DNA from: Candidatus Zixiibacteriota bacterium
Lineage (GTDB): Bacteria > Zixibacteria > MSB-5A5 > GN15 > FEB-12
Assembly: GCA_040753875.1 (NCBI GenBank)
Contig: JBFMDV010000004.1
Span: 1 to 40,057 of the forward strand
Reading direction: 5' to 3'
Length of the DNA stretch: 40,057 bases
Shown piece by piece: positions 1 to 40,057 of the stretch. The number at the start of each line of letters is the position of its first letter. Position 1 is the first letter of the stretch. Both the position numbers and the translations under genes were made by a program. A model generated the notes under the pieces. That model made no database searches. It was not told where the DNA came from and worked only from the letters and a program-made list of their open reading frames with translations.

Positions 1-64
1 TATTCTCTTCCGGGAAATGCCGTCGAATCTTCTCCCATTGGGCATCGCTTAACGTGATCGCCAT
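1..64 (-). CDS. Transposase N-terminus, IS5-like (partial)
   Basis: The minus strand from the ATG at 64-62 reads without stop to the window edge. The 21 residues begin MAITLSDAQWEKIRRHF, which resembles the N-terminal segment (LSDAQW..I..HFP) of IS5-type transposases with a DUF4096-like start. The gene continues beyond base 1, so no catalytic DDE residues can be seen. The family call rests only on this short motif. Confidence 0.6.
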   Translation of the reverse strand, partial: MAITLSDAQWEKIRRHFPEEN

Positions 65-124
65 GACGAAATATCGCCACGCTCTTCACGATGACAAATC
101 AAAAACTGATTTTGAGATAGGTTC
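1..124 (-). mobile_element. End of an IS5-like insertion sequence
   Basis: The fragment comprises the transposase start (minus strand, ATG at 64-62) and a probable terminal inverted repeat. On the minus strand the sequence GAACCTATCTC begins at 124; a GAACCTATCTC-like end is what I would expect of an IS5-type element, and TAG follows directly on the plus strand. The other end lies outside the window, so the repeat and any target duplication cannot be confirmed here. The neighbouring small gene reads into this end and stops inside it. Confidence 0.5.
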
Positions 125-350
125 TAGCGTCATCTTGCCCGGATTCAGGTATTGAGTATTGGCCAAGGATGATCGCGAATGCCCTTCTTCGCCCGTACCT
201 AACCTCCCGGTACTGGGGGGTATTATAGCCAGGGTCAATGTACGAAGGCGTGTTGAAGTAGGGGCCTGGAGACGGGCTGCAGGCGTGCGAAGTACTCCCG
301 TTCAAAATGGCTGCTGCTAGGCAGAGAAGAATGCATTTCCGTGTGCTCAT
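99..350 (-). CDS. Small exported protein, probably 3'-truncated by the IS
   Basis: An 83-residue protein with an N-terminal signal sequence (hydrophobic segment at about 6-18, then a cysteine in SHACSPSPG that is a poor lipobox). The mature part is rich in Pro, Tyr, Gly and Arg. The ATG overlaps the stop region of the upstream DUF3142 gene (350 against 347), so the two are probably co-transcribed. The last seven codons fall inside the presumed IS end (positions up to 124), so the native C-terminus was probably lost. I do not recognise the family. Confidence 0.5.
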   Translation of the reverse strand: MSTRKCILLCLAAAILNGSTSHACSPSPGPYFNTPSYIDPGYNTPQYREVRYGRRRAFAIILGQYSIPESGQDDARTYLKISF

Positions 351-1075
351 ATGGCCTTCTTTATGAAATAGACAATACCTTGAAAATTCGGATTTACTTT
401 CAATGTGTTGACTGAAGTAGGAATTTCGGCCCCTGAAATGAGCCCGATCCGAAACGGCATTGGGTACTCGGACAGTTCTCTTATGTATATCTCAATTTCC
501 CGAAGCGGCCGCCGCCCTTGGTACAGCTGAAATACAATCTCGTCCGTGGAGGACGAGATTGACTGCATTGTCTCTTGATTTCCGTTTATCGCCCAGTCTC
601 CCAATCCCGTGATGCTTAACGCGAAATTCTGCGCAAGTTGTCTTCTGACTTCCTCAACAAAATGGCTATATGCTATCAGCTTGGATGTGGGGGAATCGAA
701 ATCCAGTTGAATACCTGAGACTGAGACAGGATGGCGTTGCCATTGCGCCACGCTGCGCTCAAAGATATCTACTACGTCCTTGGCATCCGGCAACTGTCCT
801 TCCAGCCGATACACCAGAAAGAGTTTGCTGCTCTTGAGAGGATGCGGACACAGACCTTGTCGTTCGTAGAATGTCTTGCCTCCGTCAGTCGATATGCGAC
901 CTTGAAAGACATACAATTCTGAATTTGCCGGTGCATCTTTGGCCGTCAATCCCGCCCACAGCCAGTAGGAAACATGGTCGCGACGACTAGCAGAATCTCT
1001 GTAAAGCGACACCCCGCTGAATATCAATAGCACGACCAGCGCCGTCTTACTTATTCGCTGTGGCTGCGTGTCCAT
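347..1075 (-). CDS. DUF3142-like protein
   Basis: About 242 residues from the ATG at 1075-1073. A longer reading frame runs to 1213, but its extra 46 residues look non-coding. The N-terminus has one hydrophobic segment (about residues 8-21 from this start), suggesting a signal peptide or anchor. The segments VSGIQLDFDSPTSKL, LSITGLGDW and IVFQLYQG match the pattern I know from DUF3142 proteins (GVQLDFDCPT, LSITALP, LQVHGL), thought to have a TIM-barrel-like fold. No enzymatic function is established. It lies just upstream of the small exported gene, overlapping it by 4 bases. Confidence 0.7.
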   Translation of the reverse strand: MDTQPQRISKTALVVLLIFSGVSLYRDSASRRDHVSYWLWAGLTAKDAPANSELYVFQGRISTDGGKTFYERQGLCPHPLKSSKLFLVYRLEGQLPDAKDVVDIFERSVAQWQRHPVSVSGIQLDFDSPTSKLIAYSHFVEEVRRQLAQNFALSITGLGDWAINGNQETMQSISSSTDEIVFQLYQGRRPLREIEIYIRELSEYPMPFRIGLISGAEIPTSVNTLKVNPNFQGIVYFIKKAI

Positions 1076-1318
1076 TCCGCCGATCCCCACATCGAAATAA
1101 TCTGGCAATCGGCCCCTTATGTCAAGCCAATCCAGATACCAAAGCCCGCCAGACACGAAGGCGTGTGAATTTTCGAATGGACTGGAGGCGGCGGGAGAGA
1201 ACTCTAGACCCAACCAATGCCGCGCGTCTGAATCTCATACTGGATGTTGGTGGAGAAGTCTGGAAAAGTACCCAACCGGAACTTTTATCGGATGTAGTTG
1301 TAGTGCAATGAGTTACGA

Positions 1319-1403
1319 CGGAGGAGGTAGGATTCGAACCCACGGTACCTTTCGGTACAACGGTTTTCAAGACCGCCGCAATCGACCACTCTGCCACTCC
1401 TCC
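1319..1403 (-). tRNA. tRNA-Ser (anticodon UGA)
   Basis: The minus strand folds as a class II tRNA. The 7-bp acceptor pairs GGAGGAG (1403-1397) with CTCCTCC (1326-1320), with discriminator G at 1319. The anticodon loop CTTGAAA has UGA at 1369-1367. There is a long variable arm and a GGTTCGAATCC T-arm. CCA is not encoded. It reads serine UCA codons. Confidence 0.95.
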
Positions 1404-1434
1404 ACACCGATACAGACATTCCGGCGACACCCCT

Positions 1435-1510
1435 CCGATTTCGCCCGTTGACGAAGGAGAGATTGCTTCGTCAGACTCCCCTTCGGCGAGACTTCCTCGC
1501 AACGACGGAC
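1435..1510. repeat. Possible interspersed REP-like sequence
   Basis: The segment between the tRNA and the next terminator contains GGAGAGATTGCTTCGTC followed by CTTCCTCGCAACGAC. This is the style of short dispersed repeats found between genes in many bacterial genomes. No coding sequence is convincing here. The call is by resemblance only; a second copy is not present in this window. Confidence 0.3.
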
Positions 1511-1601
1511 CCAGGCTCACATTCGGTAAGTCAACGTCGCTATGACGGCAATTGGCCGTCCTCAAATGTCACGAAAACGATGCCGCAAGTCAAGACGCCA
1601 A

Positions 1602-1632
1602 AACAAAAGGCCCCGCCGGAACGGGGCCTTCG
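1602..1632 (-). terminator. Rho-independent terminator of the 1655-2629 lipoprotein gene
   Basis: The stem AAGGCCCCG (1608-1616) pairs with CGGGGCCTT (1622-1630) around a 5-base loop. On the minus strand it is followed by TTTTGTTTT. It lies about 25 bases past the TAG stop of the lipoprotein gene. Confidence 0.88.
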
Positions 1633-1654
1633 AAAAGACGAAATCCCGTTCCCG

Positions 1655-2629
1655 CTACTTGCGAAGGAACCGGCTTGATGATGCAAACAGCTTGGCCGGC
1701 GGCTGGTCGGGATGGCAGGCATGCTCGGCGCTCCAGCGCGTGGTGGAGTTTTCGAACGTCACCGTGCTGCTGTCGCCGTGGAACGCCTGGGTGATGATCC
1801 AGTAATCATTGAAATTGAGGACGGTGTCACCGGTACACGCAATATTGAGGTTGCCGCTGTGCGTGATGGTACCGGCGGTGGGGCAACCATTGGAGTCCTG
1901 CACCGCGGTCAGATTGAGAGCCACATTGTCGAACACATGGCTCAGATTCATGCTGAACTGGCAGGATTCTGCCGCGGGTTTGAAAGCCGCAGAAGCAAAC
2001 GCCCCGTAGCTGTTGAACTCGCCGTTAAACGAGCCGTTGGCGTCGACCATTACGTCACCACCAGTGCCCACATCACCGATGATCTGTAGATCTTGATGAG
2101 CGGACAGACTGCCCACGCCGCTGAGAACGTCGATCGAGTAACTGCCAATGTTGTGTACTTCGGTGAGCAGTTCTCTTACCGGCCACTGGACAATGATCGG
2201 TCCGTGATGGAACTGCAGGGAATCGACGACCTCGAACGTGATGACGTCAACGACCTGCTGCGAATCGTTCCACAGTGTCTCGGCATGACTGGCATAGAAG
2301 TACCAGTATTTGCTGTCGCTGTGGTAGGTCTTGAGAAACGAATCACTGGCCACAGCCTCGCTGGAGCCGCCGAAGTGCGGCGCATGGCTGGGCATCGGGT
2401 GGTTGGTGTCATTGGCAACCGAATCGATCAGGGTCAGGCAAATCTCCGCCAAACCGGTGGAAATCTCGTCAGCCCCCTCGAACGCGGTCTGAGCCGCGAG
2501 GTAGGTCGGGTCGAGCGTGTCGCCATCGACCTTGACGATGTTTTCGGTGGCCTTGTCGCTGCAGCCGAACAACAGCATGAACATCCCCGCCACCACCGCA
2601 ACTGTCAATAATGCCAGCAATCTCTTCAT
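1655..2629 (-). CDS. Lipoprotein of unknown function
   Basis: 324 residues from ATG 2629, chosen over ATG 2641 because GGAGGA sits 7-8 bases upstream of it and the protein then starts MKRLLALL. A classic lipoprotein signal ends in the lipobox LLFGC, so it should be lipidated and exported. The mature part is acidic, rich in Ser, Asp and Asn, and probably beta-rich, with four or so scattered cysteines. I recognise no domain. It is a single-gene unit with its own terminator. Confidence 0.8.
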   Translation of the reverse strand: MKRLLALLTVAVVAGMFMLLFGCSDKATENIVKVDGDTLDPTYLAAQTAFEGADEISTGLAEICLTLIDSVANDTNHPMPSHAPHFGGSSEAVASDSFLKTYHSDSKYWYFYASHAETLWNDSQQVVDVITFEVVDSLQFHHGPIIVQWPVRELLTEVHNIGSYSIDVLSGVGSLSAHQDLQIIGDVGTGGDVMVDANGSFNGEFNSYGAFASAAFKPAAESCQFSMNLSHVFDNVALNLTAVQDSNGCPTAGTITHSGNLNIACTGDTVLNFNDYWIITQAFHGDSSTVTFENSTTRWSAEHACHPDQPPAKLFASSSRFLRK

Positions 2630-2754
2630 GGATTCCTCCATCAGTATCGAATGAACTTTCTGTTGTGTAATAATTATCGGACGATGGCGGATGAAGATTT
2701 AGCGGCACCGAATTTCGCGGGAAGGTGCAACTTCCTATCGGTCAGTGGATTAAG

Positions 2755-3963
2755 CTATCGTCGAGGGGCCTGCGGGCCGCCGTAGAGACCTATGTGCGAG
2801 ACAGAACCGTCGATATTGAAGGTGGTGGAGTCACCCGCGTTTAGCGCGGGCGAGTCTTGTTGCACGTGATAATCACCCGGGCCGACAAACTTGGGGTCGA
2901 CATTCAGGTTGCCGTTTATCTCCGTCTGGTCCCAGATCCCCTCGTACTGTCCCGCTTTGTTGTTCCAAACGATATTGTGGGCGAATTTCCACTTTGCCCA
3001 GTCCCCATAGTTCCAGACACCCACACAAGGACAGACCCACTGCTCGCGCCAGCCATTTTCGGTGACGATATTGTTGACGATCCTCCCCCGCGCTTCGGTC
3101 GACCATGGGGCGATACCGCAATTGCCGTTGTGATGCACCACGTTGTTCATCATGTCCATGGTGGAAGCCCCGGTGGCCACCATCCCCCAGCCCAAATTGT
3201 CATGCACGAGGTTGTTGCGGGCGACCACCACGGCCGTCCCAAACGCCCCGATCCCTTTCCAGTAACCGGTGATTTCGTTGCGATAGGCGATACAGGTACC
3301 ATCCCATGTTACGCCGATACCGGCGCCGCGGCCATCCTTGATTAGACAGTCAGTGATAATCAGCGAGGCACCACGGTAGAGCGCGACACCATCCCAGCCG
3401 TTGTTGACGATATTACAGTGCTCAATTATGAGCTCGGCTCCTTCCCGTCCGAAAACGCCCCCGATACCGACGACTACGCTCTCCGGCCGATGCGTGTTAT
3501 CCCGCAGGTCGCAGTCTGCGATGAGGACGCGAGAATTGCGGACAACGATAGCGGCATCGGTGGCGTTGCCGTCGAGGTCCCGCCGTCCACCGGTAATCGT
3601 CAGATTCTGGATGACGGTGCCGGAAGCGTTTTCGAGGTACAAACCGTACCCCGCATAGGTCACGAGCCGGGTGTCGGTGCGGTCGGCGCCCAACAGCAAG
3701 AGACCTTTGTTCTTGATTATGAACCCGCAACTGGCTTTGACGTCGGTTTTGGCTTCAAGGCAGTTGCCGCAGAGGGGGTCGGCAAATTGAGTCGGTTTGG
3801 CTTCGAAAGTCTTGGCCCCTAAAAGGAGCGTGTCGCCATCCCTGGCATAATCGATTACTCCCTGGAGATCGGAACCACGCTCGACTCTTAGTTTAGCGGC
3901 GAACAGGTTGGTGCCCAAAAGCGCCAGCAGCAGGCCGGCAGCTTGAGTTCGGCCGCTAAACAT
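2755..3963 (-). CDS. Exported right-handed beta-helix repeat protein (NosD/PbH1-like)
   Basis: 402 residues from ATG 3963, which is followed by a signal peptide (AAGLLLALLGTNLFAAK). A longer frame to 4119 has an upstream part that lacks coding character. The body is made of PbH1-type turns, such as VIQNLTITGG, LIIEHCNIVNNGWDGVAL, LIITDCLIKDGRGAG and VVARNNLVHDNLGWG. It ends with NVDPKFVGPGDYHVQQDSPALNAGD, the usual closing motif of DUF1565/NosD-like beta-helix proteins. Such proteins are often surface or periplasmic carbohydrate-binding or lyase-related; no catalytic residues are evident. It is divergent from murQ. Confidence 0.85.
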   Translation of the reverse strand: MFSGRTQAAGLLLALLGTNLFAAKLRVERGSDLQGVIDYARDGDTLLLGAKTFEAKPTQFADPLCGNCLEAKTDVKASCGFIIKNKGLLLLGADRTDTRLVTYAGYGLYLENASGTVIQNLTITGGRRDLDGNATDAAIVVRNSRVLIADCDLRDNTHRPESVVVGIGGVFGREGAELIIEHCNIVNNGWDGVALYRGASLIITDCLIKDGRGAGIGVTWDGTCIAYRNEITGYWKGIGAFGTAVVVARNNLVHDNLGWGMVATGASTMDMMNNVVHHNGNCGIAPWSTEARGRIVNNIVTENGWREQWVCPCVGVWNYGDWAKWKFAHNIVWNNKAGQYEGIWDQTEINGNLNVDPKFVGPGDYHVQQDSPALNAGDSTTFNIDGSVSHIGLYGGPQAPRR

Positions 3964-4089
3964 GGTACGAGGGTAAGAGTGGAATGACCCCACTTCAACA
4001 AAAACTTCCGGCCGGCGAACTTCGGAGTGACGAACGACCACCACCGATTTCGGTTGCTCCCAATGCGGGACCTTGCCTACCTTACCCCT

Positions 4090-5010
4090 ATGGGTGAGTA
4101 CGATGATCTCATCGCACAACTAAACCATCTTGGCACCGAACAGATCAATCCGCGGACAACCGATATCGACCGGCTGTCGCCTCTTGAGATCGCACAGCGG
4201 ATAAACGATGAGGACCAGACGGTGGCGGGAGTGGTACGGCAGGCGCTGCCGAAAATTGCGCAGGCAGCCGAGCTGTTTGCGGCTACCCTGAGAAGCGGTG
4301 GGCGCGTGTTCTACATCGGGGCCGGCACGTCCGGCAGGCTCGGTGTACTTGACGCCGCCGAGTGCCCGCCCACCTATGGGACGGAGCCGGAGCAGATTGT
4401 GGGTGTGATCTCCGGTGGCTATGACACGCTGGTTTTGTCGAAAGAGGGGGTCGAGGATCAGACCGAGGCAGCTAAGCAAGACTTGATGGCGCACGGCATC
4501 ACCGCCAGGGATATTGTCATTGGCCTGGCAGCTTCTCGCCGCACACCCTATACGCTGGCAGGGATAGCGTACGCACATTCGATTGGCTGCAAAACGGTAT
4601 TTGTCATCTGTAACAAGGCGGAGTTCATTCCTGTTACGCCGGACATCGTGATTGAACTGCCGGTCGGGCCGGAGGCGATCACCGGCTCCACACGGATGAA
4701 ATCCGGGACCGCACAAAAACTGACCCTGAACACAATTTCGACAACCGCCATGGTCCTTCTGGGTAAAACCTACGGAAACCTGATGGTGGACCTACAGGCA
4801 CGATCGCAGAAGTTGGCGGCACGATCTCGCAAGATCCTGATGGACTTGTTTGACCTAGAAGTGGCTGAAGCTGAGACGCTTTTGAAGCAGGCGGATGGAT
4901 CAGTGAAGACGGCAATTGTCATGCACAGACATCAGTGCTCTGCCGATGAGGCCCGGAAGAAACTGGAAAAGGCGGGCGGATTTGTTTCGAGGATTCGAGA
5001 TAGCGAATAG
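4090..5010 (+). CDS. murQ: N-acetylmuramic acid 6-phosphate etherase
   Basis: 306 residues from ATG 4090 (MGEYDD); ATG 4063 or 4027 would add residues not typical of the family. MurQ cleaves the lactyl ether of MurNAc-6-phosphate to GlcNAc-6-phosphate and D-lactate in cytoplasmic peptidoglycan recycling. The SIS domain shows GAGTSGRLGVLDAAECPPTYG, including the family's catalytic Glu, the second conserved Glu in KEGVEDQ, and GSTRMKSGTAQK. The C-terminal 50 residues form the usual small helical domain. No amidase or kinase partner is adjacent. The next gene follows 20 bases later with its own ribosome site. Confidence 0.95.
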   Translation: MGEYDDLIAQLNHLGTEQINPRTTDIDRLSPLEIAQRINDEDQTVAGVVRQALPKIAQAAELFAATLRSGGRVFYIGAGTSGRLGVLDAAECPPTYGTEPEQIVGVISGGYDTLVLSKEGVEDQTEAAKQDLMAHGITARDIVIGLAASRRTPYTLAGIAYAHSIGCKTVFVICNKAEFIPVTPDIVIELPVGPEAITGSTRMKSGTAQKLTLNTISTTAMVLLGKTYGNLMVDLQARSQKLAARSRKILMDLFDLEVAEAETLLKQADGSVKTAIVMHRHQCSADEARKKLEKAGGFVSRIRDSE

Positions 5011-5030
5011 CTGAGGAGATATCTGATATC

Positions 5031-5606
5031 ATGACTCGCCAAAACCTGTTGATGCTCATGCCGGGCTTGATGATTCCCCTGTTATTGTCGGCCGGCCTCC
5101 TGCTTGCTCACGGCGAAAAGGACACCCATGAGTCGGACAGCACAAAAAACATGCCGAGTGCGCCGATTGAATCCGGGGTTGCCGCACGTCAGGACTCGCT
5201 GTTCGCCGTTATCAATACAGAATACAACGGACTGAAACCGATTTTCGAGAAGAGCTGTTTTGATTGCCACAGCAAGTTCACGAAGTTCCCATGGTATCAC
5301 AAGATTCCCGGTATAAAACAGCTCATCGACAGCGACATCAAAGAAGGGCGGAAACACCTTGACCTGTCCGACGGCTTTCCATTTGCAAGCCATGCTTCGC
5401 TGCCGGAGACGTTGGAGGACATGAAGGAGCAGGTCTCCAAAGGGGAGATGCCACTACTCAGCTACAGACTCATACACTGGGGGACCGGCCTGAGCGGCGC
5501 GCGCCGTGATTCGGTGACCAGCTGGCTGGATAGTGCGAAAATACGGGTGATACGTTTCTATGACGAAGCGAACATTCCTTACGAGCAGAAGAAGTCCGAG
5601 GATTAG
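5031..5606 (+). CDS. Exported haem-binding domain protein (one CXXCH)
   Basis: 191 residues; the ATG follows GAGGAGA by about 13 bases. There is an N-terminal signal sequence or anchor (residues 6-26), then a spacer and the motif SCFDCH at 75-80. The surrounding pattern (CFDCHS..T.FPWY...P), then a Lys/Glu-rich helix, DMKEQVSKGEMPLLSY and a C-terminal W-L segment matches the small periplasmic haem-binding domain (Haem_bd, PF14376 type). It is likely a monohaem cytochrome delivering electrons in the periplasm. It lies directly ahead of the multihaem operon, possibly in the same transcript. Confidence 0.82.
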   Translation: MTRQNLLMLMPGLMIPLLLSAGLLLAHGEKDTHESDSTKNMPSAPIESGVAARQDSLFAVINTEYNGLKPIFEKSCFDCHSKFTKFPWYHKIPGIKQLIDSDIKEGRKHLDLSDGFPFASHASLPETLEDMKEQVSKGEMPLLSYRLIHWGTGLSGARRDSVTSWLDSAKIRVIRFYDEANIPYEQKKSED

Positions 5607-5686
5607 CCTGTCGCGATAGTTGCTCGACCTCCGTTTGGTGCGATCCGTCAAAGACCGATTCTTGACCGAACCATCTTCAAAAACAG

Positions 5687-5714
5687 TTGCGCCGCACTCA
5701 AAAGCAGATATATT
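5687..5714 (+). promoter_or_regulatory. Candidate sigma-70-like promoter of the cytochrome operon
   Basis: TTGCGC (5687-5692) and TATATT (5709-5714) are 16 bases apart, 47 bases before the cytochrome ATG. The -35 match is weak, so this is a tentative call. Confidence 0.3.
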
Positions 5715-5725
5715 TAGGGGAGTTT

Positions 5726-5764
5726 GTGAAAAAAATCTTTTGGCTGAAGGGTCCCGGGCTATGA
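5726..5764 (+). CDS. 12-codon leader ORF overlapping the first cytochrome gene
   Basis: GTG at 5726 is preceded by GGGGAG at 5717-5722 and reads MKKIFWLKGPGL, then TGA at 5762-5764. The stop overlaps the cytochrome ATG (5761) as ATGA, the geometry of translational coupling. The two leading lysines and hydrophobic run resemble the start of a signal peptide, so it could also be the remains of an older start. Expression is unproven. Confidence 0.3.
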   Translation: MKKIFWLKGPGL

Positions 5765-6957
5765 AATGTGTGTGGGGATTCGCAATCATGCTGCTGGCGG
5801 CCACGGCCGCCCTTTCGCAGGACGACCGGTGTGTGAGTTGCCACGGCAGTCAACGTCCGGCGGACCAGGCCAATGCCCAGATAATTGATACGACGGTTCT
5901 GAAAAGCTCCGTGCACGCAGCCGTCAGCTGCACGGAATGCCACGCGATCGACCCCGACATGCCACATCGGGGGAACCGGACAGTATACTGCGCTCGCTGT
6001 CACGGCAAAGAAGCCGAGAGCTTTAACAAGTCGCCACACGTCCTCGGGCGGAAGGAGAATATAGAGAAGCTCCCCACCTGTATTACCTGCCATGGCGGGC
6101 ATGATGTTCTGGCCATAAAAGATCCCAACTCGCGTACCAATCACCGCAATGCGGTGAGAATCTGTATCGGGTGCCACGAAGACCAACAAGTGACCGAGCA
6201 GGCGCTCAAGTTGCCAAAACCGGCGGTCATCAAGGCCTACGAGAACTCGGTTCACGGACGGGCCCTGATGATCGAGGGGAAAGCCAATGCGCCGGCCTGT
6301 GTGGATTGCCATGGGAGTCATTCATTCCTCGCTTCCGATGATCCGGAGAGCCCGGTGTACAAGACTCACATTGCTGCAACCTGCGGCCGATGCCACCATG
6401 AGATCGCACAGACCTACACTGAGTCGGTTCATGGCCAGGCGCTTTCCCAAGGGGTGATGGATTCCCCTACGTGCACCAGTTGTCATGGAGAGCACGACAT
6501 TCGCCCGCACGCCGACCCCGAATCACGCGTCTACAAAACCTCAGTCTCCAGGACATGCTCCGATTGCCATGCCTCGGAGAAAGTAGTGGCCAAGTACGGT
6601 CTGAAGGCTGACCGGATAAGCACCTTCCAGGAATCATTTCACGGTGCGGCCGGTGCGCTGGGGGATACCAGGGTGGCAAACTGTTCGTCGTGTCACGGCG
6701 TGCATGACATATACCCGCAAGACGACTCCCGCTCGCTCATCAATGCCGCGAATATCGACAGAACCTGCGGCCAATGCCACGAAGGGCTGCCACAATCGTT
6801 CACTAAAGGAGCGGTGCATACCTCGGCCAGCGTCAAAGAATCGGGCGGCAAATTCTACGTAAGACAGTTTTACATCTGGTTCATATCGATTATCATTCTG
6901 GCGTTTATCGTGTACCGGGTGCTGGAGTACAAACGCCGCATCAAACGAGTGCAGTGA
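5761..6957 (+). CDS. Multihaem cytochrome c, 11 CXXCH, membrane-anchored
   Basis: 398 residues from ATG 5761 (GAAGGG nine bases upstream). A Sec signal peptide (ends near LSQ, residue 20) precedes 11 CXXCH motifs: CVSCH, CTECH, CARCH, CITCH, CIGCH, CVDCH, CGRCH, CTSCH, CSDCH, CSSCH, CGQCH. Many are followed by GxHD or GEHD, giving distal His ligands. A single C-terminal transmembrane helix (FYIWFISIIILAFIVYRVL) ends in a basic tail, so the haem domain is held on the outer face of the inner membrane. The next gene begins at a GTGA overlap. Its second half is clearly homologous to the next protein (shared SVHGQALxxG..DxPxCxSCHGEH and ESFHG / HSFHG blocks). Likely role: electron transfer between quinone-linked cytochrome b and periplasmic acceptors. 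Confidence 0.9.
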   Translation: MKCVWGFAIMLLAATAALSQDDRCVSCHGSQRPADQANAQIIDTTVLKSSVHAAVSCTECHAIDPDMPHRGNRTVYCARCHGKEAESFNKSPHVLGRKENIEKLPTCITCHGGHDVLAIKDPNSRTNHRNAVRICIGCHEDQQVTEQALKLPKPAVIKAYENSVHGRALMIEGKANAPACVDCHGSHSFLASDDPESPVYKTHIAATCGRCHHEIAQTYTESVHGQALSQGVMDSPTCTSCHGEHDIRPHADPESRVYKTSVSRTCSDCHASEKVVAKYGLKADRISTFQESFHGAAGALGDTRVANCSSCHGVHDIYPQDDSRSLINAANIDRTCGQCHEGLPQSFTKGAVHTSASVKESGGKFYVRQFYIWFISIIILAFIVYRVLEYKRRIKRVQ

Positions 6958-8012
6958 CAGACGCAATGAAACGACATTCCGCACCGCTTGTGGTGCTCTC
7001 GCTTGTCGCCATCTTCGCCGGAAACCTTCTCGCGGAAGAGAAATGCCTGCTGTGCCATGGCAAGAAAGACTTTGTAAAGATCGAAGAGACCGGGCGGAAG
7101 ATCAGCCTGTATGTGGATGAAGCGCAACTGAAGCACTCTATCCACGGCTCCCGGCTCTGCACCGATTGTCATATCGATGTGGTGGCTATTCCGCACCCGC
7201 CCGCGAAGAAAGTGAACTGCCGCCGCTGCCATTATTCGGGCAATCCGGTCGGCGCGCCACAGGGGGAGTTGTATGATCAGTACGAGCATTCGGTGCACGG
7301 GATGGAGGTCGCCAAAGGGAATTCCAAAGCGCCGGTCTGCCAGGACTGCCACGGCACGCACGACGTACTGCCACCCGATTCGACGAACTCGACCGTGTAC
7401 AAGCTGAATCGCCCGAAAACCTGCGGGCACTGTCACATCGATATCTATGCCACCTTTCGTGAGTCAATACATGGCCAGGCGCTGGCATCAGGGACTCTCG
7501 ATGCACCGGATTGCTCATCGTGCCACGGCGAGCATAATATCCGTCGGCACGAGGATCCCGAGTCGAAGGTGTTTCCCGCCAATGTCGCCGCCACCTGTTC
7601 CGATTGCCACGGGCCGGTCGGCATCGCCGCCAAGTACGGCATCAAACCGGATCGGACCGCCACGTTCGAGCATTCGTTTCACGGCATAGCGCGGGTGATG
7701 CAAAACCTGTTGGTAGCCAACTGCGCCTCTTGTCATGGTGTGCATGATATCCGGCGGGAGGACGATCCCAAGTCCTCGATCAACCCGGCCAATATCGTCA
7801 AGACGTGCGGCAAGCAAGGGTGTCATCCGGAAGCCACCCCGCAATTCGCCACCGGCAAGATCCATGTCGACCCGGAAAGCAAAGAGTCCGGCATTCTCTA
7901 TTATATCACCAAGTTCTTCACTGTGCTGACCGTGTCGACGCTCGTGGGACTTGCCATTTTCATCGTGCTCGATCTGTTCCGGCGGGCCAAGGCGGCACGA
8001 GCCAAACGTTAG
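6954..8012 (+). CDS. Multihaem cytochrome c, 9 haem motifs, membrane-anchored
   Basis: 352 residues from a GTG that overlaps the previous stop; ATG 6966 (348 residues) is equally plausible. After a signal peptide come eight CXXCH motifs (CLLCH, CTDCH, CRRCH, CQDCH, CGHCH, CSSCH, CSDCH, CASCH) and a last site CGKQGCH, a CX4CH spacing. A C-terminal membrane helix (about 315-338) and a basic tail repeat the design of the preceding protein. The pair looks like an ancient tandem duplication. It belongs to the same operon as the downstream cytochrome b, whose start is 6 bases past the stop. CX4CH sites can bind haem in known multihaem cytochromes; whether this one does is inference. Confidence 0.9.
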   Translation: MTDAMKRHSAPLVVLSLVAIFAGNLLAEEKCLLCHGKKDFVKIEETGRKISLYVDEAQLKHSIHGSRLCTDCHIDVVAIPHPPAKKVNCRRCHYSGNPVGAPQGELYDQYEHSVHGMEVAKGNSKAPVCQDCHGTHDVLPPDSTNSTVYKLNRPKTCGHCHIDIYATFRESIHGQALASGTLDAPDCSSCHGEHNIRRHEDPESKVFPANVAATCSDCHGPVGIAAKYGIKPDRTATFEHSFHGIARVMQNLLVANCASCHGVHDIRREDDPKSSINPANIVKTCGKQGCHPEATPQFATGKIHVDPESKESGILYYITKFFTVLTVSTLVGLAIFIVLDLFRRAKAARAKR

Positions 8013-8017
8013 ACACC

Positions 8018-8965
8018 ATGGACGAACGGACGCCGCAACTTCGCCAGAAGCGCCAGGAACTGATCAAGGATCTCACCCGGAACATCCTTGACTGCGCCGA
8101 GCCACATATCGATCCGGCCACCCCGCCTGAAGAACTCCAGAAAACGACGACGCAGATCGAGGAACGCCTGCAGTTTGAGGCGAACGTGGCGCTCAGCGAG
8201 GTGGTCACGCGGTTCAGCGTCAAACGCCCCAAGGATAAGATTGAAGAGGCTGTCGAACGGAGTTTCGAGCGGTTCGGCAAGAACTTCCGCGCCCAACACA
8301 TGCTCATGTTCCTGTCGGTGGTTCTCCTGATCATCACCGGCATGCCGCTCAAGTTTCCAGAATACGGCATATCGCGGTTCGTGATTGTCACCATATTCGG
8401 CGGGTTGCCGAACTCCACGCTCATACACAGGGTAGCGGCGGTTGGCCTGATAACGGTCGGTGCCTGGCACCTTGGCTACATTGCGTTCTCCCGCGTGGGA
8501 CGGCGTGATTTCTGGCTGATGATCCCTCGTCCCAGAGACATTATCGACTTCTTCCAGACGGTTATGTTTTTCTTAGGGAGACGAGCTTCCGGTCCCAAAT
8601 TCCACCGATTCTCGTTTATCGAGAAGTTCGACTACTGGGCAGTCTATTGGGGCATGGTGGTAATGATCGGCTCCGGGCTGATCCTCTGGTTCAAGGAGAT
8701 GTTTCCGAAGGCGCTGTTCGATATCGCCCGCGAGGCGCACTCCGACGAAGGGCTCTTGGCCACGCTGGCCATTATCGTCTGGCATTTTTACAACGTCCAT
8801 TTCAATCCCGATGTTTTCCCGATGAGCTGGGTCTGGTGGCACGGCAAGTTGAGTGAAGAACAGATGAAGCATCATCACCCGCTCGAATACGCAGAGATCA
8901 TCGAGAAAGAAATGCAGGCGCTTACCGGCGAGACACCAGCGGAATCGTCCGAGGACAAGAAGTAA
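8018..8965 (+). CDS. Membrane cytochrome b (quinone-side subunit)
   Basis: 315 residues from ATG 8018. A longer open frame starts at 7805 inside the previous gene and is not credible. Residues 1-90 are a hydrophilic helical segment facing the cytoplasm. Four membrane helices follow (about 93-112, 133-157, 206-225, 245-262) with candidate b-haem ligands H94, H137, H151, H241, H256 and H261. The pattern (QHMLMF, LIHRVAAVG, WHLGYI, WHFYNVHF) fits the di-haem cytochrome b561/Ni-hydrogenase-FdnI-like superfamily. A His-rich tail (KHHHPLE) follows. Its stop overlaps the next ATG (TAATG). It probably exchanges electrons with menaquinol and passes them to the flanking multihaem proteins. Confidence 0.9.
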   Translation: MDERTPQLRQKRQELIKDLTRNILDCAEPHIDPATPPEELQKTTTQIEERLQFEANVALSEVVTRFSVKRPKDKIEEAVERSFERFGKNFRAQHMLMFLSVVLLIITGMPLKFPEYGISRFVIVTIFGGLPNSTLIHRVAAVGLITVGAWHLGYIAFSRVGRRDFWLMIPRPRDIIDFFQTVMFFLGRRASGPKFHRFSFIEKFDYWAVYWGMVVMIGSGLILWFKEMFPKALFDIAREAHSDEGLLATLAIIVWHFYNVHFNPDVFPMSWVWWHGKLSEEQMKHHHPLEYAEIIEKEMQALTGETPAESSEDKK

Positions 8966-10506
8966 TGGCTATCCTGCAGAACAAGAAGGCGCTGATCACG
9001 ATCGGCGTGCTGCTCGTGCTGGTCATAGGGGGAGGCCTGATTCTCACAAACCGCACCCATCACGCCTCGTTCTGCACATCGTGTCACTACATGGAGCCGT
9101 ACGTACGGCACTGGAAGGCCTCCGGCCATGCCGATGTCGAGTGCTATAAGTGCCATGATTACGGGGTTGGGCGGCTTACCCTTTCTGCCATCAAGTACGC
9201 TACCGGGACTTTCTCTCCACGCCCCAAGGCGAATGTCCACGACGAGAGTTGTCTATCGTCAGGATGTCATGAAGTGCGTCTGTTGCAGGGGAAAACGGAA
9301 TTCAGAAAGGGGATCGTGTTCGATCACGCCGTTCATCTGGAGAAAGTACTGAGGGGCGAGAAACTTCGCTGCACCTCTTGTCACAACCAGATCGTGCAGT
9401 ACGACGAAGAGATATCCCAGGGGCACATGGCCGTGAATGACAAGGCCTGCTTTGTGTGTCATTTCAAAGATGCCGGGCAGGGGGAAGCGATAACGGGGTG
9501 CGATGCCTGCCACGGCATGCCGAAAGACACGGTGGAACACGCCGGGTTCAAGTTCGACCACGGTCCGTACCTAAAGCTCGGCGTGGAGTGCAAACAGTGT
9601 CACACCATGATCGTCAAGGGGGATGGCGCGGTTCCCGAGGCGAAATGCTATTCCTGCCATGTCGAGCGCTCCCGCGCCGATTACACCCGCGAGCAACTGC
9701 ACCAGATTCACGTGACAACCAACGGGATCGACTGCTTCAAGTGCCATACGGATATCGAGCACGGCAATTTCGAGATGGTCAGCGCGCTGGAGATAACGTG
9801 CGAGAACTGTCATATTCGCCAGCACAACCGACCCAAACAGATGTACATGGGGATTGGCGGTAAGGACACGTTGGATATGCCGAGCGCGATGTTCGCGGCT
9901 CAGGTCTCCTGTACCGGTTGTCACACCCACACCACGCCGCAGGGGGAGCCACTGGCTCATCAGGAAAAGAAAGAAGCACAACGCGTGTCGTGTGTAACTT
10001 GTCACGGCAAAGGGTATGACCTGATGTTCGACAATTGGCTTGAGGGCACAAAGGCTGTCCTGGACGAATACGACAAGTACTTGAAGTCGGTGAAAGCTGA
10101 CTTTGTCGGTATCGGCGGCAGCCAGGGATCACGAAGCGCCACACGCGAGGCGATCGGTACCGCCGAGTACAACTTCGAGTTCGTGAAAGACGGACATATC
10201 CCGCACAACATTCGGTACGCGCTTTATCTGTTGAACTCCAGTGCGGATAGGGTACAGTCGGCAATGACCGGGATTAAAGATGCGTATCAATCCCCGGATC
10301 GCGGCGCGAGCCTGAAGCCTGAGAATTCATGCATGGCGTTCTGTCATGCGAAGACGCTCCCGGAGTTTGTGTCGTACGGGGGGAAACAACTCCCGCACCT
10401 GATGCATGTGAAAGATCTCGAGCAGAACTGCAGGATTTGTCATTCGATTACCGTGCACGGCAAAACCGAGATCGACAAGGCCGCCTGCGGGGCGTGTCAT
10501 GAATAA
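8965..10506 (+). CDS. NapC/NirT-like multihaem cytochrome c, 15 haem motifs
   Basis: 513 residues. An uncleaved N-terminal anchor (about residues 9-28) is followed by a NapC/NirT-like region (FCTSCHYMEPYVRHW with CYKCHDYG) and a long multihaem body. I count 13 CXXCH plus CLSSGCH (CX4CH, third) and CMAFCH (CX3CH, thirteenth), 15 in all. NapC-family proteins oxidise menaquinol at the inner membrane and feed periplasmic reductases or, in Geobacter-type bacteria, extracellular electron routes. The last stretch, about 340-435, has a haem-free insert before the final three sites. It is the last gene of the operon, ended by a strong hairpin. Confidence 0.9.
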   Translation: MAILQNKKALITIGVLLVLVIGGGLILTNRTHHASFCTSCHYMEPYVRHWKASGHADVECYKCHDYGVGRLTLSAIKYATGTFSPRPKANVHDESCLSSGCHEVRLLQGKTEFRKGIVFDHAVHLEKVLRGEKLRCTSCHNQIVQYDEEISQGHMAVNDKACFVCHFKDAGQGEAITGCDACHGMPKDTVEHAGFKFDHGPYLKLGVECKQCHTMIVKGDGAVPEAKCYSCHVERSRADYTREQLHQIHVTTNGIDCFKCHTDIEHGNFEMVSALEITCENCHIRQHNRPKQMYMGIGGKDTLDMPSAMFAAQVSCTGCHTHTTPQGEPLAHQEKKEAQRVSCVTCHGKGYDLMFDNWLEGTKAVLDEYDKYLKSVKADFVGIGGSQGSRSATREAIGTAEYNFEFVKDGHIPHNIRYALYLLNSSADRVQSAMTGIKDAYQSPDRGASLKPENSCMAFCHAKTLPEFVSYGGKQLPHLMHVKDLEQNCRICHSITVHGKTEIDKAACGACHE

Positions 10507-10523
10507 TCTCTTAGTAATGCATT

Positions 10524-10558
10524 ACCCAAATCCCCCGGCGTAGCCGGGGGATTTGGGT
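10524..10558. terminator. Perfect 16-bp hairpin between convergent genes
   Basis: ACCCAAATCCCCCGGC (10524-10539) pairs exactly with 10543-10558 across a GTA loop. It lies 18 bases past the 15-haem cytochrome stop and 31 before the stop of the convergent lipoprotein gene. There is no T-run, so it could be a bidirectional terminator, an mRNA-stabilising structure or a REP-like copy. Confidence 0.65.
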
Positions 10559-10588
10559 CGCGAGGGGTGAGAAGGAGGTTGAATCGGG

Positions 10589-11638
10589 TTAGAACACCAT
10601 GGATATTGAGCCGGTACCCTCCCCCAGTTCCGGACCGAACAACATCTTCACTGCCGCCCCCGACTTTTGATACAGGCCGTCCCCCTCAGTTGCCACAAGA
10701 ACTCCAAACGAACTGCTTCGCACCGAGGCTACGCTGACCGACTCCAGTTTTCCGACCGGCTTGAACTGGTCGTTGAACCAGGTCACCAGGCCTTCATCGG
10801 TACCGACGTAGACGATCCAGCCGGAGGCATCAACCGTGGTAACCGTGTTCGACGGCAGCCCGTTGTCGCAGGTGAGCGTTTGCCATTTGCCGCCATCGTG
10901 GATATACAGCCCGGTGCTGGTTCCCACATAGAGGTGTCCACGGCTGTATTCGATGCAGTTCACGTAGTCGAACAATGAACTGTCGCGTATGAGATACCGT
11001 TTCGCGAAAGTCTGCCCATCCCAGCGATACAGGCCATCGCCATCGGTCCCCACCCATAGTCCATCGTTGTCCGCTTCAAGCGCCGTCACCCAGACATCTC
11101 CCATCAGTTGAACGTCACCCAAGAGCGTGCGCGAGTAGAGACCATTCTCGGTGCCGATCATGAGCACAGCCCCGTAGTCACAGAGCGCGGAGATTGAACC
11201 CTGGAATTGCGTTTCGAGCGGCACGAGCGAGGAGTCTACCAGGCGGTACAGGTGGGTGCCGCCGGCATAGAGCTGATCGTTGTGTTTCGCCACCGCGAAT
11301 AATGGCTCTTCGGTGTGAATAGTGCGGCTGAGACCGGATGCGAGGTCAGTCACGACCAGGCCGCCATCGTAAACCGAGTACGCCGTGGAATCGATGACCA
11401 GAACGTCGTACACGGTCGACAGGATTACAGACTCGTCCTTCTCCACCACCCGATTCGTGGTGGCTTTCGGTCGTGTGATATCGCTTTGCAATTGTGCCAC
11501 CTGCGCGCCGATGCTGTCAAGATTGGGAGTCGCTTCGGCAAGTTGGTCCTGGTCGCTGTTTTTGGAGCAGCCAAGAGTGAGAATTGCGGCAGCCAGTATT
11601 AAGGCCGCCATTGCGTGTGTCAGTTTGTGTCTGGTCAT
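10589..11638 (-). CDS. Beta-propeller lipoprotein (ligand-sensor-propeller-like)
   Basis: 349 residues with a lipoprotein signal (lipobox LTLGC at about 20-24). The body carries repeats of the two-component-regulator-propeller type: DGLWVGTDGDGLYRWDG, GHLYVGTSTGLYIHDGGKW and VYVGTDEGLVTWFNDQF, about 40 residues apart. A seven-bladed propeller is likely. Proteins of this type act as extracytoplasmic ligand-binding or scaffold units; no catalytic motif is present. GGAGG lies just ahead of the ATG. It is transcribed convergently with the cytochrome operon. Confidence 0.82.
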   Translation of the reverse strand: MTRHKLTHAMAALILAAAILTLGCSKNSDQDQLAEATPNLDSIGAQVAQLQSDITRPKATTNRVVEKDESVILSTVYDVLVIDSTAYSVYDGGLVVTDLASGLSRTIHTEEPLFAVAKHNDQLYAGGTHLYRLVDSSLVPLETQFQGSISALCDYGAVLMIGTENGLYSRTLLGDVQLMGDVWVTALEADNDGLWVGTDGDGLYRWDGQTFAKRYLIRDSSLFDYVNCIEYSRGHLYVGTSTGLYIHDGGKWQTLTCDNGLPSNTVTTVDASGWIVYVGTDEGLVTWFNDQFKPVGKLESVSVASVRSSSFGVLVATEGDGLYQKSGAAVKMLFGPELGEGTGSISMVF

Positions 11639-11765
11639 TTTGGTCCTCCTTAGTTTCCGGGTTACTTCATTTGAGCGGACCTATATCAACCGTTGTGCCA
11701 AAACAAATCCCTCTTGTGTCGCAAGGAGTTACAAGGATTCTGCGTAGTTTAAGTCACCGAGAAGC

Positions 11766-11781
11766 GTGTCATCAGTGACAC
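11766..11781. promoter_or_regulatory. Inverted repeat GTGTCA-N4-TGACAC
   Basis: 6-bp arms with a 4-base spacer, overlapping the candidate -35 box at 11775-11780. Its half-site resembles that of a second palindrome 63 bases downstream. Confidence 0.4.
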
Positions 11782-11804
11782 TCGAACCAGCAAGCCAATA
11801 TAAC
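11775..11804 (+). promoter_or_regulatory. Candidate sigma-70-like promoter for the three-gene signalling operon
   Basis: GTGACA (11775-11780, 5 of 6 to consensus) and TATAAC (11799-11804, 5 of 6) are 18 bases apart. Initiation would be near 11811, about 110 bases before the first start codon. No GG-N10-GC sigma-54 promoter was found in the same interval. Confidence 0.45.
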
Positions 11805-11826
11805 AAAGTGTGGGACAACGACTTAT

Positions 11827-11846
11827 ATGTGTCAAAACGGACACAT
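11827..11846. promoter_or_regulatory. Operator-like palindrome ATGTGTC-N6-GACACAT
   Basis: A perfect 7-bp inverted repeat with the spacer AAAACG, located between the candidate promoter and the operon's first gene. It is centred 63 bases from the similar repeat at 11766-11781, close to six helical turns. Confidence 0.45.
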
Positions 11847-11919
11847 GCGGTCGGAGACTAAAAACTGGTTGAATGCAGGGAGGCGGAGAGGTTGATTGTA
11901 TAAGGATTCGGGATCACAC

Positions 11920-13227
11920 ATGACCTCACACTTCGTTCGCGTCATCATGGCCGCATTGATTGTCGTCGCGTGGTTGCCGACAATCGCGGCTTCAGCGCAG
12001 GTGCGGGCAAAAATACTCCAGCAGAAACTCGATCGACTGTATTTTGATATTGGCGAGGAGGCGCTGGTATTTGCGGGGAGTAGGTTTGTGATTTTCTGCG
12101 GTGATGATTCGGTGTGTGCGGGAGTAATAGAGAAATCGTACGAGGGGATTGCTGTCTCTACTGTTCTTGCTACGAACCACGATCACATTACTCACGACGC
12201 CTGTTACGGCCTTATCTTGGTTGCGGATGTCGACTCCAATGCGGTGATCCGAATCGGATGTAGCTGGGGTGCAGCTCAAGTCCGACCGCCAGTCGGTTGG
12301 TGGAAAGTCACCTACGACTCAGGATTCAACAAGACGTGGGACAATTATCACAACAACGCGGGCAGTGGCACGGTCGACGTCCGACAATACGAGGTGATTC
12401 ACTATCCCCTGAACTCTCATATGGAGAATGATTTCGCGGATGGCCGATTGGATGCGTATATGGCGTACCAATCGCCGCCGCAAAAATCGCCGAACCTGCA
12501 AGTTGACTCAACGGTGGCAACATCCATTGCCGCCCTCATTCCAAACGTTTACCGTGCGATCAACAAACAAGGACGGCTCACCACGGCGTTGTACCGTCGG
12601 TTCGACCCGACCGCACTTTCATCCTATTTCGATGGCCCTGCAGTCCCAGTGTACAGTTTTCTATCGCCCGAATCGGCGACTGTTCGATCTTACCCGTACG
12701 ATCCAGCTTCAACCAAGCGACTTCTGCGTGAGCAAGTGGGGCGCCCGCGGAAGGTGCGTCTGTGGTGCGCGGATGATCTTCGCCATCTCGCCGGATATTT
12801 TGCCGACGTTCTTGCACGCGAGCAACTCAAGACAGAAATCGTGACTGAAGAGTGGTCGAACTGTGATGCCTTCCTCACGTGGTTACCATGCGAAACAGGG
12901 AACAGTGCGTCCGCGCTGAAGCAATCACTTGGGATGAGCCTGGTCGATCAAGAAGGGGATTCAATAGTCTCAGAAAAGGGACGTCTGGCAGCCACCCGAC
13001 TTTCGCAGGCGTTCATCGAGCCGGATTCTCTGATTCGGCAGTCGATACTCGACTCTCTGGATCATGAGGTTATCGACGAGATAGGCTGTTTCCCGCTCTT
13101 CCGTCCCACGCTTCACCTCGTCGCACACAAAAATCTGACCGGCATTCGGTTCACGGACGACGGCAAGCTCGACCTGTCCTCATTACGAAAACTCAAACCG
13201 CCGGCGGAGCCAGAACCAAGGCAATGA
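11920..13227 (+). CDS. Exported protein resembling family-5 solute-binding proteins
   Basis: 435 residues from ATG 11920; the frame is open back to a TTG at 11896. A signal peptide covers about 1-26 (ends AASAQ). The C-terminal half shows a layout typical of SBP_bac_5 proteins: a Y-YDP..TKRLLREQ segment, a repeat-like domain, then DSLDHEVIDEIGCFPLFRP, VAHKNLTGIRFTDDGKLDLSSL, matching their closing IPL..P...VA...L.G....G. The N-terminal half is unusual, with four Cys residues. The gene overlaps the sensor kinase by four bases and no permease genes are near, so a role as ligand sensor for the kinase is more likely than transport. Family assignment is by pattern only. Confidence 0.55.
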   Translation: MTSHFVRVIMAALIVVAWLPTIAASAQVRAKILQQKLDRLYFDIGEEALVFAGSRFVIFCGDDSVCAGVIEKSYEGIAVSTVLATNHDHITHDACYGLILVADVDSNAVIRIGCSWGAAQVRPPVGWWKVTYDSGFNKTWDNYHNNAGSGTVDVRQYEVIHYPLNSHMENDFADGRLDAYMAYQSPPQKSPNLQVDSTVATSIAALIPNVYRAINKQGRLTTALYRRFDPTALSSYFDGPAVPVYSFLSPESATVRSYPYDPASTKRLLREQVGRPRKVRLWCADDLRHLAGYFADVLAREQLKTEIVTEEWSNCDAFLTWLPCETGNSASALKQSLGMSLVDQEGDSIVSEKGRLAATRLSQAFIEPDSLIRQSILDSLDHEVIDEIGCFPLFRPTLHLVAHKNLTGIRFTDDGKLDLSSLRKLKPPAEPEPRQ

Positions 13228-14866
13228 CCTTCACTCAGCGAATCCGATTCTACTTGTTCGCCGGGGCGCTGCTACCGCCGCTTCTCATAATGGCGGTCAT
13301 CTATTTCCATGCGGCGGGACAGGCCGAAGAGATCGAGCGACAGAACGCATTCGATGAGATTCAGAAATTCAACCGCTATCGACAGTCGTTCGTGGCCGAG
13401 CTTCGGCAGAAACTGCTTCATGCGGCTGCTGACCCTGTCTTTAGTCGCGCTGTTACCATGCTCCGATCCGGCCGCCGCCAGCCGGTGGATTTGACCGGAC
13501 AGTTGAACGAGCTTGATTTTGTCGAAGTGGTCGACTCATCCAATCGGGTGCTGCTCAGCGCCAATCGTCCAGCCCTTGTCGGCGATACGGTTCTGCCGGG
13601 CTCAGCACCTGCGATGTGGGATTCCCTTGCCTGGTATGAGACGGTTGAGTACGACCTCAATGGTGCGCATGCCGCTTTCGCTTTGCTGATCCCCATGGAC
13701 AGCAACAGACGCCTGTATGCAGGAGAGTATTTCGATCAGCGATTTCTCGAAGCGGCGCGAGGAGTCATCAACGCCAACCTCGATGTCGTATTCTCCGACG
13801 ATTCGATCTCCGCACAGACCTTGCCGGCGAGCATTGAAACAGGCACATTATACCGGGAGAACGACCTGTACCGCTCCCTGCTTGCAGGAGGTAAGTCGTC
13901 AGGATTCTATCTGTCTGCCACAATCACTACCGACAGTCAGAAGCCGGTGTTTCGATCGTTGTTGGCTGTGGCAGGAGCGGTAGCGGTCGGCAGTGTGGCA
14001 ATCGCTTTGGCGCTGGGATTCTATATGTCATATCGCACTAAACGCGAGGTCGACAATCTGATCACCGCCACTTCGCGGGTTGCCGATGGAGACCTCAATA
14101 CTACCGTAATGGCGTACGAGGAGGGAGAGTTTGCCCATCTGGCAGATTCATTCAGCGCCATGATCGCCAAACTGAAAGAATCCCAGCAGCGCCTGGCGGT
14201 AAGCCAGAAGATCGCGGCGTGGCAGACCATGGGGCGGAAAATCGCACATGAAGTGAAAAACTCATTGACGCCGATCGCCGTATGCGCCGACGACCTCCGA
14301 CGCTCGTATCAGGAGGGGCTTCCGGATTTTGACTCCGTGCTGGACAAAAACACTCAGATGATTCGCACAGAAGTGAACCGCTTGACCAGGCTGCTCGACG
14401 AGTTCGTCCGATTCGCACGGATGGCGCCCCCCATCAAAACAGAAACATCGGTGGAACAGCTTCAGAATGCGTTGGGGCAGTTGTATCGGCGAGAGCTGAG
14501 TGAAGGACGGCTGGTGCTGGTGAATCGCTGCGGCACCCAGCAGTTCCCTCTTGATCCTGAACAGATCAAGCAGCTACTTATCAACCTCGTGAAGAACTCC
14601 CTGGAAGCATCAAGTGACGGACAGATCGTGGTGGAGTGCTCGTCGACCGAAACAGCGTTCGTGATCGACGTTCTGGACGATGGTCCCGGCTTTCCTGATG
14701 AGAAGCTCCAGCGAGGATTTGAACCCTATCTTTCTACCAAGAAAGACGGCAGCGGGCTGGGGCTGGCGATCTGCCAGCGAATAGCGGTGGATCACGGCGG
14801 CACGATCGATATGTTTAACCGATCAGACGGAGGCGCGGGGGTACGGCTGACCATCCCGCGAGAGTA

Positions 14867-14867
<1 letters not shown>
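13224..14867 (+). CDS. Sensor histidine kinase, NtrY-like
   Basis: 547 residues. The N-terminal membrane helix (about 8-27) is followed by a periplasmic sensing domain of about 220 residues, a second helix (about 247-267), a HAMP linker, and a HisKA domain with the phospho-acceptor His342 in IAHEVKNSLTP. The HATPase domain has the N box (NLVKNSLEAS), G1 (DDGPGFP) and G2 (GSGLGLAI). The form with EVKNSLTPI is typical of NtrY-like kinases that pair with NtrC-family regulators. The ATG overlaps the preceding TGA, and the regulator follows with an overlap of one base. Confidence 0.92.
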
Positions 14868-16186
<1,319 letters not shown>

Positions 16187-16213
16187 CGCTCAAGGCGAGA
16201 CCAGGAGTATTTG

Positions 16214-16561
16214 GTGGGCAAGATCGATTGGTTGTACTTCCGCGTGGGCTGAGCGACATGTGATCGAGCGCAGGGGGTCCTTGCGAAGCACAGGGTGGAC
16301 GTGGCCGACCGCACGAGCACGAGAGACAGGACATTTGACCGGAATGAAGCTCTCAGCCTGCTGGACGAGGTCGAAGTTCTGTACTCCGCCAAGGGTAAGC
16401 ATGTCACAAAGCTCCGCCTGAAGAAAGACAAACCGGACAAGGTCACGCTTGAGAAGTTGATCCTTGGTCCCACCGGCAAACTGCGGGCGCCAACCATTCG
16501 CATTGGCCGCACGTTGATGGTGGGGTATCACGAAGAGATGTACCTGAATCTGCTTGTGTAG
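16214..16561 (+). CDS. ArsC-family selenoprotein, Sec13 encoded by UGA
   Basis: 115 residues if the in-frame TGA at 16250-16252 is read as selenocysteine. GTG 16214 follows AGGAG by six bases. Translation gives MGKIDWLYFRVG-Sec-ATCDRAQG, so the redox centre is UxxC (Sec13, Cys16) just after a first beta strand, as in thioredoxin-fold ArsC/Spx-like proteins. Downstream the same frame reads LDLKKD-like text (LRLKKDKPD), LILGPTGKLRAPTIRIG and MVGYHEEMY, which is the C-terminal half of the ArsC-like fold with its cis-proline region. A hairpin at 16269-16285 lies right after the UGA (separate entry). A reading frame from GTG 16295 gives only an 88-residue C-terminal part that lacks the active site. 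It is expected to act as a cytoplasmic thiol-dependent oxidoreductase; its substrate is unknown. Confidence 0.85.
16269..16285 (+). promoter_or_regulatory. Candidate bacterial SECIS element
   Basis: CGCAGGG (16269-16275) pairs with CCTTGCG (16279-16285), seven pairs including one G-U, around a GGU apical loop at 16276-16278. The loop starts 24 bases past the UGA. A GGU loop on a short stem within roughly 15-40 bases of the UGA is the usual bacterial SECIS design recognised by SelB. Confidence 0.72.
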
Positions 16562-16628
16562 CCGGCAACACTTGTCGGCGCTGTGACGGCTCGGTATATT
16601 GAATGTCAAGAGACCGACAAGTCGTCAC

Positions 16629-17243
16629 ATGGCCAAAGAACGAACATTCCCGCTCGAATTCGAATCACAGAAGCCAATCTATTTTCATCCGGCGGAGCCA
16701 ACGACATTTGATTTTGATATCCTCGAGATCGGTCCCGGACGCGGTGACCTGTTTTTGTGGTGTGCGACCAACTGGCCCGAGAAGCGACTTGTCGGAATCG
16801 AGTTGAGTGGCTTCCGGTGCAAAAAACTGGCCCGGCGAGTCGAGAAGCGCGGCTTGACGAATGTACTGCTTATCAAGGGGAACGCGCGTGTGGTACTGCC
16901 GCGATACTTTGACAGGCCGATGTTCGAATGTATCTATGTCCTGTTTCCCGACCCCTGGCCGAAAGAACGCCACGCCTTCCATCGTCTGCTCAGTGTCGAG
17001 TTTCTCCATATTCTTGGAGACAGATTGAAACCCGATGGCCAGATCGTGGTCGCCACGGACTGGCAGCCGTACGCCGATTGGGTGGTTGCGAATGTGGGCG
17101 ATATCCCGTCGCTTTGCAACGAGGGAACGCCATATGTCAGCGGCATGGGGTTACTTCCCAACAACGAACCGACACGGTTCGAACAGATGTGGCGCGATGA
17201 GGGGCGTGATATTTACTACCTGAGAATTCGGAAACAAGAATGA
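16629..17243 (+). CDS. trmB: tRNA (guanine-46-N7)-methyltransferase
   Basis: 204 residues from ATG 16629; a TTG at 16599 gives an implausible extension. The enzyme transfers methyl from S-adenosylmethionine to N7 of G46 in the tRNA variable loop. The SAM-binding motif LEIGPGRGDLF, the acidic GIELS strand end, the hallmark FPDPWPKERHAFHR and the late ATDWQPYADW motif are all present. It is short at the N-terminus, like compact TrmB forms. It starts 67 bases after the selenoprotein gene. Confidence 0.93.
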   Translation: MAKERTFPLEFESQKPIYFHPAEPTTFDFDILEIGPGRGDLFLWCATNWPEKRLVGIELSGFRCKKLARRVEKRGLTNVLLIKGNARVVLPRYFDRPMFECIYVLFPDPWPKERHAFHRLLSVEFLHILGDRLKPDGQIVVATDWQPYADWVVANVGDIPSLCNEGTPYVSGMGLLPNNEPTRFEQMWRDEGRDIYYLRIRKQE

Positions 17244-17265
17244 CGAATCGTGTCGTGCCGGAGGC

Positions 17266-19221
17266 ATGGTGTCGGACAGCCGTTTAGAAAACAGACTGTT
17301 CCTGCGTATCTTCAGTGGAGCCGTCATACTCGTGGCGTTGCTGGCAGCCGGCTTCCTGCTCGTGGGACCCTCACTTATCAAGACGTATCACGAAGGGGGC
17401 TCATTCGGCATATTCCCGCCAGACCCGAATCCGGACAAAGGGACGCTTGAGGAGTACGGTCATAAAATTGGCGTGCGGTTCTGGAGTAATATTGTCGCCG
17501 GCATTCCGCTTTCGCTGCTGATTATCTTTCTGCTTTATAAAGTCTACAAGCAGCTCCTGGGATCGGTCAAACCGTGGACGAAGCCCGATTTCCTCTTGGG
17601 CCAAACTGATGTGACATTGGGCCCTGTCTGGGCTGTGACCATTTATGCGCTCCTCACGCTCGTCTATTTCTACCCCTCGTTGAAATCGATCTCGACGGCC
17701 ATGATCGGCCCGCCGGGAGACAACATGGCGTGCCTGTGGACCCTCGGATACGCAGGCAAACATCTTTTCGCGGACGGTATCAATTATGTCACCGATCTCT
17801 TTTACCCGGAAGGCAGTTCGTTCTACTTTCATGCCTGGTCGTTCTACAATCTCTTCCTTTTCAAAGCGCTCAGCGGCATTTTCGGTTCTGTCACATCCTA
17901 TAATCTCCTGATTCTTCATTCATTTCCGGTGGCCGGCGTTGCAGCTTTTCTTCTGATCCGGTATCTGACCGATAACAGTTGGATGGCGCTCCTTGGAGGA
18001 TTCCTGTTTGCATTCAATCCGGCCCATTTCGAGCGGGCACAGCATCATATGAATATCGCCACGATTCAGTTCCTGCCGCTCTTTGTGCTGTACTACATCA
18101 GGTCAGTACGAGAGCGTTCATGGCGACCACTCATTGCGGCTGCTGCCGCGCTGCTGCTAAACGCGCTGGCGGATTGGAACTACCTGCTGTTCGGTCTCTG
18201 GTTTATGCTTTTCGCCTACGTCTACCTCGCAATCCGTCGGCGCCGACTGTGGTTGTGGGACGTTGTTTGGAAATCCGGTTCCTTGATAGTCCTGACGCTC
18301 CTGGTGGTCTCTCCGTGGCTGATTCCGATGATCCGCCTGGCGGTGTCGGGTCCCGGCGTTGGCGCCGGAGGGCACAATCAATTCGTAGTCGACCTTCTGG
18401 GACTGGTAGCTCCTAATCCACACCATCTGCTCGGCGGCGTGCCTCTATTCGAGTATCTCAATAACACGTACACCGGCGTTCTAACGGAAAGTGTGGGCTA
18501 CCTTGGACTAGTCGCGCTGGCGCTGGTGCTGTTTGCAGGACGCAAGCTCCTTGTGAACACCGCCAAATACCTGCTGGGAGCAGTAACGTTCCTTCTCATG
18601 TCATTCGGGGCACAGCCGCATTTCGCCGGGTATGCGGCTCCGGTCCTGGTGCCTGGGCGTTTGGTTCCAATGTTGCCGCTGCTGTCGAACAGCCGTGCGC
18701 CCGGTCGCAATATCGTGTTCGTGTATCTGTTCTGGAGCATCATTGTCTCGATGGCGGTAGGTTATGTCTGGAGGTCGATCAAGAACGGTCGGATGAGGAC
18801 AACAATTGTCGTCGCGCTCGTTGCTCTACTGGCGGTCGACTATTTCAGCCTTAGCCGGGACGCGACTTCGGTACTGTTGCCCCCCTGCTATACAACTCTT
18901 CCGCGCGATGGGACACGGTACGGTCTGCTCGATCTGCCTGGCGGGTATGTGCAGACGGACAGGTACATGATGTATCAGGGACTGCACGGCATCCCTATTG
19001 TGCAGGGGTGGGTCTCCCGAAAGCCGAACCGCACCCTCATTGACACGCTCGACCTTGTCGATTTGGAGCATCAAAGAGAACAGCTTGTCTCAGCCGGGGT
19101 CCGCTACATAGTGGTGCACAAGATGTACCTTCCGGACTCGACCCTGAATGTCGATCTGTACCGTGCGACCTATCGCATCACCTATGAGGACAGTGCGAAT
19201 ATCGTGCTGCGCGTGGATTGA
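17266..19221 (+). CDS. Polytopic membrane protein, GT-C glycosyltransferase-like
   Basis: 651 residues with about 12 predicted membrane helices. The first two (about 12-32 and 75-95) flank a short loop rich in Pro and Gly. After that the segment GPPGDNMACLWTLGYAGKHLF, LFYPEGSSFYFHAWSFYNLFLFKAL and the later GGFLFAFNPAHFERAQHHMN follow the pattern of a family of integral-membrane sugar transferases with GT-C topology (D..L..W near the first outside loop, ...FSP.R...H.N). The soluble C-terminal domain (about 525-651) contains an LPRDGTRYGLLDLPGG region. A role in cell-envelope glycosylation is inferred. It follows trmB by 22 bases. Confidence 0.65.
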   Translation: MVSDSRLENRLFLRIFSGAVILVALLAAGFLLVGPSLIKTYHEGGSFGIFPPDPNPDKGTLEEYGHKIGVRFWSNIVAGIPLSLLIIFLLYKVYKQLLGSVKPWTKPDFLLGQTDVTLGPVWAVTIYALLTLVYFYPSLKSISTAMIGPPGDNMACLWTLGYAGKHLFADGINYVTDLFYPEGSSFYFHAWSFYNLFLFKALSGIFGSVTSYNLLILHSFPVAGVAAFLLIRYLTDNSWMALLGGFLFAFNPAHFERAQHHMNIATIQFLPLFVLYYIRSVRERSWRPLIAAAAALLLNALADWNYLLFGLWFMLFAYVYLAIRRRRLWLWDVVWKSGSLIVLTLLVVSPWLIPMIRLAVSGPGVGAGGHNQFVVDLLGLVAPNPHHLLGGVPLFEYLNNTYTGVLTESVGYLGLVALALVLFAGRKLLVNTAKYLLGAVTFLLMSFGAQPHFAGYAAPVLVPGRLVPMLPLLSNSRAPGRNIVFVYLFWSIIVSMAVGYVWRSIKNGRMRTTIVVALVALLAVDYFSLSRDATSVLLPPCYTTLPRDGTRYGLLDLPGGYVQTDRYMMYQGLHGIPIVQGWVSRKPNRTLIDTLDLVDLEHQREQLVSAGVRYIVVHKMYLPDSTLNVDLYRATYRITYEDSANIVLRVD

Positions 19222-19244
19222 TCGCACACCCCTTCTTTGCTACG

Positions 19245-21083
19245 TTACATCCCGGCTATCTGCAGCCAGCTTGGATATTCCACGCGGTATGGGACGGAGA
19301 TCGTCGCTGTCTGACCCGGCGCAATAGTCAATGACCAGGTTGTGCGGCCGGTGTTGTCCGTCGATATGGCCTTAGGTGCGAATGCACCTAAGTTCACTTT
19401 CACACGGTTATCCGTACTGACAGGTATTGGTTCCTCGATCTCCACCGTCCGCGAGGCACGACCGCTGTTGGTAACCGTTATCACTACCACCTGCTGAACC
19501 CGTACTCGGTCGCCGACCTTGCTCCGCTTGAACTCTCGTATCTTGCGGTCTACTTTGACATTGTTGTCCGGGCCGAACGGCAAACTGAACGTATCACTGG
19601 GCACGATCATCTTGGCAAGTGGGACTTCACCAAGATAATTTGACTCGACAAACACTGAGATGTTACCCGGCATGAGCGGCGCTTCGTCCTGATTGGTCAT
19701 CAGGACGCGTCGGAATGCTCCGGGCATGCCAATGGGCCGTGCAAAAAGCTGAACAGCACCTGCCAGACTATAGTCGGCAATGGTCGTGCGTACCGCCTTG
19801 CTGCCGGAGGGAACGGTCTCCTTGCGCTGAATCTTGAACACGGTGGTGTAAGCGCCGACGCCGAGGACAGAATAGGACCCCTTCGCTTCAATCGTGCTAG
19901 GGACCAAAGAGAGATTCGCTCCTACTCCGCCTGAACCTCCGAGCGGGTCGCCGATCGACACGCCGTCGACAATATACGACACTTCGCCTGCGCGGCCGCC
20001 GCCAATGTAGACTTTGCCCGATGCATCAGTCTGCACACCAGCCACCTGAGTGCGCAGTCTATCGATGGTCTGCAAAGGTCGTGGTTTGATCTCCTGTTGT
20101 GTAATTGTCGCTTGATTGGAAGTCACAAACTTGTCGATGATTTCTGTTCTGGCTTTGACTGTGATAGTCTTCGAGATATCGGGGTCAACTAACGAAAGAT
20201 ACCACGGGTCCGATTCCCTCGGACCGGCGCCGCGAGAGGGCGTGACGGTTGAGAGTGTAAGCTCCACATCGTTCCAGTCCTCGCCGGTTGTCTGCATCAC
20301 CTCGGCGATGTACGATAGCGCGATCCAGTCACTATCGCCCATCAGTCGCGCCTGGTAGAGTGGTTTCCAGCTCGCCCCGGGCACCAAATATTCGAGTGTA
20401 AAGATGATCTTCCCTGCTTGTGAGAGGCGCAGGTCGACCTCGACCGTTCGCGTAGTCTTGTGCGGTGATGCTCTCAGTCTGCCAAGTTCAGCTTCCAACA
20501 GTCCGAGGCGCTTGTCGACGCTGTCGATAGCAGACTGGACGACACGGATGGAATCGTTAACCTCCTTGAACCGATCACCGACGAACCGGTAGGCCGCCTG
20601 CCAGTCGTCGACTTTGATGCCGCCTTTTGTGACTTCCTCTGCCATTTGGTCCCCCGCTCCCTGACTCAGCGCCCCGAGCAGTTTCTTCTGCTCCTGAAAC
20701 GCCTCGACACGGTCCGCCAGGGCTCGACGCTCCTGGTCCCGCATAGTGACAATCCGGCGTTCGAGCTCAGCGATATTTGCCTGCGGTGCTTCGAGATGCT
20801 CCTCCGTACGGTGGCTCAGTCCGAGAAGCGTCACGCCGCTGAGACCCGTGGCCGAGGCGCGGAACGATGCTTCAGCCGCACGCGCCGGCAGGCCTTCCGT
20901 GATGAGCGTGTGTTCGCCAGCGTCGAGCTGCAGCTCGACCGAACGGGTTATACCGGCTCTGTCAGGGTAGACGGTTACGCTGGTGATCGGGGCATCGATC
21001 ACTCGTGAGGAAGTAGAGGCGGTGAGTGGGGTGGTGAGGAGGGCCGTCGTCATGACGGCCGCCGCGATTCGCTGCGTGTACAT
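19245..21083 (-). CDS. MuiA-family (DUF4140/DUF4139) protein with a TonB-plug-like insertion
   Basis: 612 residues with a signal peptide (about 1-25). Residues 30-130 match the N-terminal DUF4140 domain (VTVYPDRAGITRSVELQLDAGEH). A coiled coil runs from about 100 to 205, and DUF4139 starts near 210 (YLVPGASWKPLYQARL; later TGEDWNDVELTLST). Inside it, about 305-385, lies a segment that looks like a TonB-dependent receptor plug: a TITVKARTEIIDK start, TITQQEIKPRPLQTID and YIGGGRAGEVSYIVDGVSIGD. The remainder (about 430-612) resumes DUF4139 with PIGMPGAFRRVLMTN and a closing VPYRVEYPSW. MuiA-like proteins affect capsule or mucoidy in some bacteria, but their biochemistry is unknown. GAGGGGA precedes the ATG. 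Confidence 0.85.
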   Translation of the reverse strand: MYTQRIAAAVMTTALLTTPLTASTSSRVIDAPITSVTVYPDRAGITRSVELQLDAGEHTLITEGLPARAAEASFRASATGLSGVTLLGLSHRTEEHLEAPQANIAELERRIVTMRDQERRALADRVEAFQEQKKLLGALSQGAGDQMAEEVTKGGIKVDDWQAAYRFVGDRFKEVNDSIRVVQSAIDSVDKRLGLLEAELGRLRASPHKTTRTVEVDLRLSQAGKIIFTLEYLVPGASWKPLYQARLMGDSDWIALSYIAEVMQTTGEDWNDVELTLSTVTPSRGAGPRESDPWYLSLVDPDISKTITVKARTEIIDKFVTSNQATITQQEIKPRPLQTIDRLRTQVAGVQTDASGKVYIGGGRAGEVSYIVDGVSIGDPLGGSGGVGANLSLVPSTIEAKGSYSVLGVGAYTTVFKIQRKETVPSGSKAVRTTIADYSLAGAVQLFARPIGMPGAFRRVLMTNQDEAPLMPGNISVFVESNYLGEVPLAKMIVPSDTFSLPFGPDNNVKVDRKIREFKRSKVGDRVRVQQVVVITVTNSGRASRTVEIEEPIPVSTDNRVKVNLGAFAPKAISTDNTGRTTWSLTIAPGQTATISVPYRVEYPSWLQIAGM

Positions 21084-21200
21084 GGCTTCCCCTCTTTGTT
21101 TGCCCGGATCGTGACGGTCCGGGACGATTCTCTTACACCATGACGACGCTGGCTGTGGCCAGAACGTGCAAAAGCAGGCAAGAACCAGACAAGAAAGAAA

Positions 21201-21226
21201 GGCCGGAGTCTATTCCCGCTCCGGCC
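21201..21226 (-). terminator. Hairpin with T-rich tail on the minus strand
   Basis: GGCCGGAG (21201-21208) pairs with CTCCGGCC (21219-21226) across a 10-base loop. On the minus strand it is followed by TTTCTTTCTTG. It sits between the divergent MuiA-like and OPT genes, with no annotated minus-strand gene just upstream of it. Confidence 0.5.
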
Positions 21227-21388
21227 AGACACAACGGCAGCTTAGGCCGTGCGCTCCCCTGGGATTCAGGAAACCCGCCGAAGCATCAGAAACCTGTTTG
21301 CATAACCGGCCGGACCGCATTACCTTGGGTTTCAATATGGAGTAAAGTCACCCCGCTCGGCCGATGCCGACGAACTCGCAAGGAGACC

Positions 21389-23347
21389 ATGCTCATGTCA
21401 ATGGACCAACAGACACAGCACCCTTCGAGCCGCAGCGAAGCAGCTGTCCCGCGCGACGCGTATGAGAATTACGAGCTCCCGGTCGAGGGATTCAAGGGGA
21501 CCGCTGAGGAGATTGAGCGGCAGTGGTATGAGAAGTGCTACCTCGGCCGAGGTGACACGATCAAACAGCTCACCTGGCGTGCCGTTATAATGGGGTCGAT
21601 TCTGGGTGCCCTCCTATCGCTGACCAACATTTACATAGGTCTCAAGGCCGGTTGGGGCTTCGGCGTGGCCATCACTGCCTGTATCCTCTCTTTTGCCATC
21701 TGGACCAGCTTCTACAAATTGAAACTCGCTAAAACCCAGATGACCATTCTGGAAAACAATTGCATGCAGTCCACCGCCAGCGCTGCCGGTTATTCGACCG
21801 GCGGTACGCTGGTTTCGGCCTTCGCCGCCTTCATCCTGTTGCACAATCAGACGCTTCCCTTTTCGCTCATGCTGGGCTGGGTTTTCTTCATCGCCGTTCT
21901 CGGTGTGACCATGGCGGTGCCGATGAAGAGGCAGATGATCAATGTCGAACAGCTCCGGTTTCCCAGTGGAATCGCGGCTGCGGAGACGTTGCGAGCACTT
22001 CACGCCACCGGCCAGAAAGGGATGCGATCCGCGCGTGCTCTGGGTATCGCCGGGCTCCTGGCGATGGTGAGCGCGTTCCTGACCGATGGCCTCAGGCTTA
22101 TCAGCACACGTCTGGAGTCATTTCAATTGGCCAATCTGGCTGCTCGCTTCAGTACCTGGACGCTCGGAGAAGCGTGGATCGGCCGGACCGTCACGTTTGC
22201 CTGGGATCCGATCTTCATCGCCGCCGGCATGTTTGTGGGGATGCGAGTGGCCATCAGCATGTTTGTGGGTTCGGTGCTCTGCTGGATGATCTTCGTCCCC
22301 CTGGTGCAGACTTACGTACCTGAGGCCAGCGGGCTGACGGGATTTCGATCCATGGTCCAGTGGTCGCTTTGGGGCGGAACGGCCTGTATGGTAACCTCGG
22401 GCATTCTCTCCGTTTTCTTCCAGTGGAGGAGTGCATTGCGCGCCTTCCAAGGGCTGGGGGACATGCTGAAAAAGCGAGGTGGCAAGGCGAAGGACGAACT
22501 CGCCGCCATCGAGACGCCTGGCTCCTGGTTCCTCATCGGGCAGATCGTCGCGTTGGTCGCCTTGGCGCTTCTGGCGCATGCAACTTTCGCGATGCCCTAT
22601 TGGCAGAGCTTTGTCGCCGTTCTCCTGAGCTTCGCATTGGCGTTGGTGGCCTGCCGGGTGACCGGTGAAACTGACACGACGCCTGTAGGAGCAATGGGCA
22701 AAATCACACAGCTTACGTTCGGCGGCCTCTCACCGGGTAACATGGATGTGAACCTGATGGCAGCCAACATCACTGCCGGAGCGGCAACTTCCTCGGCCGA
22801 CCTGCTTACCGACCTCAAGAGCGGGTATCTTCTCGGGGCCCATCCGCGCAAACAGTTTATCGCGCAGTTTTCCGGCATCTTCATTGGCACGATCGTCACC
22901 GTCGTGGCGTTTCGCATGCTCGTTCCCAATGCCAGCGTGCTGGGCACGGATCAGTTTCCCGCTCCGGCCGCGCAGACCTGGAAAGGGGTCGCCGAAGCCA
23001 TGGCAACAGGACTCAGCACCATGCATCCTGTGAAGGTATGGAGCATCGTGATTGGAGGCCTCGTCGGCCTCATCCTGCCGATTCTTTCCCGACTGTTTCC
23101 CAAACAACAGAAGTGGATTCCTTCGGCGGCGGGCATTGGACTGGCCTGGGTCTTCCAGTGGTTCTACGGCCTGCTTTTCTTCCTCGGTGCCCTGATCGGG
23201 TACGGCTGGGAGAAAAAAAATCCGAAGCAGTGCGAGGAATACATGTTCCCGGTGGCATCCGGCATCGTTGCCGGTGGGGCGCTCATGGGTGTTGTCCTGA
23301 TTTTTTGGGAAAGCGGTTGGGAGATACTCAAGCAGTTCCTGGGATAG
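21389..23347 (+). CDS. OPT-family oligopeptide transporter
   Basis: 652 residues from ATG 21389; ATG 21395 has better spacing to AGGAG at 21381-21385 and may be the true start. The open frame extends back to 21140 but that part is not credible. The protein has about 15 hydrophobic segments. Motifs SLTNIYIGLKAGWGFGVAIT, ENNCMQSTASAAGYSTGGTLVSA, RFPSGIAAAETLRALH, GGLSPGNMDVNLMAANITAGAA and SSADLLTDLKSGYLLGAHPRKQF are typical of the bacterial OPT family. These import peptides or metal-siderophore-type compounds by proton symport; this substrate is unknown. Transcribed on its own. Confidence 0.92.
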   Translation: MLMSMDQQTQHPSSRSEAAVPRDAYENYELPVEGFKGTAEEIERQWYEKCYLGRGDTIKQLTWRAVIMGSILGALLSLTNIYIGLKAGWGFGVAITACILSFAIWTSFYKLKLAKTQMTILENNCMQSTASAAGYSTGGTLVSAFAAFILLHNQTLPFSLMLGWVFFIAVLGVTMAVPMKRQMINVEQLRFPSGIAAAETLRALHATGQKGMRSARALGIAGLLAMVSAFLTDGLRLISTRLESFQLANLAARFSTWTLGEAWIGRTVTFAWDPIFIAAGMFVGMRVAISMFVGSVLCWMIFVPLVQTYVPEASGLTGFRSMVQWSLWGGTACMVTSGILSVFFQWRSALRAFQGLGDMLKKRGGKAKDELAAIETPGSWFLIGQIVALVALALLAHATFAMPYWQSFVAVLLSFALALVACRVTGETDTTPVGAMGKITQLTFGGLSPGNMDVNLMAANITAGAATSSADLLTDLKSGYLLGAHPRKQFIAQFSGIFIGTIVTVVAFRMLVPNASVLGTDQFPAPAAQTWKGVAEAMATGLSTMHPVKVWSIVIGGLVGLILPILSRLFPKQQKWIPSAAGIGLAWVFQWFYGLLFFLGALIGYGWEKKNPKQCEEYMFPVASGIVAGGALMGVVLIFWESGWEILKQFLG

Positions 23348-23481
23348 AAAGCGTCGGCGAAGCGCCCTGCTCAAAATGCGATGTTGGGCAGGGCTCGATC
23401 AATTCATCAGGATCAGGCACTGGGTGGTGGCAAAACTACCTGCCGACAGGCGGTCAAGGTGCTGACTTGTGGTGGAGGGGA

Positions 23482-26400
23482 CTATGGCCGAGCGCCGGTG
23501 AGCATCTGTGTCATTTTCTCGATCTGATAGCCGGACCGCTCGGCCGCATCCAGCAGTATTCGACCGCTTCGGCGTGCGTATTGGGCGGCGAGGCCGGCAG
23601 AACTGACCGTTTCGAGGGCCTCAACGCGCGTCACCCATTGCAACGCTTCCACCAGCAACTCCAGCCGCTCTTTGTTCAGCCAGAGCACGTCCTGGTACCG
23701 ATTCACCAGCAGATACTCGCGGACCACCGGATCAACGAGAGTCCTTTCCAGACGGTCGGCCATAAGGGATCCTGATGGAGATTCCAGCAGATCGCGGTGA
23801 GCCACTATAATTTGAACCAGAGTGCGGTCGACATAGGCCGCGTGATCATCCGCCAGCAACCCCTCGAACGCGCGCTGCACGACATTGAGAAGCCGCCATT
23901 CCTCGATGAGCCGACTCACGAACATTTCGGCAGGCGAGGAGTCGGCCTGCGATTGTAAAACATCCAAATGTCGAATGGTCAGCCATGCGATGAGGACATG
24001 CCGCAGCACGGTCTGAACACCTTGGACCTGAGACGCTTTCTTTGGGCCAGTCGCACGTTTACCTTGGCGGGCTTGGCCGGGGCCGAACAGTTCTTCCATC
24101 TCGGCGGTGAGGCGCGGCGTGTGCGATGATCGGCCTGCGGACACGCCCGAAAACGATAACGCGGCCGACAGGAAGTCCTCAAGCGCTGTCACAAAGCGGC
24201 TCCGGGCTGGCAAATCTCCGCCCGACAACTCCCGCAATGCTACCGCATTCATGACCTCGCGATACGGCTTGAGCACCGGCTCCAGCCGAAGTTCCCGGTG
24301 CGCCTCCTCGATATTCGGCACGCCTGCGCCACTGAGACGATACGCCAAATGAGCCCAGGAACCATCGGCGTCGTGGATCTCGCGGAAATCGAGGAAAGCA
24401 TGACATTGATAGGCGTGCAGTTCAGCCCAGAGTCCTTCGTCAGCGATTTGGCGGCCGCTGCGGATATACTCCAGGCCGCATTGATAATCGCGAAACACGT
24501 AATAGCAGCCATCGGAACTATTCAGTGCCAGCGCTTCGGCCAGCGTCCGCCGCACCAGATTGGTAGTCTCTCCCTCGCCGATATTGATTGGCGTTGAAGT
24601 TTGCAGTCTTCCTCGCGTACTGTTGTATGCGTTGTTATAGAGAATAATCGCCCGTTCATCGCCGGAACGATTGGAATAGGCGAATACGTTTTCGTCGACC
24701 CAGCCATCAGGTGTGTTGAAATCATAGAATGCGAAGTTGGCCGCACCACTGAAGAGATGTCGGCGGCGCATCAGCGGAAATATCTGCGCCTCGTGGCGCC
24801 GCACCATATGCCAATCAACCTGTTCATCCCAGTATGACCGCCGGTATTCCATGCCGTATTTCTCGGTGAACCCTTCGATCTGGCCATGGCCGAACATCGG
24901 CAGCCCAGGCATGGTCACCAGCATCACGGCGACACCGTAGTACTTATCTTCCTTACCGAATTGATCGACTGCCGTCCGCTCGTCCGGGTTATTCATGAAG
25001 TTGACAAATCGCTTGAGCACCTCTGGGCTGAATTCGAGCACATTCTTGACAGTTGTGCGATACTTGGCATTCTCTTCCATCTTGAGCATGTTCATGAACG
25101 CACTGTTGTAGACCCGGTGCATCCCGAGCGTGCGGACGAAATATCCTTCCATGAGCCAGAACGCTTCGGCGAGAAGCAACGTCTCCGGCAACTCCTGCGC
25201 GATCCGGTCCACGACTTCGCGCCAGAATTCCTTCGGCATCTGCAGGTCAAACTGCTGCCGGGTCATGCCGTGCTCCGCGCGTGACGGAATAGCGCCGCCG
25301 TCCCCTGGCTGCGGAAACCAAAGGCGCTGATAATGCTTTTTGGCCAGGGTCATGGCGGCATCGAAGCGGATAATGGGAAACTGCCGCGCTACGTGGAGGA
25401 TCGTCTGGATGACCGCTTCACGCACTTCCGGCAACAGATAGTTGAGTTGCGCCGTATCGTTCCAGGGCGTGCTGGTACCGTCGTTGCCGTGATAGATATA
25501 GCGAACGTCTCCGGTCCATTTGTCGATCCGTTTGAATACGACGGCGGCATCGCGATGCTGCCAATAGCCATCCTCTATCTGGAGACAGACCCGCTGGTCC
25601 AGGGAGAGGTCCACCCCGGTGTATTGGTAGACCGGAAACGGCGGATGGCCCTGTTGAACGAACCAATGCGGATGCTGGATCACCCACCGGGAATAGATGC
25701 CGACATGATTGGGGACCATGTCGCTGGCCAGCCTGATACCACGCTGCCACGCCCGGTGCTTCAGATTCTCAAACGCCGTCTCGCCGCCGAGATCGCCCGC
25801 TATAATATAGTCGTACAGTGAATACGCCGAGGCGGCCGCCTCCGGATTTCCCATGATCTGCTTGATCTTCTGTGATGCGGGCGAACGCTCCCATATCCCG
25901 ATCAGCCACAGACCGGTGAATCCCCAGCGGGCGAGTTGGTCAAGCTCTTCATCGGGGACATCGCTGAGCAGCCGTATATCGCGCTGGTATTTTTTCGATA
26001 ACTGAAACAACCACACATACACTGTCTTGGCTATGAGCACGACGTTAGACATCCAGTCGGCGTCGCGACTGAACGCTGCCGGCTCAGAATAACCGAGGTC
26101 GTAGCCGTATTGGTCGCGGTCGAAGCGCAGGGCTTCGATCTGCCCCGGCCCGAATCCGCGCATGAGACGCTCCTCTTCGAGAATGTCCACTGCCAGCAGT
26201 ACCCGCTCCAGAAGTTCCATCGGCAGGAAATGCGCCCAATGCCGCCGGATAAAATCGAGCTGTCCTTCGAGGGAATCCGGGTACGCCCGTATGGGTGCGT
26301 ACAAGCACTCGAAGAGGGTCATCCCGGTCGGGCCGAATGGCGGTTGCGTGGCAAAGAACGATTCAAGAGCCTGAATCAACGTCACGTTGGGAGATTCGGC

Positions 26401-26964
26401 CCGAAGATCGGCATCGTCGAACAGTGCACGGAACGGCCGGAACGCCGGGTTGGCCATGTCCAAATGAAGCAGTATCATCTCGCGAACGATCATATCGCGA
26501 GTAGACGTCACACCGAACGCATCGCGAAGGAAACCAGCTTCAGACTGTTTCTTATCGAGGACGCTTGACGGCGGGAACAGTCGCACAAAGGCTGGAGGGG
26601 GCTGGGTAATGATAGCCGAGCCCTTTTGCCTGCCGGTCCAGTCCATCCCACGGCCGATCACACCGGGCTGTTCCTCCCGAGAATACAACTCGATGATATA
26701 TCGAAACACGTCGACAATGACATTCAGCGAGCTGAGTTGGCCGGCATGAAGCGGCGCCGGAACATGCGGCGTTTGGCTGCAACGTTCATTGAACCGATCG
26801 GCCAGCTGTCGCAACCGGAACAACTCATTGGCCTGAGTGGTCTCGGGCTCTGTCGTTAACACAGACGAGACGGCCAGCCAGTCCCAGGATTTCCTGGACA
26901 GATGGAACCCGAAGTGAGTGTAACTGCGGAGCAGTTTCTGAAGTTCTGCGCGGTCGGCGAGCAT
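23482..26964 (-). CDS. Large alpha-amylase family (GH13-like) protein
   Basis: 1160 residues with no signal peptide, so probably cytoplasmic. The central region (about 355-700) is a GH13-type barrel. It shows GFTGLWLIGIWERSP, SDMVPNHVG, RFDAAMTLAKKHYQRL with the nucleophile candidate D535, LLAEAFWLMEG with the acid/base candidate E600, and MNNPDERTAV with D661 as third acidic residue. The first 350 and last 420 residues are extra: a helical N-terminal part and a C-terminal region (YYVFRDYQCGLEYIRSGRQI and helices) without recognised domains. Activity on alpha-glucans is likely, but the substrate cannot be read from the sequence. No glycogen gene is adjacent. Confidence 0.83.
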   Translation of the reverse strand: MLADRAELQKLLRSYTHFGFHLSRKSWDWLAVSSVLTTEPETTQANELFRLRQLADRFNERCSQTPHVPAPLHAGQLSSLNVIVDVFRYIIELYSREEQPGVIGRGMDWTGRQKGSAIITQPPPAFVRLFPPSSVLDKKQSEAGFLRDAFGVTSTRDMIVREMILLHLDMANPAFRPFRALFDDADLRAESPNVTLIQALESFFATQPPFGPTGMTLFECLYAPIRAYPDSLEGQLDFIRRHWAHFLPMELLERVLLAVDILEEERLMRGFGPGQIEALRFDRDQYGYDLGYSEPAAFSRDADWMSNVVLIAKTVYVWLFQLSKKYQRDIRLLSDVPDEELDQLARWGFTGLWLIGIWERSPASQKIKQIMGNPEAAASAYSLYDYIIAGDLGGETAFENLKHRAWQRGIRLASDMVPNHVGIYSRWVIQHPHWFVQQGHPPFPVYQYTGVDLSLDQRVCLQIEDGYWQHRDAAVVFKRIDKWTGDVRYIYHGNDGTSTPWNDTAQLNYLLPEVREAVIQTILHVARQFPIIRFDAAMTLAKKHYQRLWFPQPGDGGAIPSRAEHGMTRQQFDLQMPKEFWREVVDRIAQELPETLLLAEAFWLMEGYFVRTLGMHRVYNSAFMNMLKMEENAKYRTTVKNVLEFSPEVLKRFVNFMNNPDERTAVDQFGKEDKYYGVAVMLVTMPGLPMFGHGQIEGFTEKYGMEYRRSYWDEQVDWHMVRRHEAQIFPLMRRRHLFSGAANFAFYDFNTPDGWVDENVFAYSNRSGDERAIILYNNAYNSTRGRLQTSTPINIGEGETTNLVRRTLAEALALNSSDGCYYVFRDYQCGLEYIRSGRQIADEGLWAELHAYQCHAFLDFREIHDADGSWAHLAYRLSGAGVPNIEEAHRELRLEPVLKPYREVMNAVALRELSGGDLPARSRFVTALEDFLSAALSFSGVSAGRSSHTPRLTAEMEELFGPGQARQGKRATGPKKASQVQGVQTVLRHVLIAWLTIRHLDVLQSQADSSPAEMFVSRLIEEWRLLNVVQRAFEGLLADDHAAYVDRTLVQIIVAHRDLLESPSGSLMADRLERTLVDPVVREYLLVNRYQDVLWLNKERLELLVEALQWVTRVEALETVSSAGLAAQYARRSGRILLDAAERSGYQIEKMTQMLTGARP

Positions 26965-27170
26965 AGTGACGAATATCAGCCTGTGTCCATGACGCTAAAT
27001 TACAACAACTATCAGTATACTCCATTGTCTCATGGAGCGCCAGAGAAAGGCAGACTTGTTGTGAATGGTAATCGGGGAGATTCTGGATGGTCATGGAGCC
27101 GGGCAACACCCCACGATATAAAACATCGGCCCGGACGATTCTCAAGGACCGGAGATTATCGGCGCATCGA

Positions 27171-29411
27171 CTACTTCGGCGTCCAGACCCTCACAGTCAT
27201 GTTCTCGCCAATGCCAGCGTGCCAGCTAACCCACGGCTTGTCGTTCGGGCCAAGGCAAATCTCCGGAGCGCGGGCAGAGAGATTTTCCTCCGAAATGAGT
27301 ATCGGCGGTGACCAAAGGTTGCCGGAGAATTTCGTCAAATAAATACCCCATTGGCTGTGCCCGTCTTTCGATCTGCCGCTCCAGACGACCCACACTGAGC
27401 CATCGGAGACAATGGCTATGTGCGGAGTCTGGTTCTGGTGCGTTTCGGTACCTTCGCTCACCACGTACGGCGTCACCCACGTCTGGGCTTCGGAATCATA
27501 CCTGCTCACCAGGATTCGCTGTCCCTTGCCGGCATACGTCTCCATGGAGTTTGAACTCCAGGTGGCCCACTGCGCACCGCGCGGGTCGAGGGCTGTAGAC
27601 GGGTATTCGCCGATCTCGGAAGTCTCCACATTACCCGTCAGTTTCTGAGGTGTGGTCACGGGACCATCGAGCGGACCGCCGCAGGCGCACAAAGTCGATG
27701 GATAGTGCTGGTTCCACATTCCGAACGGGCGGCCGGATCGGTCGACCGCGAGCGAGAATCCCCAGGCATTGATATAGCCCATGTCGTCCCCATCCGGAAT
27801 TACCGCAATATCCCTCGCCTTGCCGACAGTGCGTCCCGTGATCATGCAATATCTGGGATACCGAAGATTGGCTTTCCATTCTGACCAGGCGGCAACAACC
27901 TGACCCGCGCCGTTCGACGCAAGCGCCGGTGTGATCACTTCGTACGTCCCCGGACCACTCAGACGTATTTCATCGGATAGATGGTCGCCATCGAGAAACC
28001 GCCCATAAAGATGGTACCAGCCGTCCCGGTCACAGAGGTAAACAATAAGGAACGAACTGCCGTCCCACACGATCTGTGGGTTGTAGGCATCCGCTTCACC
28101 ATCCTCGACAAGTCGGGTGCTGCCTTGGGAGTCTGCATTGGTCAGGGCGACGACAATATCACCCTGTTCCTCCCATGCGATGGCCGCGGTCCCGTCGGCA
28201 CGGACAGCGATCGACGGCAGGCGGCAATTGCGATTGCCAAGGATCATGACCCGCCCATCGGGAGACTCGCGCCATGGCGACGATTTCGGCGAGTAGTCGT
28301 GATGAACAACCGGTCTAAGCAGATACGAAGGCACCGGACATACACCCCCCTCGCAATACCCCTTCAGATTCTCATATGCTACCGAAAGCGAGTCAGCAAA
28401 GCGCCACTTGCACCCGGGCTCTTTCGCAAATCGACCGTCAAGAAGCAGCTTCGGTTGAGTCGCAGTCGAATCGTAACGCCACACGCAGAAATCGACCCAT
28501 CCCTCGTATACTATTCGCATGGTGCCGGCCGCATAGAGCTCGAACCTGACATATTTCTCTCGGTTATAGGGATTTGGGGCGACTGCCAACAACCCTGTCT
28601 CCTCTTTTGGGAAACTGTATGCCCCAAATCGAACAACGTCACTATCGAACGCGAACGGCAGCTCTTCGTGAGCTATGTGGTCGAACCGGAATTTCCGTGT
28701 CTCGCCCACGAATTCAAGATGGTGTTCGCAATCCTGCTCGGTGAGCTCGCACTCGTACTTCACATCAAACCCGTTCTTCTTGGTGAATCGCTCCTTATAG
28801 TAGTCATGAAGCCGGGTGGCATCATCCGGGATAACCGTGACGACCATTGGCGAACGGGCCTCAATCATATAGTTTTCCGCCATCTTCAATCCCGAAGCCA
28901 GCGTGACCGGCGGCGTGCCTGCCTCGGGCCACCACTCCGCAGCCCGCTGCTTGAACGTCACGCCGTAGTCATCCAAAAAACCCTTAAGGATCTGTTCGCC
29001 GTCCCTGAATGCCAGCATCGCTGGGTAGCCGTCGCGGTGATAGTCGTGAAGACTGACTGGGTACGTGAGCACGGATGTGGTATCACGGTAATACTTCATA
29101 TAGGCATAAATATCTCGCTGCGGGCTGAACAGGCATTGCTGGACATTCATGCCACCGTGCACGGCATTCGTATGGAAGTAGTTGAGAGTGACGAACTCCC
29201 CCACCAACATGCAGTAACCGCAATAGCTCGGCGAGAACGGCTCAATCAGGGTGATGCTTCGATTGAGCTGTGACAGGTCGATTTGATTCCCCCACAGGTC
29301 CTCGGCTATTCCCGCAAGTCTCTTTCCCGACGTTTCGGGTCCGCTCCGCTTGCACACCAGGAGCAAGGCAGAAAGCGCAAGCACGATTGCTACTGTGCGT
29401 TTGATCTTCAT
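27171..29411 (-). CDS. Exported thioredoxin-like plus beta-propeller protein
   Basis: 746 residues with an N-terminal signal sequence; the C at position 20 (LLLVC) is a weak lipobox. Residues about 50-145 resemble a thioredoxin-like domain with SYCGYC (Cys64, Cys67), followed by YPAMLAFRDG. The middle (about 160-380) has no recognised fold. From about 390 to 746 there are repeated units of the WxxxGDIVVA, IVWDGSSFLIVY, VWVVWSGRSKDG, KPWVSWHAG type, a beta-propeller pattern (sialidase/BNR-like). It is likely periplasmic or surface-exposed; a redox role for the CxxC is inferred. Confidence 0.72.
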   Translation of the reverse strand: MKIKRTVAIVLALSALLLVCKRSGPETSGKRLAGIAEDLWGNQIDLSQLNRSITLIEPFSPSYCGYCMLVGEFVTLNYFHTNAVHGGMNVQQCLFSPQRDIYAYMKYYRDTTSVLTYPVSLHDYHRDGYPAMLAFRDGEQILKGFLDDYGVTFKQRAAEWWPEAGTPPVTLASGLKMAENYMIEARSPMVVTVIPDDATRLHDYYKERFTKKNGFDVKYECELTEQDCEHHLEFVGETRKFRFDHIAHEELPFAFDSDVVRFGAYSFPKEETGLLAVAPNPYNREKYVRFELYAAGTMRIVYEGWVDFCVWRYDSTATQPKLLLDGRFAKEPGCKWRFADSLSVAYENLKGYCEGGVCPVPSYLLRPVVHHDYSPKSSPWRESPDGRVMILGNRNCRLPSIAVRADGTAAIAWEEQGDIVVALTNADSQGSTRLVEDGEADAYNPQIVWDGSSFLIVYLCDRDGWYHLYGRFLDGDHLSDEIRLSGPGTYEVITPALASNGAGQVVAAWSEWKANLRYPRYCMITGRTVGKARDIAVIPDGDDMGYINAWGFSLAVDRSGRPFGMWNQHYPSTLCACGGPLDGPVTTPQKLTGNVETSEIGEYPSTALDPRGAQWATWSSNSMETYAGKGQRILVSRYDSEAQTWVTPYVVSEGTETHQNQTPHIAIVSDGSVWVVWSGRSKDGHSQWGIYLTKFSGNLWSPPILISEENLSARAPEICLGPNDKPWVSWHAGIGENMTVRVWTPK

Positions 29412-29540
29412 CTCTCACCTCCGTGTCATGTACCAGCCTTAGCGACAGAAAGTGAACACTGTCACAACATAAGCCGACCGACGTTCTGATGCAATGACGA
29501 AAGAAAGGCAGGTTGGTCCGGGATGGGTCAGAGAGGTGTG

Positions 29541-30527
29541 TCAATCTACGGTGACAACGGCTGCGCCGGTGAACCTGCCTGACCGAAGGTCATCGAGCGC
29601 CCGGTTGGTGTCCGCAAGCGGGTAGGGATGCACCTCCGTGCGAATGGGCACCCGAGGCGCAAGCGCGAGAAACTCTTCACCGTCCTTACGCGTCAAGTTA
29701 GCCACTGATCGGATCACACGCTCTCCCCAAAGGATCGAATAGGGGAAAGACGGGATATCGCTCATATGGATGCCGGCACAGACAACCGTCCCTCCCTTGG
29801 CGGTTGCACGGAGCGCCACTGGCACCAGATCGCCCGCGGGAGCGAAGATGATTGCGGCATCGAGCGGTTGCGGCGGCATTTCTTCTGACGCCCCGGCCCA
29901 AGTTGCACCCAGCGATCGTGCAAATGTCTGACTGGCCATATCACCGTGTCGGGTGAAGGCGCAGACTTCTCGTTCCTGGAAGCGTGCCACCTGAATGATG
30001 ATATGAGCAGCGGCTCCAAAACCGTAAAGCCCCAATCGATGAGCCTCACCAACCATACGAAGCGCCCGATACCCAATCAACCCGGCGCATAAGAGTGGCG
30101 CGGCCTGTAGATCGGTGAAACCCTCCGGAATCGGGAAACAGAATCGCTCGTCGGCCAGACAATACTCGGCGAAGCCGCCATCGATCTGATAACCGGTGTA
30201 GCGCGCGTTGTCGCAGAGATTTTCCCGACCGCTCAGGCAATAGCCACACTTGCCGCAACTTCCCCCCAGCCACGGGATCCCCACCCTATCCCCTATGCCG
30301 AAGCGAGCGGAACCGAAACCGATATCGACTACCGTACCCACGATCTGGTGACCAGGGACCAGCGGGAGCTTTGGTTCGGACAAATCGCCATCGACTACAT
30401 GCAAATCAGTGCGACAGACGCCGCAGGCGTGAACCCGTACCTTCAACCGGCCACGACCAGGAACGGGGGCAGGCAACTCCATTAACTGCAATGGATTCCG
30501 CTGTCTCTGCAATACCATGGCTCGCAT
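29541..30527 (-). CDS. Zinc-dependent alcohol dehydrogenase family protein
   Basis: 328 residues from ATG 30527; ATG 30518 is possible, and the frame extends to TTG 30542. A medium-chain dehydrogenase: CGVCRTDLHVVDG carries the catalytic-zinc Cys (C38), and GHQIVG replaces the more usual GHEIVG. The structural-zinc site has Cys 91, 94, 97 and 105 (CGKCGYCLSGRENLC). The nucleotide-binding strand reads LYGFGAAAHI. It resembles the zinc-binding ADH family TIGR02822. It should oxidise alcohols or reduce aldehydes with NAD(P). No pathway genes are adjacent. The divergent gene 250 bases away encodes an exported repeat protein. Confidence 0.85.
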   Translation of the reverse strand: MRAMVLQRQRNPLQLMELPAPVPGRGRLKVRVHACGVCRTDLHVVDGDLSEPKLPLVPGHQIVGTVVDIGFGSARFGIGDRVGIPWLGGSCGKCGYCLSGRENLCDNARYTGYQIDGGFAEYCLADERFCFPIPEGFTDLQAAPLLCAGLIGYRALRMVGEAHRLGLYGFGAAAHIIIQVARFQEREVCAFTRHGDMASQTFARSLGATWAGASEEMPPQPLDAAIIFAPAGDLVPVALRATAKGGTVVCAGIHMSDIPSFPYSILWGERVIRSVANLTRKDGEEFLALAPRVPIRTEVHPYPLADTNRALDDLRSGRFTGAAVVTVD

Positions 30528-30610
30528 AATGCATCCACTCAAGCAACGACTAACTGTTCGTGTCTGACTCCAATGATCCTTGTTTCCTTAGCCGGCAGCA
30601 AGTTGAACTT

Positions 30611-30640
30611 CTGTCAAAACGTCGTGATTCTTCTTGACAG
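30611..30640. promoter_or_regulatory. Inverted repeat CTGTCAA-N16-TTGACAG over the -35 box
   Basis: CTGTCAA at 30611-30617 is the reverse complement of TTGACAG at 30634-30640, the latter containing the -35 box. It could be an operator for the cohesin/dockerin-like gene, but chance similarity to the -35 consensus is possible. Confidence 0.3.
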
Positions 30641-30662
30641 GCGGCACTCGATATGTTATGTT
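30634..30662 (+). promoter_or_regulatory. Sigma-70-like promoter of the cohesin/dockerin-like gene
   Basis: TTGACA (30634-30639) and TATGTT (30657-30662) are 17 bases apart. Transcription would start near 30669, about 105 bases before the ATG at 30775. Confidence 0.6.
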
Positions 30663-30774
30663 CGCATTGAAGACGAAAAACTCGTTGAGACCACACATAG
30701 CTTACAGCATATTATAGCCCCAACGTTATCGCATTTGTAACAAATACACGTTAACCTCTCAAAGCAGAGGAGTT

Positions 30775-33700
30775 ATGTCTACGTGTAGTGTCCTTGGCAT
30801 GGCAAGGAACAGACGTAGCAGGTCTGCCCACTCGATTCTCGCCGCTTTCATTGTCATTGTCATCACGGCGCAAGCAGGACAGACCGGTACGGCTATTCGC
30901 ATCGGCAACGTCATCGATGTGCCGCTCGGAAGTTCGCTTGAGTTGCCGATCTCCCTGGATTCCATAGCGCCCGGAGTCCAGATCGCCGGATTTGACCTGT
31001 TGATCAAATTCGATGGTTACAACATGCGGGTCGACTCGGTGATTATGGGTCCGTTGTTGGCAGGGTGCGCATGGGAGTATTTCACGTATCGGCTGGGCAT
31101 CGATGATTACTGTCCGTTTCCTCCCTGTCCAGAATCGCCGGTCAGCCTGCTGCGCATCGTCGCGCTTGCGGAGACCAACAATGGCGACATTCATCCATCA
31201 TGCATGGCAAATACTCCGGGCGAATTGGCCCGTCTGCGAGTCAGCACCTCCAGTCACCCGGACAGGCTCTGTAATCTGATGCCGGTGCGCTTTTATTGGA
31301 AAGATTGCGGAGATAACATGGTTGCTCTTGCGACCACTTCTGATACCCTCCTGCTTTCGGACCGCGTCTATGAGTTTGGCATTCGCATCGATGACCCGCT
31401 CCAGCCGTTCCCATCCTACCAGGGCGCGCCGTCAAGGTGTGTTGGTCAGTTCGGAACGGTCGAACACGTCCGCGGGATAGATTACTACAACGGTTACTTC
31501 CAATTCGTCTGCCAAAATACTACGACCGATTATGTGACCGTAGCCCTCGGTCAAACGCGAAATGCAGCGAGGGGGCAGCAGGTCTCATTGCCTATAGACT
31601 TCCACCGGGGCCTTTCTTCAATGGAGACAGGCGGCTTTGACATGCTCGTCACCTATGACCCCACCGGCCTGGTTTTCCAAAGCGCCACGCCTGGCCCGCT
31701 TTTGCTGAACTGCGGTTGGGAGTATTTCACCTATACCGTTGGCGCCGATTCCAACTGCACCGGCGCGCCATGTCCGATACCGCTCGTACGGATAGTGGCT
31801 CTCGCGGAGATCAACAATGGTGATCTCCATCCTTCCTGCTGGCTCGACAGTACAGGAACCCTGGCCAGACTGCTCTTCATGGTGAGACAAGATTCAAGTG
31901 TGATTTGCGGCAAATTCCCAGTGGCGTTCCTCTGGAACGACTGCGGCGATAATCTCTTCTCAAGTCGGGCCGGCGACTCCGTCTTTTTCTCGAGATACGT
32001 TTTGGACGAAAACGGGTTTTCTATCACCCAGGACACCACATTGCCGACACGTTTCGGTGCACCGTCGAGTTGCATTGCCGGAAGCAGTGTGGCTCCGACG
32101 AGGTTTGTTGATTACGTCAACGGCTATGTGGCGGTCGAGTGTCACCCGCAGATCGACTACCGCGGGGACCTGAACCTGAACGGATTGGCGTATGAAATAG
32201 CCGATTGGGTACTGTTTTCAGAGTATTTCCAGATCGGCGACAGTGCTTTTACGATCAACCCACCGCTTCAACGCGCCACCTCCGATGTAACGCTCGACGG
32301 CCTCGAATTGACCATGCTCGATTACATTTATATGTACCGCATCCTCACCGGCCTGGCCGTCCCATGGAATGACACGACATACTTCATTGGCGACAGCATG
32401 TATGTCGATCAAGATGTCAATTCCCGCACGGTGACAATCACCGGTCCGGACTCCCTGGCCGGTTTGTACCTGAAGTTCCGTGGCAATGTCGTTCCATATT
32501 TCCCGATGGACTCCACGGATCTTGTCCGCTCGTCATTCTTTGACGGTCTCTTCACACGTATTCTCATCGGCCCTCAGATGTCCGGCATGGACACGACGCC
32601 GCTTTTCGCCACAGGCGTAGTGCTCACATATAACGGCTCCGGGGTTTTGGAAGAAGTGAGTGGGGCGGACTATACGAATACATACTATTCGCCGTTCTTG
32701 ACTGCTAACAGTGACCCCCGAAATGCATCCGTACAAATAGGCCGTGTCAACGGCGTCGCTCTCGGGAGCCAAATCTCAATTCCTGTGACGCTCGGTGGAA
32801 CCTGGCCGAATTTCGAATTTTCCGGCTTTGACCTATTACTGGAGTATGATGGAACGATCGCTGCGCTGACAGGTGTCACGGCGGGTCAGCTTCTCACTGA
32901 CTGCCAGTGGGAGTATTTCACCTATCGTGTTGGACCCGGCATTGTTTGCGACAGCGTTTCGTGCCCAAGCCAAAGCGTCCGCTTGGTCAGCGTTGCCGAT
33001 ATCAATAACGGTGGAATCCACCCGACCTGCTATGCCGATACCATGGGCGTTCTGGCCAACTTGTCTTTCCAGATCGATACCAGTTCGGCATTCGCTTGCT
33101 TCCATGTCCCGGTGCGATTTGCCTGGGCGGATTGCGGGGACAACGTCTTCGCACTGAAAGACACGGACACGCTGGTGGCGTCACGCAAAGTGTATGATCT
33201 CTCGATGGGGTGGCCCACCGAAATTACCGGTGACGTGCCGCTACCTTCGGTACATGGCACACCGAGCAGTTGCATAGCCGGGTCAGTCCTACGAGGAATC
33301 GACTATTACAGTGGTGGCTTCGATATACGCTGCAACGATTCCATAGATGCCCGGGGCGATATCAATCTGAATGGTCTTGCATATGAGATTGCCGACTGGG
33401 TCACTTTCGTCAATTATTTTCTTCTCGGACCAGAGGCTTTCACAGTCAACCGGCACAGCCAAATTGCTGCCACAGATGTTAATGCCGACGGCTGGGCACT
33501 AACAGCAGCCGATCTGGAATATCTGCTGCGGGTAATGGTTGGGGATGCGCTGCCATATCCCAAGCTCTCAGTCGATTCCGGCAGTATCGCCACTATCGTT
33601 CAGGACACACTGAACTACACCGTTTCGCTTGATTATGCGGATAGTCTGGGAGCTCTATATCTTGTCTTTCTTGGCGAGATAGATCCGATCGATACCTTGG

Positions 33701-34140
33701 TAGGCGGTCTTTCAATCGGATCGGTAGCCGATTCAGGCGTGACCCGAGTATTGGTCAGTCCCTGGATCGGAGGCTCACCGGATGCGCAACTGTCCCACGT
33801 GGGTGCCGGCCTTTTGTTCAACTACTCCGGCGCCGGCCAGCTTGTCTTTGTTGACGCCACGTACGACGGTACTCAGGTGACACCGACCGATATTCGCGGC
33901 AGTGACGGTATCTGCTGCCGACACCGGGGTAACGTTGAAGGGTGGTTTGATCCTTCAGGTGTTGTCGATATCGGAGATCTGACAGAATTAATTGGCTTCC
34001 TGTTTGGACAGTCTCGAATGATTATTCCGTATTGCTGGGCCGAAGCCAATTGCGACGGATTGGGACAAGTTGATATCGCAGACATTTCGGCCCTGGTCGA
34101 TTTTCTTTTCTTCGGCCAGGCCCTGCCCCCTTGCCAATGA
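30775..34140 (+). CDS. Large secreted protein with cohesin-like and dockerin-like repeats
   Basis: 1121 residues; the ATG follows AGAGGAG by three bases. A signal peptide covers about 1-40. Three long repeats begin near 43, 255 and 650, each with a xxGFDLLIxYDG strand and the signature CxWEYFTYRxG, followed by RxVxLAxINNGxxHPxC. They resemble a cohesin-like beta-sandwich. Two segments near 462 and 859 contain RGDxNLNGLAYEIADW plus a TDVTLDG-like Asp-rich loop, similar to type I dockerin halves. The C-terminus (about 1050-1121) reads GNV...VDIGDLTELIGFLF and ANCDGLGQVDIADISALVDFLFF, a standard dockerin pair. Cells probably use it for surface assembly. It has a strong terminator. Confidence 0.82.
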   Translation: MSTCSVLGMARNRRSRSAHSILAAFIVIVITAQAGQTGTAIRIGNVIDVPLGSSLELPISLDSIAPGVQIAGFDLLIKFDGYNMRVDSVIMGPLLAGCAWEYFTYRLGIDDYCPFPPCPESPVSLLRIVALAETNNGDIHPSCMANTPGELARLRVSTSSHPDRLCNLMPVRFYWKDCGDNMVALATTSDTLLLSDRVYEFGIRIDDPLQPFPSYQGAPSRCVGQFGTVEHVRGIDYYNGYFQFVCQNTTTDYVTVALGQTRNAARGQQVSLPIDFHRGLSSMETGGFDMLVTYDPTGLVFQSATPGPLLLNCGWEYFTYTVGADSNCTGAPCPIPLVRIVALAEINNGDLHPSCWLDSTGTLARLLFMVRQDSSVICGKFPVAFLWNDCGDNLFSSRAGDSVFFSRYVLDENGFSITQDTTLPTRFGAPSSCIAGSSVAPTRFVDYVNGYVAVECHPQIDYRGDLNLNGLAYEIADWVLFSEYFQIGDSAFTINPPLQRATSDVTLDGLELTMLDYIYMYRILTGLAVPWNDTTYFIGDSMYVDQDVNSRTVTITGPDSLAGLYLKFRGNVVPYFPMDSTDLVRSSFFDGLFTRILIGPQMSGMDTTPLFATGVVLTYNGSGVLEEVSGADYTNTYYSPFLTANSDPRNASVQIGRVNGVALGSQISIPVTLGGTWPNFEFSGFDLLLEYDGTIAALTGVTAGQLLTDCQWEYFTYRVGPGIVCDSVSCPSQSVRLVSVADINNGGIHPTCYADTMGVLANLSFQIDTSSAFACFHVPVRFAWADCGDNVFALKDTDTLVASRKVYDLSMGWPTEITGDVPLPSVHGTPSSCIAGSVLRGIDYYSGGFDIRCNDSIDARGDINLNGLAYEIADWVTFVNYFLLGPEAFTVNRHSQIAATDVNADGWALTAADLEYLLRVMVGDALPYPKLSVDSGSIATIVQDTLNYTVSLDYADSLGALYLVFLGEIDPIDTLVGGLSIGSVADSGVTRVLVSPWIGGSPDAQLSHVGAGLLFNYSGAGQLVFVDATYDGTQVTPTDIRGSDGICCRHRGNVEGWFDPSGVVDIGDLTELIGFLFGQSRMIIPYCWAEANCDGLGQVDIADISALVDFLFFGQALPPCQ

Positions 34141-34170
34141 GCGTTTGAACGAGCACCGCTGATTGGCGCA

Positions 34171-34201
34171 GCCCCGGTCGCAAGGCCGGGGCATTTTTTT
34201 T
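34171..34201 (+). terminator. Rho-independent terminator of the cohesin/dockerin-like gene
   Basis: GCCCCGG (34171-34177) pairs with CCGGGGC (34186-34192) across an eight-base loop, followed by A and T8. It lies 30 bases past the TGA. Confidence 0.93.
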
Positions 34202-34227
34202 GCGTAGCTGTCGCCGGGCTGTTCACG

Positions 34228-34318
34228 GAAAGTACAATCAGAAGGTCAGCATTTTTTTCACAAAGAAATTGCGGTAGAATGGGCCTGACCGGTCGATAAT
34301 TATCAGAAAGTACAATCA
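34228..34318. repeat. 13-bp direct repeat upstream of the small lipoprotein gene
   Basis: GAAAGTACAATCA occurs at 34228-34240 and at 34306-34318, 78 bases apart, both upstream of the start codon at 34357. A TAGAAT at 34275-34280 could be a -10 box between them. Possible regulator sites. Confidence 0.4.
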
Positions 34319-34356
34319 TTGGGGTCCCCAAACAAACCTTCACGGTGGAGGATGAC

Positions 34357-34773
34357 ATGCACATCGCCAGGTCGTTTCGAAATCTGATTACTACCGGGGT
34401 CGCCGTTCTTATCATGGGCGGTTGTGGCGGAAGCAAAAAACCGACTGCTCCGCTCTCCAACTTTCAACCGGAGATCGTGAGTATCCAGGACAATTTCCAG
34501 TTCCAGGCAACCAACCTGGATAACGTCTCTGCAACTGTCCAGTATATGTGGGCGAACAGCGGAAATCGCGCGAGTATCGACCACTCATCGGCAGTGACAG
34601 CGGGTACGACTTCGGTAACGCTGTTCGACGCTAACGGAGCGCAGGTGTATACCAGCGGATTGCTGGCCAGTGGAACTCAACAGGCCGATTCGGGGGCCGC
34701 CGGCGACTGGCTTGTCCGCGTAATCCTTACCAACTGTAGCGGCACGCTCAATTTCAGAGCGCAGAAGCTGTAG
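34357..34773 (+). CDS. Small lipoprotein
   Basis: 138 residues from ATG 34357; GGAGG lies six bases upstream, and a GTG at 34345 overlaps that site. A lipoprotein signal peptide ends in IMGGC (Cys about 23). The mature part looks like a small all-beta domain, with strands such as QFQATNLDNVSATVQYMW, SVTLFDANGAQVY and WLVRVILTNCSGTLNF. It resembles a C-terminal-type beta-sandwich; no function is recognised. Confidence 0.78.
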   Translation: MHIARSFRNLITTGVAVLIMGGCGGSKKPTAPLSNFQPEIVSIQDNFQFQATNLDNVSATVQYMWANSGNRASIDHSSAVTAGTTSVTLFDANGAQVYTSGLLASGTQQADSGAAGDWLVRVILTNCSGTLNFRAQKL

Positions 34774-35251
34774 ACACTTCGATCAAAATCTCGTCTTCCG
34801 TGGTGATGCTGTCACACGTCCAGAGCCAGGATTCATCCGAATCCTGGCTTTTGTACACGTGCCAAACCATGTCCATTCGCCGACCCCACTCTCCATAGCG
34901 GTTATGGGAACCGAAACCTTTCTCAGCGTCTGACGTTCAAATATATGAAGGATTTGGACAGAATAGTCCGATCTGGTATATTGGTATCAGGTTCTTTGAA
35001 AACTGAGGTTTAGTCAAGACTCTCTTGAGACCTTGATGAACCTGTATTGCCGTATCGTCACCAACGCCGACTGCTAAACACCATGGTTGGGGACTGTTTG
35101 AAATGACACCCCTACCCCTCTCCCACTGGGTGAGGGTGGCGCGAAGCGACGGGTGAGGGGACTTTTTCAACCTCCCTTCGCAGGGTGAGGTTGTTTGCGG
35201 CATTGTCGTCGCAGCACTCACAGCCCGAGCTGACACAATACAAAAGCCATT
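34774..35251. other. Gene-free interval with a REP-like palindrome, upstream of ssrA
   Basis: About 480 bases without a credible gene. A minus-strand frame (34937-35236) is read through repeats and is not considered real. The interval holds a low-complexity region and two imperfect palindromes: one at 35109-35160 (separate entry) and AACCTC(35169)...GAGGTT(35192) around TTCGC. No clear promoter for ssrA was recognised, though one must lie here. Confidence 0.5.
35109..35160. repeat. REP-like imperfect palindrome
   Basis: The segment starts CCCCTACCCCTCTCCCA and ends CGACGGGTGAGGGG. Its two ends pair as CCCCT-ACCC with GGGTGAGGGG, with an inner CTCTCCCA/TGGGTGAG and a GCGCGAAGCG tip. Sequences of this composition are scattered in many genomes; only one copy is present here. 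Confidence 0.5.
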
Positions 35252-35616
35252 GGGGGTGACAGGTTTCGACGGGTTTAGCGGGGGGTTGTTGGCGTGCCGG
35301 GGTAGTCTGGGTCCCCGTTACCAAACTGGACAAACACACAAATGGCGAACTTAACTACGCCATGGCTGCCTAACTCGCACAGAGTTTAGGCTAACAGCCC
35401 GTCGTGCCGGGTCTTTTGCCTTCAAGATTCGGACACGGCGTCGACAAAGAAGGCTCGGTGGTCGGGTGCCGTGACCGACCGCTTAAAATAAGCGGCTAGT
35501 CCGAGTCGTGGCCTGGCGTTCGGCAGCGATTCGGGCGAATAGATATAGATCGCCTACGCACGTAGAGGACGGCCTGACGTTACTCTCGGACGGGGGTTCG
35601 ATTCCCCCCACCTCCA
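35252..35616 (+). ncRNA. ssrA: tmRNA
   Basis: 365 bases. The 5' end GGGGGTGACAGGTTTCGACGG and the 3' end GGGGGTTCGATTCCCCC-CACCTCC-A form the tRNA-like half; the acceptor stem is 7 bp (35252-35258 with 35609-35615) including one G-U. The CCA is not encoded. The tag frame is GAC AAA CAC ACA AAT GGC GAA CTT AAC TAC GCC ATG GCT GCC TAA (35329-35373), giving DKHTNGELNYAMAA at its longest reading, with the usual hydrophobic YA-AA end. It rescues stalled ribosomes with SmpB. The 3' end is the left attachment repeat of the island. Confidence 0.96.
35597..35616 (+). repeat. attL: ssrA 3' end copy of a 20-bp direct repeat
   Basis: TTCGATTCCCCCCACCTCCA forms the last 20 bases of ssrA (T-arm and acceptor). 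An exact copy is at 38933-38952. tRNA and tmRNA 3' ends are standard targets of tyrosine-type integrases. Confidence 0.85.
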
Positions 35617-35630
35617 TTAAGATTATAAGT

Positions 35631-35645
35631 TATTGTGTCACAATA
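35631..35645. promoter_or_regulatory. Palindrome TATTGTG-T-CACAATA at the start of the island
   Basis: A perfect 7-bp inverted repeat around one base, followed directly by an AT-rich TATAATATGATG segment, about 180 bases before the nucleotidyltransferase gene. It may be an operator over a promoter. Confidence 0.35.
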
Positions 35646-35824
35646 TAATATGATGATTCTCGGTTCGGTGACTCCACCTCCTACGATCCACTCTCGCCTC
35701 CCTTCTTGCTCATAGTCCAAGAATATCTGCCAAGAAGATTTGTCTTGACCGTTGACCTCAATTTGGGTTCATTTGTTCCGATAACAGTATCAGTTGTATC
35801 GGAAATAGAATCGGTATTTTGTGG

Positions 35825-36463
35825 ATGCCCAGAAGAGTCAAAATCGATATTTCCCCTTTTGGGTCGGGCTCTGGTATCGGGGATGCGCTCTTTCCCAAGG
35901 TCCGGCGGAAAGTCCTGACTTTATTCCTCCTGAACCCAGAGAAGAGGTTTTACTTCAGAGAGGCCGTCCGGCTGCTGGGTGATACACCGGGATCTCTTCA
36001 GCGTGAGTTGAGATCGCTCACATCCGCCGGGATTCTCTTGATGGAACCAATTGGCATCCAGAAATTCTACCGCGCCAATCCCGAGTCTCCCGTCTTTGGC
36101 GAGCTCAAGGCAATCGCTGAGAAGACGTTTGGTGTAGCCGACATAATTCGCGACATCCTACGGGCAGAGAGCAAGGGACGAATCAAGATGGCGTGGATAT
36201 ATGGCTCCGTCGCCAAGGGCCACGACACAAGTTCAAGTGATATCGACCTCATGGTGATCGGTTCTCTGGACTTTCGAGAGTTGATCTCGATATTGAAACC
36301 GGTCGAAGAACAGATGCGGCGGCCGATCAATCCGACGCTGTATTCAGAAAGTGAGTTTCAGAAGAAGGTTCAAGACAAGAATCATTTTCTCTTGAACGTA
36401 CTAGAATCCGACAAGTTATTCGTGCTGGGAAATGAGAATGACCTTACAAGATTGGCTCATTAG
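35825..36463 (+). CDS. HTH-nucleotidyltransferase (MNT-type) protein
   Basis: 212 residues from ATG 35825; a TTG at 35819 is also possible and no clear ribosome site is seen. Residues about 20-85 form a winged-helix DNA-binding domain (KVRRKVLTLFLLNPEKRFYFREAVRLLG..GSLQRELRSLTSAGIL). Residues 121-145 hold the minimal nucleotidyltransferase signature YGSVAKGHDTSSSDIDLMV with Asp139 and Asp141. The overlap with the HEPN gene next to it makes this an MNT-HEPN pair, which in other bacteria acts as antitoxin and toxin respectively through AMPylation; the HTH could autoregulate the operon. Confidence 0.82.
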   Translation: MPRRVKIDISPFGSGSGIGDALFPKVRRKVLTLFLLNPEKRFYFREAVRLLGDTPGSLQRELRSLTSAGILLMEPIGIQKFYRANPESPVFGELKAIAEKTFGVADIIRDILRAESKGRIKMAWIYGSVAKGHDTSSSDIDLMVIGSLDFRELISILKPVEEQMRRPINPTLYSESEFQKKVQDKNHFLLNVLESDKLFVLGNENDLTRLAH

Positions 36464-36878
36464 CGGCTGGTTGAAGCCGCATACGACGAGCCGGAAAGAA
36501 ATAACTGATCTCCTTGCCAAGGTTGACCGAGACATTTCCGAGGCGGCCAAAGAAGAGATCACTCTCGACTGGCGGTTGGCGATTGCATATAACGCGTGCC
36601 TCGGCTGTGCGACGATCGCTCTTCGTGCGAGTGGCTACCGGATTCCCGGAGGAGCCGGTCAACATTACCGGACCATTCGATCGCTGCGATTTACAATCGA
36701 CCCTGCCCCCGACATCATAGCGTCGTTGGAGGCAATAAGCAGAAAAAGAGCTATAGTCAGCTACGATGCGGCGGGCACCATTACGGAGGGCGAAGTAGGG
36801 GAAGCAATGCGTCTGTCACGAGAACTGCGAGATGCTCTTGCAACTTGGCTGAAAGCGAAGCATCCGGAACTGAATTAG
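36432..36878 (+). CDS. HEPN-domain protein
   Basis: 148 residues; ATG 36432 overlaps the nucleotidyltransferase gene by 32 bases (ATG 36438 is an alternative). The four-helix pattern with DWRLAIAYNACLGCATIALRASGYR, GGAGQHYRTIRSLRFT and a late KRAIVSYDAAGTITEGEV helix fits the HEPN family of the SAV_6107-like kind. The canonical RNase motif R-x4-6-H is not clear; the segment RAIVSYD lacks the His. It may be a nuclease-like toxin in a pair with the upstream protein, or a non-catalytic partner. The pairing is seen; the activity is inference. Confidence 0.75.
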   Translation: MRMTLQDWLISGWLKPHTTSRKEITDLLAKVDRDISEAAKEEITLDWRLAIAYNACLGCATIALRASGYRIPGGAGQHYRTIRSLRFTIDPAPDIIASLEAISRKRAIVSYDAAGTITEGEVGEAMRLSRELRDALATWLKAKHPELN

Positions 36879-36893
36879 CCAGGGATTACTGCT

Positions 36894-38123
36894 GTGAGTA
36901 GCTTGGAATCTGTCAAGGCAATCAAATCGCGAATAGCCGGGCTGAAACGGGGGCGGCGGTTTATCGATTACCACGAGTCAGGGCTGTATGCCCGTGAACT
37001 TGAGAGTCTGCTGGATGAGATCGACAGGGTAGCCGACAATCCGCGCCAGGGCGTTGAACTGGTGGCCGCCTTTATTCGAGCCGATAACGCGGTGCTCGGG
37101 CGTGCTGATGATTCGGACGGGTCGATCGGTGACGTGTATCGGATATTCGCCTGCGACAGTTTTATTCGTCATGCATCTCAGTGCGAAGACAAAGAATGGC
37201 TATATACCGTTCTGCTCAAGCTCTACGCGAATGATGAATACGGAGTTCGCAATTCGCTGATAGCTTCTGCCGCTGGTTTCCTGCCTGAATCGTTTCTTCG
37301 GCGCATGGTCGATGAGTTTTGGTCCATAGGCAAAAAAGAGACTGACGAATTCCGAAGATATCATTGGTATCTTCCAATTGAGGCGGTCGCAAAGCAGCTA
37401 AAAGATCCTGAGCTTTTCGAACGAGCCTGTCGCGCCAAATGGCCGGAAATACCGGTAGCAGGACACCTCGACATCGCGGAGGTGTATTTCGAATGCGGTT
37501 ATCCGGTCGTTGCCCTTCAATGGTTGGACAAGGTTGCCTCCGATGAGACGTTTCAGCTTGATGAACGCGAAAGATTGCTCCTGAGAGTGTTGCTGGAGCT
37601 CGGTGATAAAGCCAGAGCTGAGGATGTTGCGTGGAGAGTGTTTCGCCGCTCGCGGAGCGAGGCGACATTGTCTTTGCTGTTAAGCGCCATTGACGAGACT
37701 GAACGCCATCGAGTAATCGATGATGAGGTCCAGGTGATAGCGGAATCTCCCAAGCTCGATTATGTTGACGCTGCTTTCCTGATAGAATTGGAGCGTTTTG
37801 ACGATGCCGAGCGATATTTGATTGAGCGGTCGGTTCAGCTTAATGGGGATTATTACTACCAGTTGCTGCCTTGGGCAAAGACATTCGAGAAACAAGGAAG
37901 ATTCCTCGTGGCCAGTAATCTCTATCGCGTTCTGCTTGAATCGATCCTTCGCCGCGCCAATTCGAAGTACTACACGTACGGTGTTCGTTATCTGTGTAAA
38001 CTCGATGATCTGGCCCCGCTTGTCAGCGACTGGGGAGGATTGCCGGACCATAACGATTACAAGATCAACTTGCGGCTCGAACACAAACTGAAACGCAGTT
38101 TCTGGGCGCGATACGAGCCGTGA
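36894..38123 (+). CDS. DUF6880-like helical repeat protein
   Basis: 409 residues from GTG 36894 with AGGGA upstream. It is alpha-helical throughout, with TPR-like stretches (EVYFECGYPVVALQWLDKV; DDAERYLIERSVQL; FEKQGRFLVASNLYRVLLESIL). The C-terminus SKYYTYGVRYLCKLDDL...DWGGLPDHNDYKINLRLEHKLKRSFWARYE matches the conserved end of DUF6880 proteins. The function of that family is unknown. It starts 16 bases past the HEPN gene in the same direction and so may belong to the same operon. Confidence 0.7.
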   Translation: MSSLESVKAIKSRIAGLKRGRRFIDYHESGLYARELESLLDEIDRVADNPRQGVELVAAFIRADNAVLGRADDSDGSIGDVYRIFACDSFIRHASQCEDKEWLYTVLLKLYANDEYGVRNSLIASAAGFLPESFLRRMVDEFWSIGKKETDEFRRYHWYLPIEAVAKQLKDPELFERACRAKWPEIPVAGHLDIAEVYFECGYPVVALQWLDKVASDETFQLDERERLLLRVLLELGDKARAEDVAWRVFRRSRSEATLSLLLSAIDETERHRVIDDEVQVIAESPKLDYVDAAFLIELERFDDAERYLIERSVQLNGDYYYQLLPWAKTFEKQGRFLVASNLYRVLLESILRRANSKYYTYGVRYLCKLDDLAPLVSDWGGLPDHNDYKINLRLEHKLKRSFWARYEP

Positions 38124-38131
38124 CTTCCTAA

Positions 38132-38310
38132 ACGTTCTCGGAAGTGCTCGGCGTGAAGCCGTCCACCATCTACCAGTGGACGCACGTTGGTATATTCCGC
38201 ATTTCAAGCTGGGGCGGTTTGTCCGCTTCCGGAAAAGCGACGTCAACAAGTGGCTGGAATCGAAGGTCAAGAACGGGAGACCGGAGAGAGCCATTGAAAT
38301 AGAGTGCTGA
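38132..38310 (+). pseudogene. Truncated and frameshifted excisionase-type HTH gene
   Basis: The frame starts after a TAA with FSEVLGVKPSTIYQWTHVG, then shifts by one base near 38190 and continues IPHFKLGRFVRFRKSDVNKWL to a TGA at 38308-38310. Together these give the complete MerR/AlpA-like HTH of the excisionase (HTH_17) family. The usual N-terminal start is missing, and the break lies just after the previous gene's stop. It is a decayed recombination directionality factor. Confidence 0.8.
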
Positions 38311-38386
38311 ACCTAATATATTATTCTCAAATCCAGCAATAGAGAACAGTGTAGGCATTAACTACGGAATTCAGGGTATCCTAAGA

Positions 38387-38776
38387 ATGAGAGTCTTCTG
38401 CACGTTTTGCTCGAAGGACAAGAGTGATGCATCAGGATTATTGCCAGCCATCGACAGATATTTAAGTGACAGGATACGAGGGGTACACGAGTGCGCGATT
38501 GCCGACAAAGTTGAATTGTTCATTTTGTCTGGTAAATATGGTCTTATTCATTGCGACACCAAGATCCCCTGGTACGACCAGTTTCTGAATGTCGACCAGC
38601 GACCGAAAATCATCCAGCAGGTGAAATGGCAATTAGCTGACTACAGCATCACACAGGTTACTTACTATACAAGGTTGCCGGAAGATGACCCACGCTACAC
38701 GCCTTACAACAGAGTTATTGAAGAGGCGTGCCGCAGTTGTGACATCATCTTAGAGAAACGTTTTTGGATCAAATGA
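38387..38776 (+). CDS. Small protein, DUF6884/YaaA-like
   Basis: 129 residues from ATG 38387; ribosome site weak. It opens MRVFCTFCSKDKSDASG and contains ELFILSGKYGLIHCDTKIPWYDQFL, the pattern of DUF6884 and YaaA-related proteins (LSAKYGL.......YD..L). Four cysteines lie in the first 60 residues, two in CTFC. Function unknown; related proteins occur near DNA-modification and defence genes in some genomes, which fits the island setting. Confidence 0.55.
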   Translation: MRVFCTFCSKDKSDASGLLPAIDRYLSDRIRGVHECAIADKVELFILSGKYGLIHCDTKIPWYDQFLNVDQRPKIIQQVKWQLADYSITQVTYYTRLPEDDPRYTPYNRVIEEACRSCDIILEKRFWIK

Positions 38777-38787
38777 TGTCAGTCCAT

Positions 38788-38807
38788 TTTGTGCCAGATT
38801 TGTGCCA
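38788..38807 (+). repeat. Tandem TTTGTGCCA repeat near the right end of the island
   Basis: TTTGTGCCA at 38788-38796 and again at 38799-38807, 11 bases apart, i.e. about one helical turn. It lies 125 bases inside attR, where arm-type integrase sites are found in lambda-like elements. Confidence 0.4.
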
Positions 38808-38932
38808 ACTTGAATGAAAAACATGCTGATTTTCCAGTATCAAACAAAACCAAATAAAAGCTGGAATTCGCTGTGATTCAGAGAGTTATCGCATAAGTCG
38901 GTGACGGTCAAAAAGTTGCAAAACGGGCCTTT

Positions 38933-38952
38933 TTCGATTCCCCCCACCTCCA
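38933..38952 (+). repeat. attR: second copy of the 20-bp ssrA end
   Basis: Exactly identical to 35597-35616. The bases on either side differ from those at ssrA (CTT before, AAATT after), so the identity stops at both ends of the repeat. Confidence 0.85.
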
Positions 38953-39346
38953 AATTATAACGAATTATCGCTCAATGACTTATTAAAGGGACGGGGGTAC
39001 AATACCCCCGTCCGCCTTTCGTATCGTGATGTACTTCAGTTGCTTATGCCGTAGAGTGAGTTGCTGTCGTCGTCACACTCAACTGTTGACCCGGTCAATA
39101 CATCGGCTATCTCCTCATTTGTCCTGCTCAACCCTTCATTTTGCGAAGAAATCGATGGCCGGGCGCGCTCGGTTTGCATCCTCTTGTGGGGCCCTTCTAA
39201 CTCTTTCGCATGGAACCATTACCTGCTTTTTTGGTTCAAGTCTCGAATATCAATGCCCTGAACTATTGCGGAGTAAGCTCAATTCTGTTCGAAAAGTGGT
39301 TACATTTAGTCGTTGTTTCTGTCGATATCGCCTGTATCTTTGAGTC
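38953..39346. other. Gene-free interval past the island
   Basis: About 390 bases with no credible gene apart from short frames lacking coding character. It contains one strong hairpin near its start (separate entry). A possible promoter for the next gene is TTGTTT-N16-TATCTT at about 39314-39341, but this is weak. Confidence 0.45.
38989..39013 (+). terminator. Hairpin, possibly the displaced ssrA terminator
   Basis: GGACGGGGGTA (38989-38999) pairs perfectly with 39003-39013 across CAA, followed by GCCTTTCG. A strong stem 37 bases past attR is where the terminator of the original ssrA would lie, if the island was inserted between the gene and its terminator. Confidence 0.6.
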
Positions 39347-39778
39347 ATGTTTGTAGGACGATTTGTGAAACCGTGGTCTGTAGCTCTCATCGTAATGTTG
39401 CTCGCAGCTGTTTCCCCTTTGCGTGGGATTAGCGTTCTATGTATCAGCGAAATGGGACACCTTGAGGTGGAGTTCGTCGGTTCGTCCTGCTGCGACCAGG
39501 AATCCGCACCACAAATTCCGAGTGCCCTTCTCGTTGAGGAATCAACAGACGATTGTGGTACCTGCGTAGATGTTTTCTTTTCCCAGGATGCTTCCCAAGC
39601 TTCACAACGCGGATTATCTGCACACTATGGCAATTCACTTTTCTCTACGATTTCAAGTGCTCCATTGCAGCTGACTGGCCTCCTCGGAGCGAATTGCTCC
39701 ATGGAAATCAATCCCAGTAATGATTTCTCGATAGCCCCCCTAGCTAATAGTCAATTTCCCACTGTCATTCGCTGCTGA
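39347..39778 (+). CDS. Small Cys-rich exported protein
   Basis: 143 residues with an N-terminal signal (hydrophobic segment about 11-22). The mature part has a pattern VLCISEMGHLEVEFVGSSCC and DDCGTCVDVFF, with seven or so cysteines. The CxxxxGHxxxE...CC pattern recalls short proteins encoded just before metal-efflux genes in some Desulfuromonas-like bacteria, but this is a weak resemblance. The next gene follows 100 bases later in the same direction and also encodes an exported protein. Confidence 0.6.
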   Translation: MFVGRFVKPWSVALIVMLLAAVSPLRGISVLCISEMGHLEVEFVGSSCCDQESAPQIPSALLVEESTDDCGTCVDVFFSQDASQASQRGLSAHYGNSLFSTISSAPLQLTGLLGANCSMEINPSNDFSIAPLANSQFPTVIRC

Positions 39779-39878
39779 TTTTCCAGACTAAGTTCTCGTG
39801 ATTAGCCCCCGATCTGCTCCGGAGGCTTTGCTGTGCTCTATGGCACAGTGAACCACATCTTAGTTTGGAGAATTGTTG

Positions 39879-40057
39879 ATGAGATTTCGAACAACATTGA
39901 ATTTGATATTCATCGTACTTGGCGTATCTAGAGTGGCTCGCGCTCAGACAAGTTCAGATGCGCCGCCGCTTTTGCCCCCGGTGTATCATGAGAGCGGAGT
40001 TCAGGAGGACCTGGCCGCAGTTGGCGACTCGGTGATCAGTCTCAGGTCCGCCCTTCA
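39879..40057 (+). CDS. Exported protein, 5' part only
   Basis: ATG 39879 with GGAG eight bases before it. A signal peptide (hydrophobic residues 7-18, ends ARAQ at about 24) leads a Pro-rich segment. The gene runs off the window after 59 residues. An outer-membrane efflux protein would fit the context but cannot be shown. Confidence 0.7.
   Translation, partial: MRFRTTLNLIFIVLGVSRVARAQTSSDAPPLLPPVYHESGVQEDLAAVGDSVISLRSAL

Follow-up and report, generated by a model that had tools for sequence, protein, structure and literature searches.

A UGA-containing gene of the ArsC/Spx-related family NF041106 in Candidatus Zixiibacteriota and the comparative evidence for its reading as a selenoprotein

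Selenoproteins related to arsenate reductase have been described in several bacteria. A report of 2006 described ArsC-like selenoproteins from Deltaproteobacteria (PMC1794560), the table of a marine metagenome study of 2008 contains an entry "Arsenate reductase 2, UxxC" (PMC2398784), and a review of 2026 lists an "Arsenate reductase-like protein, UxxC", which it credits to the Global Ocean Sampling study of 2008 (PMC13188914). These sources agree with the first-pass annotation of the DNA analysed here, in which such proteins had been called known in other bacteria. NCBIfam already lists these proteins as a selenoprotein family (NF041106), so what is new here is its occurrence in this lineage. 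The window, i.e., the whole stretch of 40,057 nucleotides from a Candidatus Zixiibacteriota genome, contains a gene that shares with NF041106 the selenocysteine (Sec) near the N-terminus, the ArsC-like length and a full-length match above the cut-off, and that differs from the catalogued family in lineage only, while three of the relatives found here carry UxxS and not UxxC.

The gene and its family

The features of the locus referred to in the text are as follows.

14867..16186, + strand: sigma-54-dependent response regulator (Response_reg, Sigma54_activat, HTH_8), upstream neighbour, TGA stop
16203..16207, + strand: Shine-Dalgarno sequence AGGAG, six bases 5' of the GTG at 16214
16214..16561, + strand: predicted ArsC-family selenoprotein of 115 amino acids, NF041106 (ArsC_rel_Se_1), GTG start, TAG stop at 16559-16561
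16250..16252, + strand: UGA codon, putative selenocysteine, residue 13 and first position of U-x-x-C; TGA in 19/19 family genes covering the column
16259..16261, + strand: Cys16 (TGT), second position of UxxC by alignment; Ser in 3/19 family genes
16269..16285, + strand: candidate bacterial SECIS hairpin CGCAGGG-GGU-CCUUGCG, seven pairs (one G-U), GGU loop
16295..16561, + strand: open reading frame of 88 amino acids from the ORF list, C-terminal part without the active site
16629..17243, + strand: TrmB-type tRNA (guanine-N7) methyltransferase (PF02390, 124 bits), downstream neighbour, TGA stop

The frame of the GTG stays open from the TGA to the TAG, and with the UGA taken as selenocysteine the product would be VGKIDWLYFRVGUATCDRAQGVLAKHRVDVADRTSTRDRTFDRNEALSLLDEVEVLYSAKGKHVTKLRLKKDKPDKVTLEKLILGPTGKLRAPTIRIGRTLMVGYHEEMYLNLLV. 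Sequences resembling AGGAG or GGAGG also precede the homologous ATG or GTG in many relatives. The positions given in the first-pass annotation for the ribosome-binding site, the TGA, the stop codon, the 88-residue ORF and the hairpin all agree with the sequence. A conventional gene finder would report just the 88-residue ORF and, as had been pointed out there, lose the active site by stopping at the TGA.

The product matches NF041106, "ArsC family (seleno)protein", with 125.3 bits against a cut-off of 85, residues 4-110 being aligned to positions 1-107 of the 107 profile positions. Weak matches were obtained with Pfam ArsC (20.4 bits, below the cut-off of 24) and with the Spx/MgsR family TIGR01617 (23 bits against a cut-off of 75), and the NCBIfam search gave no match up to E = 1 to the arsenate reductase family TIGR00014, an equivalog with a cut-off of 106 bits. 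When a profile of 16 members was compared with solved structures, Spx ranked first with an E-value of about 1e-10, followed more weakly by chains named as arsenate reductases, and in the Spx structures it was the first CxxC cysteine that aligned with Sec13. The residues Y8, R10, G12, U13, L23, G61, G85, G88, R91, A92, P93 and G98 are invariant in the family alignment. An ArsC/thioredoxin-like fold is predicted from the profile matches, which are in line with the "complete ArsC/Spx-type fold" proposed earlier, but the AlphaFold model built from three input sequences is poor (pLDDT 59.5) and found no Foldseek match at E <= 0.001.

With Spx (TIGR01617; 1z3e, 3gfk, 6ghb), the window protein shares an alignment over its length, the position of Sec and Cys16 on the CxxC, and the conserved LR-x-P segment; however, it is shorter, has RAP in place of the RRP of Spx and Sec in place of a Cys. 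With the glutaredoxin-coupled ArsC (TIGR00014) and its UxxS selenoprotein form it has the ArsC superfamily in common, whereas it carries Ala before the conserved Pro and most members of its family have UxxC.

Conservation of the UGA codon and of the hairpin behind it

The survey covered 132 genomes of the same phylum, including that of the window, of which 18 scored above the cut-off of NF041106; genome contigs supplied another two relatives, one of them under the label Gemmatimonadetes. All counts of alignment columns refer to 19 genes including the window gene, as the remaining members end at contig edges or are partial. At the Sec column, every one of these genes has TGA and none has a Cys codon. 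The relatives sharing the UGA belong to many genera, a genome labelled Gemmatimonadetes among them, and show 39-52% protein identity. The first-pass annotation had made its reading depend on homologues with Cys or Sec at position 13, and all true family members would have Sec there. The second position of the motif is more variable, with UxxC in 16 genes and UxxS in three (G081, G121 and G122; loci L021, L031 and L030). The UxxC redox motif described earlier therefore holds for the window and the majority of the family; since three relatives carry UxxS, the alignment indicates that the second Cys is not obligatory.

In the ten codons 5' of the UGA, the pairwise differences are 0.29, 0.27 and 0.58 at codon positions 1, 2 and 3, as opposed to about 0.7 at each position farther upstream. 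Because this codon-position pattern is a coding one, the segment 5' of the UGA appears to be translated in the reading frame of the remaining gene. All relatives whose sequence extends to this point have kept the UGA and the region around it, which places the observation well beyond chance.

For bacterial SECIS elements (bSECIS), the published rules comprise a loop of 3-9 nt with a G in the first two positions, a stem of 4-16 bp, a distance of 16-37 nt from the UGA and a minimum free energy of at most -7.5 kcal/mol (PMC13188914). The hairpin in the window, which starts 16 bases past the UGA, has a GGU loop of 3 nt, a stem of 7 bp, a distance of 23 nt between UGA and loop and a folding energy of -9.8 kcal/mol for the 26-nt stretch, so that the element described in the first-pass annotation agrees with these rules as well as in its coordinates. 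An Rfam search with the hairpin gave no match. Compared with dinucleotide shuffles, the 51-nt stretch folded alone gave only a modest signal (z -1.29), so a single sequence would not prove the hairpin, and it is the comparison across the family that does. In a fixed register of seven pairs, the number of genes that pair varies between 11 and 18 of 19 from one position to the next; the misfit of some relatives is due to the loop sliding by one base in some of them, which is why a test independent of the register was used, in which the folding energy of the 26 nt was compared with that of synonymous recodings generated at random according to the codon usage of the family itself.

Summed over the 19 genes, the folding energy was -148.8 kcal/mol compared with -58.9 +/- 8.6 kcal/mol for the recodings, and no recoding set fell below -79.5. 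This excess amounts to about ten standard deviations, a significance that is overstated as related genes are treated as independent. The z-values of individual genes ranged from -1.4 to -3.3, in the same direction in every gene, and seven control offsets within the same genes showed no excess stability, some being less stable than the recodings. Covariation of stem positions was seen, for example, at pair 20-34 (G-C, U-A, A-U, U-G and C-G, the U-A count including two genes that do pair in this register) and at stem pair 22-32 (A-U and G-C). In two of the UxxS members (G121 and G122) the hairpin is shorter and weaker, with -3.7 kcal/mol. At the level of nucleotide comparison, these results demonstrate that the hairpin after the UGA has been selected across the family.

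At L065:1501-1800, L066, L068, L069 and L072 (G125, G127-G130), a second and separate ArsC/Spx-like group was noticed, whose genes likewise contain a UGA in frame (YGKFTUTSC...LLRRPIL). The two members scanned reached no NCBIfam cut-off, the scores for TIGR01617 being 69.5 and 73.7 bits where 75 are required, and in this group the hairpin after the UGA somewhat exceeds its recodings in stability (-38.2 compared with -23.5 +/- 5.5).

The genome that contains the window also encodes the machinery for selenocysteine, and all four genes that had been proposed for a search were found: a tRNA-Sec (selC, 64.3 bits; anticodon TCA according to ARAGORN), selB (310 bits) with the adjoining selA (502 bits), and selD (378 bits), which has an in-frame UGA of its own in the motif ACAGUASK (L043:1501-2427, - strand) and would thus be a Sec-containing SelD. 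Throughout the phylum, selB is above the cut-off in 113 of the 132 genomes. Both genes flanking the selenoprotein gene terminate at TGA, which indicates that UGA is an ordinary stop codon in this genome and that its recoding is local rather than a genome-wide reassignment.

These data bear directly on the other ways in which the TGA might be understood. It could be a real stop, caused by a pseudogene or by a sequencing or assembly error, with the 88-residue ORF alone or nothing being made; TGA is a stop in the standard code and the hairpin signal of the single sequence is weak, but the identical column in 18 other genomes and the frame conserved on either side of the codon make this explanation highly improbable. 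Conservation as such requires only that the UGA is read through, and either a general change of the code or a suppressor could accordingly insert Trp, Cys or Gly. As the flanking genes use TGA for termination, tRNA-Sec, selA, selB and selD are present and the hairpin is selected, the probability of this second explanation is close to nil. The window gene is almost certainly a genuine selenoprotein of the ArsC/Spx-related family NF041106, the UGA being read as Sec; the conserved codon, the machinery, the selected hairpin and the predicted read-through product are established by comparative evidence. The selenoprotein deduced from the raw sequence in the first-pass annotation was correct in substance, considering the NF041106 match, the conserved UGA, the sel genes and the hairpin.

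Predicted function and gene neighbourhood

In the proposed mechanism, SelB carrying Sec-tRNA(Sec) would recognise the hairpin just past the UGA, and selenocysteine would be inserted at residue 13 in place of termination. The selenol would then lie in the loop that precedes helix 1 in the thioredoxin-like ArsC fold, at the site of the first CxxC Cys of Spx, where Sec13 could act as the redox nucleophile and Cys16 as the resolving residue in most members; UxxS members would have to rely on another thiol. Judging from these relationships, the product is probably a thiol-disulfide (selenol) oxidoreductase and neither an arsenate reductase nor a regulator that binds RNA polymerase.

The arsenate reductase of ArsC type has a substrate-binding Arg next to a conserved Pro. 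In the family described here this position is an invariant Ala (RAP), where Spx also has an Arg, and arsenate reduction becomes less likely as a consequence. A glutaredoxin-coupled arsenate reductase (TIGR00014) in which Sec replaces the catalytic Cys would be compatible with the ArsC superfamily, with the weak Pfam ArsC match and with the separate UxxS ArsC selenoprotein family listed in reviews, but given also the missing TIGR00014 match, the closer likeness to Spx structures than to chains named as arsenate reductases, and the lack of ars genes among the window neighbours scanned, this function is very doubtful. A role as an RNA polymerase-binding redox switch of the Spx kind is likewise improbable: the Spx identity of the closest solved structures and the position of the UxxC on the Spx CxxC favour it, whereas the score far under the TIGR01617 cut-off and the separate, longer Spx-like proteins in some of the same genomes speak against it. 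Beyond the oxidoreductase preferred here, it may tentatively be considered, as a rather unlikely extension, that the family is Sec-only in this phylum and has a respiratory or membrane redox role apart from arsenate reduction and Spx regulation.

No neighbourhood shared across the family genomes was found. In the window, a histidine kinase gene is located upstream of the selenoprotein gene beside that of the sigma-54 response regulator. The adjacency of trmB noted earlier does exist here, but trmB lies 3' of the family gene in just one other genome (G021), so it was rejected as a functional clue and is a local arrangement that says little on function. In three genomes (G081, G088 and G089; loci L080, L078 and L077), a gene that on visual inspection resembles one for a type II NADH dehydrogenase is positioned directly upstream and ends about 20-60 bases before the UGA, possibly reflecting a functional link to the family, and an ABC transporter cluster is found near the gene in two others (G065 and G068). 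The partners of the gene are not readable from its position. No relatives were found when viral contigs and plasmids were searched. Elsewhere in the window, two long ORFs at 11896-13227 and 17266-19221 (443 and 651 amino acids) have no Pfam match at E <= 0.001.

For the organism, the result means that a small ORF prone to mis-annotation is almost certainly a real selenoprotein, in a lineage in which most sampled genomes have selB. For the family, it supplies an alignment in which the Sec is conserved and the SECIS hairpin has been selected; the range of a known family is widened, and the general understanding of selenoproteins is unchanged.
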